DNA of 64,000 bases from Sphingomonas sp. LM7 (GTDB taxonomy: Bacteria > Pseudomonadota > Alphaproteobacteria > Sphingomonadales > Sphingomonadaceae): assembly GCF_002002925.1 (NCBI RefSeq), contig NZ_CP019511.1, positions 1,612,001-1,676,000 of the forward strand, given 5' to 3'. Both the position numbers and the translations under genes were made by a program. A model generated the notes under the pieces. That model was not told the origin of the DNA and ran no database searches. It was given only the letters and a program-made list of their open reading frames with translations. Positions 1-64,000 of this stretch are shown here, in pieces. The first letter of the stretch is position 1, and each line of letters begins with the position of its first letter.

Positions 1-12
1 GGCAGGTTGTGC

Positions 13-36
13 TTGACAAGCACGGCCCTCTAGCGG
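13..36 (+). promoter_or_regulatory. possible housekeeping promoter of the first gene
   Basis: TTGACA at 13-18 is followed, after about ten bases, by a CTAG-containing element at 29-36. This spacing resembles the short-spaced alphaproteobacterial form TTGAC-N10-14-GCTAnAwC rather than the classical 17-bp spacer. The downstream gene starts at 71. Weak support, since the downstream element matches only partly. Confidence 0.3.
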
Positions 37-70
37 GACTTCGGCGCAACTCTCGCAAAGGCCCGTTTTC

Positions 71-1222
71 ATGCCCGCACCCGCGATCCGCCCCGTCGTC
101 AACAAGGCGGACATCAACGCTTTCGTCGAACTCGCGTATCAGCTGAACGGCGACGATCCGCACTGGGTCGCGCCACTACGCAGCGAAGTGAAGGCGACGA
201 TTTCTCCCGGCAAGAACGGCTGGTTCAGCCATGCCGAGGCGCAGCTTTTCCTCGCCGAGCGCAATGGCAAGCCGGTGGGGCGGATTTCGGCACATATCGA
301 TCGCCTTGCGCTGGAAATGCCGCCCGAGCAGGGCTTCGGACCCGGCACCGGTTTCTGGGGATTGTTTGAGGCCGCAGACGAAGCGACTGCTGTCGCCCTA
401 ATCGCGCAGGCCGAGCAATGGCTGCGCAACAAAGGGATGACTCGCGCGCTCGGTCCCGTCAGCCTGTCGATCTGGGAAGAGCCCGGGCTGCTGGTGAAGG
501 GACAGGATCACGCGCCAACGGTGCTGATGGGGCATCATCCCGCGCGGTATCAGGGCTGGATCGAGGCGCTGGGCTATGCGCCCGCCAAGAAGCTGCTGAC
601 CTACGACCTCGACATAACCCAGCAATTCCCGCCGATCGTCCAGCGCATCATCGCCGCAGGCGAAAAGAATGCGCGGATCCGGGTGCGCAAGGTGGACAAG
701 TCGCGCTTCGACGAGGAAGCCGCGATCATCCTAGGCATCCTCAACGATGCATGGTCGGACAATTGGGGCTTCGTGCCGCTGACCCAGCCTGAGATCGACG
801 ACGTCGGTAAGAAGCTCAAGCCGCTGGTGTTCGAGGATCTGATCATGATCTCAGAGCTCGATGGCGAGCCGGTGGCGTTCATGATCACCCTCCCCGACTT
901 CAACGAGGCGCTCCAGCCCCTCAAGGGCAGCCTGTTCCCCTTCGGCTGGGCCAAGCTGCTGCTATGGCTGCGCAAGCCGAAGGTGCGGACGATGCGTGTG
1001 CCGCTGATGGGCGTGGTGAAACGGCTGCAGAGCTCGCGGATGGCGAGCCAGCTGGCCTTCATGATGATCGAATATATCCGCCGCGCCGCGGTCCCGATCT
1101 ATGGGGCGAGCCGCGGCGAGATCGGCTGGGTGCTCGACGACAATCAGGGGATGATCGCCATCGCCGAAACCATCGAGAGCCGCATCAACCGCGAATATGT
1201 GATCTACCAGAAAGCGCTCTGA
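71..1222 (+). CDS. GNAT-fold (acyl-CoA N-acyltransferase-like) protein, substrate unknown
   Basis: 383-residue cytosolic protein with no signal peptide or membrane segment. Near residues 58-75 it has a strand-turn-strand (LFLAERNGKPVGRIS) typical of GNAT folds, then a helix rich in Ala/Glu and the segment GPVSLSIWEEPGLLVKG. The C-terminal part holds a second acyltransferase-like half ending in GEIGWVLDDN. Its length suits the two-lobed, uncharacterised GNAT-like proteins common in sphingomonads. The ATG at 71 is preceded by AAAGGC. It stands alone, convergent with the next gene. Acyl donor and acceptor cannot be read from sequence. Confidence 0.7.
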   Translation: MPAPAIRPVVNKADINAFVELAYQLNGDDPHWVAPLRSEVKATISPGKNGWFSHAEAQLFLAERNGKPVGRISAHIDRLALEMPPEQGFGPGTGFWGLFEAADEATAVALIAQAEQWLRNKGMTRALGPVSLSIWEEPGLLVKGQDHAPTVLMGHHPARYQGWIEALGYAPAKKLLTYDLDITQQFPPIVQRIIAAGEKNARIRVRKVDKSRFDEEAAIILGILNDAWSDNWGFVPLTQPEIDDVGKKLKPLVFEDLIMISELDGEPVAFMITLPDFNEALQPLKGSLFPFGWAKLLLWLRKPKVRTMRVPLMGVVKRLQSSRMASQLAFMMIEYIRRAAVPIYGASRGEIGWVLDDNQGMIAIAETIESRINREYVIYQKAL

Positions 1223-1228
1223 GAATCA

Positions 1229-1260
1229 GGCCCGCGGCGGGAGCGCTGCCGCCGCGGGCC
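1229..1260. terminator. 12-bp GC hairpin between convergent genes
   Basis: A perfect 12-bp inverted repeat (GGCCCGCGGCGG / CCGCCGCGGGCC) with an 8-base loop lies between the stop of the first gene and the stop of the convergent small secreted gene. Neither strand has a clear T run, so it is a stable hairpin that could end transcription from both sides rather than a textbook intrinsic terminator. Confidence 0.5.
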
Positions 1261-1268
1261 CTTACTGC

Positions 1269-1541
1269 TTACTTGCGGACTTCGTTGACCGGATCGTGGC
1301 CGGTGCGCGCGATCCATTCGGCGCGGGTGCGGCAGATCTTCTGGCGGCGATGGCTACCGGTGGGCGTCTCGACGACGCAGTAGCGCTCGGACTTCTCGAC
1401 CTTGGCTGGTGCGGCCGAGCCGGCGCCGGTGGTCGGATCCGCGGCATAAGCCGGTGCGGTGGCGCCCGCGACGAGAACGGCTGCAGCGATCATGGCGGCG
1501 GCAACGCTGGAGACGCGGCCGGTGGTGCGATTGAAAGTCAT
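1269..1541 (-). CDS. small secreted protein with one cysteine pair
   Basis: 90 residues. The N-terminus has a basic start and a hydrophobic core (residues 11-27) ending in an AYAA-type signal peptidase site near residue 34. The mature part is short and polar and carries two cysteines in YCVVETPTGSHRRQKIC, then TRAEWIARTGHDP. That arrangement (Cys, TGSR/H, K-x-C, TRAEW, G-x-DP) recurs in small periplasmic proteins of sphingomonads, and the two cysteines probably form a disulfide. Function unknown. It is the only gene of its transcription unit. Confidence 0.7.
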   Translation of the reverse strand: MTFNRTTGRVSSVAAAMIAAAVLVAGATAPAYAADPTTGAGSAAPAKVEKSERYCVVETPTGSHRRQKICRTRAEWIARTGHDPVNEVRK

Positions 1542-1796
1542 TTCCCTCTACTCCTTGTACTTGTGGACACCAGGCGCTCCCTCGTTCCGCCTGCCTCCCA
1601 AGCATTGCACCCACCGTGCCAAAATGAACTATCGTGCAGTCTCAAACACTTGGCATTGTGACACTCACAAGTCACCGCCATAACACGGCAATACACGCCA
1701 AGAATTGGCGTCCTGCCCCAAACGGTGTTCGGAAAGGGACAGTGGCGACTGTCCGGAAGCGGTCAGAGCCGAATTCGGCGTCCGGCCCCGCGCAGC

Positions 1797-2567
1797 TCAG
1801 CGCAGCGTTACCCAGGTCGGAGCATGATCGCTGGCGCGCTCGCGGCCGCGATAGTCCTTGTCGACGCCGGCACCAGCCAGCCGATCGGCTGCCTGCGGGC
1901 TCAGCAACAGGTGATCGATGCGGAAACCCGCGTCGCGCTGCCACGCGCCGGCCTGATAGTCCCAGAAGGTCCAGATTCCGCCGGCGGGGAAGCGCGTGCG
2001 CAGCGCATCGGTCCAGCCCTGGGCGAGCAAGCTGCGATAGCGTGCACGCGATTCGGGCTGCATCAGCGCGTCGCTCGCCATCGCGCGTACCGAGAACGTA
2101 TCGTCGTCATTGGGGATGACGTTATAGTCGCCCGCCAGCACTACCGGCCGCTCCTCGGCAAGCAACGCCCGCGCACGGTCAGCCAACCGGTCCATCCATT
2201 TGAGCTTGTAGTCGAACTTGGGACCGGGCTGCGGGTTGCCGTTGGGCAGATAGATGGAGGCGACCACCAGATCGCCGATCTCGACTTCGATATAGCGGCT
2301 ATGCGCATCTTCGGGATCGCCCGCGAGGCCGCGCTGGCGCTCGATCGGCTGGGCATCGCGCGCCAGCACGGCGACGCCGTTGAAGCCCTTCTGCCCATGC
2401 CACACCGCGCCATAGCCCGCGGCCTCGAAGTCCTTGACCGGCAGTGTCTCGTCAGCGCCCTTGAGCTCCTGAAGACACACCACGTCGGGCCTCTGCTCGT
2501 CCAGATATTCGAGCAGGCGCTCCATGCGCGCCTTGATCCCGTTGACGTTGTAGCTGACGATTTTCAA
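1797..2567 (-). CDS. xthA: exodeoxyribonuclease III
   Basis: 256 residues, the usual length for ExoIII/XthA, an AP endonuclease and 3'-5' exonuclease in base excision repair. Catalytic signatures are visible: YNVNGI (5-10), LQELKG with the metal-binding Glu34, GDYNVIP with Asp147 and Asn149, and SDHAP near the C-terminus (Asp247/His248). The only start matching the family N-terminus is TTG at 2567, five bases after the erpA stop, so it is probably translated from the erpA message. No strong Shine-Dalgarno sequence is seen, which fits coupling to erpA. Confidence 0.93.
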   Translation of the reverse strand: MKIVSYNVNGIKARMERLLEYLDEQRPDVVCLQELKGADETLPVKDFEAAGYGAVWHGQKGFNGVAVLARDAQPIERQRGLAGDPEDAHSRYIEVEIGDLVVASIYLPNGNPQPGPKFDYKLKWMDRLADRARALLAEERPVVLAGDYNVIPNDDDTFSVRAMASDALMQPESRARYRSLLAQGWTDALRTRFPAGGIWTFWDYQAGAWQRDAGFRIDHLLLSPQAADRLAGAGVDKDYRGRERASDHAPTWVTLR

Positions 2568-2572
2568 AGCAG

Positions 2573-2914
2573 TCAGACCGAAAAGCTGGTGCCGCAGCCG
2601 CAGCCCGACGCCGCGTTGGGATTGGTCACCGCGAAATGCGCGCCGCCGAGATTGTCGACGAAATCAACCTGCGCACCGCGGACGAGATCGAGACTGATCG
2701 AATCGACCACCAGCAGGACGCCGTCGGTCTCGGCGACAAGGTCGTCCTGCTCGGGCGCCTCGGCCATGCCGAACTTGTATTGGAAGCCCGAACAACCCCC
2801 ACCCTCGACCGAAAGCCGCAGGATCGCCGGCTTGGACTGTTTCGCGGCAATCGCAGCGACGCGCGCCGCAGCGGCGGGCGTGAGTGCGATGTCAGGCTGG
2901 GTAATGGTTGCCAT
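2573..2914 (-). CDS. erpA: A-type iron-sulfur carrier / insertion protein
   Basis: 113 residues, full length for the ErpA/IscA/HesB family. The three cluster-binding cysteines are present: Cys41 in GGGCSGFQY, and Cys105 and Cys107 in SGCGCGTS near the C-terminus. The protein delivers Fe-S clusters to client enzymes. The ATG at 2914 starts the family-conserved N-terminus. The same frame stays open upstream as far as 3208, but that part reads into the remains of a ParE toxin gene and is not part of ErpA. xthA follows after five bases. Confidence 0.92.
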   Translation of the reverse strand: MATITQPDIALTPAAAARVAAIAAKQSKPAILRLSVEGGGCSGFQYKFGMAEAPEQDDLVAETDGVLLVVDSISLDLVRGAQVDFVDNLGGAHFAVTNPNAASGCGCGTSFSV

Positions 2915-2963
2915 GTGGCCGAGATAGGGCGCAGCGCGACGAAGGGCAATGCAAGCGCGGGAT

Positions 2964-3193
2964 TCAGGAATATTGCTGGCGGGCGTGGAGAACGGATAGA
3001 AACTCGATCGTGTCCCCGACGCTGTAGCGATGTGACCGGGCCGATATATATGAGGGTGCGCAGGCAGTTGCGACGCGATATGTGCAATCGCAGCAGACAG
3101 AGGCCCTGCCGGTGCGGGACTTCGCCGAGCGATATAATGCGTGATGGCGGAAAGCTGGGCGCGCGCCTCAGGACGCCAGCGTATCGGAGGCAT
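2964..3193 (-). pseudogene. ParE/RelE-type toxin gene with internal deletion and frameshift
   Basis: From the ATG at 3193 the frame reads as a ParE-like toxin: RWRPEARAQLSAITHYIARRS, then HPHIYRPGH. After that Gly-His the family core (GTRE...PNY...VY) is missing. The C-terminal family segment, DTIEFLSVLHARQQYS followed by a stop at 2964, continues in a different frame. I infer a deletion of roughly 50 bases that changed frame, so ribosomes in the first frame would run on into erpA. The ATG lies inside the last codons of the antitoxin gene (26-nt overlap), as in intact modules. The toxin should be inactive. Confidence 0.75.
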
Positions 3194-3359
3194 TGCGATA
3201 GCTATCAATGATAGCGCGCATCTCGCGCATCACCTCATCATGGGTAATTGACGGCTCGCTAGAGTTCATCGCCTTCTTAACCTTGGCGCGGAACCAGGCG
3301 TCATACGCGTCGGCCTCCGGTCGTGACGAATTCCGACGCGATGGGGAAAGCTTGGCCAT
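3168..3359 (-). CDS. antitoxin of a type II ParE-linked pair, N-terminus altered
   Basis: 63 residues with the pattern of short ParE-partner antitoxins: MAKLSP, ADAYDAWFRAKV, PSITHDEVMREMRAIIDS. The toxin remnant begins inside its 3' end. Residues 7-13 read SRRNSSR. In the neighbouring frame the same bases read IASEFVT, which matches the family pattern SPI-x-SEF-x-T. I infer a one-base loss followed by a one-base gain that restored the frame. The helical middle and C-terminus look intact. DNA binding or toxin binding cannot be judged from sequence. Confidence 0.65.
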   Translation of the reverse strand: MAKLSPSRRNSSRPEADAYDAWFRAKVKKAMNSSEPSITHDEVMREMRAIIDSYRNASDTLAS

Positions 3360-3390
3360 GGCAGCAGGATATACCTGTCGGCTCTCGCAG

Positions 3391-3449
3391 AAAAGAGGCG
3401 TGAGGGTGGGGGCCGCCTCACGGACGGCCCCTCTCCTCTCCTGCCTCTT
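3391..3449 (-). terminator. terminator of the M23 peptidase gene
   Basis: On the minus strand the M23 stop codon is followed by a nested hairpin. The outer arms are AAGAGGC/GCCTCTT, and an inner GGGGCCG/CGGCCCC stem lies between them. Four T residues follow the outer arm. This fits an intrinsic terminator placed before the antitoxin gene. Confidence 0.5.
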
Positions 3450-4638
3450 ACTTGGCGGGGCCGCCTACGCCGCCCGCCGCGCGATCCTGGGCAGAGGCGA
3501 GATACTCGCCGCTCTGCAGGAACGGGATCGGATTGACTGCCTTCCCGTCGACGCGAACTTCATAATGGAGATGGCTGCCGGTCGAGCGGCCGGTCGAGCC
3601 CATCAGGCCGATCATCTGGCCGCGGCGAACGCGGGTGTTGTCGGCCACCAGGATCTTGGAGAGATGGCCGTAGCGCGTCTCGATGCCGCGGCCATGGTTG
3701 ATCTGGACGAGATTGCCGTAGCCGCCCTGGCGGCCGGCATGGCTGATCACGCCATCGGCAGTGGCATAGATCGGCGTGCCGATCGCACCGGGGATATCGA
3801 CGCCAGCGTGCATCGCCGCGGTGCCGCGGAACGGATCCGAGCGGACGCCGAAGCTGGAGGTGAAGAGCAGCTTGTCGACCGGCTGCATCGACGGGATCGA
3901 AATCACCGTCTGCTCGAGCGCGTCGAGCTTCTTCCAGGTCAAGAACAGCGCGCGGAACTGGGCGTCGGCGCTCTCGGCCGAATCCGAACCAGCGGCAGTG
4001 TCGTTGGCGTCAAGCGGCTCGAACGGGCCGCCCATCGCGCCGCTGACGATGCGGACATAGCGCTCGGGCGCGAGGCCGAGGCGGCGGAACTGTACGGCAG
4101 TCTGCTGGTAGCGGGCCTCACCGGCAGCGCGGGCCTTGCCGGCCAGCGCGACCTGGCGCTGCTCGACTTCGCGCAAGGGAGCGAGCATCTCGGCAGCAAC
4201 GCCGCTCGTCTTGCCGGCGACAGCGGGAAGCGCGTGATCGAGCGCACCAGGATCGGTCTTGCCCGAGAGCACCGCGGAGATCAGCGCCTGGCGCTGCTCG
4301 ACCCGGGCGGCATGGAGCTTGGCGGCTTCCTTGGCGGCAGCGACTTCGGCCTGCATGCGGTTCACCTGCGCGCGCATCTGAGCGACCTGCGCCTCGGGCG
4401 AGCCGGGCACTGCGGTGACCCCACTGACGGCGATCGCGCCGGCCATCGCCTGCGACACGCCATAGCCGGAGAACAGCACGGTGATCGCGGCAGCGCCGGC
4501 GAACAGCGCCTGGGTGCGGCCGGCGACGCTGAAGCGGCGCAGATCGCGACCGTCATGGAAAATAAAATCGCGGGTGGTGAAAAACTTGCGGAACCGTTGG
4601 CTCAGGTTCGCATTATTCTTGTTCGAAGCGTCAGCCAT
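3448..4638 (-). CDS. membrane-anchored M23 (LytM-type) metallopeptidase
   Basis: 396 residues. A cytoplasmic N-terminus of about 40 residues is followed by one membrane segment (about 43-66), an Ala/Gln-rich coiled coil (about 83-185), and a C-terminal LytM domain (about 255-375). Zinc ligands are visible as His277 and Asp281 in HAGVD and His356/His358 in HLHYE, so the enzyme should be active. Such proteins cut peptidoglycan cross-links in the periplasm or activate amidases. The ATG at 4638 was chosen because the upstream extension to 4791 has no family character. Confidence 0.88.
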   Translation of the reverse strand: MADASNKNNANLSQRFRKFFTTRDFIFHDGRDLRRFSVAGRTQALFAGAAAITVLFSGYGVSQAMAGAIAVSGVTAVPGSPEAQVAQMRAQVNRMQAEVAAAKEAAKLHAARVEQRQALISAVLSGKTDPGALDHALPAVAGKTSGVAAEMLAPLREVEQRQVALAGKARAAGEARYQQTAVQFRRLGLAPERYVRIVSGAMGGPFEPLDANDTAAGSDSAESADAQFRALFLTWKKLDALEQTVISIPSMQPVDKLLFTSSFGVRSDPFRGTAAMHAGVDIPGAIGTPIYATADGVISHAGRQGGYGNLVQINHGRGIETRYGHLSKILVADNTRVRRGQMIGLMGSTGRSTGSHLHYEVRVDGKAVNPIPFLQSGEYLASAQDRAAGGVGGPAK

Positions 4639-4759
4639 GAGTCCCCGGCAAGTCAGGCAAGCACGCACCGATGCGACCCGGTGATCGGCTTCCAAAAATA
4701 ACGATGTCCAAGCAGCAGCCCCTCCGCATTTTGGACGTTGTGGGGTTTGGCCTGAGAAA

Positions 4760-5557
4760 TCAGGGCACTGCAATAGGCGCGTAGTAACCACGCGTCAGAC
4801 CGGCTGAGTCGCGCGCCGAGTCGTTGAATGGAGGTTTAATCAGACCCCGATAATGGGTGCGGACGAGGTCGTGCCACGTCGTTTCGGGGTTAAAACCTTG
4901 TTCATCACACCGCGATTCGAACCAGCGCGTGCCGGCTCCGACATGGCGGATTTCGTCGTTGAAAATGCGTGTTAAAATGCGCGCGGTAGCGGTATCACCG
5001 ACGGCTTCGAACCGCCCGATCGCGGCCGGCGTGACGTCTAGGCCGCGCGCCTCCAACACCATCGGAACCACTGCCAGCCGCGCCAGCGCATCGTGCGCGG
5101 TTGCAGCCGCGGCGTCCCACAATCCGTCATGCGCCGGCAGCGCGCCATAATGGCTGCCGAGCTGCTTGAGCCGCCGGTCGAGCAGCGCGAAATGCATCGC
5201 CTCGTCGGCACCGACCTGCATCCAGTCATCGGTGAAGCCGCGCGGAAACTGACCGCCGAACCGCCCGACGGCGTCGAATGCCAGATCGATCGCGGCGAAT
5301 TCGATATGCGCCAGCGCATGGATCATCGCGATCCGGCCACGCTCGGAGCCGCCCTTGCGGCGCTTTGGCATGCGGTTCGGCGGCAGCAGCTCGGGATGTT
5401 CCGGCCGCGCCGGTCGATCAGGCATCGCCACATCGAAGCGATGGTCGAGCCGGCCCAGCCGCCAATCCCGCGCCGCCGCCCGCGCCGCCTTGATCTTCGC
5501 CAGCGGCGCGCGCGCATCCGATACGGCGCGCACTGCTTCGGCGACGCTGCGGGTCAC
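4760..5557 (-). CDS. DUF455 ferritin-like protein
   Basis: 265 residues from a GTG start that overlaps the bcp stop (GTGA). The helical core carries the metal-ligand pattern of diiron ferritin-like proteins: AHIEF (about 83-87), ADEAMHF (117-123) and DEIRH (201-205). Cytosolic, with no signal peptide. The family has no settled function; some relatives resemble the tRNA hydroxylase MiaE fold. It is the third gene of the coupled chain glnE-bcp-DUF455, so it should be made together with the peroxiredoxin. Confidence 0.82.
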   Translation of the reverse strand: MTRSVAEAVRAVSDARAPLAKIKAARAAARDWRLGRLDHRFDVAMPDRPARPEHPELLPPNRMPKRRKGGSERGRIAMIHALAHIEFAAIDLAFDAVGRFGGQFPRGFTDDWMQVGADEAMHFALLDRRLKQLGSHYGALPAHDGLWDAAAATAHDALARLAVVPMVLEARGLDVTPAAIGRFEAVGDTATARILTRIFNDEIRHVGAGTRWFESRCDEQGFNPETTWHDLVRTHYRGLIKPPFNDSARDSAGLTRGYYAPIAVP

Positions 5558-6018
5558 GCGGCGAGCATCGCTTTCGCCGCCGCGAGCACTGCCTCGGCAT
5601 GGCCGGGAACGCGCACCTTGCGCCATGCGCGGAACAGCGTGCCGTCGGCCGCAAACAGGAAGGTCGAACGATCGACGCCCATATAGCGGCGGCCGTAGAG
5701 CTGCTTCTCCACCCACACGCCGAACGCCTCCATGGCCACGCCCTCGGCATCGGTGGCGAGCGGCACGGTCAGGTCGTATTTGACCGCGAATTTCCCGTGT
5801 TTGGCAGCACTGTCCTTCGACACCCCGAGCAGTTCGACGCCGAGCGCGGCGAATTCGGGCAGCAGCGCCGAGAAGTCCTGCGCCTCGCGAGTGCAGCCGG
5901 CCGTGTCGTCCTTGGGATAGAAATAGAGGACCAACGGGCCCTGATGGTCTGCGAGCCGGAACGGCCCGTCGGCCCCTTCCAGCTCGACTGCGGGAAGTCT
6001 GTCGCCCTGATTGATCAT
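5554..6018 (-). CDS. bcp: thioredoxin-dependent peroxiredoxin, Bcp/PrxQ type
   Basis: 154 residues, normal for PrxQ. It reduces hydrogen peroxide and organic peroxides in the cytosol. The peroxidatic cysteine is Cys42 in DDTAGCTREAQDF. The position five residues on, where E. coli Bcp has its resolving cysteine, is Gln here, so this is a single-cysteine variant that must be recycled by an external thiol. The ATG at 6018 overlaps the glnE stop as ATGA, and the gene ends in a GTGA overlap with the DUF455 gene. Confidence 0.9.
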   Translation of the reverse strand: MINQGDRLPAVELEGADGPFRLADHQGPLVLYFYPKDDTAGCTREAQDFSALLPEFAALGVELLGVSKDSAAKHGKFAVKYDLTVPLATDAEGVAMEAFGVWVEKQLYGRRYMGVDRSTFLFAADGTLFRAWRKVRVPGHAEAVLAAAKAMLAA

Positions 6019-8705
6019 CCTGGTCTCCGTCCGTCGCCGGCGCGGATCGCCGCCCAGCACGCGCCTACCTCCTGACGGGTCGCTTCGAGCGAGGCAACCA
6101 CGCCGCCCCAGGATTCGAGCCCCACGGCGCGAGCGATCAGCGCCTGGCTCGCCTCGCCGGGCGGTTGCGCATCGGGCGCGACCAGCCGCAACGTCACCAG
6201 CAAGCGCGAGAGCAAGCCATAGGCGCTAGGCATCGCCGGCGAGAGCAGCCCCTGCGCCACCAGCATGTCGATCGCCTTGCCAAGCCGCGGATCGAACGCA
6301 GTGCGGTGCTGGAGCTGGAGGACATGGACCGCGAATTCGAGATCGACGAGCCCACCGGGCAGCAGCTTGGCGTCGAGCGGCCCCGCAGGCGGTTTGTGCG
6401 ACGCCATCTCCTCACGCATCTTGGTCGCGTCGGCGAGGATGTCGCGCTCCGGCCGCGCGCCTTGCAGCACATCATCGACGATAGCCTGCACTGCCGCCCG
6501 CGCCGCGATCGAGCCGAATACCGGCCGCGCGCGGGTGAGCGCCATATGCTCCCAGGTCCAGGCGTCCTCGTGCTGGTAGCGCGCGAACGCATCGAGCGAG
6601 ACCGAGAGCGGCCCCTGCGCGCCCGAGGGCCGCAGCCGGGTATCGACGTCGTAGAGGGGGCCCGCGGCGGTGGCGACCGACAGCGCGGCGGTCACCCGCT
6701 GCGCGAGGCGGTTATAATAGATCACCGCGCCCAGCGGCTTGGGGCCGTCGGACTCCGCCGCATAGTCGCCGGTGAACAGATAGACGAGGTCGAGATCGGA
6801 GGCATGGGTGAGCGCCTGCCCGCCCATCCGCCCGAGCGCGAGGATGACGAGCTCGCTGTCCTGCACCCGGCCATGCGCGCGCTCGAACTCCGCCACAGTC
6901 GCGGCGGCGAGGACCTCGATCGCGGCTTCGGCGATCCGCGCATAGCCGTGCGACACGTCGAGCGGATCGCTGGCCCCGGCGATAATCTGCGCGCCGAGCG
7001 CAAAACGCTTCTCGCCCACCAGCCGCCGGACATGCTCGAGCTGCCATTGATAGTCGGCGCCGCGCTCGCATGCGGCCATCTCGGCGATCAGCGCCGGAAT
7101 CTCGGCAACGGGATCGAGCGCGCTGGCGTCGATCAGGCCGTCGAGCAGCTCGGCGCGGCGGCCCAATTGCTCGGCCAGCGTCGGCGCGTGGCACAGGATC
7201 GTGCTCATCAACTGGCGCAGCCCAGGCTGCGCTTCGAGCAGGCGGAAGAAGTTGATCGCGCTCGGCAGGCGCGACAGCATCGCATCGAAACGAGTGATCG
7301 CATGCGTGCTGTCGGGCGCCTGGGCGAAGGCATCGACCAGCCCGGGCAGTAGCGCCTCCAGCGCCTCGCGCGCTTGGGGGCTGCGCAACGCCGGATAGCC
7401 GCCGCCGCGCCAGCCCTCGACAATGCGCAGCGCGCCGGCGGCATTCGCGAACCCCGCCGCCGCCAGCCGCGCCTCCAGCGTTTCGGAATCGGAAGGCAGC
7501 CGCGGCTCTTCGTCGCCGGCGAGCGAGTCATAGCGCGTGCCGACGCGCTCGACATGCGGGCGCAGTTGCTCGATCAACGCGGCGCCGTTCGCCAGTCCGT
7601 GCAGCGCCGCGACATTGTCGAGTGCTTGCGGGTTCGACGGCAGCGTGTGGGTCTGTAGGTCATCGACCATCTGCAGCCGGTGCTCGATGGTGCGGAACTC
7701 GACATAGGCGGCGGTCAGCGCCGCGGCATCCCCAGCATCGATCCGCCCGTCGGCGGCGAGCGCTGCCAGCGCGTCGCGCGTCGCCGGCACGCGCAGTGCA
7801 GGATCGCGCCCGCCATGGATCAGCTGGTGTATCTGCGCGAAGAACTCGATCTCGCGGATGCCGCCGCGGCCGCGCTTGAGATCATAGCCGGGGCCGAACG
7901 CCTGGGCCTGGGCGTAATGATCGCGGATCCGGCGCGAAATGTCGCGGATCTCGCGGATCGTGCCGTAATCGACGGCGCGACGCCACACGAACGGCCGGAT
8001 CGCCGAGAGGAAATATTCGCCCAGCCCGGCATCGCCGGCGCAGGCCCGTGCGCGGATGAATGCCGCGCGCTCCCAGGGCAGCGCCTGCGATTCATAGTAT
8101 GAGATCGCCGCCTCTACCGGCAACGCAATCGGCGTGACTTCGGGCGAGGGCCGCAGCCGCAAGTCGACGCGCATGACATAGCCGTCAGCATCGCGCGACT
8201 GGAGCAATTCGATCACCCGCCGGCCGATCCGCACCGCCGCATCCTCGGGCGCTTCGCGTGGTCGGCAGGGCAGCGTCGCCGGATCGAAGATCAGGATCGG
8301 ATCTATATCCGACGAGTAATTGAGCTCGCGGCTGCCCTGCTTGCCCAGCGCGATCGCTGCGAACCCGACCGGCTCGGCATCGGGCGTCCGCTCGCCGATC
8401 GCCGCGCGAATCGCCCGGTCCAGCGCATCGTCGGCAAAGTCGCTCAACAGGCCGGTGACCTTGGTCAGATCGAACCGGCCCGCGAGATCGCCCAGCGCGA
8501 CGAGTAGCGCCAGCCGCCGCCGAGACAGCCGCAGCTTGCGCGATTCAGCGGTTTCGGCATCGAAACTACGCGCAGCCGCCAGCGGATCGTCTAGTGCCTG
8601 CTCCAGGTCGCCGAGCAGATGCGACTCGCGTTCCAGCAACATTGCGAGGAATGTAGAATGCCCGCGTGCGCGATCGACCGCATCCTGCAAGTCTCGGGAA
8701 ATCAC
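6015..8705 (-). CDS. glnE: bifunctional glutamine synthetase adenylyltransferase/deadenylase
   Basis: About 896 residues. Two nucleotidyltransferase halves are visible. The N-terminal deadenylase has GSRELNYSSDID (about residues 120-140), and the C-terminal adenylyltransferase has GGQALTHASDLDLVYLF (about 620-640). It modifies and unmodifies GlnA in response to PII, so it belongs to nitrogen control. I prefer the GTG at 8705, which has AAGGGG seven bases upstream, over the ATG at 8744: the longer N-terminus looks unlike the family and would lie just downstream of a TTGACA element (8752-8757 on the minus strand). The stop overlaps bcp by four bases. Confidence 0.93.
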   Translation of the reverse strand: MISRDLQDAVDRARGHSTFLAMLLERESHLLGDLEQALDDPLAAARSFDAETAESRKLRLSRRRLALLVALGDLAGRFDLTKVTGLLSDFADDALDRAIRAAIGERTPDAEPVGFAAIALGKQGSRELNYSSDIDPILIFDPATLPCRPREAPEDAAVRIGRRVIELLQSRDADGYVMRVDLRLRPSPEVTPIALPVEAAISYYESQALPWERAAFIRARACAGDAGLGEYFLSAIRPFVWRRAVDYGTIREIRDISRRIRDHYAQAQAFGPGYDLKRGRGGIREIEFFAQIHQLIHGGRDPALRVPATRDALAALAADGRIDAGDAAALTAAYVEFRTIEHRLQMVDDLQTHTLPSNPQALDNVAALHGLANGAALIEQLRPHVERVGTRYDSLAGDEEPRLPSDSETLEARLAAAGFANAAGALRIVEGWRGGGYPALRSPQAREALEALLPGLVDAFAQAPDSTHAITRFDAMLSRLPSAINFFRLLEAQPGLRQLMSTILCHAPTLAEQLGRRAELLDGLIDASALDPVAEIPALIAEMAACERGADYQWQLEHVRRLVGEKRFALGAQIIAGASDPLDVSHGYARIAEAAIEVLAAATVAEFERAHGRVQDSELVILALGRMGGQALTHASDLDLVYLFTGDYAAESDGPKPLGAVIYYNRLAQRVTAALSVATAAGPLYDVDTRLRPSGAQGPLSVSLDAFARYQHEDAWTWEHMALTRARPVFGSIAARAAVQAIVDDVLQGARPERDILADATKMREEMASHKPPAGPLDAKLLPGGLVDLEFAVHVLQLQHRTAFDPRLGKAIDMLVAQGLLSPAMPSAYGLLSRLLVTLRLVAPDAQPPGEASQALIARAVGLESWGGVVASLEATRQEVGACWAAIRAGDGRRPG

Positions 8706-8790
8706 AGCGAAACCCCTTGTCGATACGCATCGCGAACAACACATTCAGCAATGTCAAGCAACAAATGTGTTTCTGAGGCGTTTTTGTATC

Positions 8791-8979
8791 GTGACCCGCT
8801 CTTCATCCTGCTCCGCCCCCGAGGCTCCTCTCCGCGCTTATCGCGTCGAGGGCCCTCGCGCCAGCGATGCCATTGGGCTGTCGCTACGCGATGCGTTTGA
8901 CCGCCAAGCCGGCGTGCCCGACGATATGGCGGCACTGCTGCACCGCCTCAACCGCCACGAGATTTCGGTCCGGTATTGA
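8791..8979 (+). CDS. candidate second NepR-like small protein
   Basis: 62 residues from GTG 8791; a GTG at 8767 is also possible. The codon third positions are strongly GC-rich, as in real genes here. The C-terminal half, AIGLSLRDAFD followed by VPDDMAALLHRLN, aligns with the NepR encoded at 11101 (NLGDALRQAYD, then VPDDLLDLLKKLD), with a linker two residues shorter. NepR is the anti-sigma factor of EcfG. This frame ends 65 bases from the end of ecfG, facing it. It could be a paralogous anti-sigma factor or a chance look-alike. The start is uncertain; a GAGG lies 12 bases upstream of 8791. Confidence 0.5.
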   Translation: MTRSSSCSAPEAPLRAYRVEGPRASDAIGLSLRDAFDRQAGVPDDMAALLHRLNRHEISVRY

Positions 8980-9044
8980 TCTGACCACGCGGAATTCGTC
9001 GCGCGAGCAAAGCGCGCTTCTGCGACATCGCAATTAGGGGAAGT

Positions 9045-9698
9045 TCAGCGGTCGCGGCTGAGGTCGTCGACTTCGCCCATGATCGTGTCGAGCGCGCTCT
9101 TGCCACCGGGATTGGGCAGGCTGTCGCGGCGCGACGGCAATTGCCCCTCGGTGAGCAACGATTCGAGCGCGACGCGGCCACGCGCAACGCGGCTCTTGAT
9201 CGTGCCGACTGCCACATTGCAGATTTCGGCCGCCTCTTCATAGGCGAAGCCGCCCGCACCGACGAGGATCAGCGCCTCGCGCTGGGGCTGTGGCAAGTGC
9301 AGCAAGGCGCGCTGCATGTCGTTCAGTTCGACATGGCGATCCTGGCTGGCGGGCGCAGCCAGCAGCCGATCGGCGACCAGATCGTCCCACTCGCCCTTGA
9401 AGCGCGCGCGGCGCATCTGCGAGAGATAGAGATTGCGCAGGATGATAAAGGTCCAGGCGCGCATATTGGTGCCCGCCTGGAAGCGCTGACGCGCCGCCCA
9501 GGCCTTGAGCAACGTCTCTTGCACCAGATCATCGGCGAGATCGCGGCTTCCCGACAGCGAACGCCCGAAGGCGCGCAGATGCGGAATTACCGTCGCCAGT
9601 TGCTTCTTGAACTCCGGATCGGAGAGCGCGACGTGGACGTAAGGCGGCTCGGCTGCCGCGTCGTCGTCGCGATCGTCAGGCTGTTCGGACTCAGTCAT
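9045..9698 (-). CDS. ecfG: EcfG-type general stress response sigma factor
   Basis: 217 residues. Sigma region 2 (about 40-105) includes LADDLVQETLLKAWAARQRF and the segment AWTFIILRNLYLSQMRR. Region 4 (about 125-185) has LPQPQREALILVGAGGFAYE and the helix-turn-helix AVGTIKSRVARGR. This pattern is that of the alphaproteobacterial EcfG sigma factors, which are held by NepR and released when phosphorylated PhyR binds NepR. Its place beside phyR and nepR settles the assignment. ATG 9698 was chosen; the frame stays open to 9773 without family sequence. Confidence 0.93.
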   Translation of the reverse strand: MTESEQPDDRDDDAAAEPPYVHVALSDPEFKKQLATVIPHLRAFGRSLSGSRDLADDLVQETLLKAWAARQRFQAGTNMRAWTFIILRNLYLSQMRRARFKGEWDDLVADRLLAAPASQDRHVELNDMQRALLHLPQPQREALILVGAGGFAYEEAAEICNVAVGTIKSRVARGRVALESLLTEGQLPSRRDSLPNPGGKSALDTIMGEVDDLSRDR

Positions 9699-9795
9699 TC
9701 GATCCCGTTCAATTACGCGTGCGGAAAGGCCGCGTGTATTGGAGATAGGCGCCGCGGGCGCGATTGCCAGCATTTTCAGAAACGGCCCAGAAAGG

Positions 9796-9933
9796 TCAGG
9801 ACCAGAGAATGATAGCGAAGGCGATGATCACCAGCGCCAGGCCGAAGCCCAGCACATAGCGAGTCATGTGCGGCGTTGTACCGGCGCGGGCGCGATCGGT
9901 GGAGACATGGATGGTTTCGTCGTTCTCAGCCAT
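9796..9933 (-). CDS. 45-residue single-pass membrane protein between phyR and ecfG
   Basis: Reads MAENDETIHVSTDRARAG, then a short polar linker, then one hydrophobic segment (about 26-43: YVLGFGLALVIIAFAIIL) ending in WS and a stop. The ATG is at 9933. It is an acidic cytoplasmic tail plus one helix. It lies 62 bases after phyR and 97 bases before ecfG on the same strand, so co-expression with the stress regulators is likely. Similar tiny membrane proteins are, to my recollection, found at this place in other sphingomonads. No function is known to me. Confidence 0.72.
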   Translation of the reverse strand: MAENDETIHVSTDRARAGTTPHMTRYVLGFGLALVIIAFAIILWS

Positions 9934-9995
9934 ACAGTCTCAACCCACGAAAACCGTTTTGGGTCCGTATCGTGTGGAACCCGCGCCGGATTTTT

Positions 9996-10799
9996 TCAGG
10001 CCGTAGCGGGCACGGTCGCCTGATCGAAGAACAGCGCCTGGCTGATCGTCGTCTTCACCGTCTCTCGCTGGAAGGGCTTGGTGATTAGGAAGGTCGGCTC
10101 GGGCCGCTCGCCGGTCAGCAGGCGCTCCGGGAACGCCGTGATGAAGATCACTGGCACGCTGAACTCGGCCAGAATGTCCTTGACCGCATCGATACCAGAA
10201 CTGTCGTCGGCCAACTGGATGTCGGCGAGGACGAGGCCCGGACGGTCCTCCATCGCCAATGCCACCGCTTCGTCGCGCGTGACGGCGACGCCAGTGACTT
10301 CATGGCCGAGATCGCGGACGATCTGCTCGAGGTCCATCGCGATCAGCGGCTCGTCTTCGATGATCATCACGCGGGTACGCGTCTGACGCTCGATCTCAGC
10401 GACTGCATCGGCGACGAGCTGCGACACCTGCGCGGGATCCTCTTCGATAAGATAGCCGGCATCCTCGATGCTGAAGCCCTCGACCGTGGTCAGTAGCAGC
10501 GCCTGGCGCGACAGTGGCGTAAGGCGGGCGAGGCGCTTGCGGGCAATCATCTCGGCTTCGTTCGACGAATCCTCGATGATGTCCTCTTCCTCGAGATGGG
10601 TGGACTGCCAGATCGCCTGGAAGGTCCGATAGAGGCCGAGCCGCGGATCGACTTCGCGGGGAAACTGGTCCGGCGCGGCGACGATGGCTTCAAGTGCGGC
10701 CCGTACATAACGGTCGCCTTCGGCCTGGCTGCCGGTGAGTGCGCGCGCATAGCGGCGAAGCAAGGGAAGGTGCGGCGCGAGTTGCTGTCCAAGCGACAT
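9996..10799 (-). CDS. phyR: PhyR-type response regulator (anti-anti-sigma factor)
   Basis: 267 residues. The N-terminal sigma-like domain (1-125) mimics EcfG for NepR. The C-terminal receiver (about 143-262) has Glu148/Asp149 and the phosphoryl acceptor Asp193 in LADIQLADDSSG, plus FITAFPERL and ITKPF with Lys241, as in the FAT-GUY receiver class. When phosphorylated it binds NepR and frees EcfG. ATG 10799 gives the family start MSLGQQLAPHLP; the extra 19 codons upstream were rejected. It diverges from nepR, with about 300 bases between them. Confidence 0.95.
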   Translation of the reverse strand: MSLGQQLAPHLPLLRRYARALTGSQAEGDRYVRAALEAIVAAPDQFPREVDPRLGLYRTFQAIWQSTHLEEEDIIEDSSNEAEMIARKRLARLTPLSRQALLLTTVEGFSIEDAGYLIEEDPAQVSQLVADAVAEIERQTRTRVMIIEDEPLIAMDLEQIVRDLGHEVTGVAVTRDEAVALAMEDRPGLVLADIQLADDSSGIDAVKDILAEFSVPVIFITAFPERLLTGERPEPTFLITKPFQRETVKTTISQALFFDQATVPATA

Positions 10800-11100
10800 A
10801 AGGGAAATTTTCTCCATCGAGTGCGCGGGCCGCTTTTCGCGCCCCGACGCCTGCATTGCAATCGTTTCTGCTGTCCGAAGGAGCCCCTCCCCGGATTTCG
10901 CATCGCCTGTGGAACAATCGACGCGCTATTTGGTTTCATCGCCCAAGCCATGTGGTGTTTTGCGCGCCACAAGGGCGCTCGCGCACTCGATAAACGGGAT
11001 GCTTGCGCTCTGGCGTCATGACGTTAATCGGGCACCTGAGTGCTCATGCGTATTCAACAGTCCGGGTCCCGGACATCTCGGGTCCTTACGGGGGAAATTG
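10800..11100. other. divergent regulatory region between phyR and nepR
   Basis: 301 bases without a convincing gene. It holds one EcfG-like element on the plus strand (listed separately) and the nepR ribosome binding site. I see no GGAAC box directed at phyR and no strong sigma70 pair. Short frames here have poor codon character. Confidence 0.6.
10911..10935 (+). promoter_or_regulatory. EcfG-like promoter upstream of nepR
   Basis: GGAAC at 10911-10915 is followed, after 16 bases, by GGTT at 10932-10935. The known EcfG consensus is GGAAC-N16/17-CGTT, so one base of the -10 element differs. It points to nepR and the sensor gene, giving a leader of about 160 bases, and would provide the autoregulation usual at this locus. 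Confidence 0.45.
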
Positions 11101-11268
11101 GTGCGTTCGGCAAAGGATGAAAAAAAGGGGTCGCCCAAGTCAAAGGGCGGGACGGAGAGCAGCAAGCCCAGCCGCAACCTGGGCGATGCGCTGCGCCAAG
11201 CCTATGACGAGGCCGTTCGCGAGACCGTGCCCGACGATCTTCTCGACCTTCTGAAGAAGCTCGACTAG
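11101..11268 (+). CDS. nepR: NepR anti-sigma factor
   Basis: 55 residues. A Lys/Ser-rich start is followed by the NepR core NLGDALRQAYDEAV and VPDDLLDLLKKLD at the C-terminus. These are the two helices that clamp EcfG or, alternatively, phosphorylated PhyR. The start is GTG 11101, with GGGGGAAA six bases upstream. The sensor gene follows after nine bases, so the two are one unit. Confidence 0.9.
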   Translation: MRSAKDEKKGSPKSKGGTESSKPSRNLGDALRQAYDEAVRETVPDDLLDLLKKLD

Positions 11269-11277
11269 CCAAGCATC

Positions 11278-12846
11278 ATGGACAGTACGGATCTGGAGCC
11301 GCGTGCCAAGGGTGTCGCGGCGGCGCTGACGCGTATGCCGACAGGCGCGAAGCTGTTCCTGATCCTCGTGGGCGCGCTGCTTCCACTGGCGCTGATCGCC
11401 CTGTTCATCACGATCCAGACCACCCGCACCGCTGACACCGAGGCACGCGCGCGGCTCAGCGCGATCACCGACGAGAGTTCGGGCGTGGTCGAGAACGCTC
11501 TCACCAACGAAGCGAGCGAGCTGCGCGGCACGCTCGGTGCGCTGGAGCGCGATCCGCACGACGCCGACAGCTGCACCCGCCTCGCCGGCGGATTCGCGAC
11601 GCAGGGTGGTGTGCGCTTCGCTATCGTCGATTCCCGCGGCCGCGTATTGTGCGGCCAGCGCTTTACGCTGCCGGTGACGGGCGCGCTTCGCCCGGCGGAA
11701 GTACGCGTGTCGATTCTCACCGACGGCCTTGCCATACGCGTCGGCGGCAATGGCGGCATGACTGCGACTGCATGGTATCCTGTCTCGGCCTTGTCGGCGC
11801 TTGCCCGACCGAGCGGCTTCGTCCCCGACTACGGCGCCGCGCTGGTCCGCAACGACCAGCGGCTGGTGTTGCGCCAGATCGGCACTGCCGGTCCTCTCGG
11901 CCGCCGCGAGACCGCGCGCAGCGATCTCGCGCTCGACCGGCTCGGGCTGGAAATGTCGATGCCGGGAGCGCCGATCACTTCGCCGCTGATCCTCACCACC
12001 GTGCTGCTCGTGCTGATGTGGATCGTCGCCGCGGCGATCAGCTGGTTCGTCGTCGACATCCTGCTGATCCGCCCGCTGCGCCGGCTGCGCACCAGCGTCG
12101 GCAAGTACCAGCCGGGCGAAGTGCTCGACATGAAGCGCTTCGGCGCGATCCCGGCGCAGGAAATCCGCGAGCTGGGCGAGACCTTCCAGCAGATCACCCG
12201 CACGGTGCAGGCGCACGAATCGGACCTGGCCGAGGGGCTGGTGCGCCAGACCAAGCTCACCCGCGAAGTCCATCACCGGGTGAAGAACAACCTGCAGGTC
12301 ATTTCCAGCCTGATCAACTTCCACGCGCGCGGCGCCAAGAGCGCCGAGGCGACCGAGGCCTATTCTTCGATCCAGCGCCGAGTCGATGCGCTCGCGGTGG
12401 TCCATCGCCACCACTATGCCGAGCTGGAGGAGAATCGCGGGCTCGATCTGCGCTCGATCATCGGCGAGCTTGCCGCCAATATCCGCGCCACCGCGCCCGA
12501 GCGCGCCGCCGGGCTGGGCATCACGCTCGAGATCGAGCCGCTGCTGGTCAACCAGGATGTTGCGATCGCCGTCGCCTTCCTGATCACCGAGATCGTCGAG
12601 CTCGCCGTCAACGGCAATCCTTCTGCACAGGTGCGCATCTCGATCAAGGGTGGCGACGAGCCCGACCGTGCGATCCTGCGCGTCAATTCGCCTTCGCTGG
12701 TGGAGAGCGCCGAAATGGAAGCGCTGCTCGAGAATCGCTACGGCCGCATCATCGCCGGGCTCGCCCGGCAGCTGCGTACCCGGCTTCACCACGACCCGCT
12801 GGTCGGCGCCTATGAAGCCTCGATCGCGATCACCGGACGCCCCTAG
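11278..12846 (+). CDS. PhyP-like HisKA_2 sensor protein with degenerate ATPase domain
   Basis: 522 residues. Membrane segments lie at about 24-46 and 232-258 and enclose a periplasmic sensor of about 185 residues. A HAMP-like linker follows, then the HisKA_2 dimerisation helix with EVHHRVKNNLQV (acceptor His333). The C-terminal ATPase-like domain is altered: where HisKA_2 kinases have NELVTNA in the N box it reads TEIVELAV, and no DNGxG G1 box or glycine-rich G2 box can be found. It may therefore act on PhyR as a phosphatase rather than a kinase. PhyP of Sphingomonas, encoded at the same locus, is a known negative regulator of PhyR. Confidence 0.85.
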   Translation: MDSTDLEPRAKGVAAALTRMPTGAKLFLILVGALLPLALIALFITIQTTRTADTEARARLSAITDESSGVVENALTNEASELRGTLGALERDPHDADSCTRLAGGFATQGGVRFAIVDSRGRVLCGQRFTLPVTGALRPAEVRVSILTDGLAIRVGGNGGMTATAWYPVSALSALARPSGFVPDYGAALVRNDQRLVLRQIGTAGPLGRRETARSDLALDRLGLEMSMPGAPITSPLILTTVLLVLMWIVAAAISWFVVDILLIRPLRRLRTSVGKYQPGEVLDMKRFGAIPAQEIRELGETFQQITRTVQAHESDLAEGLVRQTKLTREVHHRVKNNLQVISSLINFHARGAKSAEATEAYSSIQRRVDALAVVHRHHYAELEENRGLDLRSIIGELAANIRATAPERAAGLGITLEIEPLLVNQDVAIAVAFLITEIVELAVNGNPSAQVRISIKGGDEPDRAILRVNSPSLVESAEMEALLENRYGRIIAGLARQLRTRLHHDPLVGAYEASIAITGRP

Positions 12847-12859
12847 CTGGATTTACAAG

Positions 12860-12944
12860 CTCCTCCCCATTCCGCAGGGAGTGCAGGCAGGCCTGAGGTG
12901 CTTTGGTCGCAAGCTACGCGCCCTCCACCACCCGCTACGCGGGC
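12860..12944. repeat. degenerate interspersed palindromic repeat
   Basis: CTCCTCCCC at 12860, a partly matching GCAGGGAG, and the segment CCCTCCACCACCCGCTACGCGGG (12921-12943, with a CCCGC-TAC-GCGGG hairpin) resemble the multi-copy intergenic palindromic elements of sphingomonad genomes. The arms are decayed. No second copy of this exact element is seen in the window. Confidence 0.35.
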
Positions 12945-13046
12945 TTCGGAATCGTGACAGTCCTCTGCCCCAGGGAAAGGGCTTTTGTGGCCCCACCGGC
13001 TAATTTACCCTCTTCAAAATAATTTCAAAAAAAATGTGCCGAGGCG

Positions 13047-13071
13047 GGAACCCTGTTCCGAAATGCTCGTT
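13047..13071 (+). promoter_or_regulatory. perfect EcfG (general stress response) promoter
   Basis: GGAAC at 13047-13051, then exactly 16 bases, then CGTT at 13068-13071. This is an exact match to the known EcfG consensus GGAAC-N16/17-CGTT. Transcription would start near 13078, pass through the 13125-13170 hairpin and reach the entericidin gene at 13287 after a leader of about 210 bases. The sigma factor itself is encoded 3.3 kb away. Confidence 0.8.
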
Positions 13072-13124
13072 TTGATATTCGGATAGTGACCTTTTGCCCC
13101 CCCGCTCTCGCTATCCAAGACATG

Positions 13125-13170
13125 GGCCCGGAAGCATCAACCCTCCCCCCCCCGGTGATGCTTCCGGGCC
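13125..13170 (+). ncRNA. stable hairpin with C-rich loop in the entericidin leader
   Basis: Perfect 15-bp arms GGCCCGGAAGCATCA (13125-13139) and TGATGCTTCCGGGCC (13156-13170) enclose a 16-base loop with nine consecutive C residues and a CCCTCC stretch. No T run follows, so it is not a simple terminator. The loop is complementary to Shine-Dalgarno sequences. It may be a leader structure or the 5' part of a small RNA. The class is an inference; only the structure is seen. Confidence 0.45.
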
Positions 13171-13286
13171 TAACACTTTCTCCCGACATCGAAAGATCCG
13201 ATCCCGCCTCCGGCAGCTTCATGCCCGCCGCGGAACGATTTCGGCTGTCCGGGCATTTCTTCCTCGTCCCAAGCTGGAGAGTTTCA

Positions 13287-13421
13287 ATGCGCAAGATTTT
13301 CACCTGTGCCGCGCTCGCGAGCGCGATCCTGGTCTCGGCCTGCAACACCGTTGAAGGCGTTGGCCGTGACGTTTCGTCGGCTGGCGACACTGTCGCGAAG
13401 ACTGCAGACGACGCGAAGTAA
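13287..13421 (+). CDS. entericidin A/B family lipoprotein
   Basis: 44 residues: a basic start, a hydrophobic stretch, and the lipobox VSAC with Cys19. A short mature part (NTVEGVGRDVSSAGDTVAKTA) has the glycine and DxxxAGD pattern of entericidins. It should be an outer-membrane-bound small lipoprotein. GGAGAG lies about eight bases before the ATG. It sits behind a perfect EcfG promoter and ahead of its own terminator, so it is probably a general stress response gene; entericidin genes are often stress-induced. Confidence 0.88.
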   Translation: MRKIFTCAALASAILVSACNTVEGVGRDVSSAGDTVAKTADDAK

Positions 13422-13455
13422 TCGCCGACCGAATTTCGGTCGATTGTCTGCGAAG

Positions 13456-13482
13456 CCCCTCCCCGTCCCGGGAGGGGTTTTT
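13456..13482 (+). terminator. intrinsic terminator of the entericidin gene
   Basis: CCCCTCCC (13456-13463) pairs with GGGAGGGG (13470-13477) across a six-base loop and is followed by TTTTT. A classical factor-independent terminator; it lies just past the end of tatC on the opposite strand. Confidence 0.85.
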
Positions 13483-13486
13483 CGTA

Positions 13487-14254
13487 TCAGGAAGCGACTT
13501 CGCTTTCGTTTTCGGCGCGCTGGCGCCGCTTCCGGGTGAACCAGATTGCGACCAGCGCCAGGAAATACAGCGCACATAGCGGCACTGCCAGCAGCAGCTG
13601 CGATCCCACGTCGGGCGGCGTCAGCACTGCCGACAGGGCGAACGCCCCGACCACGGCATAGCGCCATGCACCGCGCAGCTGCTCGAAGGTCACGATCCCG
13701 GCATGTTCGAGCAGCATCAGTAGCACTGGCAACAGGAACGAGATCCCGAAGCCGAAGATGAACTGCATCACGAACTTCAGATACTCGTTCACTTCGGGCA
13801 TCGCCGTCTGCTGCACGCCGGCAAGCTCGCCCTGGAAGCCGAGCAGGAATTTGAGCGCCACGGGAATCGCGATGAAATATGCCATCGAGGCGCCGGCGAT
13901 GAACAGCACCGGCGTCGCGAGCAGGAATGGCAACAGCGCGCGCTTTTCCTTGCGGTAGAGCCCCGGCGCGACGAACTGCCACAGCTGGTTGGCGATCACC
14001 GGGAATGCGAGCATCAGCGCCGCGAAGAACGCGACCTTCAGCTCGACGATGAACCCGCCGGTCACTGCGGTGTTGATTATCGTCACCTGCCCCGCCGCCT
14101 TGAGCGGTGCGACGAGGACGGCGAGGATCGGCCGCGCGAAATACAGGCATCCCGCAAACGCCACTACCAGCGCGGCGAGCGACCAGAGAAGACGGCGCCT
14201 GAGCTCGATCAGGTGGTCGAGCAGCGGCGCTTGGGTGTCGTCGATTTCGTTCAC
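13487..14254 (-). CDS. tatC: twin-arginine translocase subunit TatC
   Basis: 255 residues with six predicted membrane segments. Near the N-terminus it has the family motif LLDHLIELRRRLLWSL (about 11-26), the contact site for twin-arginine signal peptides. It forms the receptor complex with TatB for export of folded proteins across the inner membrane. It starts with GTG at 14254 in a GTGA overlap with the tatB stop. The C-terminal tail is short and basic. Confidence 0.95.
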   Translation of the reverse strand: MNEIDDTQAPLLDHLIELRRRLLWSLAALVVAFAGCLYFARPILAVLVAPLKAAGQVTIINTAVTGGFIVELKVAFFAALMLAFPVIANQLWQFVAPGLYRKEKRALLPFLLATPVLFIAGASMAYFIAIPVALKFLLGFQGELAGVQQTAMPEVNEYLKFVMQFIFGFGISFLLPVLLMLLEHAGIVTFEQLRGAWRYAVVGAFALSAVLTPPDVGSQLLLAVPLCALYFLALVAIWFTRKRRQRAENESEVAS

Positions 14255-14685
14255 GATTGCGGCTCGTCCGGGGCTGAGGCCTTGGGCTTGCGGGTCCGCT
14301 TGGGCTTCGCCGCGGCGTCGGGCTCGGCCGCGTCCTGCGCCGGGAACAGTGCGGGCTGCTCGACCATCACCGGATCGGCATCAATATCGGCAGCGATTGC
14401 CGGATCATGCGCGAAGGAATCGGGCTGCGGCGCGGGAAGCGCGGCGGTGGGCGGATGCTCGCGCATGATGCGCTCGTTCTCCGCGGCCCATTGCTTCTCC
14501 ATCTCGGCAAGCTCGGATTCGCGGATCATCGTGTCGAAGCCCGAGCGGAATTGTCGCGCCACGCCACGCGCCTTGCCGACCCATTTGCCGACAAAGCGCA
14601 TCGCCTTGGGAAGATCCTTGGGTCCGATCACCAGCAGCGCCACCACGGCCACAAGCAGCAACTCGGTCGGCGCTACGTCTAACAT
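14251..14685 (-). CDS. tatB: Sec-independent translocase subunit TatB
   Basis: 144 residues. One N-terminal membrane helix (about 5-21: APTELLLVAVVALLVIG), the hinge GPKDLP, and an amphipathic helix (about 25-70) follow the TatB pattern. The remainder is an Ala/Pro/Lys-rich disordered tail ending in basic KPKRTRKPK. ATG 14685 gives the conserved start MLDVAPTELL; the open frame upstream to 14820 runs into the intergenic region. It is co-transcribed with tatA and tatC. Confidence 0.92.
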   Translation of the reverse strand: MLDVAPTELLLVAVVALLVIGPKDLPKAMRFVGKWVGKARGVARQFRSGFDTMIRESELAEMEKQWAAENERIMREHPPTAALPAPQPDSFAHDPAIAADIDADPVMVEQPALFPAQDAAEPDAAAKPKRTRKPKASAPDEPQS

Positions 14686-14746
14686 TCGGCACTGCCTCGG
14701 GCGCGCCTCACCAGGAGGCGCGGAACAACGGTGGATGAATCGGAGC

Positions 14747-14992
14747 TCAGCGCTCTTCGCGGGTACGCTCGGCTTCGGTCTGGAAGCTCGCGTCGGGCGT
14801 CGGCGCGGGCTTGCCCTCAATGCGCGTCGGCTTGGCGGGCGTCTCCGCCTCGTCGTCCTCGGCCATGCCCTTCTTGAACTGCTTGATGCCCTTGGCGACG
14901 TCGCCCATCATGTTGGAGAAACGGCTGCCGCCGAACAACAAAATGACCAGGACACCGACGATCAGCCAGTGCATCAGGCTCATGCTACCCAT
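14747..14992 (-). CDS. tatA: twin-arginine translocase subunit TatA
   Basis: 81 residues: a membrane helix (about 8-22: [15 protein letters not shown]), the hinge FGGSRF, an amphipathic helix with [14 protein letters not shown], and a charged tail. It is the pore-forming subunit of the Tat system. First gene of tatABC, with 61 bases before tatB. Confidence 0.93.
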
Positions 14993-15077
14993 GGGAACTC
15001 TCCTCGTATCGGGGTCTATCTAGGCGCGGCGCGCGCCCGGGGCAACGGCTTGCACCGTACCCTGATGGATTGTGGCC

Positions 15078-15656
15078 CTATTCGTCTTCCATGACAGTTT
15101 CGCTCGCCTCCGCCTCGAAAGCTAGATCGACCGGATCGAGCAGCCCGGCAGCCTTGAGATCGTCGATCCCCGGCAGGTCGCGCCGGCTAGCGAGGCCGAA
15201 CTGGCTGAGGAACCCTGAGGTAGTCGCGTAGGTGAGCGGACGGCCCGGCACTTCGCGCCGCCCGGCGGGGCGCACCCAGCCTGCTTCCATCAGCACGTCG
15301 ATCGTTCCCTTGGAAATCTGGACGCCGCGGATCGCCTCGATCTCGGCGCGCGTCACCGGCTCGTGATAGGCGATGATCGCCAGCGTCTCGATACCCGCGC
15401 GGCTGAGCTTGCGCGATTCCTCGCGGTCGCGGCGAAGCAGGTGCGCGAGATCGGCAGCAGTCTGGAAATGCCAGCGCTCGCCGCGGCGGACCAGCTCGAT
15501 GCCGCGACCTGCATAAAGGGTCTCCAGGGCCGCGAGGGCCCCGCGGACATCGGCCTGCGCGCCGACATGCGCCTTGATCTCCTCGACGCTCATCGGCTGT
15601 TCGGAGGCGAACAGCACTGCCTCCACGGCGCGGCCGAGATCGTCCTGGCGAATCAC
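15078..15656 (-). CDS. scpB: segregation and condensation protein B
   Basis: 192 residues with two winged-helix domains (about 5-80 and 90-165), including the family segment GIETLAIIAYHEPVTRAEIEAIRGV. It forms the condensin complex with Smc and ScpA that compacts and segregates chromosomes. It starts with GTG at 15656 in a GTGA overlap with scpA. The acidic tail ends 85 bases before the tatA start, so readthrough into tatABC is possible. Confidence 0.93.
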   Translation of the reverse strand: MIRQDDLGRAVEAVLFASEQPMSVEEIKAHVGAQADVRGALAALETLYAGRGIELVRRGERWHFQTAADLAHLLRRDREESRKLSRAGIETLAIIAYHEPVTRAEIEAIRGVQISKGTIDVLMEAGWVRPAGRREVPGRPLTYATTSGFLSQFGLASRRDLPGIDDLKAAGLLDPVDLAFEAEASETVMEDE

Positions 15657-16381
15657 GCGCTCGCCTTGAGATACAGCGGCGCGAATGCCGAATGCTGGCG
15701 GAGCTCCAGCCGCCCTTGCCGCGCCAGTTCGAGCGCCGCGACGAACGAAGAGGCCAGCGCCGACTTGCGATAGGTGCCGGTGGCGCCGTCGGGAAGGAAA
15801 GTCTGAAGCGTGCTCCAGTCGATCCGCGCGCCGATCAGCGCCGAGACGCGGTCGATCGCCTCCTCCAGCGTCATCACGTCGCGCTGCGCGACGACGTGCA
15901 TCACCGGGCGGGTACGCGCGCTTATTCGCCCATAGGCGGCGATAAGGTCGTAGATTTCGGCCGAGTAGCGGGCCTGCCGGACAACGCGCAGACCCTCGGG
16001 CACGCCGCGCAGGAACACGTCGCGCCCCAGCCGATCGCGCGCCACCAGCCGCGCGCCCGCCTCACGCATCGCATTGAGCCGTTCGAGCCGCAGCTGCAGC
16101 CTGAGCGCGAGTTCCTCGGGGCTCGGCGTCTCCTCGGGATTGCGCGGCAGCAGCAGCGCCGATTTGAGATAGGCCAGCCACGCCGCCATCACCAGATAAT
16201 CGGCCGCCAGCTCCAGCCGGAGTTCACGGGCCTGGTTGATGAAGGTCAGATACTGCTCGACCAGATCGAGGATCGAGAGCTGCCGCAGATCGACTTTCTG
16301 GTTCCGCGCGAGCGCGAGCAACAGGTCGAGCGGCCCTTCCCATCCCTCGATATCGATCTGGAGTGTCGCATCCTCGCTCAT
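15653..16381 (-). CDS. scpA: segregation and condensation protein A
   Basis: 242 residues. The N-terminal kleisin motif FEGPLDLLL-like (WEGPLDLLLALARNQKVDL, about 14-32) binds the Smc neck. A long helical middle and a C-terminal winged helix follow. It lies 22 bases downstream of nagZ and is translationally coupled to scpB, so nagZ-scpA-scpB form one unit. Confidence 0.93.
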   Translation of the reverse strand: MSEDATLQIDIEGWEGPLDLLLALARNQKVDLRQLSILDLVEQYLTFINQARELRLELAADYLVMAAWLAYLKSALLLPRNPEETPSPEELALRLQLRLERLNAMREAGARLVARDRLGRDVFLRGVPEGLRVVRQARYSAEIYDLIAAYGRISARTRPVMHVVAQRDVMTLEEAIDRVSALIGARIDWSTLQTFLPDGATGTYRKSALASSFVAALELARQGRLELRQHSAFAPLYLKASA

Positions 16382-16403
16382 CGTGGCGAGTTAAGCAGAG
16401 CCC

Positions 16404-17411
16404 TCAGACGAGCGCCAGCAGTTCGTCCCGCTTGGCGATCAGCCCTTCATAATCGGCAGTTTGGCTACCCTGCGCGATCGTTGCCATCGCCCGCTCCAGT
16501 CGCGCGACACATTCCGGCGTAGCCTCACCGATCAATTCGGCGATCTCGACCATCTCGTCCATCCGCGCCCAGCAATCGAGCACCACGTCGCATCCCGCCG
16601 CGAGCGCCTGCGATGCCTTCTGCCCCGCGGTGCCCGACAGCGCCTTCATGTCGATATCGTCGGTCATCAGCAGCCCGTCGAATCCGATCCGGCCACGAAT
16701 CACGTCGCGAATAACCACTGGCGACAGCGTCGCCGGACGCTCGGCATCCCATGCCTCGAACACGACGTGGCACGTCATCCCCATCGGCGCGTCGTTGAGG
16801 CGCGTGAACGGCTCCAGGTCGATCTCCAGCGCCGCATCGTCCGCCTTGATGTGCGGCAAGTCATAATGGCTGTCGACCAGCGCGCGGCCATGGCCGGGCA
16901 TGTGCTTGACCACACCGACCACGCCGCCGCGGCGCATGCCTTCGAGCATTGCCTGCCCCAGCGCCGCGACACGCATCGGATCGCCGCCGAACGCACGGTC
17001 GCCGATCGCCGGCGTCACTTCGGGCTGGCGTACGTCGAGCAACGGCGCGCAATTCACCGTCACGCCCACCTCGGCGAGCATCATCGCCAGCGCCTGGGCA
17101 CTCGCCCGCGTCGCCTCGATCGCCGAGATCGGCGCGATTTCGTAGAGTGCATCGAACGCCGCGCCCGCCGGAAAAGCTGGCCAGACCGGGGGCAGCATCC
17201 GCGCAACGCGTCCGCCTTCCTGATCGATCAGGATCGGCACGTCGGCGCGCCCGGAAAGATCGCGCAGACTGTCGGTCAGCGCCCTCATCTGCGCAACATC
17301 GCCGCAATTGCGCTTGAACAGGATATAGCCGAGCGGATCGGCATCCTTGAAGAAGGCGCGCTCGTCGGAGATCAGTTCGTGGCCGGAGACGCCGAAGATG
17401 ACGGGTTTCAT
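16404..17411 (-). CDS. nagZ: beta-N-acetylglucosaminidase of peptidoglycan recycling
   Basis: 335 residues, a full-length family 3 glycosidase. The signature KHMPGHGRALVDSHYDLP holds the catalytic His-containing loop, and MTDDIDMKAL holds the nucleophile Asp. It removes GlcNAc from anhydro-muropeptides in the cytosol; no signal peptide is present. It follows the SPOR-domain gene by 47 bases. Confidence 0.93.
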   Translation of the reverse strand: MKPVIFGVSGHELISDERAFFKDADPLGYILFKRNCGDVAQMRALTDSLRDLSGRADVPILIDQEGGRVARMLPPVWPAFPAGAAFDALYEIAPISAIEATRASAQALAMMLAEVGVTVNCAPLLDVRQPEVTPAIGDRAFGGDPMRVAALGQAMLEGMRRGGVVGVVKHMPGHGRALVDSHYDLPHIKADDAALEIDLEPFTRLNDAPMGMTCHVVFEAWDAERPATLSPVVIRDVIRGRIGFDGLLMTDDIDMKALSGTAGQKASQALAAGCDVVLDCWARMDEMVEIAELIGEATPECVARLERAMATIAQGSQTADYEGLIAKRDELLALV

Positions 17412-17458
17412 CCCACCGCTTTAGCCCAGCCACCGTCCGGGCGGAAAGGCCCCCGACC

Positions 17459-18178
17459 TCAATTCGCGATGAAGCAGTTCTCGCCCGCGACCTTCAGCCG
17501 TCCGCAAAGCTCGCGTGCCTGCGGATTGCTGCCGGCATTGACGCGCAGCCGCCACACGGCGCGGCCGTTCACCTCGCCGCGCTCGACCGATTTGCCGAGC
17601 GAAGCGAGATAGGAGAAGCGCTTGGAAAGGCGCGCCCAGGCGGTATTGGCCCCGGCTTCGTTCGGGAACGCGCCCAGCTGGATCAGCGAACCCGAGCCCG
17701 GACGCGCCGGCGCAGGCTTCGGGCCGGCAACGGGTGCGTTCGATCCGACGATTGTGGGCCCTGGAATCGCGAGTTTGGCGTTCTTGGTGCCCGGCACCTT
17801 GCTGCCTGGCTCGGCCGCGCGGGTGCCCTGCACCGGGGCCTCGGCGATCGCGCCGACATTGATGCTCGAATTGCTCGCCGAGCCCTGGCTGGTCGCGAAC
17901 ACGGTATCACCCTCGCCTTCGACTTTCATGCCGCCCGGCTCGTCGGGCTTGACCTTATAGTCGCCGGCGGGCGCCTTGATCAGTTCGCCATTGCCGCTGA
18001 CCGGATTGGCCTGGCGCTGATACCAGAACCAGCCGAGCGCGGCGGTGCCGACCACCGCGAGCGCCAGCACCGCGAGCAGCATGAAGCGCGCGACCGAATG
18101 GTCCTGCGGATAGTCCTCCTCGACTGTCTCCAGCCAGGGCAGGCGATCCTGCTCATCATAGCCCTGGCCCAAGTTCAT
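17459..18178 (-). CDS. SPOR-domain membrane protein
   Basis: 239 residues: an acidic cytoplasmic start, one membrane segment (about 32-52), a Pro/Ala/Gly-rich linker, and a C-terminal SPOR domain (about 160-239: LIQLGAFPNEAGANTAWARL, later VWRLRVN). SPOR domains bind denuded glycan at division sites. It begins one base after the argS stop. A cell division role is inferred from the domain. Confidence 0.88.
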   Translation of the reverse strand: MNLGQGYDEQDRLPWLETVEEDYPQDHSVARFMLLAVLALAVVGTAALGWFWYQRQANPVSGNGELIKAPAGDYKVKPDEPGGMKVEGEGDTVFATSQGSASNSSINVGAIAEAPVQGTRAAEPGSKVPGTKNAKLAIPGPTIVGSNAPVAGPKPAPARPGSGSLIQLGAFPNEAGANTAWARLSKRFSYLASLGKSVERGEVNGRAVWRLRVNAGSNPQARELCGRLKVAGENCFIAN

Positions 18179-18179
18179 C

Positions 18180-19904
18180 TCAGTGCATCTCCTGCACGGC
18201 CTCGACACCCATGAGACCCAATCCGTTACGAATAATCTGTCCAACGCCGCGCGCCAAGAAAAGCCGCGCACAGGTCAGCCCCGGCTGATCGGGGAGCAGG
18301 AAGCGGCGATCGGGACGGTCATTCCCGACATTCCAGAGGGCATGGAGAGACGCTGCCAAGTCATAGAGATAGAACGCAATTCGATGTGGCTCTCGGGCCA
18401 GCGCAGCACCCTCCACGACCCGCGGAAACTGCGCTGCGAGCTTCACCAGCGCCAGCTCTTCCGTATCAAGCAGGGACAGATCGGCGCTTAGGCACGAAAT
18501 GGCTGCCTCCGCCGCCTTGCGGTGGAGCGACGCGATCCGGGCATGCGCGTAGTTCACATAGAAGACCGGATTGTCCTTCGACGCCTCGACGACCTTGGCG
18601 AAGTCGAAGTCCATCTGGGCATCGGCCTTGCGCGTCAGCATGGTGAAACGGACAACATCCTTGCCGACTTCATTCACGACATCCGCAAGCGTGACGAAGT
18701 TGCCCGAACGCTTGGACATTTTCACTGGCTCGCCCGCGCGCAGCAGCCGCACCATCTGGACCAGCTTGACGTCGAACTTGGTCTTGCCGTCGGTCAGCGC
18801 CTGCACTGCGGCGACGATCCGCTTGACCGTGCCGGCATGATCGGCGCCCCAGATGTCGATCAACTGGTCAGCCGACTGCGCCTTCTGGAAGTGATAGGCG
18901 AGGTCCGCGCCGAAATATGTCCATTGCCCATTCGACTTCTTGATCGGGCGATCCTGGTCGTCACCGAACTGCGTCGAACGGAACAGCGGCAGCTCGACCG
19001 GCTCCCAATCCTCGGGCGTCTCGCCCTTGGGCGCTTCGAGCACGCCATCATAGACGTAGCCGCGCTCGCGCAGCCATACCTCGGCAGCCTCAGGCTTGCC
19101 TGCCGCCTGCAGCTCGGCCTCGGACGAGAACAGGTCGTGATGGATGCCGAGCAAGGCGAGATCGGCCTTGATCATCACCAGCATCGACGCGACGGCTTCC
19201 TTGCGGAACAGGTCGAGCCATTCGCTCTCGGGCTTGTCGACGAACGCATCACCATGTTCGGCGGCGAGCTTCTCGCCGACCGGCTTGAGATACTCGCCCG
19301 GATACAGCCCCTCGGGGATTTCGATGGTCTCGCCGAGCGCCTCGCGATAGCGCAGGTGCGCCGAGCGGGCGAGGACATCGACCTGCCCGCCAGCGTCGTT
19401 GACATAATATTCGCGCACGACCTTGTGCCCGGCGAATTCGAGCAGCGAGGCGAGCGCGTCGCCAACCACTGCGCCACGGCAATGGCCCATATGCATCGGG
19501 CCAGTCGGGTTGGCGGAGACATATTCGACATTGACCGTCGCGCCTTCGCCGATCGTCGAGCGGCCATAGTCGCCCTCTGCCGAGAGGATGTCGGTCAGTT
19601 CGCCGCGCCAGGTGTCGTCAGTCAAGGTCAGGTTGATGAACCCGGGACCGGCCACGGAGACGGCGGATACCGCATCGATCTTCTCCAGCTCGACGGCTAT
19701 CTTCTCGGCGAGCGCGCGCGGATTGGTCCCCGCCGGCTTGGCGAGCACCATTGCCGCATTGGTCGCCAGATCGCCATGGGTCACGTCGCGCGGCGGCTCG
19801 ACCGTTACCGCGCGTCGCTCCAGCCCGGCAGGCAAGTCGCCGGCGGCGACGAGCGCGTCGAGAGCGGCATCAAGGTGCGCGGCAAAACGGACGTAGAGAG
19901 TCAT
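18180..19904 (-). CDS. argS: arginyl-tRNA synthetase
   Basis: 574 residues, a class I synthetase. The HIGH motif appears as HMGH in [19 protein letters not shown] and the KMSKS-like loop as KMSKRSGNF. The C-terminal DALR anticodon-binding domain ends in [15 protein letters not shown]. It charges tRNA-Arg. ATG 19904 gives the family start [15 protein letters not shown]; the frame upstream to 20042 is not conserved in character. Confidence 0.95.
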
Positions 19905-20043
19905 CGGGCTTCCAACAGTGAACGAGAGCGCGCGCCTTAGCGGATGGGGCGCGTGGGGACAATTGGCACTGGGGGCCGGGATTGCCCCTTCCGGCACTGA
20001 GCCGTTATCCCTTTTTGCCAATTTGGTCTGCGTGGCGAACACC

Positions 20044-20817
20044 TCACTGGGTTGCGGCCAGGATCACGGCAACGGTCTCGTCCGGCTGGTCCCACATAGG
20101 AAAATGACCGCTGGCCTCGAACCAGTGCAGATTGGCGGACGGGAAGGCGACTTTTGCCCGCGCTGCCTGCCTCGGCAGACACAGCCGATCATGGCGGCCC
20201 CAACCGATCACAATCCGACGCGCGGCGCCGGCGGCCGGACCCGCTTGCTCAGGCCCGCCCGCAAGGTCGCGAACCAATGCGTCGAAGGTCGGTGTCGCGC
20301 TGAGACTTGCCAGCTCCGTGGCAACGACTTTCGGATCGAGCGCCCAGGGACGCGCGGACAGCTGCGCCAGCAACGCGGTGCGGGTTGCGGCGTTCTTGCT
20401 GAGCGTCGGCAAGAAAGGCCGGATTGCTCGAACCAGCCGCCCCGAAATGCCAATGGTCGCCTTGAAGAAGGTGCGCTCCCAACCGCGCCAGAAGCCGCCG
20501 GGATCAAGCGCCACGACGTTGCCGACGCGGCCGCGCCGGGCAAGTTCCAGCACGATCCGGGCACCCATCGAGCTGCCGACGACGTCGATCCCGTCGATTC
20601 CCTTCTCCGCGATATAACGCTCGACGCTGCCGACAAGGCCGTCAAAGGTGCCGCTATCGTGCTCCGCCGGAGTGGCGCCATGTCCGGGAAGGTCGATCGC
20701 GATCACGGTCCGCTCGGCGCTGAGGGCCCCTATGATGGTGTTCCACGATTGCCAGCTTCCGCCGAGGCCGTGAACAAGTAGCAGCTTGCGGCCGGTGCCG
20801 CGTTGGACCTCGTGCAT
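20044..20817 (-). CDS. alpha/beta hydrolase
   Basis: 257 residues with the catalytic triad of the fold: Ser in [11 protein letters not shown], Asp in GRHDRLC and His in SGHFPMW. The oxyanion loop is VHGLGGSW near residue 16. No signal peptide. The substrate cannot be told; it is close in form to the lipolytic or C-C hydrolase group of cytosolic enzymes. It stands alone between argS and the decayed DUF1501 gene. Confidence 0.85.
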
Positions 20818-20971
20818 TCGGGGGTACTCCTGTTGGTCGCTGCTGAACCATTGGAAGGTGCCTTCGGGGCCGATCGGCGATCATCTCGCCGAACGATCGC
20901 TACCAAGGCGAAACCTGTCGGCACAATCCGGGCGTAGCCGAGTAAAGCAGGCAACGTCTGGCCGCCCCGAT

Positions 20972-21664
20972 TCAGGCGCGCACCAGATCCTTGACCATGC
21001 CCGCGCGCTTCATTTCGGGGAACAGCTTCTGCGCGGTCCGCGCCGCGGTCAGGTCGAAATGCGCGGCGACCGCGCTGCTCAGCAAGGTGTCGAGCCCTGT
21101 CGTGGGCCGGAGGTCGCGCCCCTCGTAGAGCGCGGCATCGCCCAGCCCCGGCCAGTCGGCCACCACCCGGCCGCCATTGACCGCGCCGCCCATCAGCATC
21201 GCCAGCGAACCGGTGCCGTGATCGGTGCCCTGCGTGCCGTTGACCTTGACCGTCCGCCCGAACTCGGTCGCGACCACGACCATCGTGTCGGCCCAGAGTG
21301 GCCCCAGCCCCTGCCGGATCGAGCCGATCATCGCGGCGAGCCCCTTGAGCAGCCCGGCCAGACGGCCGCGCTGCTGGGCGTGGGTGTCCCAGCCGCCGGT
21401 CTCGATCATCGCGATCCGGGCGCCGCTCTCCGCCGTCAGCAGCCGCGCGGCGAGCGCGCCCGTCGCGGCGGCGTTGCGGCCATTGTCCCCCGCGAGATCG
21501 CTGGTCAGCGTCCGCGTCGCTATCGCCTGTTCCCAGATCGCGTGGAGCTGGGGGTCTTCGCGGTACATCGCCGAAATCCGCGCGAGCAGATCGTCCGAGG
21601 CATCGGGCAACGCCGAAGGCGCATAGCTCGCCACTTCGACCGGTCCGCGCAGCGCCATCGAGCG
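20972..21664 (-). pseudogene. DUF1501 gene, N-terminal part deleted
   Basis: The frame ending at 20972 reads as the C-terminal half of a DUF1501 protein: ALRGPVEVASYAPSALPD, later MIETGGWDTHAQQ, VVATEFGRTVKVNGTQGTDHG, and a C-terminal FPEMKRAGMV. The Tat signal peptide and roughly the first 150 or more residues are missing. At about 21655-21668 the sequence passes straight into the DUF1800 remnant in another frame. An ATG at 21658 exists but would make only a fragment. DUF1501 and DUF1800 proteins are normally encoded side by side. Confidence 0.8.
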
Positions 21665-22322
21665 AATTCGGTGACGTCGGCCTGGCTGTAGCCGGTGCGC
21701 ACCCCGAGCGTGTGGAGCTCGAGGATTTCGCGCGCGAGATTTTCGTTGAGCCCGGCCTTTTGTCCGCGGCGAGCGGTCGCCTGGCCGAGCGCACTGTTCT
21801 AGCCGACCGATTGGGCCTGATCGAGATAGACCAGCATTGCCGGATGGCGCTCGATGGCGTGAAGCATGTCGCCGAAGCTGCCGAGCACATGCGGGCGCAC
21901 CGCTTCGAATTCGAGACTGCCGGCGAGACCGATCATCTCAAGCTTGTCCGCCGAAACCGCAAAGTGATTGGCCCAGAAATGGACCAGCCGCTCGGCAAAG
22001 GGCGCCGGTGAATTGATTGCAGTCAGCGCCCGCGCCGAGACCGCGGCCGCATAGTGATCGCGCACCTGGAGGCGTGCGGCGCGGCGGACCTGTTCGACCG
22101 GCGTTTCGGGCACCTGCTGCTCTGGCATCGGCTGCATCGTCGAACCGCGCATCGCGGGTTCGGTATCGACTTCGGGTTTCGGGGCGGGGCCGGCGCGCTG
22201 GTCGCGCCGGGCCTTGCGGAGGGCGCGTTGATAGTCGGCAAGCTCGCCGAATCCGCGCCCGGCGCGTCTCCCGGGCGGGCGCCGAGACCGAACCGATTGA
22301 GCGCGACACTTGCCTTGGCCAT
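21665..22322 (-). pseudogene. DUF1800 gene with deletion, frameshift and in-frame stop
   Basis: It starts at ATG 22322 as MAKASVALNRFGLGARPGDA. Near 22255 the family sequence moves to the next frame (GELADYQRALRKARRDQ), with about 30 expected residues missing. It continues to LVYLDQAQSVG and meets TAG at 21799, where the family has Pro. The same frame continues as NSALGQ, then LNENLAREILELHTLGV, and TGYSQADVTEFA, then breaks into DUF1501 sequence. The C-terminal half is gone. At least three lesions are visible, so the gene is dead. Confidence 0.82.
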
Positions 22323-22532
22323 GGCGGTGATCCTTCCTGCCCTGTCTATACGCCCGACTTGTCGCAGAAGTTTGTCGCTCGATCGGTTCGGCGCGATTGA
22401 TGCACGGATTGCAACTGCCTTTGACGCGCTTTGCGATTGTGGAATTTGTTGCGCTGCAGCAATCTTGCTTCAAGAACAGAACAAGACACAGGATGCCGGT
22501 CTGGCTCTTTCGAATTCTTGAAGGAGTAGATC

Positions 22533-22811
22533 GTGACCAAGCTTCTCATTGCGGCCGCTGCCGCCACCATCGCTTTCGCTGCCCCCGCCATCGCCAAGGA
22601 GCGTATCTTCACGCACGAGGGCGTGACCTATGCCTACACCGCCAAGCCCGTCGGCGACCAGCTCGTCCTCGAAGGTTCGGCCTCGAAGGGCGGCAAGTTC
22701 CGCCTCGTGGTCAAGGGCGACTGGGTGAACGGCTATGCCGGCGGCGCCCGTGTCTCGTTCCGCGCACCCAAGCGCGAAGAAGCCGGGGCGATCCTCGTCG
22801 CACAGCGCTGA
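22533..22811 (+). CDS. small periplasmic protein of unknown function
   Basis: 92 residues from GTG 22533, with AAGGAG six bases upstream. The signal peptide (1-21) ends in APAIA. The mature part is a compact beta-rich sequence (FTHEGVTYAYTAKPVGDQLVLEGSA, then FRLVVKGDWVNG) with no cysteine. Strong ribosome binding site and own terminator suggest good expression. The family is not recognised beyond similar small secreted sphingomonad proteins. Confidence 0.78.
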   Translation: MTKLLIAAAAATIAFAAPAIAKERIFTHEGVTYAYTAKPVGDQLVLEGSASKGGKFRLVVKGDWVNGYAGGARVSFRAPKREEAGAILVAQR

Positions 22812-22819
22812 GTAGTTAG

Positions 22820-22847
22820 AGGGGCTTCCCTACGGAGGCCCCTTTCT
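22820..22847. terminator. bidirectional intrinsic terminator
   Basis: GGGGCTTCC (22821-22829) pairs with GGAGGCCCC (22834-22842) with one G-T wobble and a four-base loop, followed by TTTCTC on the plus strand. It serves the small periplasmic gene and probably the convergent dGTPase gene. Confidence 0.75.
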
Positions 22848-22851
22848 CGTA

Positions 22852-24018
22852 TCAGAAGCCTTCGGGCAGACTGATCGGGCCGACCACTTGCTCGTAGCGC
22901 GTGATCGCGTAGCGATCGGTCATGCCGGCGATGAAATCGGCGATGTGGCGGCTGCGCCACGGATCTTCGGCGGGTAGAGCCTCGCGCCATTCCAGGGGCA
23001 TCAGTGCAGGATCGGCGGCATAGGCCGCGAACAGCCCCGCCACCACGCCATGCGCCGCCTCGGCCGCCGCCATCTGGCTCGGATGGTGATAGAGATTGGC
23101 GTACATGAAGCGCTTGAGACCGCGTTCGGCCTCGCGCATCTCTTCCGAGAAGGTGACCAAGCAGCGGCCCGCGGCGCGCACGTCCTCCGCCGTCTCGATT
23201 CGCCCCTCGCCCAGCTGCGCCTGCGTGGAGGCGATGAGATCGTTGACCATCTCGCCGATCTGCGACCGGATGAGCTCGCCAACCAGCCGCTTGGCCGGCA
23301 CGCCGGGGAATTTGGCTTCCACCCGCGCCCAGCCCCGCGCCACCATCGGCAACGCCATCAACTGGTCGAGGCTGAGCAGTCCGGCGCGGAGGCCGTCGTC
23401 GATGTCGTGATTGTCATAGGCGATGTCGTCCGCAAGCGCGGCGACCTGTGCTTCGAGCGAGGGCCAGTGGCCGAGTTCGAGCGGGAATTGCCTGTCGGCA
23501 GCCAAGAGCGCCCATTGCGGGGCTGCGATCGGACCATTGTGCTTGGCGAGCCCTTCGAGCGTTTCCCAGGTCAGGTTGAGCCCGCTCCACGCCGGATAGG
23601 GCTTTTCGAGCTCGGTAAGGGTACGCAGCGTGTGGCCGTTGTGATCGAACCCGCCCTGGCCCACTAGCGCCGCCTCCAGCGCATCCTCGCCGGCATGACC
23701 AAAGGGCGGATGGCCGATATCATGCGCCAGGCAGAGCGCCTCGGTGAGGTCCTCGTTGAGGCCGAGGGTGCGCGCGATCGTCCGGCCGATCTGCGCGACT
23801 TCGAGGCTGTGGGTGAGCCGCACGCGGAAATGATCGCCATCGGGCGCCATGAAGACCTGGGTCTTGTGGCGAAGGCGGCGGAAGCTGATCGAGTGGATGA
23901 TCCGGTCACGATCGCGCTGAAAGGCGTCGCGCGGTCCGCGGGCAGTCCCGCTTTGTTCTTCGTGAAAGCGGCCGCGGCTCCGTTCCGGTGTGCTCGCCCA
24001 GGAGGAAGTCGCTCTCAC
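22852..24018 (-). CDS. dgt: deoxyguanosinetriphosphate triphosphohydrolase-like protein
   Basis: 388 residues from GTG 24018, which has GGGGGG five bases upstream; the open frame to 24087 lacks family character. It is an HD-domain enzyme. The first His is in [13 protein letters not shown], the HD pair in [16 protein letters not shown], followed by the conserved FDHNGHTLR. The N-terminal RDPFQRD-like segment ([11 protein letters not shown]) and [11 protein letters not shown] match family members. It hydrolyses dNTPs to nucleoside and tripolyphosphate, controlling nucleotide pools. Confidence 0.92.
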
Positions 24019-24162
24019 ACCGGCCCCCCTAGCGGGTCGTGGCGCGCTTGTCGAAGGCTTAGGACCGGGACACGCGAGCAAAAACATATCTTAAAGATCG
24101 CGGTATGGCCGGATCGTCCGCCCTCTAGGCACGTTGCGATTCCGAGCCACAGGAGAAATTCC

Positions 24163-24408
24163 ATGACGCGCTTCTATTTCTACGTTCAGGAAGATGGCGC
24201 GCAAGGGCAAGGCGAATCTCTTGATCTGGAAAATCTACACGCAGCGCGGAAAGAAAGCGTCAAGTTCGCCAGCGAAATGCTCGCCAAGATCGACGGCGAA
24301 GTATATGATAAGGATTGGCGCGTTCAGGTCACCGACGACAACGGGCTGCATCTCTACGAAATAATCGTAGTTGCAACCGTCGCCGCTGCGGCAATGAATT
24401 CAGGATAG
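24163..24408 (+). CDS. DUF6894-type small protein
   Basis: 81 residues, ATG 24163 with AGGAG eight bases upstream. The pattern MTRFYFYVQEDG, DLENLHAARKESVKFASEML, then DWRVQVTDDNGLHLYEI is that of the short cytosolic DUF6894 family common in alphaproteobacteria (aromatic YF start, L-x-AR-x-E, W-x-V-x-V-x-DE-x-G). Function unknown. It is convergent with the TPR-SPOR gene, 20 bases away. Confidence 0.75.
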   Translation: MTRFYFYVQEDGAQGQGESLDLENLHAARKESVKFASEMLAKIDGEVYDKDWRVQVTDDNGLHLYEIIVVATVAAAAMNSG

Positions 24409-24428
24409 CCATATCCGACGCGCGAGAC

Positions 24429-26336
24429 TTAATCCGCGAGCTTGGTGACCTTCTGGCCGGCCTCGCTGGTGAAGACGAAGCCCGATACGCCGGACTTGCC
24501 GAGCGAATTGACGAAGGTCTGCGCCTCGGCTGAGGTCTTGAACGGCCCGGCGAGGACGCGATTCGTGGCACGGAGCGGCGTCCACCAACCGGACTTGCCC
24601 TTGAACGCGGCCGGCGCCTTGGCAGTCACGGCCTTCCACGCCTTGGGCAAGCTCGCTTCATTGGCACCGCCGGCGACCTGGACCCAAATTCGGGCGGCCT
24701 CACCCTTGGGCTTGGGTTCGAGCTTCTTCGCCTTTGGATCGGACTTGGCAGGCTCGGCCTTCTTGCCCTTGGCAGGCTGGGAATTGGTTGGTTCGGGCTT
24801 GGACTTGGCTGCCGTTTTTGGCGGCGCAGGCTTTACCGCTTCGGGGTTCGGCGCAGGCCGCGGCGTCTCAGCGGCAGCGACGCGGACCGGCTCGGGTACC
24901 GGATCGACCGGGACCGCAGTGACGACCTGAAGTTCCTCGGCGGGAATGGTGATGCCGGCGACGATCGAGGCAAGGACCGAATCCTCCTGCCCCACGCGGA
25001 CAGGGCCGGGCGGCGTCGGCTCAGGCTTGGCGGCTACAGCTTCGGGCTGCGTGGGCGTCGCATCCGGACGGGCACTGGCGGGCAGTGTCGTCGGTTGCGG
25101 CGCCGGCGTCGGCGCGGTTCGAGCGGTGTCGCCGACAGCCGCAGCTGCAGGGCCCTGCGTGGGCGGAGCGATCGCGCTGCGCTCGGGCGGCGGCGCTTCG
25201 CGGATTGCCAGTTGGACGGGCGCAGCGGCCTCACGCACCGGCCCGTCGATTTCCTCCGACTTGGGCGCAGGCAGCGGCTGCACGATCGGACTTGCCTCGC
25301 GCATCGTCACCTGCGGCGGCGGAGCGGGTAGCGGCGGTGGCGCGGGCAGCGGCGCCGCGGCGGCGGTCTGCATCGGCGCGGTGCGGCGCGCGGCCGGAGC
25401 GAGCTGGCGCTCGTCGCGCTCGCGCTCGCGCTCGCGGCGCGAGCGGCGGTCCCTGCCCTTCGGTGCGGCGGCTGCCGGGGAGCGGACAGGCTGTGCCTGC
25501 GCGACCTGCACCGGTCGCGTCGCTGGGACGTAGCGCGGCAGCACAGGCGCCTGGCGCGCATCGGCAAGGCGCGCCGCGGTCGGCGAGATCTGGCCGAAAT
25601 GCACGGCGAAGGCGCGGTCGGCGGGCGCGAGATTGGCCAAGCGGCGGAAGAACGGCGCGAGCGAGGAACCCATATTGCCGGGCATCATGCTCGCCGCGAT
25701 CCGCTCGGCGCCGGGCATGTCGTCGTTCATCGCGAGGACGAAGGCACGCGCGCGCCATGCCGCCCGGTCGCTCTTGCGCAGCAGCGGATCGAGCTGGCGC
25801 ATCGATTCATCGACATTGCCGCTGATACCGAGGGACAGCGCGTATCGCCGGACGATTTCGTCGTCCTGTTCGCGCTGCAATGCGAGCTTGTAATCTGCCT
25901 GGGCGAGCAGCGGCTGACCGAGCAGATCATAGGCGAAGCCGCGATCGGCGGCGTAGTCGCGCGCCGGCAGGCCGCGTGCCTCGGCAGTCTGGAACAGCCG
26001 CAGCGCCTCGCCCGGGCGCTCCATCCGCACCAACGCCGATCCGCGCCCGGCGAGGATGCCGGGATTGGTGACGTCGATCGTCTCGGCACGCGCGAAGAAG
26101 GCGAGCGCCGCAGCGGTATCGCCCAGCCGCGCGCTAAGATTGCCGGCTTCGAGCAGCGCGCGCACGTCGCGCGGATTGGCGGCGAGCACGCGCATTTCCT
26201 GCGCAAGCTGGTCGGCAAGCGGATTTGGCGCCGGCATCAGTCCGGTCTGGGCGAATGCGGGGACCGGCGATGCACCGGCGCCGGCGGCAACGGCCAATGC
26301 CAGCGCAATGCCACCGAGGGAGCGAATCTGCTTCAT
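24429..26336 (-). CDS. periplasmic TPR and SPOR domain protein
   Basis: 635 residues. A signal peptide (1-29) is followed by TPR-like helical pairs (about 35-230: VRALLEAGNLSARLGDTAAAL, FFARAETIDVTNPGILAGRG). A long Pro/Ala/Arg-rich linker (about 270-540) comes next, then a C-terminal SPOR domain (about 555-632: RIWVQVAGGANEASLPKAW). The SPOR domain should bind septal glycan; TPRs bind partners. It lies 90 bases downstream of ftsZ on the same strand, beyond a strong hairpin, which supports a division role. Confidence 0.88.
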   Translation of the reverse strand: MKQIRSLGGIALALAVAAGAGASPVPAFAQTGLMPAPNPLADQLAQEMRVLAANPRDVRALLEAGNLSARLGDTAAALAFFARAETIDVTNPGILAGRGSALVRMERPGEALRLFQTAEARGLPARDYAADRGFAYDLLGQPLLAQADYKLALQREQDDEIVRRYALSLGISGNVDESMRQLDPLLRKSDRAAWRARAFVLAMNDDMPGAERIAASMMPGNMGSSLAPFFRRLANLAPADRAFAVHFGQISPTAARLADARQAPVLPRYVPATRPVQVAQAQPVRSPAAAAPKGRDRRSRRERERERDERQLAPAARRTAPMQTAAAAPLPAPPPLPAPPPQVTMREASPIVQPLPAPKSEEIDGPVREAAAPVQLAIREAPPPERSAIAPPTQGPAAAAVGDTARTAPTPAPQPTTLPASARPDATPTQPEAVAAKPEPTPPGPVRVGQEDSVLASIVAGITIPAEELQVVTAVPVDPVPEPVRVAAAETPRPAPNPEAVKPAPPKTAAKSKPEPTNSQPAKGKKAEPAKSDPKAKKLEPKPKGEAARIWVQVAGGANEASLPKAWKAVTAKAPAAFKGKSGWWTPLRATNRVLAGPFKTSAEAQTFVNSLGKSGVSGFVFTSEAGQKVTKLAD

Positions 26337-26381
26337 TCGGGATCAGCTAGAGGCGCGATTGGCTGAACCGCCAATGACGCA

Positions 26382-26417
26382 TCGCCGGCGGCTCGCCAAA
26401 GCGAGATCCGCCGGCGA
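26382..26417 (-). terminator. very stable hairpin at the end of the dcw cluster
   Basis: TCGCCGGCGG (26382-26391) pairs with CCGCCGGCGA (26408-26417), and inside it CTCGC pairs with GCGAG around a CAAA loop. It lies just after the ftsZ stop. No T run follows on the minus strand, so it may slow or partly stop transcription, or protect the ftsZ message end. Confidence 0.5.
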
Positions 26418-26426
26418 CGAACGCCT

Positions 26427-27902
26427 TTACTGGTTGTTCTGGCTGCGCAGGAACCGCGGGATATCGAGCGGATCCTTGTCGTCGTCGTCGGTCGTCTTCG
26501 ACGCGCCGCGCGAAGCCATGCGCTCGAACAAGGTGCCGCCGGCACGACGTCCGGCTGGCTTGGGCTCAGGTGCGGGCTCTTCGTCCGCACCGCCGGTCAG
26601 CCAGCGGCGACGGCTGGTCAGTTCGGGTGCGGGCGCCGGTTCGGGCTCGGGAGCAGGCTCCTCGATCGCGCTACCTTCGCCGAGCAGCAGCTCGTCGGAT
26701 TCGCCGGGCTCGTCATAGCTGGTCACGGGCTCTGCCTGCGGCTCGGGCTCGACGGCGTCGGGCGCCTCGAGAACCACGGCGGGCTCGGCTTCCTGCGCTT
26801 CCTCGGTCTCGTAGCTCGGCTCGGAGAAGCCCGGCTCGGCAGCGGGTGCGACCGGCTCGGCAGCGGCGCTGCGGCGCGGCGTGGAGAAGGAGAAGACACG
26901 GGTCTGCTCGGGCGCCGGCACGATGCGGGCCTGAGCATCGGCATCGATACCGGTCGCGACGACCGACACACGGATCTTGCCCTCGAGATCGGGATTGAAC
27001 GCCGAACCCCAGATGATGTTCGCATCGGGATCGACCAGCTCGCGGATATGGTTCGCGGCTTCGTCGACTTCGAGCAGGCGCATGTCCTCGCCGCCGGTGA
27101 TCGAGACGATCACGCCCTTGGCGCCGTTCATCGAGACGCCGTCGAGCAGCGGATTGGCGATCGCCTTCTGCGCCGCGATCAGCGCGCGATCGTCGCCGTC
27201 CGCCTCGCCGGTGCCCATCATCGCCTTGCCCATCTCCTGCATCACCGAACGGACGTCGGCGAAGTCGAGGTTGATCAGGCCGGGCATGACCATCAGGTCG
27301 GTGATGCCGCGGACGCCCTGCTGGAGCACCTCGTCGGCCATCTCGAACGCCTGCTTGAACGTCGTGTTGGCGTTGGCGATCAGGAACAGGTTCTGGTTGG
27401 GGATGACGATCAGCGTATCGACATATTTCTGCAGCTCTTCGATGCCCGATTCCGCCGATTGTGCGCGGCGGCGGCCCTCGAAGGCGAACGGCTTGGTGAC
27501 GACGCCGACGGTCAGGATGCCCATGTCACGCGCCGCCTTGGCGATGACGGGTGCCGCACCGGTGCCGGTTCCGCCGCCCATGCCGGCTGCGATGAAGCAC
27601 ATATGCGCGCCCTCAAGCGCCTTCTGCACCTGATCGATCGTCTCTTCGGCAGCAGCGCGGCCGATCTCGGGACGCGAACCTGCGCCCAGGCCTTGCGTGA
27701 TCTTCGCGCCCAGCTGGATGCGATGCCCGGCCGAAGACTGCTTGAGTGCCTGTGCGTCGGTGTTGGCGACGAGGAACTCGACCCCCTGGACGTCGGCGCG
27801 GATCATGTTCGCGATCGCGTTGCCGCCAGCGCCACCCACACCGATCACGGTGATCTTGGGCGTCAGCTCGTCGACGTCAGCCGGAAGAAATTCGATGCTC
27901 AT
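26427..27902 (-). CDS. ftsZ: cell division GTPase FtsZ
   Basis: 491 residues. The tubulin-like core (about 15-325) has the GTP-binding motif [10 protein letters not shown] (109-118) and the T7 loop region [15 protein letters not shown]. It is followed by a long, acidic Pro/Ala/Glu linker of about 130 residues and the C-terminal peptide [12 protein letters not shown] that binds FtsA and other partners. The linker makes it much longer than E. coli FtsZ, as in other alphaproteobacteria. It is the last dcw gene; 110 bases separate it from ftsA, room for an extra promoter, although I cannot identify one. Confidence 0.97.
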
Positions 27903-28012
27903 TCCATATTCTCCCTGGCGCCGCCACGCTCCGGGGGCGGCACCCTTGAGCCCCGTGATGCACCAAGGGCCCGACCGACTCTAGTGTAAACAGACCTGCC
28001 GGTCGTATTTCT

Positions 28013-29275
28013 TTAATAATTCGACCGAAACGCCGTCATCAGCCGCTGAAGAAGCGCACCGGGGCTGGTCTTGGTGACCATCTGGTGGCTCGAGGTTTCC
28101 AGCGCGCGCAGATCGATCGGGTCCATCGCGGCGAAGCGCGCGAGACCGGCGAGCGTCGCGAAGGCCGGGCCGGCATGCGCTTCCGGCAGCGCGATCAGCC
28201 CCTTGGGACGGCCGACGCGGACGGCATTGCCCAGCGACTGCTGCGCATAATCGGCGATGCCCTTCAGCTCGGCGCCGCCGCCGGTGAGGACGATCTGGCG
28301 ACCGATCGGGTCCTGGAAGCCGAGCTTCTTCAGCTCCTTCTGGATCTCGGTCATCAGCCGTTCGAGGCGCTGGCGGATCGTCGCGTTGAGCTGCGCCTTG
28401 GTGATGCGCGGCCCCTCGGCGCCTTCGTCGGGGATTGCCGGCTGGACGTCGATCATCTCGTGATTGTCGCGCGGGGACAGGTTCGCCGAGCCGTGGAAGC
28501 ATTTGGTGCGCTCGGCCCAGGTGCGCGCGGTGCCGAAGGCCGAGGCGATGTCGTCGGTGATGTCGGCCGACCCCATCGGGATCGAGGCGAGTCCCGCAAG
28601 CACGCCGCCGGCGAACACCGAGACGTTGGTCACGCCTGCGCCGATCTCGACCAAAGCGACGCCAAGCTCGCGCTCCTCGTCAGTGAGGCAGGCGAGACCG
28701 GTAGCGACCGGCGCCGCGATGATCGAGCGGACCTCGAGATGCGCCGAGCGCACGCAGAGATCGAGATTGCGGACCGGCGAGCCTTCGGTCGAGACGACGT
28801 GGATGTCGATGCCGAGACGGTCGGCATGGAGCCCGAGCGGGCGCTTGACCCCGGCAAGGCCGTCGATCGTGTAGCAGGTCGGCTGGGCGTGGAGCACCAT
28901 CTTGCCCTGCGGATCGATCGCGTCGCGGCCGGCCTTGAGCAATTCGTCGATATCGGCCTGTTCGACCCGGTGACCGCCGAGATCGGCTTCGAGCTTGACG
29001 ACGTCGGACAGTAGGCCGCCTGCCGAGAAGCTGACCCAGACGTCTTCGATATTGGTGCCGGCGATGCGTTCGGCCTGCTCGACCGCCTCGCGGATCGCAA
29101 GCTCGGTGGCATGCATGTCGGCGACATAGCCACGCTTGACGCCGCGGCTCTCGCGCTGGCCGGTACCGAGCACGACGAGCTGCCCGTCATCCGAGCGCTG
29201 CGCGATCAGCGCCGAGACCTTGGACGATCCCACATCGAGCGCGGTGATCAGTCCTTCGGGTACTGCCTTGGCCAT
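28013..29275 (-). CDS. ftsA: cell division actin-like protein FtsA
   Basis: 420 residues with an actin-type ATPase fold: phosphate 1 loop ALDVGSSKV near the start, the SHS2 1C insertion (about 85-165), the phosphate 2 loop VEIGAGVTNVSVF, and the adenosine motif VLTGGGAELKG. The C-terminus ends in LQRLMTAFRSNY, an amphipathic membrane-binding helix. It tethers FtsZ to the membrane. ATG 29275 lies four bases after ftsQ. Confidence 0.96.
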   Translation of the reverse strand: MAKAVPEGLITALDVGSSKVSALIAQRSDDGQLVVLGTGQRESRGVKRGYVADMHATELAIREAVEQAERIAGTNIEDVWVSFSAGGLLSDVVKLEADLGGHRVEQADIDELLKAGRDAIDPQGKMVLHAQPTCYTIDGLAGVKRPLGLHADRLGIDIHVVSTEGSPVRNLDLCVRSAHLEVRSIIAAPVATGLACLTDEERELGVALVEIGAGVTNVSVFAGGVLAGLASIPMGSADITDDIASAFGTARTWAERTKCFHGSANLSPRDNHEMIDVQPAIPDEGAEGPRITKAQLNATIRQRLERLMTEIQKELKKLGFQDPIGRQIVLTGGGAELKGIADYAQQSLGNAVRVGRPKGLIALPEAHAGPAFATLAGLARFAAMDPIDLRALETSSHQMVTKTSPGALLQRLMTAFRSNY

Positions 29276-29279
29276 CGTC

Positions 29280-30176
29280 TTATTCCCCTGTCTCAACGCT
29301 GGTCGTCGCCGATTGCCCCATCGGCCGCTGCATCACCATATTCCCGGGCACGCGCATGTCGAAGCGTATCGTGCCCTTACGTAGCAGACCTTGGGCCGCA
29401 TCCAACTCTGCGAATTTGCGTAAGGACTTAGCCGCTTCTTCCTCGCCTTCGGGAAGCTGGAGCTTTTCGCCGCTGGCGAAAGTGAGGTCCCAGCGGCGGT
29501 TGCCGATCCAGGTCGCCGCCTTGACCAGATGCTTGAGTGACGGCGCCGCGTCGATCAGTGTGCGCCGCGCGGGCTCCTGCGCGTTGGCGCCCTCGCCGAT
29601 CAGCAGCGGCAGATCGGGCATCGCATCGGTCGATACCGGTTCGAGCGGAACCCCGGTGGGATCGACCAGCAGCAGCTGGCCATGGCTCTGCCAGATCGCC
29701 GCGGGCTCGCGCTCGATAATGAAGATGCGCAGCGTGTTGGGCAGGCGGCGCGAGACGCGCGCGTCCTTGACCCAGGGATATTTAAGCAGCCGCTCGCGGA
29801 CCAGCGCGAGATCGACCAGCGGCATCGCGCGCGAATCCTGGTCGAGCGCTTGGGTATAGACGGTCATCTTGTCCATGCGCTTGATGCCATCGATCTGGAT
29901 TTCATCGACCTTGAGCCCGGCCTCGCCCACGACATCGGCGACCGCGACGCCGGCCATCGCCGGCACGCCAAACCAAGTCGCCACCGCGAGCGCGACGGCG
30001 CCGACCGAGCCGACGATCGTCCAGGTCGCGATCTGGGTAAGCGTCGCCTGGCTGAACGGCAGCGCGGCGACGGCCTGGTCGAGCAGGCTCGGCCGCTTCG
30101 GGCGACGCCCGTTCGCCTTCTTCTTGGGCGCCGCGCCGCGTCTGGTCGCAGTGCGCTGGGTGGGCCTTCGGCTCAA
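29280..30176 (-). CDS. ftsQ: cell division protein FtsQ
   Basis: 298 residues: a long, very basic cytoplasmic start (about 1-30), one membrane segment (about 49-69), a POTRA domain (about 85-150: VDEIQIDGIKRM, PWVKDARVSRRLPNTLRIFI), then the FtsQ/DivIB beta domain. It recruits FtsL and FtsB partners to the septum. The start is TTG at 30176, overlapping the ddl stop as TTGA; no ATG fits the basic N-terminus. Confidence 0.92.
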   Translation of the reverse strand: MSRRPTQRTATRRGAAPKKKANGRRPKRPSLLDQAVAALPFSQATLTQIATWTIVGSVGAVALAVATWFGVPAMAGVAVADVVGEAGLKVDEIQIDGIKRMDKMTVYTQALDQDSRAMPLVDLALVRERLLKYPWVKDARVSRRLPNTLRIFIIEREPAAIWQSHGQLLLVDPTGVPLEPVSTDAMPDLPLLIGEGANAQEPARRTLIDAAPSLKHLVKAATWIGNRRWDLTFASGEKLQLPEGEEEAAKSLRKFAELDAAQGLLRKGTIRFDMRVPGNMVMQRPMGQSATTSVETGE

Positions 30177-31090
30177 AGCGCTTCGTCCACGATGCGCTGG
30201 ACCAGTTCTGGATAGGAGATACCGAGATGGCGCGCCTGTTCGGGAACGAGGCTGAGCGGAGTCATCCCCGGCTGGGTGTTCACTTCGAGCAGGAAGAGGC
30301 CGTCGGCGCCCTGGCTGTCGTCCCAGCGGAAGTCCGAGCGCGAACAGCCCTTGCAGCCGAGCAGCCGGTGCGCGTCGAGCGCGATGCGCTTGCAGGCCTC
30401 GGCGACGTCTTCGGGAATGTCGGCGGGGAATACGTGCTCGGTCAGGCCGTCGGTATATTTGGCGTCGTAATCGTAGAAGCCGTTGCGGACGATCAGCTCG
30501 GTGACGCCAAGCGCCTGGTCGCCGAGCACCGCAGTGGTCAGTTCGCGCCCGCGGATGAACGGCTCGGCGAGCAGCTCGTCGAATTCCTGCCACGGGCCCG
30601 CCACGTCGGCGCTGATCGGGTTGCCCATATTGCCTTCGTCGGTGACGATCGCCACGCCCACCGACGAACCTTCGTTGACGGGCTTGAGCACATAGGGCCG
30701 CGGCAGCGGATCGCGCGCGTGCAGTTCCTCGGTGCGAACCATGCGGCCGCCGGGCATCGGGATGCCGTGCGGCACCAGCGCCTGCTTGGTGAGCTGCTTG
30801 TCGATCGCGATCACCGAAGTGACTAGGCCCGAGTGGGTGTATTTCAGGCCGAGCAGGTCGAGCGTGCCCTGCACGGTGCCGTCCTCGCCTGGGGTGCCGT
30901 GGAGTGCGTTGAACACAATGTCGGGCTGGAGCGCCGCGAGCTTGACCGCGACGTCGCGCTCCATGTCGATGCGGCTGACCTGGTGGCCCAGGCTTTCGAG
31001 CGCGTCGGCGATGCCTTCGCCGGACGACAGCGATACCTCGCGTTCGGCGGACCACCCGCCCATCAGAACGGCGACGTGCAACTTGCTCAC
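30173..31090 (-). CDS. ddl: D-alanine--D-alanine ligase
   Basis: 305 residues, an ATP-grasp enzyme that joins two D-Ala for peptidoglycan precursors. It shows the N-terminal GGWSAEREVSLSSG signature, HGTPGEDG, the ATP-binding KPVNEGSSVGV, and the metal-binding EVNTQPGMTP. GTG start at 31090 in a GTGA overlap with murB; the end overlaps ftsQ. Full length with no missing motif. Confidence 0.96.
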   Translation of the reverse strand: MSKLHVAVLMGGWSAEREVSLSSGEGIADALESLGHQVSRIDMERDVAVKLAALQPDIVFNALHGTPGEDGTVQGTLDLLGLKYTHSGLVTSVIAIDKQLTKQALVPHGIPMPGGRMVRTEELHARDPLPRPYVLKPVNEGSSVGVAIVTDEGNMGNPISADVAGPWQEFDELLAEPFIRGRELTTAVLGDQALGVTELIVRNGFYDYDAKYTDGLTEHVFPADIPEDVAEACKRIALDAHRLLGCKGCSRSDFRWDDSQGADGLFLLEVNTQPGMTPLSLVPEQARHLGISYPELVQRIVDEAL

Positions 31091-31989
31091 TTACTCACCC
31101 CTACGCGCTGAATTTCCCATTCCAGCTGGACCCCGGATTGCGCCTTCACCTTGGTGCGGACGTCTTCGCCCAGCGCCTCGATGTCGGCGGATGCAGCATT
31201 GCCCAGATTGAGCAGGAAATTGCAGTGTTTTTCGCTGACCTGCGCATCGCCCCGTCGCAATCCACGGCAGCCTGCGGCGTCGATCAACGCCCAGGCCTTG
31301 TGTCGGTCCGGGTTCTTGAAGGTCGAGCCGCCAGTCTTGGAGCGCAACGGTTGCGATTCCTCGCGCGCCGCGGCGATGCGGTCCATCTCGGCCTGGATCG
31401 CGGCGGGATCGCCGGGCTGGCCGCAAAAGGTCGCGCTGACGACGATCGCGCCCGCGGGCAATTCGCTGTGGCGATAGGTATAACCAAGCTCGGCAAGTTG
31501 CAGCGTCTTGCGCTCGCCATTGCGCAGGACGACCTCGCACTCAACCAGGACGTCCTTGGTCTCGCGGCCATAAGCGCCGCCATTCATTCGCACGAACCCG
31601 CCGACCGTTCCCGGGATCGAGCGCAGGAACTCGACGCCGCCGATCCCCGCATCGCGCGCCCTGGAGGAGACGAGGATGCCCGAGGCGCCGCCGCCACAGC
31701 GCAGCGTGGTGCTATCGACTTGCTCAACGCTGGCGAACGCCTTGCCGAGGCGCACCACGACGCCGGGCACGCCGCCATCGCGGACGATCAGGTTCGAGCC
31801 CAGACCGAGACCCATGACGGGCACTGCGGGATCGAGCGCGTAGAGAAAGGTGGCGAGATCGTCGGCATCGGCAGGCTCGAACAGCCATTCCGCCGCGCCG
31901 CCGCTCTTGAACCAAACGAGCGGAGCGAGCGGCGCGCCGTGGGTCAGTTTACCGCGAACGGGAGGGAGAGCGTAGCAGACCGCGCTCAC
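31087..31989 (-). CDS. murB: UDP-N-acetylenolpyruvoylglucosamine reductase
   Basis: 300 residues, FAD-binding type I MurB. It shows LGLGSNLIVRDGG for flavin binding, the segment SIPGTVGGFVRMNGGAYG, and the catalytic Ser in GGSTFKNP. It completes UDP-MurNAc synthesis. GTG 31989 overlaps the stop of the 64-residue gene (GTGA), and the end overlaps ddl. Confidence 0.95.
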   Translation of the reverse strand: MSAVCYALPPVRGKLTHGAPLAPLVWFKSGGAAEWLFEPADADDLATFLYALDPAVPVMGLGLGSNLIVRDGGVPGVVVRLGKAFASVEQVDSTTLRCGGGASGILVSSRARDAGIGGVEFLRSIPGTVGGFVRMNGGAYGRETKDVLVECEVVLRNGERKTLQLAELGYTYRHSELPAGAIVVSATFCGQPGDPAAIQAEMDRIAAAREESQPLRSKTGGSTFKNPDRHKAWALIDAAGCRGLRRGDAQVSEKHCNFLLNLGNAASADIEALGEDVRTKVKAQSGVQLEWEIQRVGVSK

Positions 31990-32180
31990 TTCCAGCCCCA
32001 AAGCTTGGACCATTGTTTCCACGCTTCGAGGTTCGCCTCGGCGGCCTTCTGCCCGGCTTCCTGGAGCGCAGTCATCTGTTTGCCAGCGTCGAGCATCTTC
32101 TGCGCGGCATCCATCTGCGCCTTCTGTGCGCGGAGGATCTCGCGCTGCATCTCGACGGCGGTGGAGAACCAGTCGCTCAT
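31986..32180 (-). CDS. 64-residue helical protein embedded between murC and murB
   Basis: Starts at ATG 32180 (ATGA overlap with murC) and ends in a GTGA overlap with murB, so it is translated as part of the dcw chain. The sequence begins [21 protein letters not shown]. Then comes an uninterrupted Ala/Gln/Lys-rich stretch with heptad-like spacing ([21 protein letters not shown]), and a tryptophan-rich end [11 protein letters not shown]. No membrane segment, no cysteine. It looks like a single long amphipathic helix or short coiled coil; phasin-like proteins have similar composition. The family is not recognised. Confidence 0.8.
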
Positions 32181-33595
32181 GCCGGCACGCCCTGCCGCGC
32201 GGCCTCGATCGCCGGGGCGAGGCCCGCGGCCCATTTGGTGATGTCTCCGGCACCGAGGCAGACGACCATGTCGCCCGGCACGGTCACTTCGGCGAGGCGG
32301 CGCGCGAGCGCCTCGGCGTCGGCTATGGCGTCGGCCGAACGATGCCCGCGGCGGCGGATCCCGTCGACCAGCGACTCGGCATTGACGCCCTCGCGCGGCT
32401 CCTCGCCCGCGGCATAGACCGGCGTGACCAGCACCATGTCGGCGTCGTTGAAGGCCTGGGCGAAGTCGTCCATCAGGTTGCCAAGCCGCGAATAGCGGTG
32501 CGGCTGGACCACTGCGATCACCCTGCCCTCGGCGCTCTCGCGCGCGGCGGCGAGCACCGCACGGATCTCGACCGGGTGATGGCCATAATCATCGATCACA
32601 GTAACGCCCTGGGTCTCGCCGACCTTGGTAAAGCGTCGCTTGACCCCGCCGAAGCGCGCAAAGCCCTTCTGGATCGTCACGTCGGGAATGCCGAGCTCGA
32701 GCGCGACGCCGATCGCGGCGAGCGCGTTCTGGACATTGTGCCGGCCGGGCATCGGCAGCTCGATGTTCTCGATCGAACGCACGGTGCCGTCGCGGTTGCG
32801 GATGATCGCCTCGAAGCGGTTGCCACCCGAATGCGGGGTGACGTTGACGCCGCGCACATCGGCACTGGCAGCGAAGCCATAGGTGATAATCCGGCGGTCG
32901 CGGACGCGCGGGATGATCGCCTGGACTTCGGGATGATCGAGGCAGAGCAACGCCGCGCCATAGAAAGGCACGTTCTCGACGAACTCGACATAGGCGTCCT
33001 TGGCGCGATCGAACGAGCCGTAGTGATCGAGATGCTCGGGATCGATGTTGGTGACCACCGCGATCGTGCCGTCCAAGCGCAGGAAGCTGCCGTCGCTCTC
33101 ATCAGCCTCGACGACCATCCAGTCGCTGTCGCCCAGCCGCGCGTTGGAACCATATTGGTTGATGATGCCGCCGTTGATCACGGTGGGATCGACTCCGCCC
33201 GCGTCGAGCAACGCAGCGACCATCGACGTGGTCGTGGTCTTGCCGTGCGTGCCCGCCACTGCGACGGTCGACTTCAGCCGCATCAGCTCGGCGAGCATCT
33301 CGGCGCGGCGCACCACCGGCACGCGGTTTGCATAGGCAGCCTCGACTTCGGGGTTGGTCCGGACGATCGCGGTGGAGACCACCACCACCGCCGCGTTGCC
33401 GATATTCTCGGCCTTGTGCCCGATCTCGATCGGGATGCCGCGGTCGCGCAGTCCCTGGACGACATAGCCCTCGGCGACGTCCGAGCCCTGCACCTTGTAG
33501 CCGAGATTGTGCATCACCTCGGCGATGCCCGACATGCCGATGCCGCCGATCCCGACGAAATGGATCGTGCCGATGTCGGTTGCGACTCCCTTCAT
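32177..33595 (-). CDS. murC: UDP-N-acetylmuramate--L-alanine ligase
   Basis: 472 residues with three Mur ligase domains: the Rossmann-like [15 protein letters not shown] start, the P-loop GTHGKTTTT (about 115-123), and the C-terminal [10 protein letters not shown]. It adds the first stem residue L-Ala. ATG 33595 overlaps murG (ATGA). Normal length. Confidence 0.97.
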
Positions 33596-34743
33596 GCGTG
33601 GACGAGCCTTCCCTGGATGGCCGCACGGCGCACCTTGATCGGTGCCGTGGGAGCGTGAATCGATTCTACGAGATCGGCGAGGTCGGTCGCCGCGTGCGGA
33701 CGGCCGACGCTCTTCGCACGCGCCGCCGCATTCTCCAGCGCCTGGCCGTCAAGCCCGAGCTTCTGGATCTGCTTGGCGAGCTCGGTGGCGTTGAACGCGC
33801 GCTGCGAAATCGTGCGCGCGCCACCGGCATTGGTGATCTCGCGGGCATTGGCGGTCTGGTGATCGTCGGTCGCGCTGGGCAGCGGCACGAGGATTGCGGG
33901 ACGGCCCGCCGCAGTCAGCTCGGCGATCGTCGAGGCGCCGGCGCGGGCAATGACGATATGCGCCCAAGCCAGCGCCTCGGGCATGTCGGTAATGTAGGTT
34001 GAGACGTCCGCCGGAATACCGTGCGCCTGGTATTTGGCGCGGACGGCGTCGATATCTTCGATGCGCGCCTGGTGCGTCACCTGAAGCCGGCGGCGGAAGT
34101 GCACCGGGAGCAGCGCCAGCCCGTCGGGCACCACCTTGCTCAGCACGGTCGCACCCTGACTGCCGCCGGTAACGAGGACGCGGAAGATGCCGTCTTCGTC
34201 GAGCACGGGATAGGGCCGATCTCGCAGCGTCAGCACCGCCTCGCGGACCGGATTGCCGATCAGATGGGTCTTGGCCTCCCAACGCGGCTTCATCCGCTCG
34301 ACCGCGTCATAGGAAGTGGCGATTGCGCTCACCCGCCCCGCAACGAAGCGATTGACCCGGCCGAGCACGGCATTCTGCTCGTGGATCACGGTGGGCACGC
34401 CGGCGCGGAACGCCGCGAGCAGGGTCGGCAGCGCGGGATAGCCGCCAAAGCCGATCACCGCCGCGGGACGCAGCTCCCTGAACAGCCGCAGCGCCATCGA
34501 TCGTCCCGCCATGATACGACCGGCCGCGCGGATATAGCCGAGCGGTCCGCCGCCCAGCCGTCCGGCGGGCAGCACATGCGTATCGATTCCCTCGAACAAT
34601 CCGGGGAAGCGCACGCCGCGATCGTCGCTGACCAGCGCGACCTTGTGCCCCCGTTTGGCCAGCTCGGCCGCCAGCGCCGCTGCAGGGACCATGTGCCCCC
34701 CGGTCCCGCCTGCTGCCAGAACATAGCTCCGCGACTTCGTCAT
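33592..34743 (-). CDS. murG: lipid II synthase (UDP-GlcNAc transferase)
   Basis: 383 residues, GT-B fold. It shows the N-terminal glycine loop [37 protein letters not shown], the second glycine loop VTGGSQGA and the nucleotide-sugar site [11 protein letters not shown]. It adds GlcNAc to lipid I on the inner membrane face. The ATG at 34743 overlaps ftsW (ATGA). Confidence 0.96.
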
Positions 34744-35969
34744 CCCTTGCTCCACCGACCCGTATATGGCGAGCGCTTCAGATACGGGTTTCGGCGCGTG
34801 AAGGCGAGCAGCAACCCGTATCCGACCGAAAGCGCGATCATCGACGATCCGCCATAGCTGATGAAGGGCAAGGTCATGCCCTTGGACGGCGCGATGCCGG
34901 TATTGACCGCCATGTTGATGAGCGCCTGGACGCCGAACTGCGCGGCGAGGCCCGAGGCGGCGAGCAGGCGGAAGGCGTCCTCCTCGTCGAGCATCTTCAT
35001 GAACACCCGGATGACGATCGCAGCATAGAGGACGACGATCACCGCGCACGAGATCAGCCCGAATTCCTCGCCGATCACCGAGAAGATATAGTCGGTGTGC
35101 GCCTCGGGCAGCTTGAACTTGATCTGGCCGCTGCCGGGGCCCGCGCCGGTGAGGCCGCCCGCGCTCAGCGTCTGGTGCGCCATATCGACCTGGTAGCGGT
35201 CGGCGAGCGCGGCTTCCTTGGTGGGGAACAGGAAATTGTCGATGCGGGTGCGCGCAGTGCCGTAGAAGATGTAGGCGGCGACGACGCCCCCGACTGCGAC
35301 GCCGAACAATCCGCCGATCGCCACGGTCGAGATGCCCGAAATGGTCAGCAGGATCAGCCAGACGATCGCGAACACCATGGTCTGGCCGAAATCGGGCTGG
35401 AGCATCAGTAACACTGCGATCACCGCAGTCACCCCGCCGGTGATGAACAGCACCGGAAGCTCGGGATCCTTGGCGCGGAACGACAGCATCCACGCGGTCG
35501 AGACGATGAAGAAGGGTTTGAGGAATTCCGAGGGCTGGAGATCGGAAATGCCGAGATCGAGCCAGCGCCGCGCGCCGTTGGTTTCCGAGCCGACCAGCGG
35601 CACGAGCGCGAGCAGCAGCAGGAAGAATGCCGCGCCGAACAGGGCAAAGCGCCGCGCGGCGGTGATCGGCAGCATCGAGACGCCGATCAGTACAGGCACC
35701 GACAGGCACGCCCAGACGAGCTGGCGCCAGAAATAGTGCATCGCGGGCATGATATGCGTCGCGTCCGAATAGCGCTTTGCGGTCGCGGGCGATGCGGCGG
35801 CGACGGCGACGAGGCCGATCGCGATCAGCAGCATCGCGAGCAGCAGCAGCACGCGATCGACTTCCCAGAACCACATGCCGGCGCGCGTCGTGTTGGCGCG
35901 GCCAAGCTGCTTGCTCACCCGGCGGCGGACATCGCCATTCGCATTCTCGGTTTCGGTGGCGTCGCTCAC
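34740..35969 (-). CDS. ftsW: septal peptidoglycan glycosyltransferase FtsW
   Basis: 409 residues of the SEDS family with about ten membrane segments. It shows LQPSEFLKPFFIV and the C-terminal PFISYGGSSMIALSVGYG signature. With FtsI it polymerises septal glycan from lipid II. GTG 35969 overlaps the murD stop (GTGA). The cytoplasmic N-terminus (about 40 residues) is longer than in E. coli. Confidence 0.95.
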   Translation of the reverse strand: MSDATETENANGDVRRRVSKQLGRANTTRAGMWFWEVDRVLLLLAMLLIAIGLVAVAAASPATAKRYSDATHIMPAMHYFWRQLVWACLSVPVLIGVSMLPITAARRFALFGAAFFLLLLALVPLVGSETNGARRWLDLGISDLQPSEFLKPFFIVSTAWMLSFRAKDPELPVLFITGGVTAVIAVLLMLQPDFGQTMVFAIVWLILLTISGISTVAIGGLFGVAVGGVVAAYIFYGTARTRIDNFLFPTKEAALADRYQVDMAHQTLSAGGLTGAGPGSGQIKFKLPEAHTDYIFSVIGEEFGLISCAVIVVLYAAIVIRVFMKMLDEEDAFRLLAASGLAAQFGVQALINMAVNTGIAPSKGMTLPFISYGGSSMIALSVGYGLLLAFTRRNPYLKRSPYTGRWSKG

Positions 35970-37270
35970 CCGAGCGCCTCCACGGCATCGCGGAACGCCT
36001 GGCCGCGCGCCTCGTAATCCTTGAACTGGTCGAACGAGGCGCAGGCGGGGGAAAGCAGCACGGCCTCGCCGGGCTTTGCGTTGGCGGCGGCGCTCTTCAC
36101 TGCGGCTTCGAGCGTGCCCGAACGCTCGACCGGCATCTCGCCTTCGAGCAGGGATGCGAACAGCGCACCGGCGTCGCCGATCGTGTAGGCCTTGACGATA
36201 TGGCCGAAGCCGGGACGGCATGCTTCGAGGCTGTCGGTCTTGGCGAGCCCGCCGAGGATCCAGTGGACACGCGGATAGGCTGAGAGCGCGGGGGTGGTCG
36301 AATCGGCGTTGGTGGCCTTGCTGTCGTTGACGAACAGCACGCCATTCTTGGTGGCGATGCGCTCCATGCGGTGCGGCAGGCCGGGGAAGGTTTCGAGGCC
36401 CTGGTCGATCGCTGCGGTATCGATGCCGAGCGCCTCGCACGCAGCGATCGCGGCGAGCGCGTTCTGGGCGTTGTGCGGCCCCTGCAGCGCGGGCCAGCGC
36501 GTCTGGTCCATGCAGATGCCGGGAGCGATCTTGTGAAGGTCCTCGCTACGTCCTGACACGGCGACTTGCCGCGCGATGGCTGCGGAAGTCGCGTCGCCGA
36601 TGCCGATTACCGCGGCATGGCCGGTGGACTGCATTTCGAACAGGCGCGCCTTCGAGGCGGCATAGCCTTCGAAGCCGTCGTAACGGTCGAGATGGTCGGG
36701 AGTGATGTTGAGCAGAACCGCGACGTCGCAATCGAGGCTGAGGGTCAGGTCGATCTGGTAGCTCGACAGTTCGAGCACATAGACCCCGCCCTCGGGAAGC
36801 GGATCGCTGCCGAGGATCGGGTGGCCGATATTACCGCCAGCGAGGCTGGGGAGCCCTGCGGTGCGGACGATGTGGTCGATCAGCGCGGTGGTGGTGGATT
36901 TGCCGTTGGTGCCGGTGATGCCGACGACCTTGTGGCGCGGGAGGTCGGCACGTGCCTGGGCGAAGAGCTCAATGTCGCCAATGACGGGGACGTCGGCTTC
37001 GCGCGCCTTGGCCGCGATCGGGTGCTTGTTGAGGGGTACGCCTGGGGAGACCAGGATGGCTTCGAAGGCGTTTAGGTCAATCTCCAGCGGGTCGACGAGC
37101 GCGAGTTCCTCACCCTGCCGCTCGCCCAGCGCCGCCCGAGCCGTTTCGTTGGAGTCCCACGCTACCACGCGCGCACCCGAAGCCAGCAAGGCGTGCACCG
37201 TCGCCAGCCCCGACCGCGCAAGCCCGAGCACCGCATAGCGTTTGCCGCGCCAGGCAATACCCGTGATCAC
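35966..37270 (-). CDS. murD: UDP-N-acetylmuramoylalanine--D-glutamate ligase
   Basis: 434 residues: the UDP-binding N-terminal domain ([16 protein letters not shown]), the P-loop [15 protein letters not shown], and the C-terminal [13 protein letters not shown] and [12 protein letters not shown]. It adds D-Glu. GTG at 37270 overlaps mraY (GTGA), and the end overlaps ftsW. Confidence 0.96.
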
Positions 37271-38337
37271 CGCAGCTTCAGCGTGGAGAGCCCTGCCAGC
37301 GCCAGCACGAACGCGATGATCCAGAAGCGGATCACCACCGTCGGCTCCGACCAGCCGAGCTGTTCGAAATGGTGGTGGATCGGCGCCATCTTGAAGACGC
37401 GCTTGCCGGTGCGTTTGAAGAAGAACACCTGGATGATGACGCTCAGCGCTTCGACCACGAACAGTCCGCCGATAATGCCCAGCACCAGCTCATGCTGCGA
37501 CGACACCGCGATCGCGCCGAGCGCGCCGCCAAGGGCCAGACTACCGGTATCGCCCATGAACACCGCCGCCGGGGGCGCGTTGAACCACAGGAAGGCGAGC
37601 CCTGCGCCGACGATCGCGCCGCAGAAGATCGCGAGGTCGCCTGCGCCGGGGACGTGGGGGATGCCGAGATAGGTCGCGAACACCTTGTTGCCCGCGACAT
37701 AGGCAATCAGCATGAACGCCATGCTGGCGATCACTACCGGCATCGTCGCGAGCCCGTCGAGCCCGTCGGTGAGGTTCACGGCGTTGCCGAACGCGACGAT
37801 CGTGAAGGCGGCGAAGGGAATGTAGAACCAGCCGAGATCCGGGTGGATCCACGCGAAGAACGGCACGTAGAGCAAGGTGCCGGTCTGCGAGATGATCACC
37901 CAACTGGCGATGCCGGCGATGGCGAACTCGGCGAGCAGGCGGACCTTGCCCGATACTCCGGCGGTGCTCGCCTTCTTCACCTTGTCGTAATCGTCGAGGA
38001 AGCCAATCGCGCCGAAGCCGAAGGTGACGAACATGCACGCCCACACCAGCGGGTTGGCGAGGTTCATCCACAGGAACAGCGAGACCATCAGCGACGTAAG
38101 GATCATCAGCCCGCCCATCGTTGGCGTGCCGCGCTTGGCGAGATGCGTCTGCGGGCCGTCGCTGCGGATCGGCTGGCCCTTGCCCTGGCGAACGCGCAAC
38201 CAGCCGATGAACCTCGGCCCGATGATCAGCCCGAGCAGCAGCGCCGTCGCCACCGCCGCGCCGGTGCGGAACGACAGATAGCGAAAGAGATTGAGGATGC
38301 CGGGAAAGCCCAGCTGTTCCGCGATCCAGTAGAGCAT
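37267..38337 (-). CDS. mraY: phospho-N-acetylmuramoyl-pentapeptide-transferase
   Basis: 356 residues with about ten membrane segments. The active-site motifs are visible: [19 protein letters not shown] (DDYDK), [22 protein letters not shown], and the C-terminal HHHFEQLGW. It forms lipid I on undecaprenyl phosphate. The ATG at 38337 overlaps the murF stop by one base. Confidence 0.97.
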
Positions 38338-39713
38338 TAGGCCATCGCCCTTTCCGCCAATGCCGCCACGACCGTCGACAGACGCACGCCGTTAGAGCCT
38401 TTTACGAGGACCGCATCGCCCGGCGCCAGCACGGCGGATAGCCGTTCGCGCGCGGTTGCGGCGTCGGGCACATGGACGAATTCGACTCTGCCCTCAAGCG
38501 CCTTTGCGAGGGGCCGCATCGCTTCTCCGACGAGGATCGCGTGGCTGACGCCGGCCGCCTCGATCGGCTCGGCGAGGTCGGCGTGGAAGCTGTCGGAATG
38601 GTCGCCCAGTTCGCGCATCTCGCCGAGCACGGCGATCTTGCGGCCATGCTCGTTGGCAAGCACCGCCAGCGTCGCGCGCATCGAGGCGGGATTGGCGTTG
38701 TAGCTCTCGTCGATGACCAGCGCCTCGCCGTTCGGCAGCTCGGCCATGAAGCGCGCGCCGCGCCCTGCAAGGCCGCCCATCTCGGCAAGCGCGAGTCCGG
38801 CCATTTCAAGGTCGCCGCCGACAGCATCGACTGCGGCGATGATCGCCATCGCATTGGACACCCAATGCTCGCCCGGCTGCGAAATGGTGAAGCTCAGCTC
38901 GCGCGCATCGAAGCGTGCCGTGATGAAGGTGCCGCCGGTGCGGGTGCGCATCCGCTCGACTGCGCGGAAATCGGCGCCGTCGTGAAGTCCGAAGGTGAGG
39001 ATTTTCGCTGCGTGCGGCTTGGCCGCGGCGATAAGCCGGTCACGGTACGGGCTGTCGAACGGGATGATAGCCGTGCCGCCGGGCTCGAGGCCCTGGAAGA
39101 TCTCGCCCTTGGCATCGGCGATCGCCGCTTCGCTGGCGAAGAAGCCCATATGCGCGGGCGCGATCGTGGTGACGAGCGCGACGTGCGGGCGGACCAGCCG
39201 GGTGAGCTGGGCGAGTTCGCCGGCGTGGTTCATGCCCATCTCGAACACGCCGAAACGCGTGTCGCGGGGCATGCGAGCGAGGCTGAGCGGCACGCCGGTA
39301 TGGTTGTTGTAGCTCTTGACCGAGCGGTGCGCGCAGCCGGGATCGACGCGATCGAGCGCGGCGAACAGCGCTTCTTTGGTGCCGGTCTTGCCGACCGAGC
39401 CGGTGACGCCGATCACCTTGCCGTGCATCCGCACGCGCGACGCTTTGCCGAGTGCGTCGAGGGCGGCGGTGGTGTCGGCGACATGGACGTTGGGGTGCCC
39501 GGTTTCGCTCGAGACGATGGCGCCCGCCGCACCCTGCGCGAACGCCTGGCCGAGGAAGCGATGGCCGTCGGTAGTTTCACCCGTCAGTGCGAGGAACAGG
39601 TCGCCCGGCCCGACTTCTCGCGAGTCGAAGGTGACGCCGGTGACGCCGAAATCGGCCGACGCACTGCCGTTGGTCGCCTGTGCGATCTCATCCGAAGTCC
39701 ACAACGATTTCAT
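38337..39713 (-). CDS. murF: UDP-MurNAc-tripeptide--D-alanyl-D-alanine ligase
   Basis: 458 residues. It shows the P-loop [27 protein letters not shown], and the C-terminal [15 protein letters not shown]. It adds D-Ala-D-Ala, the product of the ddl enzyme of the same cluster. ATG 39713 gives [16 protein letters not shown]. The 109 bases before it, holding an inverted repeat, make the only sizeable gap in the cluster between ftsI and ftsA. Confidence 0.96.
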
Positions 39714-39716
39714 CGC

Positions 39717-39804
39717 TCCCCTTCCGCTTGCAGGAGGAGCGGATCGGAGCAAGCGCTAGGTGAGGACATCCCCTCCCCTAGCCCCTCCCGCAAGCGGAAG
39801 GGGA
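39717..39804. repeat. 15-bp inverted repeat between murE and murF
   Basis: TCCCCTTCCGCTTGC (39717-39731) is perfectly repeated in inverted form at 39790-39804, with 58 bases between that also contain a CCCCTCCC stretch. This has the look of the paired palindromic elements of sphingomonad intergenic regions. In the murE-murF message the arms could fold and affect coupling. Confidence 0.6.
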
Positions 39805-39822
39805 ACAGAAGATAGTCGAACG

Positions 39823-41238
39823 TCACGCAGCGCATTCCCGGGCAACGCTGACATCGTCGAAAGGAAGCACGCGGTCGCCGACGATCTGGCCCTGCTCATG
39901 GCCCTTGCCGGCGATCAGGACGATGTCCTCCGCCTGCGCCATCGTGACCGCGGCGGCGATCGCCTCGCGGCGGCCGCCGATCTCGGTGGCCTCGGGGGCG
40001 CCCTTGAGCACTTCGGCACGGATCGCCGCCGGATCCTCGCCGCGCGGATTGTCGTCGGTGACGATCACCACGTCCGCACCCGCCGCGGCGGCCTGCCCCA
40101 TCGGCTCGCGCTTGCCGGTGTCGCGGTCGCCGCCTGCGCCGAAGACGAGGATCAGCCTGCCGCTGGTGTGCGGCTTGAGCGCCGCGATCGCCGCTTTCAG
40201 CGCATCGGGGGTATGGGCGTAATCGACATAGACCGGCGCGCCGCTGCGCGTGATCACTGCGCGTTCGAGCCGGCCGCGCACGGGCTGGAGCCGCGCCAGA
40301 TTGGCGATCGTCGCGGCGACATCGCCGCCGGTCGCAATCACCAGCCCCGCCGCGGTCAGCGCATTCGCGGCCTGATATGCGCCGATCAGCGGCAGCATCA
40401 CCTTGTGCGTCCTGCCCCCCGCTTCGATGGTGAGCCCCTGCCCCAGCAAGGTCGGATCGCGCTCGGTCAGCTTGAGCGTCTCGCCATGCTCGCCGACGGT
40501 GATCAGCTTGTTGCCGCGCATCCGGGCGAGTTCCTCGACGCGCATCGCGTGCGGATCGTCGGCCCAGACCACTGCGGCGCCGTCCATGTCGAGCACGTCG
40601 GCGAACAGGCGGAGCTTGGCGTGGAAATAGGCCGCCATGTCGCCATGATAATCGAGATGATCGCGGCTGAGGTTGGTGAACGCAGCCGCCCGCACCGGCA
40701 GCCCCTCGGTCCGGTATTGCGACAGGCCGTGCGACGAGGCCTCGAACGCGACGTGAGTCACGCCTTCTCGGGCAAGCCCGGCGACATTGGCGAGGAACGT
40801 GACGACATCGGGGGTGGTCAGACCGGTCGAGACCGTGTCGTCGGACGTGGTCACGCCCAGCGTGCCGATCGACGCAGCGTGATGCCCGGCCATGCGCCAC
40901 AGCTGGCGCGTCATCTCAACCGTGGAGGTCTTGCCGTTGGTGCCGGTCACCGCGATCGCCGTCTCCGGGAACGGCGCGAAGAACTTCGCGGCGAGCCGGG
41001 CGAAGCACTCGCGCGGATTGGAATCGGCGATGTGCAGCGCGCCTTCGACCACGGCCTCGGGCCGCGCGACGATCGCGACGGCACCCGCCTGCACGGCGGC
41101 GGGAATGAAGTCCTCGCCATTGACCCGTGCGCCCTCAAAGGCACCGAACACCGTTCCCGGCGCCACTTTGCGGTGATCGATCGCGAAGCCGGTGATCGCA
41201 GCGGCCTCGTCCCCGCCGGTCAGCGCGCCCAGCTTCAC
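39823..41238 (-). CDS. murE: UDP-MurNAc-tripeptide synthetase, meso-diaminopimelate type
   Basis: 471 residues. P-loop AVTGTNGKTST, and the DNPR signature (VTDDNPRGEDP) that marks enzymes adding meso-diaminopimelate rather than lysine. The N-terminus is compact compared with E. coli. GTG 41238 overlaps the ftsI stop (GTGA). After its stop there are 109 bases before murF. Confidence 0.96.
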   Translation of the reverse strand: MKLGALTGGDEAAAITGFAIDHRKVAPGTVFGAFEGARVNGEDFIPAAVQAGAVAIVARPEAVVEGALHIADSNPRECFARLAAKFFAPFPETAIAVTGTNGKTSTVEMTRQLWRMAGHHAASIGTLGVTTSDDTVSTGLTTPDVVTFLANVAGLAREGVTHVAFEASSHGLSQYRTEGLPVRAAAFTNLSRDHLDYHGDMAAYFHAKLRLFADVLDMDGAAVVWADDPHAMRVEELARMRGNKLITVGEHGETLKLTERDPTLLGQGLTIEAGGRTHKVMLPLIGAYQAANALTAAGLVIATGGDVAATIANLARLQPVRGRLERAVITRSGAPVYVDYAHTPDALKAAIAALKPHTSGRLILVFGAGGDRDTGKREPMGQAAAAGADVVIVTDDNPRGEDPAAIRAEVLKGAPEATEIGGRREAIAAAVTMAQAEDIVLIAGKGHEQGQIVGDRVLPFDDVSVARECAA

Positions 41239-42938
41239 CGGCCTGCCTTCGGCGCTTCCGGCCCAGCCCAGATCAGCGGGAGCAAGTCGCTCTCGTCGAT
41301 GTCGCGATTATTGTCGGGGGTGACGCCGAGCAGCGCGCCGGTGCGGCTGACGACGCGCCCGACGATGGGAGCGGCGGTCCAGCCGGCGGTGGTGCGAGGC
41401 GTGTTCGCATTGGCCTTGGGGGAATCGAGCATGGCGACCACCACATAACGCGGCGCGTCGATTGGGAAAGCCGCCGCGAAGGTCGAAACGTTGCGATGCT
41501 TGTCGTATCCGCCCGCCGAAGCGGCCTCGGCGGTGCCGGTCTTGCCGCCGAGACGGAAGCCCGGCGCGTCTGCTTTCCTGCCGGTGCCCTTGAGCACGAT
41601 CAGGCGGAGCAGCTGACGCATTCGCGCGCTGGTCGATTCCTTGAACGCGCGCTGGCCCTGGGGAACATGGTTCGGATCGACCTTGAGCAACGTCGTCGGG
41701 CGCAGGATGCCGCCATTGACCATCACCGCATAGGCATTGGCGAGATGCAGCGGCGTCACTGCGATGCCATGGCCATAGGCAGTGGTCATCACCGTCACCC
41801 GGCCCCAATAGGCCGGCCAGAGGGGCTTGGCGCCGCCCAGCTCGATCGCCGGCCGCTTGTCGAAGCCGAGCCGGCGGAACAGGTCCTGCATGCGCTCTGC
41901 GCCGAGCTCGTCGGCGATGCGCGCGGTGGCGATGTTCGAAGAGTAGATCAGCGTCTCGGGAATGTTGAGCCAGCGGAACTGCTCGTCGCCGGGATCGTCG
42001 CTGATCTTGAAGCGGCCGACCTGGAGCGGCTTGGTAGCGTCGAAGCGGCGCGCCATGTTGCTGATCGCGCCGGTATCGATCGCGGCGGCGACCGCGAGCG
42101 GCTTGAAGGTCGAGCCCAGCTCATAGACGCTCTGGGTGACGTTGTTGGGCGGCGCAGCACCGGGCAGCGCATTGGGATTGAAGCTCGGCAGCGACGTCAT
42201 CGCCAGGATCTCGCCGGTGCGCACGTCGAGGATCACTCCCGCGGCGCCGCGCGCCTGCAGGTCGATCATAGCCCGGCCCAGTTCGTTCTCGAGCGCGGCC
42301 TGGACGCGCGTGTCGATCGACAGCGCCACGGGCGCGCCGCGCCGCGCGGGATCGCTCAGATGCGGTTCCAGCACTTTCTCCATGCCCGAAACGCCAACGC
42401 CCTTGGCATCGAGGAAGCCCAGGATGTGCGCCGCCATGGTCGATTGCGGATAGAGCCGGTCGGGCTCGCGCTGGAATTCCATGCCCGGCTCGCCGAGCGC
42501 ATTCACTGCGGTCACCAGCTCGGGCATCGCCCGGCGCTTCAGGTAGGCGAAGCTGCCGCCCGAATTGAGAATAGTGAGATAGCGGTCTGCGGTCTGCTCG
42601 GGGATCAGCTCGGCAAGCTTCTGCGCGAGCGCGGCCTTGTCGCCGATCACCTGGTTGGGATGCACCGCGATCGACCAGGCGTCGATACTGCGCGCAAGCG
42701 GCGCGCCGTTGCGGTCGACGATATCGCCGCGCGGCGGCACCAGCACCGATGCGATGTCGCGCGCCGTGGCGGGCTCGGCCCACAGTGCCAGCAAGGCGAG
42801 CTTGCCGATCACCACCAGCATGCCGGCGCCGAACAGCAGCGACAGGATCATCAGCCGTACCTGGGCGACGGCGACGAGTGCCTGGCGGGTCCCACCCGAG
42901 CGGCCCTTGCGAGCCGATGGGGCGACGACGACGATCAC
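41235..42938 (-). CDS. ftsI: septal transpeptidase FtsI (class B PBP)
   Basis: 567 residues: a short basic cytoplasmic start, one membrane segment (about 22-45), the PBP dimer domain (RGDIVDRNG), and a transpeptidase domain with SxxK as STFK (about 276), SSN in IYSSNIATA, and KTGTAEAA (about 464). It cross-links septal peptidoglycan with FtsW. GTG 42938 overlaps the ftsL-like gene (GTGA). Confidence 0.95.
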   Translation of the reverse strand: MIVVVAPSARKGRSGGTRQALVAVAQVRLMILSLLFGAGMLVVIGKLALLALWAEPATARDIASVLVPPRGDIVDRNGAPLARSIDAWSIAVHPNQVIGDKAALAQKLAELIPEQTADRYLTILNSGGSFAYLKRRAMPELVTAVNALGEPGMEFQREPDRLYPQSTMAAHILGFLDAKGVGVSGMEKVLEPHLSDPARRGAPVALSIDTRVQAALENELGRAMIDLQARGAAGVILDVRTGEILAMTSLPSFNPNALPGAAPPNNVTQSVYELGSTFKPLAVAAAIDTGAISNMARRFDATKPLQVGRFKISDDPGDEQFRWLNIPETLIYSSNIATARIADELGAERMQDLFRRLGFDKRPAIELGGAKPLWPAYWGRVTVMTTAYGHGIAVTPLHLANAYAVMVNGGILRPTTLLKVDPNHVPQGQRAFKESTSARMRQLLRLIVLKGTGRKADAPGFRLGGKTGTAEAASAGGYDKHRNVSTFAAAFPIDAPRYVVVAMLDSPKANANTPRTTAGWTAAPIVGRVVSRTGALLGVTPDNNRDIDESDLLPLIWAGPEAPKAGR

Positions 42939-43504
42939 CGGAGTGCGAGCTTCTCGCGCTTCGCCAGCTTCTGCAGGTCGTCGATCGTCGAGGCGCTCAG
43001 CACGCCCTTGTCGATCGAAGCGATCGCCTGGCGGTCGGCCTTCTTCATCAGCTTGCGCAGCTCCACGTCCTGCTGTGCCACGCTCTTGACGGGCGCAGCG
43101 GCACGCGGCGCGGCCTGCACTGGATCGGCAGCGGGCGCCACAACCGCCGCAGCGGCCTGGCTCGGGGTTGCGCCAGTCGGAACGATCAGAGCGGCAACCT
43201 GAATGTCGGCGGTCGGCTGGCCGAGGCTGGCCAGCGCCATCTCGTTGGCGAGATATTGCTGCGGCGCGGGCGCGGCGAGCGCAAGCACGTCGCCATTCCA
43301 GCGCTCGAGCTGGGCGAGGTTGGCGCGCGTGTTGAACTCGGTCTCGAGGCTGCGGATGTCGCGCTTCGCCTGAAGGATCGCCGACTTGGTAGAATTGAGG
43401 CGCGCCTGTTCGGCGGCGCCGTGTGAATTGACGAGGTAGCATGCCGGCGCCACGACAACGCCGCACAGGAACCATCCCAGTCCCTTGAAGCCCTGCACTG
43501 CCAT
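42935..43504 (-). CDS. ftsL: FtsL-like division protein with long C-terminal extension
   Basis: 189 residues between rsmH and ftsI, the place of ftsL. It has one membrane segment (about 9-26), then a helical coil (QARLNSTKSAILQAKRDI) and the WNGDVLALA segment, as in FtsL, which forms a coiled coil with FtsB. Beyond about residue 85 there is an Ala/Pro-rich linker and a second charged helical part (LRKLMKKADRQAIASIDKG). Typical FtsL is near 100 residues, so the extension is unusual. The assignment rests on position and topology. Confidence 0.75.
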   Translation of the reverse strand: MAVQGFKGLGWFLCGVVVAPACYLVNSHGAAEQARLNSTKSAILQAKRDIRSLETEFNTRANLAQLERWNGDVLALAAPAPQQYLANEMALASLGQPTADIQVAALIVPTGATPSQAAAAVVAPAADPVQAAPRAAAPVKSVAQQDVELRKLMKKADRQAIASIDKGVLSASTIDDLQKLAKREKLALR

Positions 43505-44448
43505 CAGTTCACTCCCTCACTGCCCCAGGGCGCCGCAGCCGTTCGACGCGCCACACGCAGCGTCGCAGACCGGGCGCGAGGATTACGCGCTACTTCTTCC
43601 TCGCCGGGCCGGACGGCCTTGGCGGGGGTCTCGAAACTCGGCTCGGCCCGGGGGCCTGCCATCGGACGATGCCGCGAGCCTGCCGGTTCGCTGCCGCTCC
43701 GTTCGCGCAGGAACCGCTTCACCATGCGGTCCTCGAGCGAGTGGAACGTGACCACCGCCAACCTGCCTCCGGGCTTGAGCACGCGCTCGGCCGCAGCCAG
43801 CCCTTCCGCGAGTTCATCGAGCTCGCGGTTCAAGTGGATGCGGATCGCCTGAAAGGTCCGGGTGGCCGGGTCCTTCTTGTCGTAGTGTTTATGGTTTAAG
43901 GATTTTCTAACCACGTTGGCGAGTTCGGAAGTCCGCTTAAGGGGTCGTGCGGAGACGATCGCGCGGGCGACTCGGCGTGACTTCGGCTCCTCGCCAAAGT
44001 TAAATAAAACGTTAGCGATTTCTTCCTCGTCTGCGGTGTTCAGCCACTCCTCGGCGGTGACCCCCGACTGGCTCATCCGCATGTCGAGCGGACCGTCGTT
44101 CTGGAACGAGAAACCGCGATCGGCCTCATCGAGCTGCATCGACGAAACGCCGATATCCATGGTCACGCCGTCGACCGCCACGAGCCCGCGGCGCGTCAGT
44201 TCGCCTTCCAGCTGGCTGAACGGCGCTTCGATCAAGGTCAGCCGCCCACCCGATTCCGCCACGAGAGTTTGGCCGCCTTCGATCGCATTGGGATCGCGAT
44301 CGAAAGCGGCCACCTCGGCACCCCGCTCGAGGATGGCGTTGGTGTAGCCGCCTGCTCCGAAAGTAGCGTCGACATGACGCTCGCCGGGCACGATGGCGAG
44401 GCCGTCGATCACTTCATCGAGCAGCACGGGGATATGGGGGGCGTTCAC
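43504..44448 (-). CDS. rsmH: 16S rRNA (cytosine-1402-N4)-methyltransferase
   Basis: 314 residues, class I SAM methyltransferase: [11 protein letters not shown] start, SAM motif [38 protein letters not shown], and [14 protein letters not shown]. It modifies C1402 of 16S rRNA. GTG 44448 overlaps the mraZ stop (GTGA). Two stretches near 43895-43912 and 43995-44016 are A/T-rich with rare codons (TTA Leu) although the protein sequence is conserved. Confidence 0.96.
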
Positions 44449-44930
44449 AGCTTCACGCCCTTGGACTCGCAGAGAAACGCACAGATCTCGCGCAGGCCGG
44501 GATCGGCGTTGTCGTCGGCGAGCAGCACTTCGGGCGCCCAGACGTCGAACGTCTCGCCGCTGCCGTTGAAGAATGCCCATTTGCCGATTCTCGCCTTCAT
44601 CCGGAAGAAGGGCGGAATCACGAAGCGGCCGCTGTCATCGAACGGCGCCTTCTCGACCAGGCCGAAGGCGCGGCGCTTGGCACGGCTGTCGACGTCTGAG
44701 CCGCGCTCCTCGGCAGCCTGCTCCTTGCGGTCGAGACGATCGTATTTTTCCTTCGACCAGCTCAGGTCATGCGCGGAGAGGCACGGATCCTCCCGGTGGA
44801 GGCCGACGACGATCTGGCGGATATCGGAATTGCGCTCGGCGGCGGCGCGCAGGTCTGCGGGAATGGCGACGCGGCCCTTCTGGTCCACCGCCTGGAGCGC
44901 AAATCCCTCGAAGAGCTCCCTGTCCGCCAC
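44445..44930 (-). CDS. mraZ: transcriptional regulator MraZ
   Basis: 161 residues with two AbrB-like DNA-binding repeats. The first is [18 protein letters not shown] and the second [23 protein letters not shown]. It is the first dcw gene and the usual autorepressor of the cluster. GTG 44930 is preferred because AAGGGG lies seven bases upstream; the frame stays open to 45008 without family sequence. Candidate operators lie at 45070-45112. Confidence 0.92.
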
Positions 44931-45069
44931 GCCCAAACCCCTTTTGGGCACGCCTTCCCCGTCTCCGGAATCGCGGTTTCCCGGCCACTTCCCGGCGCTT
45001 GATCTCACGGTGAAAGGGTTCGTGCCCCCTTAAGCATCTTGTTTGATCACAAACTCTGCCGGGATACAA

Positions 45070-45112
45070 CGGGTAAAGTGGGGATCACGCGGGAATTTGC
45101 CCCACTTTCCAC
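45070..45112 (-). promoter_or_regulatory. candidate MraZ operator / dcw promoter control site
   Basis: On the plus strand CGGGT, GTGGGG and GCGGGA recur at about ten-base spacing. Facing them, the minus strand reads GTGGAAAGTGGGG, so AAAGTGGGG and CCCCACTTT form an inverted pair. MraZ is known to bind direct TGGGN-type repeats upstream of mraZ. The site is about 140 bases before the mraZ start, next to the TTGACG element. Confidence 0.5.
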
Positions 45113-45290
45113 GTCAAATTCATGACGTTTTACTTTGAGTCATGATACGTTCCAGATAAGTTCCACCAGCCGCCAAGCGCGCGGGTGCAGAGCCGGGCAA
45201 AGCCGAGCGTTACCAACCCGATTTGTGGTTGCCTCGGGGTTTGGCGGCAGGTTCACACCAAACGCAGGCGAGCAGTTTGAGGTGATTTGC

Positions 45291-45384
45291 TCCCCGGCGA
45301 AGGCCGGGGCCCGGCTCGACGAACCCGGCGCGTTGAGACAGCCCTATCGAACCACATCGCAACTGGCCCCGGCCCTCGCCGCGG
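45291..45384. repeat. inverted pair of REP-like palindromes
   Basis: Left unit: CCCCGGC-GAAG-GCCGGGG (45292-45309). Right unit: GGCCCCGGCCCTCGCCGCGG (45365-45384), which is the reverse complement of the left unit with two mismatches. Two inverted copies about 55 bases apart are the layout of REP doublets (BIME). No REP-associated transposase is seen in the window. Confidence 0.6.
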
Positions 45385-45444
45385 AACAGCAAGATTCAGA
45401 TTGGACGGTGCGCAAGCGATTTCCCGGCGCGTCCCGTCAGAGCT

Positions 45445-45765
45445 TTATTGCTGCGGCGTGTCGCCTTGCGGCCCGCCGGAGGGGCTGCCGGTCGAAGAGG
45501 TGCTCGGCGCCACGCCCAGCTCGGCGAGCGGCTCGTCCTTGCCCTTGTCGACGGCGGTATTGCCCGGCGCGCTGGTCATGTTGGCGACCACCGAGGCATT
45601 CGGCGCACCGATCGCCGAAACCGGCTCGTCGCGATTGGCCGAGGAAAAGATCGCGCTGGCCAGTCCGATCAGGACCAGCACCATCGCCAGCCCGGTCATA
45701 CCGACCCGGACACGCTGCATCGCTTGTTCTGAGTCTTGCGATCCCGGCTTCATAAGCTGTGGCAT
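45445..45765 (-). CDS. small membrane-anchored protein of unknown function
   Basis: 106 residues: a short polar start, one membrane segment (about 22-41: GMTGLAMVLVLIGLASAIF), then a Ser/Pro/Gly-rich periplasmic tail (TSSTGSPSGGPQGD). ATG 45765 has AAGGCG about eight bases before it. It lies 39 bases downstream of the cysteine synthase gene and may share its transcript. The family is not recognised, though similar short anchored proteins occur in sphingomonads. Confidence 0.7.
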   Translation of the reverse strand: MPQLMKPGSQDSEQAMQRVRVGMTGLAMVLVLIGLASAIFSSANRDEPVSAIGAPNASVVANMTSAPGNTAVDKGKDEPLAELGVAPSTSSTGSPSGGPQGDTPQQ

Positions 45766-45804
45766 AAATGTAACGCCTTGACGGGACTTTGTCGAGGCAC
45801 GGTG

Positions 45805-46797
45805 TCAGGCAGCGTCCAGCCACTCGGGAACGGGGAGCCCTTTGTCGCGCAGCCAGGCGCCATTGTAGAGCGTCGAGAGGTAGCGAAAGCCCGTATCGCA
45901 CAGGATCGTCGCGATGCGCTTGCCCGGCCCCAGCTGCTGCGCCAGCCGGACTGCGCCGGCAACGTTGATGCCCGACGACAGCCCGAGGCACAGCCCTTCC
46001 TCGGCGAGCAGGCGGCGGACCCATTCGAGGCCCTCCTCGTCGGAGATGCGGAACTGAGTGTCGACCGGCGCACCTTCGAGATTGTTGGTGATCCGCCCCT
46101 GCCCGATCCCCTCGGCGACCGAGGAGCCTTCGGAGCGGAGCTCACCATGCGCATAATAATCATAGAGCGCGGCGCCGTGCGGATCGCTGAGCGCGATGCA
46201 GACCTGTTCGTCCTTGGCCTTGAGCCCCAATCCGACGCCCGCCAGCGTGCCGCCGGTGCCCACCGAGCAGGTGAAGCCGTCGATCCGACCGTCCATCTGG
46301 CTCCAGATCTCCTCGGCGGTGCCGACGATGTGCGCGCGACGATTGGCGATATTGTCGAACTGGTTGGCCCAGATCGCGTTGGGCGTCTCTTCGGCGATGC
46401 GGCGCGACGTGTGCACGAAATGGCCGGGGTTCGAATAGGGTGCGGCGGGCACCAGCACCAATTCGGCGCCGAGCGCGCGCAGCGTGTCCATCTTCTCGCG
46501 GCTCTGCGTCTCGGGCATGACGATGATCGTCTTGTAGCCCTTGGCATTGGCGACCAGTGCGAGGCCGATGCCGGTATTGCCCGCGGTTCCCTCCACGATC
46601 GTCCCGCCCGGCGCGATCAGGCCGCGCTCCTCGGCGTCCTGGACGATGAACAGCGCGGCGCGGTCCTTGACCGACGCGCCCGGATTGGCGAACTCGCACT
46701 TGCCGAAAATGTCGCAGCCGGTCGCCTCGCTTGGCCCCTTGAGCCGCACCAGCGGAGTGTTGCCGATCAGGCCCAGCGTATCGGATGTCACATGCAT
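45805..46797 (-). CDS. cysteine synthase A-type PLP enzyme
   Basis: 330 residues, fold type II PLP enzyme. Lys44 in NPGASVKDRAA binds the cofactor. The substrate loop reads GTAGNTGIGLA (TSGNTG in classical CysK), and the phosphate loop is SVGTGGTLAG. It should make cysteine from O-acetylserine and sulfide. The TAGNTG loop and the N-terminal NTPLVRLKGPSEATGC place it in the cysteine synthase subgroup of this form; exact acceptor use is not proven. ATG 46797 chosen. Confidence 0.88.
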   Translation of the reverse strand: MHVTSDTLGLIGNTPLVRLKGPSEATGCDIFGKCEFANPGASVKDRAALFIVQDAEERGLIAPGGTIVEGTAGNTGIGLALVANAKGYKTIIVMPETQSREKMDTLRALGAELVLVPAAPYSNPGHFVHTSRRIAEETPNAIWANQFDNIANRRAHIVGTAEEIWSQMDGRIDGFTCSVGTGGTLAGVGLGLKAKDEQVCIALSDPHGAALYDYYAHGELRSEGSSVAEGIGQGRITNNLEGAPVDTQFRISDEEGLEWVRRLLAEEGLCLGLSSGINVAGAVRLAQQLGPGKRIATILCDTGFRYLSTLYNGAWLRDKGLPVPEWLDAA

Positions 46798-46877
46798 GCG
46801 GCTAGATAGGGGCGTCCGCCCCCGCACCGCAAGCAAGTTGCCCTTTGGGCCGCACTACAGCGACTGCTCCCACTCGC

Positions 46878-48191
46878 TCAGGCGATGCGCGCCCGGGTAT
46901 GGCGGACGCATTCGGCGATGTCCTGTGCCAGCGCCTCGGCCCGGTCCTCGTCCAGCATGCCGATCGACAGGCGGATGCCAGGTCCGGCCGCCAGTCGAAA
47001 AGGCTCGCCCGGCTGGACCGCCCAGCCACGCGCAAGCAGCGCCTGCGCCACATCGGCCTCACTGCGAACCGGAAGCCATAAATGAATCCCCGAGCGCCCG
47101 TGCACCACGATGTTGCGCCGGACGAGAGCTTCGACCAGCGCGTTCCTGCGTTCACTGTAGCGGCGGCGTGCGGCGTCCAACAGGCGATCGGTCCCGCCCG
47201 ATTCCCATAATGCATGCGCCAGCCGCTGGAGTATCCCGCTCACCCAGCGCGGCCCAAGCCCGAGCTGGCGCTTCATCCGGCCGATCGTGACGTCGTCGCC
47301 CAGCGCGACCGCGAGGCGGAGATCGGGCCCGAGGAATTTGGAGACCGACCGTACGAATAGCCAGCGCCGCCGGCCCCCGGGTTTCATCTCCAGTGGCCCC
47401 TGCGCCAATGGCCCCCAATGATCATCGAGGACGAGGAAGGCATCTGGATAGCGTTCCAGCACGTCGCCCAATTCGCGAGCGCGCCGGCGGCCGATATCGC
47501 AGCCGAACGGGTTCTGCGCGCGCGGCGTCAGCACGACGGCCTGCGCGCCCGCGGCCAAGCCCTGCTCCAGCGCATCGGCACTCGGGCCGCCATCGTCGAG
47601 CGCCAGCGGGCGCAGTCGCAGACCCAGCGAGCGCAAGAGATCGAACAGCGGGGGGTAGCCGGGATCCTCGACCAGCACAGTGGCGCCCGGACGGACCTGC
47701 GCGCGCATTGCCCGCTCGACGGCATCCAGCGCACCCGACACCAGGCATGGATGGCGGACGTCCAGCCCCTCCTCGGCAAGCCGCGCCCGGGCAAAGGCCA
47801 AGAACGCCGGATCGTCGCCAGCATCGTCATAGCCTGAAGGCGGACGCCCGATCGACTGGAGTGCAGGAGTGATATCGGGCAGGAAGCCGGGATCGACGTT
47901 ACCCGATGCGAGATCGCAGATCCCGGCGGGGAAGCGCGTTGCCCGGGCCTCCAGCGTGCCCGTCCGCGCGACATGCATCCCGCCGCGGCCGCCCGATGCA
48001 ACGAGCAGCCCGCGATCGCGCAGGCTTTGATAGGCGCGCGCGACAGTGTTGCGGTTGACCCCTAGCAGCTCCGCAGCCGCCCGTACGCTCTCGATCCGCT
48101 CGCCCTCGGCCAATTTTCCTTCACGAATTGCACCTTCGACTGCCTCGGCGATCTTGACTGCGCTCGCGCCGCACAAATATCTATGTCTCAT
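46878..48191 (-). CDS. MocR/GntR-type regulator, PtsJ-like
   Basis: 437 residues. The N-terminal GntR winged helix (about 10-75) has ESVRAAAELLGVNRNTVARAYQSL. It is linked to a fold type I aminotransferase-like domain with the PLP lysine in RSVSKFLGPDLRLAV and PLP contacts in LVSGALDAVERAM and LTPRAQNPFG. The layout and TPRAQNPFG segment resemble PtsJ, a regulator of vitamin B6 salvage in enterobacteria. It is divergent from the operon beginning at 48241, only 49 bases away, and so probably controls it. Confidence 0.82.
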   Translation of the reverse strand: MRHRYLCGASAVKIAEAVEGAIREGKLAEGERIESVRAAAELLGVNRNTVARAYQSLRDRGLLVASGGRGGMHVARTGTLEARATRFPAGICDLASGNVDPGFLPDITPALQSIGRPPSGYDDAGDDPAFLAFARARLAEEGLDVRHPCLVSGALDAVERAMRAQVRPGATVLVEDPGYPPLFDLLRSLGLRLRPLALDDGGPSADALEQGLAAGAQAVVLTPRAQNPFGCDIGRRRARELGDVLERYPDAFLVLDDHWGPLAQGPLEMKPGGRRRWLFVRSVSKFLGPDLRLAVALGDDVTIGRMKRQLGLGPRWVSGILQRLAHALWESGGTDRLLDAARRRYSERRNALVEALVRRNIVVHGRSGIHLWLPVRSEADVAQALLARGWAVQPGEPFRLAAGPGIRLSIGMLDEDRAEALAQDIAECVRHTRARIA

Positions 48192-48240
48192 GAATGCGGA
48201 ATTAATGTCCTATGACAGTAATCGCAAGGAGACTTTGGTC

Positions 48241-48786
48241 ATGGCCTCATTTCACCCTGCCCCCGAATGGGATTGCTCCAGCTGGCTGAACACACCCGCG
48301 CCGCTCTCGCTCGCCGCGCTGCGCGGCAAGCCGATCGTTGCAGCTGCATTCCAGATGCTCTGCCCCGGCTGCGTGGCGCACACGATCCCGCAGCTCCTCA
48401 AGGTCCACGAGCGCTTCGGCAAGGACGTGATGGTGCTTGGCCTGCACAGCGTCTTCGAGCACCATGACGCGATGCGCGAACCCAGCCTGAAGGCATTCCT
48501 CCACGAATATCGTGTCCGCTTCCCGGTCGGCGTCGACCGGCACGTGGCTGGCGATCCCCTGCCTGTCACGATGCGGCGCTACCGGTTTCAGGGGACGCCG
48601 ACGCTGATGCTGATCGACGCCGCGGGCAATCTGCGCCAGCAGGTCTTCGGCCATATGCCCGACCTAGAGCTGGGCGCCGAAATCATGGCGCTGCTCCGCG
48701 ATGCCGGCGAGGCCGCCCCTGCGGCGCAGGAGCCGGCGACAGAAGCGCCGGGAGATCGCTGCGAAGTAGGAGCCGGATCATGCTGA
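48241..48786 (+). CDS. thioredoxin-fold redoxin with extra C-terminal cysteine pair
   Basis: 181 residues, ATG 48241 with AAGGAG nine bases upstream. The thioredoxin fold has the active-site CPGC (MLCPGCVAHTIP, about residue 40) and the cis-Pro loop FQGTPTLMLID (about 120). The C-terminus ends GDRCEVGAGSC, giving two further cysteines on a flexible tail. Cytosolic, no signal peptide. It is the first gene of an operon and overlaps the amidotransferase gene by seven bases. Role likely thiol redox; partner unknown. Confidence 0.82.
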   Translation: MASFHPAPEWDCSSWLNTPAPLSLAALRGKPIVAAAFQMLCPGCVAHTIPQLLKVHERFGKDVMVLGLHSVFEHHDAMREPSLKAFLHEYRVRFPVGVDRHVAGDPLPVTMRRYRFQGTPTLMLIDAAGNLRQQVFGHMPDLELGAEIMALLRDAGEAAPAAQEPATEAPGDRCEVGAGSC

Positions 48787-49481
48787 AGACTGTGGCGGCG
48801 ATCCGCCATATCGCATTCGAGGATCTCGGCTTCTTCGAAGCGCCGTTGCTGCGCGCGGGCTATACAGTGCGCTATTACGATGCCGGCACGGACGACCTGG
48901 CGACGATTGACCCGCTGGCGACGCCGCTGCTCGTTGTGCTGGGCGGACCGATGGGTGTCTATGAGGAAGATATCCATCCCTTCCTGACCCAGGAGTTGCA
49001 ACTCATCGCGACGCGGATCGCCGCGGGAAAGCCGATCCTGGGCATCTGCCTGGGCGCTCAGTTGATCGCGCGGGCGGCGGGCGGGCGGGTTTATCCGGGG
49101 CCGGCCAAGGAAATCGGTTTCGCGCCAATCTCCCTCACGTCAGAAGGCGCCGCTTCGCCGCTCGGGTACGTCGCACCGGACCAGCCAGTCCTCCACTGGC
49201 ATGGCGACACGTTTGACTTGCCCGAGGGCGCGACGTTGCTCGCATCGACGGATGCCTATGCGAACCAGGCCTTTGCGATCGGCGCGAACGTGCTGGCGCT
49301 GCAATTCCATCTAGAGGCCGGCGCCGGGATCGAGCGGTGGCTCACTGGCCATGCCGGGGAGATCGCCAGTGCCGGACTGGATCCCGAAACCCTGAGACAG
49401 GGTGCCAAGCTGCACGCCGCGTCCCTGACGCAGGTCGCCGACCGGGTGCTGACGCCGTGGCTCGCCGCGCTGGAGGCCTGA
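48780..49481 (+). CDS. class I glutamine amidotransferase-like protein
   Basis: 233 residues with the catalytic Cys in ILGICLGAQLIARAAGG (about 80) and the His in LQFHLEAG (about 176). The segment LVVLGGPMGVYEED is typical of the stand-alone GuaA-like amidotransferase group. The substrate of this subgroup is unknown. AGGAG precedes the ATG, which lies inside the redoxin gene end. Confidence 0.88.
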   Translation: MLKTVAAIRHIAFEDLGFFEAPLLRAGYTVRYYDAGTDDLATIDPLATPLLVVLGGPMGVYEEDIHPFLTQELQLIATRIAAGKPILGICLGAQLIARAAGGRVYPGPAKEIGFAPISLTSEGAASPLGYVAPDQPVLHWHGDTFDLPEGATLLASTDAYANQAFAIGANVLALQFHLEAGAGIERWLTGHAGEIASAGLDPETLRQGAKLHAASLTQVADRVLTPWLAALEA

Positions 49482-49486
49482 CCAGC

Positions 49487-50050
49487 GTGGACGCGCCCCG
49501 CATCCTCTCGATCCAGAGCCAGTGCTGCACGGGCATGTCGGCAATTCGGCGCGGAGCCGGCGATGCGGCTGTTCGGCGCGCAGGTGACCGAAATCCCGAC
49601 CACCCTTCTTTCGAACCATCCGCATTATCCGACGATGCGCGGGAAACAGCGGCGATCACCGGGCTCGCGGCGGCGGAGCCGGCCGCACTTCTCCTCGCCC
49701 TGCGCCGGATCGGGCCTGCGGATATCGTGATCACTGGCGGGCAATCGAGCGGCGACGCGCTTCGAAAGCTGGTTCTTGAGGGCTTGAGCGGCTGGGCGTT
49801 CACGACGCCGCGGCTGTCGGTGCGACCTGCGGGAACCGGCGACCTGTTCACCGGAATGTTGGTCGCGAGAGTCGCTGCGGGCGCATTCGTGGTCGATGCG
49901 GCAGCGCCGGCGGTGTCGATAACCTATGCGATGCTGGAGGCGACGCCCGAGGCGCCGTGGAGCGAGATGCCGATCGAGACGCAGCTCGCCGAACTGGCCG
50001 CTGTCGCATCGACGCTCCGCCCCACCCCGCTTCCGCTGGACACCCTGTGA
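49487..50050 (+). pseudogene. pyridoxal kinase (pdxY-like) gene with frameshifts and deletion
   Basis: From GTG 49487 the frame reads RILSIQSQCCTG as in PdxY. Then family sequence continues in a second frame (HVGNSA) and a third (EPAMRLFGAQVTEIPTTLLSNH and HPHYPTMRG). It returns to the first frame only after a gap of roughly 80-90 expected residues (AAITGLAAAEPAALLLALRRIG, IVITGGQ). The C-terminal kinase motif PAGTGDLFTGMLVARV is intact. The central substrate-binding part is missing, so it should not make an active kinase. It ends in a GTGA overlap with the MOSC gene. Confidence 0.82.
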
Positions 50051-50730
50051 GCCTCGTGGTCGAGGCATTGCTAACCGGCACAGTGCGGCCGCTAGGACCC
50101 CGGCAGGTGCCAAGCGGCATCGCCAAGCACCCGCACGATCGGCCGCTGCGCCTGTCGCGCACGGGGTTCGCCGGCGACAAGCAGGGCGATACGCGGCATC
50201 ATGGCGGCCCGGACAAGGCCGTGCACCACTATCCGATCGATCATTATGCGGCGTGGCGGGCCGAGCTTGGCGCGCATCCGCTGCTCGACCACCCCGGCGC
50301 GTTCGGCGAGAATATTGCCATGACCGGCCTCACCGAAGCCGACGTCGCGATCGGCGATCGATTCCGGTTGGGTGAAGCAGTGATCGAAGTGTCGCAAGGC
50401 CGCCAGCCCTGCTTTCGGCTGAATCTCCGCTTCGAGGTTGCCGACATGGCGCTGCGCACGCAGCGGAGCGGACGCACCGGCTGGTATTATCGCGTGATCG
50501 AGGAAGGCGATGTCGGCCCCGGCGATGCGCTGCAAGTCCTCGAGCGGCCGATACCCGAATGGACGATCGATCGGCTGCGCCACGTCCTCTATGTCGACGT
50601 GATGGACCGCGAGAGCCTGGCGGCGATCGCCGCCCTGCCCCTGCTTCCGGAGCGCTGGCGCGAAACCGCGGCACGGCGACTTCGCTCGGGAACCGTCGAG
50701 GACTGGCGCAAACGGCTCGAAGGAATATGA
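50047..50730 (+). CDS. MOSC-domain protein, YiiM-like
   Basis: 227 residues from GTG 50047. The MOSC beta-barrel (about 15-165) has GDKQGDTRHHGGPDKAVHHYP, FGENIAMTG, and the conserved Cys in QGRQPCFRLNLRF. A C-terminal three-helix part (about 175-225) follows, as in YiiM. YiiM-type proteins carry a sulfur/molybdenum cofactor on that cysteine and can reduce N-hydroxylated compounds. It is translationally coupled to the broken kinase gene. Confidence 0.9.
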   Translation: MSLVVEALLTGTVRPLGPRQVPSGIAKHPHDRPLRLSRTGFAGDKQGDTRHHGGPDKAVHHYPIDHYAAWRAELGAHPLLDHPGAFGENIAMTGLTEADVAIGDRFRLGEAVIEVSQGRQPCFRLNLRFEVADMALRTQRSGRTGWYYRVIEEGDVGPGDALQVLERPIPEWTIDRLRHVLYVDVMDRESLAAIAALPLLPERWRETAARRLRSGTVEDWRKRLEGI

Positions 50731-50775
50731 GCGCCGCGTCGAGCATCCTGCTCCCGTCGAATTAGGAAATCCCAG

Positions 50776-51213
50776 ATGCAGGCCGTGCTTCCGATACTCG
50801 TCGCGCTGATCGCCGGACTGTGCGTCGCGGTGCAGGCGCCGACCAACGCGACGCTTGCCCGGACATCGGGATCGCTATGGCTCGCCGCCTCGATCTCCTT
50901 TGTCGGCGGCACCGCGGCGATCCTGACGATCTGGGCGCTGCTCGACCGGACGCCGCTCGCCGCGGCGCGCCAGGCGCCGCCCTGGGCCTGGGCGGGCGGG
51001 CTGTATGGCGCGTTCTTCGTGGCGGCGGTGTCGTTCGCCACACCGCGGCTCGGGCTGGCGGTCACCCTGACGCTGACCATCGCCGCGCAGCTGACCGCGG
51101 CTGTGATCTTCGATCATTTCGGCGTGCTGGGCCTCGACAAGAATGCCGTCACGCTGACTCGGGTGATCGGCCTTGCCCTGATCGTCGGTGGGGTACTGCT
51201 TGTGCGGCGTTGA
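50776..51213 (+). CDS. small DMT-superfamily membrane protein (YdcZ/DUF606 type)
   Basis: 145 residues with four to five membrane segments (about 3-23, 32-55, 70-92, 96-116, 125-144). Conserved features are AVQAPTNATLAR near the start and FVGGTAAILTIW. Single-repeat DMT proteins of this family work as homo- or heterodimers; cargo unknown. It is the last gene of the redoxin operon, 45 bases after the MOSC gene. Confidence 0.85.
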   Translation: MQAVLPILVALIAGLCVAVQAPTNATLARTSGSLWLAASISFVGGTAAILTIWALLDRTPLAAARQAPPWAWAGGLYGAFFVAAVSFATPRLGLAVTLTLTIAAQLTAAVIFDHFGVLGLDKNAVTLTRVIGLALIVGGVLLVRR

Positions 51214-51214
51214 G

Positions 51215-51239
51215 AGTGCGGAACGGACACTTCCGCACT
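51215..51239 (+). terminator. hairpin between the DMT gene and the rpoB promoter
   Basis: AGTGCGGAA (51215-51223) pairs perfectly with TTCCGCACT (51231-51239) over a seven-base loop. Only two T residues follow. It begins two bases past the DMT stop, so it probably ends or trims the redoxin operon message before the rpoB promoter. Confidence 0.5.
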
Positions 51240-51268
51240 TGCCAAAGCGGAAAAGGTTCTCGCCGAAA

Positions 51269-51297
51269 TTGACACGAGGCTACCCGGCTCCTATATC
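51269..51297 (+). promoter_or_regulatory. sigma70-type promoter of rpoBC
   Basis: TTGACA (51269-51274), 17 bases, TATATC (51292-51297): five to six matches in each element with ideal spacing. Transcription would begin near 51304 and give a leader of about 185 bases containing a GATGCAC/GTGCATC hairpin (51324-51346). Confidence 0.75.
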
Positions 51298-51490
51298 GCC
51301 TTCACACCACAGCACCGGGAAATGATGCACCGTCGCGCAGTGCATCGTGCGAATTGGCGTTGTGGGGTTCATAGGACGCTGAAAGCTGCCGAAACCCGAA
51401 AGGGAGTCGTGCGGCCTTTTCGCGTCCTTTCGCACGTCCCGGCCCCGGATCAGGGGCACGCAATTACGGCTGACGAGGCAAATTTCACCC

Positions 51491-54400
51491 ATGGCAACCA
51501 AAGCGATCGAAGGCGGCACGATGAAGCGCCGCATCCGCAAGGTGTTCGGCAACATCCACGAAGTGGTGCAGATGCCGAACCTGATCGAGGTTCAGCGCGA
51601 ATCCTACGAGCAGTTTCTCCGCAGCGATCCTTCGATCGGCTATGTCTCGGGCCTCGAGAAGACGCTCCGGTCGGTGTTCCCGATCCGCGACTTCGCCGGC
51701 ACCGCCGAGCTGGACTTCGTCAACTACGAACTCGAGAACCCCAAGTTCGACGTCGAGGAATGCCGTCAGCGCGGCATCACCTACGCAGCGCCGATGCGCG
51801 TTACCCTTCGCCTGATCGTGTTCGAGGTGGATCCCGATACGGAAGCCCGTTCGGTCCTCGATATCAAGGAGCAGGACGTCTACATGGGCGACATGCCCCT
51901 GATGACGGGCAACGGCACCTTCTTCATCAACGGCACCGAGCGCGTCATCGTCAGCCAGATGCACCGCTCGCCGGGTGTCCTGTTCGATCATGACCGCGGC
52001 AAGACGCACGCGTCGGGCAAGTATCTCTTCGCCGCCCGCGTGATCCCGTATCGCGGCTCTTGGCTCGATTTCGAGTTCGACGCCAAGGACATCGTCAACG
52101 TCCGCATCGACCGCAAGCGCAAGCTGCCGGTGACGTCGCTGCTCTATGCCCTGGGCATGAACAGCGAGGACATCCTCAATTACTTCTACAACCGCGTGAC
52201 CTATGTCCGCGGTCCGGGCGGCTGGCAGATTCCGTTTGCCGCCGAGAACTGGCGCGGTGCCAAGCCGATGTTCGACATCGTCGACGCCAAGTCGGGCGAG
52301 ATCGTATTCCCCGCCGGCCAGAAGATCAGCCCGCGTGCCGCAAACAAGTCGGCCAAGGACGGTCTCGAGACGCTGCTGATCCCGACCGAGGAAATCTTCG
52401 GCCGCTATAGCGCCTATGACCTGATCAACGAGTCGACCGGCGAGATCTACATCGAAGCCGGCGACGAAGTGTCGGCCGAGAATCTCGAATTGCTCGACAA
52501 GGCGGGCATCGAGAAGCTCGAGCTGCTCGACATCGATCACATCTCGACGGGTCCGTGGATCCGCAACACGCTCAAGGTCGACAAGGCCGAAGAGCGCGAG
52601 CAGGCGCTGTCCGACATCTACCGCGTCATGCGCCCCGGCGAGCCGCCGACGCTCGAGACCGCGGAATCGCTGTTCGCCGGCCTGTTCTTCGATCCGGAGC
52701 GCTACGACCTGTCGGCCGTGGGCCGCGTCAAGCTCAACATGCGCCTCGACCTCGACGCCGAGGACACCGTCACGACGCTGCGCACCGAGGACATCCTCGC
52801 GGTGGTCAAGACCCTCGTCGACCTCAAGGACGGCAAGGGCGAAGTCGACGACATCGACAATCTCGGCAATCGCCGCGTGCGTTCGGTGGGCGAGCTGCTG
52901 GAGAACCAGTATCGCGTCGGCCTGCTCCGCATGGAGCGCGCCGTGAAGGAGCGCATGAGCTCGGTCGACGTCTCGACCGTGATGCCAAACGACCTTATCA
53001 ACGCCAAGCCGGCGGTTGCCGCGGTTCGCGAATTCTTCGGTTCGTCGCAGCTCAGCCAGTTCATGGATCAGACCAACCCGCTCTCCGAAGTGACGCACAA
53101 GCGTCGCGTTTCGGCGCTCGGGCCGGGTGGTCTCACGCGTGAGCGCGCGGGCTTCGAAGTCCGCGACGTTCATCCGACGCACTATGGCCGCATCTGCCCG
53201 ATCGAAACGCCGGAAGGCCCGAACATCGGCCTGATCAACTCGCTGGCGAGCTTCTCGCGCGTCAACAAGTACGGCTTCATCGAGACGCCCTATCGCCGCA
53301 TCATCGACGGCAAGGTGACCAACGACGTTGTCTATCTGTCGGCGATGGAAGAGGCCAAGCACACGATCGCGCAGGCGTCGGCAGAGCTCGACGGCGAGAG
53401 CCGCTTCACCGAGGACCTCGTCTCGTCGCGTCAGGCAGGCGAATTCCTGATGGCGCTGCCCGAGCAGATCACGCTGATGGACGTCAGCCCCAAGCAGCTC
53501 GTCTCGGTCGCCGCATCGCTCATTCCGTTCCTGGAAAACGATGACGCCAATCGCGCGCTGATGGGCTCGAACATGCAGCGCCAGGCCGTTCCGCTGGTGA
53601 AGGCCGAAGCGCCGTTCGTCGGCACCGGCATGGAAGAGACCGTCGCCCGCGATTCGGGTGCAGCGATCGGCGCACGCCGTTCGGGCATTGTCGATCAGGT
53701 CGACGCGACGCGTATCGTCATCCGCGCATCGGGCGACGTCGAGGCAACCGCCAGCGGGGTCGACATCTACACGCTGATGAAGTTCCAGCGCTCGAATCAG
53801 TCGACCTGCATCAACCAGCGTCCGCTGGTGAAGGTGGGCGACGTGGTCAACGCCGGCGACATCATCGCCGACGGCCCATCGACCGAGTTCGGCGAGTTGG
53901 CACTCGGCCGCAACGCGCTCGTCGCGTTCATGCCGTGGAACGGCTACAACTATGAGGATTCGATCCTCATCAGCGAGCGGATCGTGAAGGACGACGTGTT
54001 CACGTCGATCCATATCGACGAGTTCGAAGTGATGGCCCGCGACACCAAGCTGGGACCGGAGGACATCACGCGCGACATCCCGAACGTCGGCGAGGAAGCG
54101 CTCCGTAATCTCGACGAAGCGGGCATCGTGTACATCGGTGCAGAGGTCGAGCCGGGCGATATCCTCGTCGGCAAGATCACGCCGAAGGGCGAGAGCCCGA
54201 TGACGCCGGAAGAGAAGCTGCTTCGCGCGATCTTCGGCGAAAAGGCCTCGGACGTGCGCGACACCTCGCTGCGCTTGCCCCCGGGCGTTGCCGGCACGAT
54301 CGTCGACGTCCGCGTCTTCAATCGCCATGGCATCGATAAGGACGAGCGCGCGATGGCGATCGAGCGCGAGGAAATCGAGCGCCTGAAGAAGGACTCGGAC

Positions 54401-55645
54401 GACGAGCGCAACATCCTCAACCGTGCGACCTGGTCGCGCCTAAAGGAAATGCTCCTCGGCCAGGTTGCGACTGCGACGCCGAAGGGCCTCAAGAAGGGCG
54501 CCACCATCGACGCCGACCTGCTCGACAGCGTTGATCGTCACGAATGGTGGAGGTTCTCGGTCCAGGACGACGCGATGCAGTCGAACCTTGAAGCGGTGAA
54601 GGCCCAGTATGACGAGGCAGTGAAGCGCATCAAGGAGAAGTTCGACGACCGCCGCGAGAAGCTGGAGCGCGGCGACGAGCTGCCGCCGGGCGTGCTCAAG
54701 ATGGTCAAAGTCTTCGTCGCGGTGAAGCGCAAGCTGCAGCCGGGCGACAAGATGGCCGGCCGTCACGGCAACAAGGGCGTCATCTCGCGCATCCTGCCGG
54801 CGGAGGACATGCCGTTCCTCGCCGACGGTACGCCGGTCGATCTCGTGCTCAATCCGCTGGGCGTGCCTTCGCGCATGAACGTCGGGCAGATTTTCGAGAC
54901 CCATCTCGGCTGGGCTGCGCGTCAGCTCGGCCAGCAGATCGGCGTCGCGCTGGAAGATTGGCGTCATGCCAATCCCGACGCGGTCGGCGGCGACATGCCC
55001 GATGCGGTCAAGACGCGGCTCAAGGAAGTCTATGGCGATCACTATCTCGCCGAGATCGAAGCGCGCACGTCCGACCAGATCATCGAACTGGCCGGCAACC
55101 TGAAGCCCGGCGTGCCAATGGCGACTCCGGTGTTCGACGGCGCACGCGAAGCCGACGTTTCCGAAATGCTGGCACTGGCCGGTCTCGATACGTCGGGCCA
55201 GTCGGACCTGTTCGACGGACGCACGGGCGACATGTTCGACCGCAAGGTAACCGTGGGCATCATCTATATGCTCAAGCTTCACCATCTCGTCGACGACAAG
55301 ATCCACGCGCGTTCGATCGGGCCTTACTCGCTCGTCACTCAGCAGCCGCTGGGTGGTAAGGCGCAGTTCGGTGGCCAGCGCTTCGGTGAGATGGAGGTCT
55401 GGGCACTGCAGGCGTACGGCGCAGCCTATACCCTGCAGGAGATGCTGACGGTGAAGTCGGACGACGTGGTCGGCCGCACCAAGGTCTACGAAGCGATCGT
55501 CAAGGGCGACGACACCTTCGAGGCCGGCATCCCGGAGAGCTTCAACGTTCTCGTCAAGGAAATGCGCTCGCTGGGCCTCAACGTCGAACTCAAGAACGAC
55601 GAGCCGGGCTTCGACGACGACGGCGTCCAGATCGCGGCGGAATAA
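51491..55645 (+). CDS. rpoB: RNA polymerase beta subunit
   Basis: 1384 residues, full length. Landmarks: the rifampicin pocket [15 protein letters not shown] (about 516-530), [37 protein letters not shown], and the C-terminal clamp part [19 protein letters not shown]. Residues of the rifampicin pocket known to be mutated in resistance are in their usual sensitive form. It assembles with RpoC, RpoA and RpoZ. The genes rplJ and rplL, usually just upstream, are absent here. ATG 51491. Confidence 0.98.
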
Positions 55646-55652
55646 AGGGTTC

Positions 55653-55676
55653 GGGCGCTGCCGTCGGGTAGCGCCC
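55653..55676 (+). other. intercistronic hairpin between rpoB and rpoC
   Basis: GGGCGCT (55653-55659) pairs with AGCGCCC (55670-55676) over a ten-base loop, in the 74-base gap. Together with the later CCCTCCTGAGGG, which contains the rpoC Shine-Dalgarno GAGGG, it may shape processing or the ratio of the two subunits. No T run, so not a terminator. Confidence 0.45.
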
Positions 55677-55719
55677 TCCCCTCCGACGACAAGATTTTAC
55701 CCTCCTGAGGGAAAACGAC

Positions 55720-60003
<4,284 letters not shown>

Positions 60004-60040
60004 TCGCTCGCGTTCAGGCGCTCCGGCGCTGACAAATGAA

Positions 60041-60076
60041 AAGCCGCCGTCCGGGATACCGGACGGCGGCTTTTTC
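60041..60076 (+). terminator. intrinsic terminator of rpoBC
   Basis: AAGCCGCCGTCCGG (60041-60054) pairs perfectly with CCGGACGGCGGCTT (60059-60072) over a GATA loop, followed by TTTCTTT. A strong factor-independent terminator 38 bases after the rpoC stop. Confidence 0.95.
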
Positions 60077-60272
60077 TTTGCGCGTTCGGTGGGTGCGGTG
60101 CCGGTCTACAGCTGTTTGTCGAGCGGTGATTGGCGCGGCTCATAACTAAAGGCATCTAGGGGCCCTGGCCCCGATACCATAACGAGACCGGTGGCAAATT
60201 CGCGGCCGGGACTAGCTGTTGATCGTGCCTTTGTTTTCGGTAACCTTGTCTTGCTTTTAGGGGGAGAGCTTG

Positions 60273-61343
60273 ATGAAATGGATTATCGCTATCGCGAGCG
60301 CCGGTATTGCCGCCGCGGTCTGGGCAATGCCCGCAGCTGCTCAATCGGGAAGCGATACTTGCAGCGACATCCTGCGCAATGGAACGCTGCAAACCACGCA
60401 GATCCAGGACAATCGCTACTTTCAGCAAATCCGTGCATCGCGAGAACAGCGAACCCGTCGGCGGACCGAAGATGTCGAGACGTCGGCGGACGTAGGCATC
60501 CCGATCGAAGGTGTTCCGTTCAACGCCAGCGGAACCGGCAATTATCGCACCACCAACGCGAGTACGTCGGACACATCGCGCTTCGACTGGATTTCCGAGG
60601 ACCGCGAGTTTTCGGCTCTGCTGAGCTCGGGCGATCCGACGATCGTCAGTGCGTGGTCGCGCTGTATGGACAATGGTCCGGGCGGGCTGACTGCGCGTTT
60701 CGTTGTCCATAGCGCTAAAGAGGCGTTATTGCTCATCTCGTGGCGGCCGGGCCGCGTGGGAAACCCAACGACGGGATTTCCTGATGCCCATCTTCGGGAC
60801 AACATCGTCCTTCCCGCCGGTGTTACCGTGATGAGCGGGCAGCACTGCCTGCTCGCGTCCAATCGCATCACGGAGGGCACGTGTGAGGTGAATCTGCAAC
60901 TCGATAGCGCCACGCGTACGCTCGCGGTTTCGCTGAACACTGATCGCGGGGTCGGCGCGCATGCCTATCTGCCCCAGCGCCTCCGGCACGCCGTATCCTC
61001 CCGGCCACATATTTTCAGCGCCAGTGACAATGCGTACCGTAGTCTGTTCCGGGAGCAGCATACCGTCACGGTGACCCACACGGCGCAGCTGAGCGAAGCG
61101 CTGACGAACGAGGGCTGGCGGTTCGACCCGGAGTCGATCGGGTTCGATGTTCGTAAGACCAGCGGCGGACCGCATCACCGGTGCCATTCGCCGCTCGTCA
61201 CCGATAAGCAGGCGTATCAGATCACCTATCAGTACAGGGCCAGGACGTCGTTCGAGGACCGGGACGATCGAAATACCCGTCTGAAATGCCTGGGTACGCC
61301 AACGGCGCGCCTCGTCCGGGATCGATGGATCGCTATGGACTAG
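60273..61343 (+). CDS. orphan secreted protein with six mature cysteines
   Basis: 356 residues from ATG 60273, with GGGGAGAG five bases upstream. The signal peptide (1-24) ends in PAAAQS. The mature part carries six cysteines (DTCSD, SRCMD, QHCLL, GTCEV, HRCHS, LKCLG), probably in disulfides. It contains an Arg-rich stretch (SREQRTRRRTEDVE), a beta-rich middle (LTARFVVHS, ALLLISWRPGR) and no membrane segment. No family recognised. The base composition is somewhat less GC-rich than the neighbours. It stands alone between rpoC and a convergent porin gene. Confidence 0.75.
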   Translation: MKWIIAIASAGIAAAVWAMPAAAQSGSDTCSDILRNGTLQTTQIQDNRYFQQIRASREQRTRRRTEDVETSADVGIPIEGVPFNASGTGNYRTTNASTSDTSRFDWISEDREFSALLSSGDPTIVSAWSRCMDNGPGGLTARFVVHSAKEALLLISWRPGRVGNPTTGFPDAHLRDNIVLPAGVTVMSGQHCLLASNRITEGTCEVNLQLDSATRTLAVSLNTDRGVGAHAYLPQRLRHAVSSRPHIFSASDNAYRSLFREQHTVTVTHTAQLSEALTNEGWRFDPESIGFDVRKTSGGPHHRCHSPLVTDKQAYQITYQYRARTSFEDRDDRNTRLKCLGTPTARLVRDRWIAMD

Positions 61344-61364
61344 CGTCTCAGCATCTGGCCTAGA

Positions 61365-61394
61365 CCCGGTTGCGTATCATGCCGCGCAACCGGG
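61365..61394. terminator. 10-bp hairpin between convergent genes
   Basis: CCCGGTTGCG (61365-61374) pairs perfectly with CGCAACCGGG (61385-61394). It lies between the orphan secreted gene and the convergent porin gene. No clear T run, so hairpin-type termination from either side is only likely. Confidence 0.45.
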
Positions 61395-61448
61395 ATGGGC
61401 CGCGCAGCGCCCGTCCTTCCGGGGCGAAAGTTCACCGAAGCGTCTGCG

Positions 61449-62609
61449 TCAGAATTCCAGCGAGACGCGTAGCCCTCCGACAATCACCTGCTTCGCATCG
61501 GCATTGCCGCCGGCGTCGAACACCAGCTGTAGATCCGGCTGGAGCGTCAGCGGGCCGATACGATCCGAATACGTGACTTCGATCGCGCTTTCCGCTGCGG
61601 CCGCACGCGTGCCGTCGCCGCGCAGGACCTGGCGATAGCCATCGGACAGCAGGGCCTGGTTGAAACCGATCGAGACCTGGCTGTCGTCGCGGCCCTCCCA
61701 GAGCTTGCCGACGAGGACGCCTGCCTGCCAGCCGCCCTTGAACGGGGTGGTCTTGCCGTCCGACAGGCCGGCGCGGACGAAGCCAGCGACTGCGCGGGGT
61801 CCTTCGGGATCGGTGAACGGCCGCTCCGCGACGAAATAGGCCCCGCGGGCGTGGCGCTGCAGCGGATCGCCGGAGGCATCGAGAGCGAACACATCGTCCT
61901 GGCGCTGGGTATAGCCCCAGGCGCCGATGGCGACCTTGCCGCCGCTACCGGCGACCCCGGCCTCCGTGACGAGAAGCGCGCCATCGTCGAAGGTCAGGTT
62001 GACGCCGCCGGGATCGCCCAGCGTGCGGGCCGCGGCGTTGAGCACCGCACCCCGGACGAAGCCGCCGCTGCCGAACTGATGGTCGATGCGGACCGCCAGC
62101 GCCGTAGACGGGAAGATCGACGGTCCGTTGGGTCCGGTCGCGGCGATTTCGGAGCCGACGCCGAACGCCGGCGCGAGCAGCAGCCCGGCGGAATCGTTGC
62201 TGTAGAATTCGCTGTTGAGATCATAGAGGCCGGCGCGCAGCGTGCTGCGCTCGCCGATCTTCTGTTCGATCCACGCTTCGAGCAGCCGTAGCCGGTGGCT
62301 TGCGACTTCGATATTGTCCACGCCCTGCAGCGTGCCGGCGCGATCGTTGGGCATCCCGCCCATATTGACCAGCACGTCGACATGCATCGTCGCGCCGTTC
62401 CACCCGGCAAGCTTTTCGAGTTCGAGATCGGCAGTGAGATCGAGATTGTCGAGCCAATAGACCTTGGCGGGCCGCCCCCCGGCGCCGATTGCGATCATGT
62501 CCATCACATAAGAGGCAGACAGATCGACACCGTCCTGCGCATGCGCCGCGGGCGCGAGCAACGCGGTCGCCAACAGGATAGCCGATAGTTTCGCCGGGGG
62601 GACCCGCAT
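61449..62609 (-). CDS. OprB-type carbohydrate-selective porin
   Basis: 386 residues. The signal peptide (1-24) ends in AHAQ. The rest alternates short beta strands with loops and ends in the outer-membrane Phe signature (GGLRVSLEF). Segments such as LDLTADLELEKLAGWNG, RLLEAWIEQKIGERSTLRAGLYDLNSEF (read in two parts) and GPRAVAGFVRAGLSDG follow OprB family porins. It should form a sugar-permeable outer-membrane channel; the sugar is unknown. ATG 62609 gives the signal peptide; 12 upstream codons were rejected. It stands alone, with no TonB or sugar kinase genes beside it. Confidence 0.85.
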   Translation of the reverse strand: MRVPPAKLSAILLATALLAPAAHAQDGVDLSASYVMDMIAIGAGGRPAKVYWLDNLDLTADLELEKLAGWNGATMHVDVLVNMGGMPNDRAGTLQGVDNIEVASHRLRLLEAWIEQKIGERSTLRAGLYDLNSEFYSNDSAGLLLAPAFGVGSEIAATGPNGPSIFPSTALAVRIDHQFGSGGFVRGAVLNAAARTLGDPGGVNLTFDDGALLVTEAGVAGSGGKVAIGAWGYTQRQDDVFALDASGDPLQRHARGAYFVAERPFTDPEGPRAVAGFVRAGLSDGKTTPFKGGWQAGVLVGKLWEGRDDSQVSIGFNQALLSDGYRQVLRGDGTRAAAAESAIEVTYSDRIGPLTLQPDLQLVFDAGGNADAKQVIVGGLRVSLEF

Positions 62610-62758
62610 GTCGCACGCCTTCTTCGATGCTGATCCCCAGCTCAATTATAGACGGTCGCGCGACCAAGCGGATCGTGGTCCGACAATTCCTTTTGCGGGC
62701 GGCGCCGACTTGCGGGCTTGCGCTAGCCAAGCCCCGCCGCGCGCCCTATTCGGGCGCC

Positions 62759-63268
62759 ATGGCCACCGAACTCTACGACCTCACGGTCCCCGCCTTCCTC
62801 CGCGGCTTCAAGGCAATGGCAGCGTTCCTCGAAAAGGCGCGCGCGCATGCCGATGCCAAAGGAATTCCGCATGTCGATCTGCTGACGGCGCGGCTCTATG
62901 AAGACATGGCTACGCTCACCTCGCAGGTGCAGCGCGCGAGCGACGCGGCCAAGTTCGCCGGCGCGCGGCTTGCGGGAATCGAGGCGCCGGCCATACCAGA
63001 CACCGAAGCGAGCTTTAACGAACTGAAAGCGCGGATCGCCGCGACGGTGGCGTTTCTGGAAAGCATCCCGCGCGACGCCATCGACGGGCGCGAGGATGCC
63101 GATGTCGAACTCAAGACCCCTTCGCGCAGCTTCCAGTTCAAGGGCCGCGGTTATCTGCTCGGCTTCGCCCTGCCCAATTTCTATTTCCACCTCACCACCG
63201 CCTATGGGATCCTGCGCCACAACGGCGTGCCACTCGGCAAGATGGACTATCTGGGCGGCATCGGTTGA
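62759..63268 (+). CDS. DUF1993 protein
   Basis: 169 residues, ATG 62759. A cytosolic four-helix-type protein with the family pattern TELYDLTVPAFLRGFKAM, ADAKGIPHVDLLTARLYEDM, and the C-terminal FYFHLTTAYGILRHNGVPLGK and MDYLGGI. Related to the DinB-like helical bundles. Function unknown. It overlaps the following reductase gene as TTGA, so both are made together. Confidence 0.88.
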   Translation: MATELYDLTVPAFLRGFKAMAAFLEKARAHADAKGIPHVDLLTARLYEDMATLTSQVQRASDAAKFAGARLAGIEAPAIPDTEASFNELKARIAATVAFLESIPRDAIDGREDADVELKTPSRSFQFKGRGYLLGFALPNFYFHLTTAYGILRHNGVPLGKMDYLGGIG

Positions 63269-64000
63269 CCCGGATCGCAGTCATCGGCGCCGGCGCGATC
63301 GGCGGCACGCTTGCCGCCTGGCTCGCGCAGGCGCATGACGTCACGGTGTGCGCGCGCGCGCCGCTCGCCGATCTCGAGATCGTGACCCCCGAACGGACGA
63401 TCCGCGCCGCTCCGCGCATCCTCAATGATCCGGCCGAAGCCACGCCGGTCGACTGGGTACTGGCGACGACCAAGACCTATGACTGCGCCGCCGCCGCGGC
63501 GTGGCTGCCGGGGCTGATGGGACCCGAGACGCGGCTGGCGGTGATCCAGAACGGCGTCGAACAGCGCGATCGCTTTCCGATGGTGGCCGCCGAACGCACG
63601 GTGCCGGTGATCATCGACTTGCCGGCCGAGCGCACTGCGCCAGGCCGGATCGTCCAGCGCCGCGACGGCACGATCCTGGTCCCCGACGGCGAGACGGGCG
63701 CGGCGCTGGTGGCGCTGTTCGCCGATACGGTGATCGACGCGAAGACCACGCCCGACTTCGTCACTGCCGCGTGGCGCAAACTGGCGATCAACTGCTCGGG
63801 AATCGTCAGCGCAATCACGCGGCGCGCCGCCGAAGTCGCCAACGACGAAGCCGTCGCCGAGGTGATGCGCGAGCTGGTGCGCGAGTGCATCGCAGTCGGC
63901 CGCTCCGAAGGCGCGACGCTGCCGGACAAGCTCGCCGACCAGGTCGTCGAATGGACGCGCAAGGCGCATCCGGACTCAGTCAATTCGCTCCATGCCGATT
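63265..64000 (+). CDS. 2-dehydropantoate 2-reductase family protein, cut by the window end
   Basis: Open from TTG 63265 to the window edge (245 codons, no stop). The N-terminal Rossmann motif IAVIGAGAIGGTLAAWLA binds NADPH. Then come TTKTYDCAAAAAWL, VIQNGVEQRDRF, and the helical domain with WRKLAINCSGIVSAIT, which contains the Lys and Asn of the ketopantoate reductase family. Pantoate formation for CoA is the classical role, but related family members reduce other 2-oxo acids. TTG start is supported by the TTGA overlap with the DUF1993 stop. The last part is outside the window. Confidence 0.82.
   Translation, partial: MTRIAVIGAGAIGGTLAAWLAQAHDVTVCARAPLADLEIVTPERTIRAAPRILNDPAEATPVDWVLATTKTYDCAAAAAWLPGLMGPETRLAVIQNGVEQRDRFPMVAAERTVPVIIDLPAERTAPGRIVQRRDGTILVPDGETGAALVALFADTVIDAKTTPDFVTAAWRKLAINCSGIVSAITRRAAEVANDEAVAEVMRELVRECIAVGRSEGATLPDKLADQVVEWTRKAHPDSVNSLHAD

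Follow-up and report, generated by a model that had tools for sequence, protein, structure and literature searches.

A NepR2-type gene beside ecfG in Sphingomonas, with a conserved promoter-start layout that suggests a leaderless mRNA

The frame next to ecfG in Sphingomonas sp. LM7, which lies in the window analysed here (the whole stretch of 64,000 nucleotides from contig NZ_CP019511.1), encodes a protein of the already known NepR2 type, described in 2019 in S. melonis Fr1 (PMC6599016), and the RNA of its gene, judged by the sequence, probably has its first base at the start codon or one nucleotide away, which would make nepR2 leaderless. The leaderless reading is drawn from the gap of 8-9 nt between the -10 box and the start codon, from the concentration of start codons at those offsets and from a pyrimidine at position -1. 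The protein itself is thus known, and what is newly added is the spread of nepR2, the conserved geometry of promoter and start codon, and the probable leaderlessness. The genes of the locus are the following:

6015-8744, minus strand: glnE, the divergent neighbour of nepR2
8791-8979, plus strand: nepR2, 62 amino acids, GTG start
9045-9773, minus strand: ecfG, with the extent given by the ORF finder; Pfam Sigma70_r2 and r4_2
9996-10856, minus strand: phyR (NCBIfam NF006623, 378 bits)
11101-11268, plus strand: canonical nepR, 55 amino acids (Pfam NepR, 41.4 bits; PDB 2LFW_B and 3T0Y_B)
11278-12846, plus strand: HisKA_2 protein in the phyT/phyP position, named from that position after PMC6599016

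An earlier TTG gives the same nepR2 frame as 8320-8979 in the ORF finder list, and the true start of ecfG is likely to be the ATG at 9698 rather than the listed one. The two genes stand tail to tail, as a preliminary description of this DNA had stated.

The frame at 8791-8979 is very probably the orthologue of Fr1 NepR2, which is a paralogue of NepR and provides negative feedback on the general stress response (GSR), an assignment based on place, residue numbering and EcfG dependence, with the Fr1 sequence itself outside the comparison. In Fr1, NepR2 (#1448) adjoins ecfG (#1447) and belongs to the EcfG regulon (Gottschlich and co-workers, PMC6599016). Knockout of nepR2 raises GSR reporter activity and its overexpression lowers both reporter activity and salt resistance, while the protein co-precipitates PhyR, with L31 and F35 being functional; the rise of #1448 after a mix of stresses was just under the authors' cut-off (PMC6599016). 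The key residues of the window protein are L32, R33, F36 and M46, of which the first three correspond to L31, R32 and F35 of Fr1 NepR2, and NepR2 of S. melonis AS2.3 has exactly L31, R32 and F35. The Fr1 and window proteins share the ecfG neighbour, a NepR-like C-terminal half and these key residues, but the distance F35-M46 in Fr1 is one residue longer than F36-M46 in the window, and EcfG dependence was shown in Fr1, whereas the EcfG-type motif GCAAC-N16-CGTT of the window gene is read from sequence. The leaderless layout, the spread in the genus and the N-terminal motif described below were not found in the available part of PMC6599016.

In the open-licence literature on NepR2 with PhyR, the only NepR2 papers are PMC6599016 and PMC7083833. 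The latter concerns nepR2 (SGRAN_1162) of Sphingopyxis granuli TFA, which has the same name and an EcfG-type promoter but is the first gene of a nepR2-ecfG1 operon and overlaps ecfG1 by 4 bp (PMC7083833). A NepR homologue of Methylobacterium extorquens, MexAM1_META2p0735, is comparable in having an EcfG-type promoter, PhyR binding and a negative effect on overexpression (PMC4814048). Sinorhizobium meliloti likewise has two NepR-type proteins, RsiA1 and RsiA2, in one GSR, but these differ in that both bind the sigma factor RpoE2 and in that rsiA2 is not rpoE2-dependent (PMC4814048, PMC3616915).

Window NepR2 and the NepR at 11101 have in common the pattern I/L-G-x-x-LR-x-A-(F/Y)-D followed by VPDD(M/L)-x-x-LL-x-x-L(N/D), and the translation bears out what had been said of the 62-residue frame on this point. 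The linker is two residues shorter, again as described before, with a distance from F36 to P43 of 7 in NepR2 against 9 in NepR. A search with the NepR family model had been proposed as a check, and its outcome was divided: as a single sequence, window NepR2 reaches 13.4 bits (E 0.062) with Pfam NepR (PF18557), missing the gathering score of 25.7, and single-sequence searches of NCBIfam (E 0.084) and PDB (E 0.79) gave no significant match, whereas hhalign of 51 NepR2 against 30 NepR rows gave a probability of 97.2% and an E-value of 3.3e-11 over 32 columns, the linker being aligned with a gap of two residues. The 51 rows are the window and 50 of 68 NepR2 frames from the EcfG-locus set, and the 30 rows are the window and 29 of 77 canonical NepR. 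At E<=1, 17 of the 51 family members match PF18557, the best of them at 4.8e-4; a PDB search with the NepR2 profile recovers the NepR chain 2LFW_B (E 4e-4), and the same profile detects a canonical-type NepR core in all 80 EcfG loci (best 80 of 553), mostly at 14-28 bits. By sequence, NepR2 and NepR are hence homologous, which is clear from the family profiles despite the non-significant single-sequence searches.

The linker difference extends to the relatives, as the spacing from the helix-1 aromatic to the proline is 9 in 77/77 canonical NepR, while in 68 NepR2 frames it is 7 in 56, 6 in six and 8 in one, with five unmatched (both from the best 80 of 553 EcfG loci); four relatives from one other genus (L204, L206-L208) have an intermediate spacing of 8 by eye. 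Three parts of NepR2 were distinguished:

8839-8868, plus strand: NepR2-specific stretch YxVxxPRxxD ahead of helix 1, from the 51-row alignment
8869-8907, plus strand: predicted helix 1, residues 27-39, including L32, R33 and F36 (AlphaFold2 monomer; aligned with NepR)
8920-8958, plus strand: predicted helix 2, residues 44-56, past the shortened linker with P43 (AlphaFold2 monomer)

In the first of these, D26 is invariant and V19 and P22 are conserved in at least 90% of the 51 rows. The monomer models have mean pLDDT values of 69 for NepR2 and 66 for NepR, whose helices are modelled at 23-40 and 45-54, so the model of window NepR2, in which a helix-linker-helix with the L, R, Y/F and M/L contact residues is present, is of moderate confidence. 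Helix 1 of NepR2 appears in these models to end about half a turn sooner than that of NepR, past the conserved LR. Compared with NepR (PF18557; PDB 2LFW, 3T0Y and 5UXX), NepR2 thus has the same two helices and the motifs G-x-x-LR-x-x-(F/Y) and (V/L)P-x-x-(M/L)-x-x-LL-x-x-L, but differs in the shorter linker, the added VxxPRxxD stretch and the leaderless layout.

The proposed mechanism starts with free EcfG, which would transcribe nepR2 from GCAAC-N16-CGTT, as suggested by sequence and conservation and by the EcfG dependence shown in Fr1 (PMC6599016). The 5' end of the RNA would coincide with the start codon or lie a single base away, and translation would proceed without a leader, in keeping with the geometry in 68 of 71 relatives (from the best 80 of 553 loci). 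NepR2 would then bind PhyR via its two NepR-type helices, for which the co-precipitation in Fr1 (PMC6599016) and the conservation of the helices and of L, R and F/Y here can be cited, and once PhyR is occupied, canonical NepR would be free to rebind EcfG and the response would be damped, consistent with the net negative effect in Fr1 (PMC6599016).

In another reading, NepR2 would itself capture EcfG and so be a genuine second anti-sigma factor, like RsiA1 and RsiA2 with RpoE2. The NepR-type helices and contact residues are retained in NepR2, and the two NepR proteins of S. meliloti each bind their sigma factor (PMC4814048), but no stabilised NepR2-EcfG complex was seen in the Fr1 two-hybrid, which was uninformative with both proteins unstable and led the authors to consider that there is perhaps no complex (PMC6599016). 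In M. extorquens, two of three NepR homologues bound PhyR and none bound EcfG, and they were called possible anti-anti-anti-sigma factors, with the authors allowing for missed interactions (PMC4814048). The shorter linker and the earlier end of helix 1 in the monomer models also speak against direct sequestration, as does the Glu before VP, which is invariant in the 30 NepR rows and missing from window NepR2. NepR2 may bind EcfG directly, but the present data lend this no support, and we regard a second anti-sigma factor as rather unlikely. Of the earlier proposal of a second NepR-type anti-sigma brake, the brake has been shown in Fr1 (PMC6599016), while the anti-sigma part finds no EcfG complex behind it in Fr1 (PMC6599016) or M. 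extorquens (PMC4814048).

In a first set of 61 genomes (own included), nepR2 matches were found in 38 at E<=0.1, some of the weak ones being spurious, and the conserved order is glnE(-)/nepR2(+)/ecfG(-)/ORF45(-)/phyR(-). A second set was drawn by an EcfG scan with no selection for NepR2, and the loci named here are the best 80 of 553. In 71 of these 80 loci nepR2 adjoins ecfG, in agreement with the expectation that the frame would be kept in related sphingomonads, and in seven of the remaining nine genomes, including S. melonis AS2.3, it lies beside glnE elsewhere. Since nepR2 remains beside glnE where ecfG stands apart, glnE, found in 72/80 loci (best 80 of 553), is as much its constant neighbour as ecfG. 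Counted by genome, a NepR2 frame is present in 78 of the 80 (best 80 of 553), one of them weak (24-26 bits, genome of L134), and in the genomes of L114 and L125 canonical NepR alone is among the strong matches, with no NepR2. Beyond the genus, nepR2 lies beside glnE with the same start layout in five loci of two genera (L204, L206, L207, L208 and L212). In S. melonis AS2.3 (L084, L168), a TonB-dependent receptor (Pfam Plug) follows ecfG and nepR2 lies beside glnE elsewhere, an arrangement unlike the published one of Fr1, where nepR2 adjoins ecfG (PMC6599016). NepR2-like frames that have diverged strongly and carry HAGV or HAGI ahead of LR occur in Sphingomicrobium, Sphingosinicella, Sphingomonas arenae and an alphaproteobacterium (L127, L128, L132 and L133), and those of L128 and L132 have a GTG start 8-9 nt past CGTT.

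The elements ahead of the window gene are:

8758-8762, plus strand: -35 box GCAAC of the EcfG-type nepR2 promoter (sequence and conservation)
8779-8782, plus strand: -10 box CGTT, 16 nt past the -35 box (sequence and conservation)
8791, plus strand: putative leaderless mRNA start (promoter geometry)

GCAAC-N16-CGTT is thus followed by an 8-nt gap and the GTG at 8791. In the first set, GTT is followed 8 or 9 nt later by a start codon in frame in 29/29 loci, the script having sought this spacing itself; the -35 box, which was not part of the criterion, stands at the right spacing as GCAAC in 20, GAAAC in seven and AAACC in two (weak or non-syntenic loci, L002-L005 and L032, being excluded). In the second set (from the best 80 of 553), the start codon lies 8-9 nt past the -10 box in 68/71, with a gap of 8 in 39 and of 9 in 29, and is ATG in 63 and GTG in five. 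Of these 68 relatives (best 80 of 553), 66 carry GCAAC or GAAAC as the -35 box with the spacing unchanged, and the -10 box is CGTT in 59, GGTT in six and TGTT in three. The exceptions to the 8-9 nt layout are L115, L127 and L133, which have divergent NepR2-like frames (gaps of 7 or 10 in L127 and L133), and L209, L210 and L215 from another genus.

A motif search independent of the start codon gave 68 loci with the strict motif (from the best 80 of 553), not quite identical to the 68 with the 8-9 nt layout, and in these a start codon in any frame stands at offset 8 in 38 and at offset 9 in 28, with no more than seven loci having one at any of the remaining offsets between 0 and 39; in 65/68 it is at offset 8 or 9 that the first in-frame start is met. 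At -1 of the nepR2 start, 54 loci have C and nine have T, hence a pyrimidine in 63/68 (from the best 80 of 553), and a pyrimidine at -1 is usual for a transcription start. In Caulobacter, the SigT motif lies at -34 of a mapped transcription start. Within the own genome, GSAAC-N16-CGTT is not enriched, with 70 matches against 93 for the reversed control, and the promoter together with a start codon occurs seven times against four. As seven against four is little, a motif match in a single genome proves little, and the argument rests on conservation across genomes.

Canonical nepR is organised differently. A GGAAC-N16-GGTT motif read from the sequence lies about 165 nt from its start:

10911-10935, plus strand: GGAAC-N16-GGTT ahead of canonical nepR

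In 77/77 relatives (from the best 80 of 553) there is an EcfG-type motif within 500 nt upstream of the conserved canonical core, 116-273 nt ahead of it; canonical NepR was assigned by position in 77/80 (best 80 of 553), with L065, L075 and L095 missed though the core is present. A Shine-Dalgarno-like string precedes canonical nepR in 74/77, where the nepR start was picked by that criterion, and nepR2 in 8/68 (both from the best 80 of 553). If nepR2 is leaderless, the locus would offer a natural contrast, as of its two related brakes NepR would be made from an mRNA with a long leader and NepR2 from one that lacks a leader.

A second apparently leaderless gene lies between ecfG and phyR:

9796-9933, minus strand: ORF45, 45 amino acids, with one likely membrane span
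9942-9966, minus strand: ORF45 promoter GGACC-N16-GGTT, 8 nt ahead of the ATG (sequence and conservation)

ORF45, for which no family was found in Pfam or NCBIfam, lies near ecfG and phyR in 79/80 loci (best 80 of 553), and the layout of an EcfG-like -35 box, N16, NGTT and a start 8-9 nt on is present in 65/79 (from the best 80 of 553); in L131 the start as counted is an upstream GTG, and apart from L131 and L136 these 65 loci share GGA(C/G)C as the -35 box. By place and motif, ORF45 corresponds to Fr1 #1446, which has nearly the same motif and, with a log2 value of -6.2, one of the strongest EcfG effects (PMC6599016). The motif of #1446 lies 2 nt from the annotated start in the EcfG table (PMC6599016), and this start is taken as annotated too early. 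In the same table the motif stands within 10 nt of the annotated start in 5/50 genes (#0072, #1446, #1612, #1765 and #2534; PMC6599016), hence EcfG targets without a leader probably form a minority class, of which nepR2 would not be the only member.

It could be argued that nepR2 is not leaderless, the RNA starting further up or the true start codon lying further down, with the 8-9 nt spacing a by-product of the crowded glnE-nepR2 intergenic region. At least one further in-frame start precedes the core in 49/68 loci (from the best 80 of 553), and the window has a Shine-Dalgarno-like GAGG at 8775-8778, 12 nt ahead of the GTG and within the promoter. However, the presence of a start codon 8 or 9 nt past the motif in 66/68 and C at -1 in 54/68 (both from the best 80 of 553) argue against this, and the layout is also found in 7/7 places where nepR2 stands apart from ecfG, in the five loci of two other genera and, in a different neighbourhood, ahead of ORF45, so that we consider a leadered nepR2 improbable. 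Leaderless mRNAs are common in alphaproteobacteria (PMC4117421, PMC3616915), hence leaderlessness by itself is no exotic trait; in Caulobacter, 375 leaderless mRNAs are translated about as well as others (PMC4117421). In S. meliloti, AUG is the start codon of all 171 leaderless mRNAs, AUG being part of that study's gene-prediction rule for leaderless ORFs (PMC3616915), which makes the leaderless GTG of the window a point of doubt. In the main texts of the open-licence papers searched, no description of EcfG targets or of NepR2 as leaderless was found.

That nepR2 is a non-functional relic of a nepR duplication, as might be suggested by how fast it diverges (the 51 rows have a mean column identity of 36%), is hardly credible given dN/dS values of 0.10-0.61 in 14 equal-length pairs of relatives, which indicate purifying selection in frame (27 of 28 values from shifted frames lie above the in-frame ones; the pairs, of 70-97% DNA identity, overlap and exclude the window), the retained promoter, the frame in 78/80 genomes (best 80 of 553; one weak) and the function shown in Fr1 (PMC6599016).

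A leaderless nepR2 invites a further and distinctly speculative idea, to which we give a low probability, namely that EcfG drives a conserved leaderless sub-regulon, with nepR2 and ORF45 at the GSR locus. With one brake leaderless and nepR under a long leader, synthesis of the NepR2 brake would escape 5'-UTR and Shine-Dalgarno control, rise relative to NepR when ordinary initiation drops under stress and set the timing of the shut-off via competition for PhyR, as an anti-anti-anti-sigma loop tuned at translation.

Five more promoters with a start codon 8-9 nt on were seen in the own genome (L217-L220 and L223), ahead of open frames of 50-264 codons, the longest of which looks outer-membrane-like by eye; with seven occurrences against four in the control, these frames are weak candidates for leaderless EcfG targets. 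Within the window, GGAAC-N16-CGTT at 13047-13071 lies 215 nt upstream of a lipoprotein-like frame of 44 amino acids (13287-13421, plus strand), which we take to resemble entericidin. Near the same genes in Fr1, the EcfG targets include #1442, annotated as a 'predicted small secreted protein' (PMC6599016).
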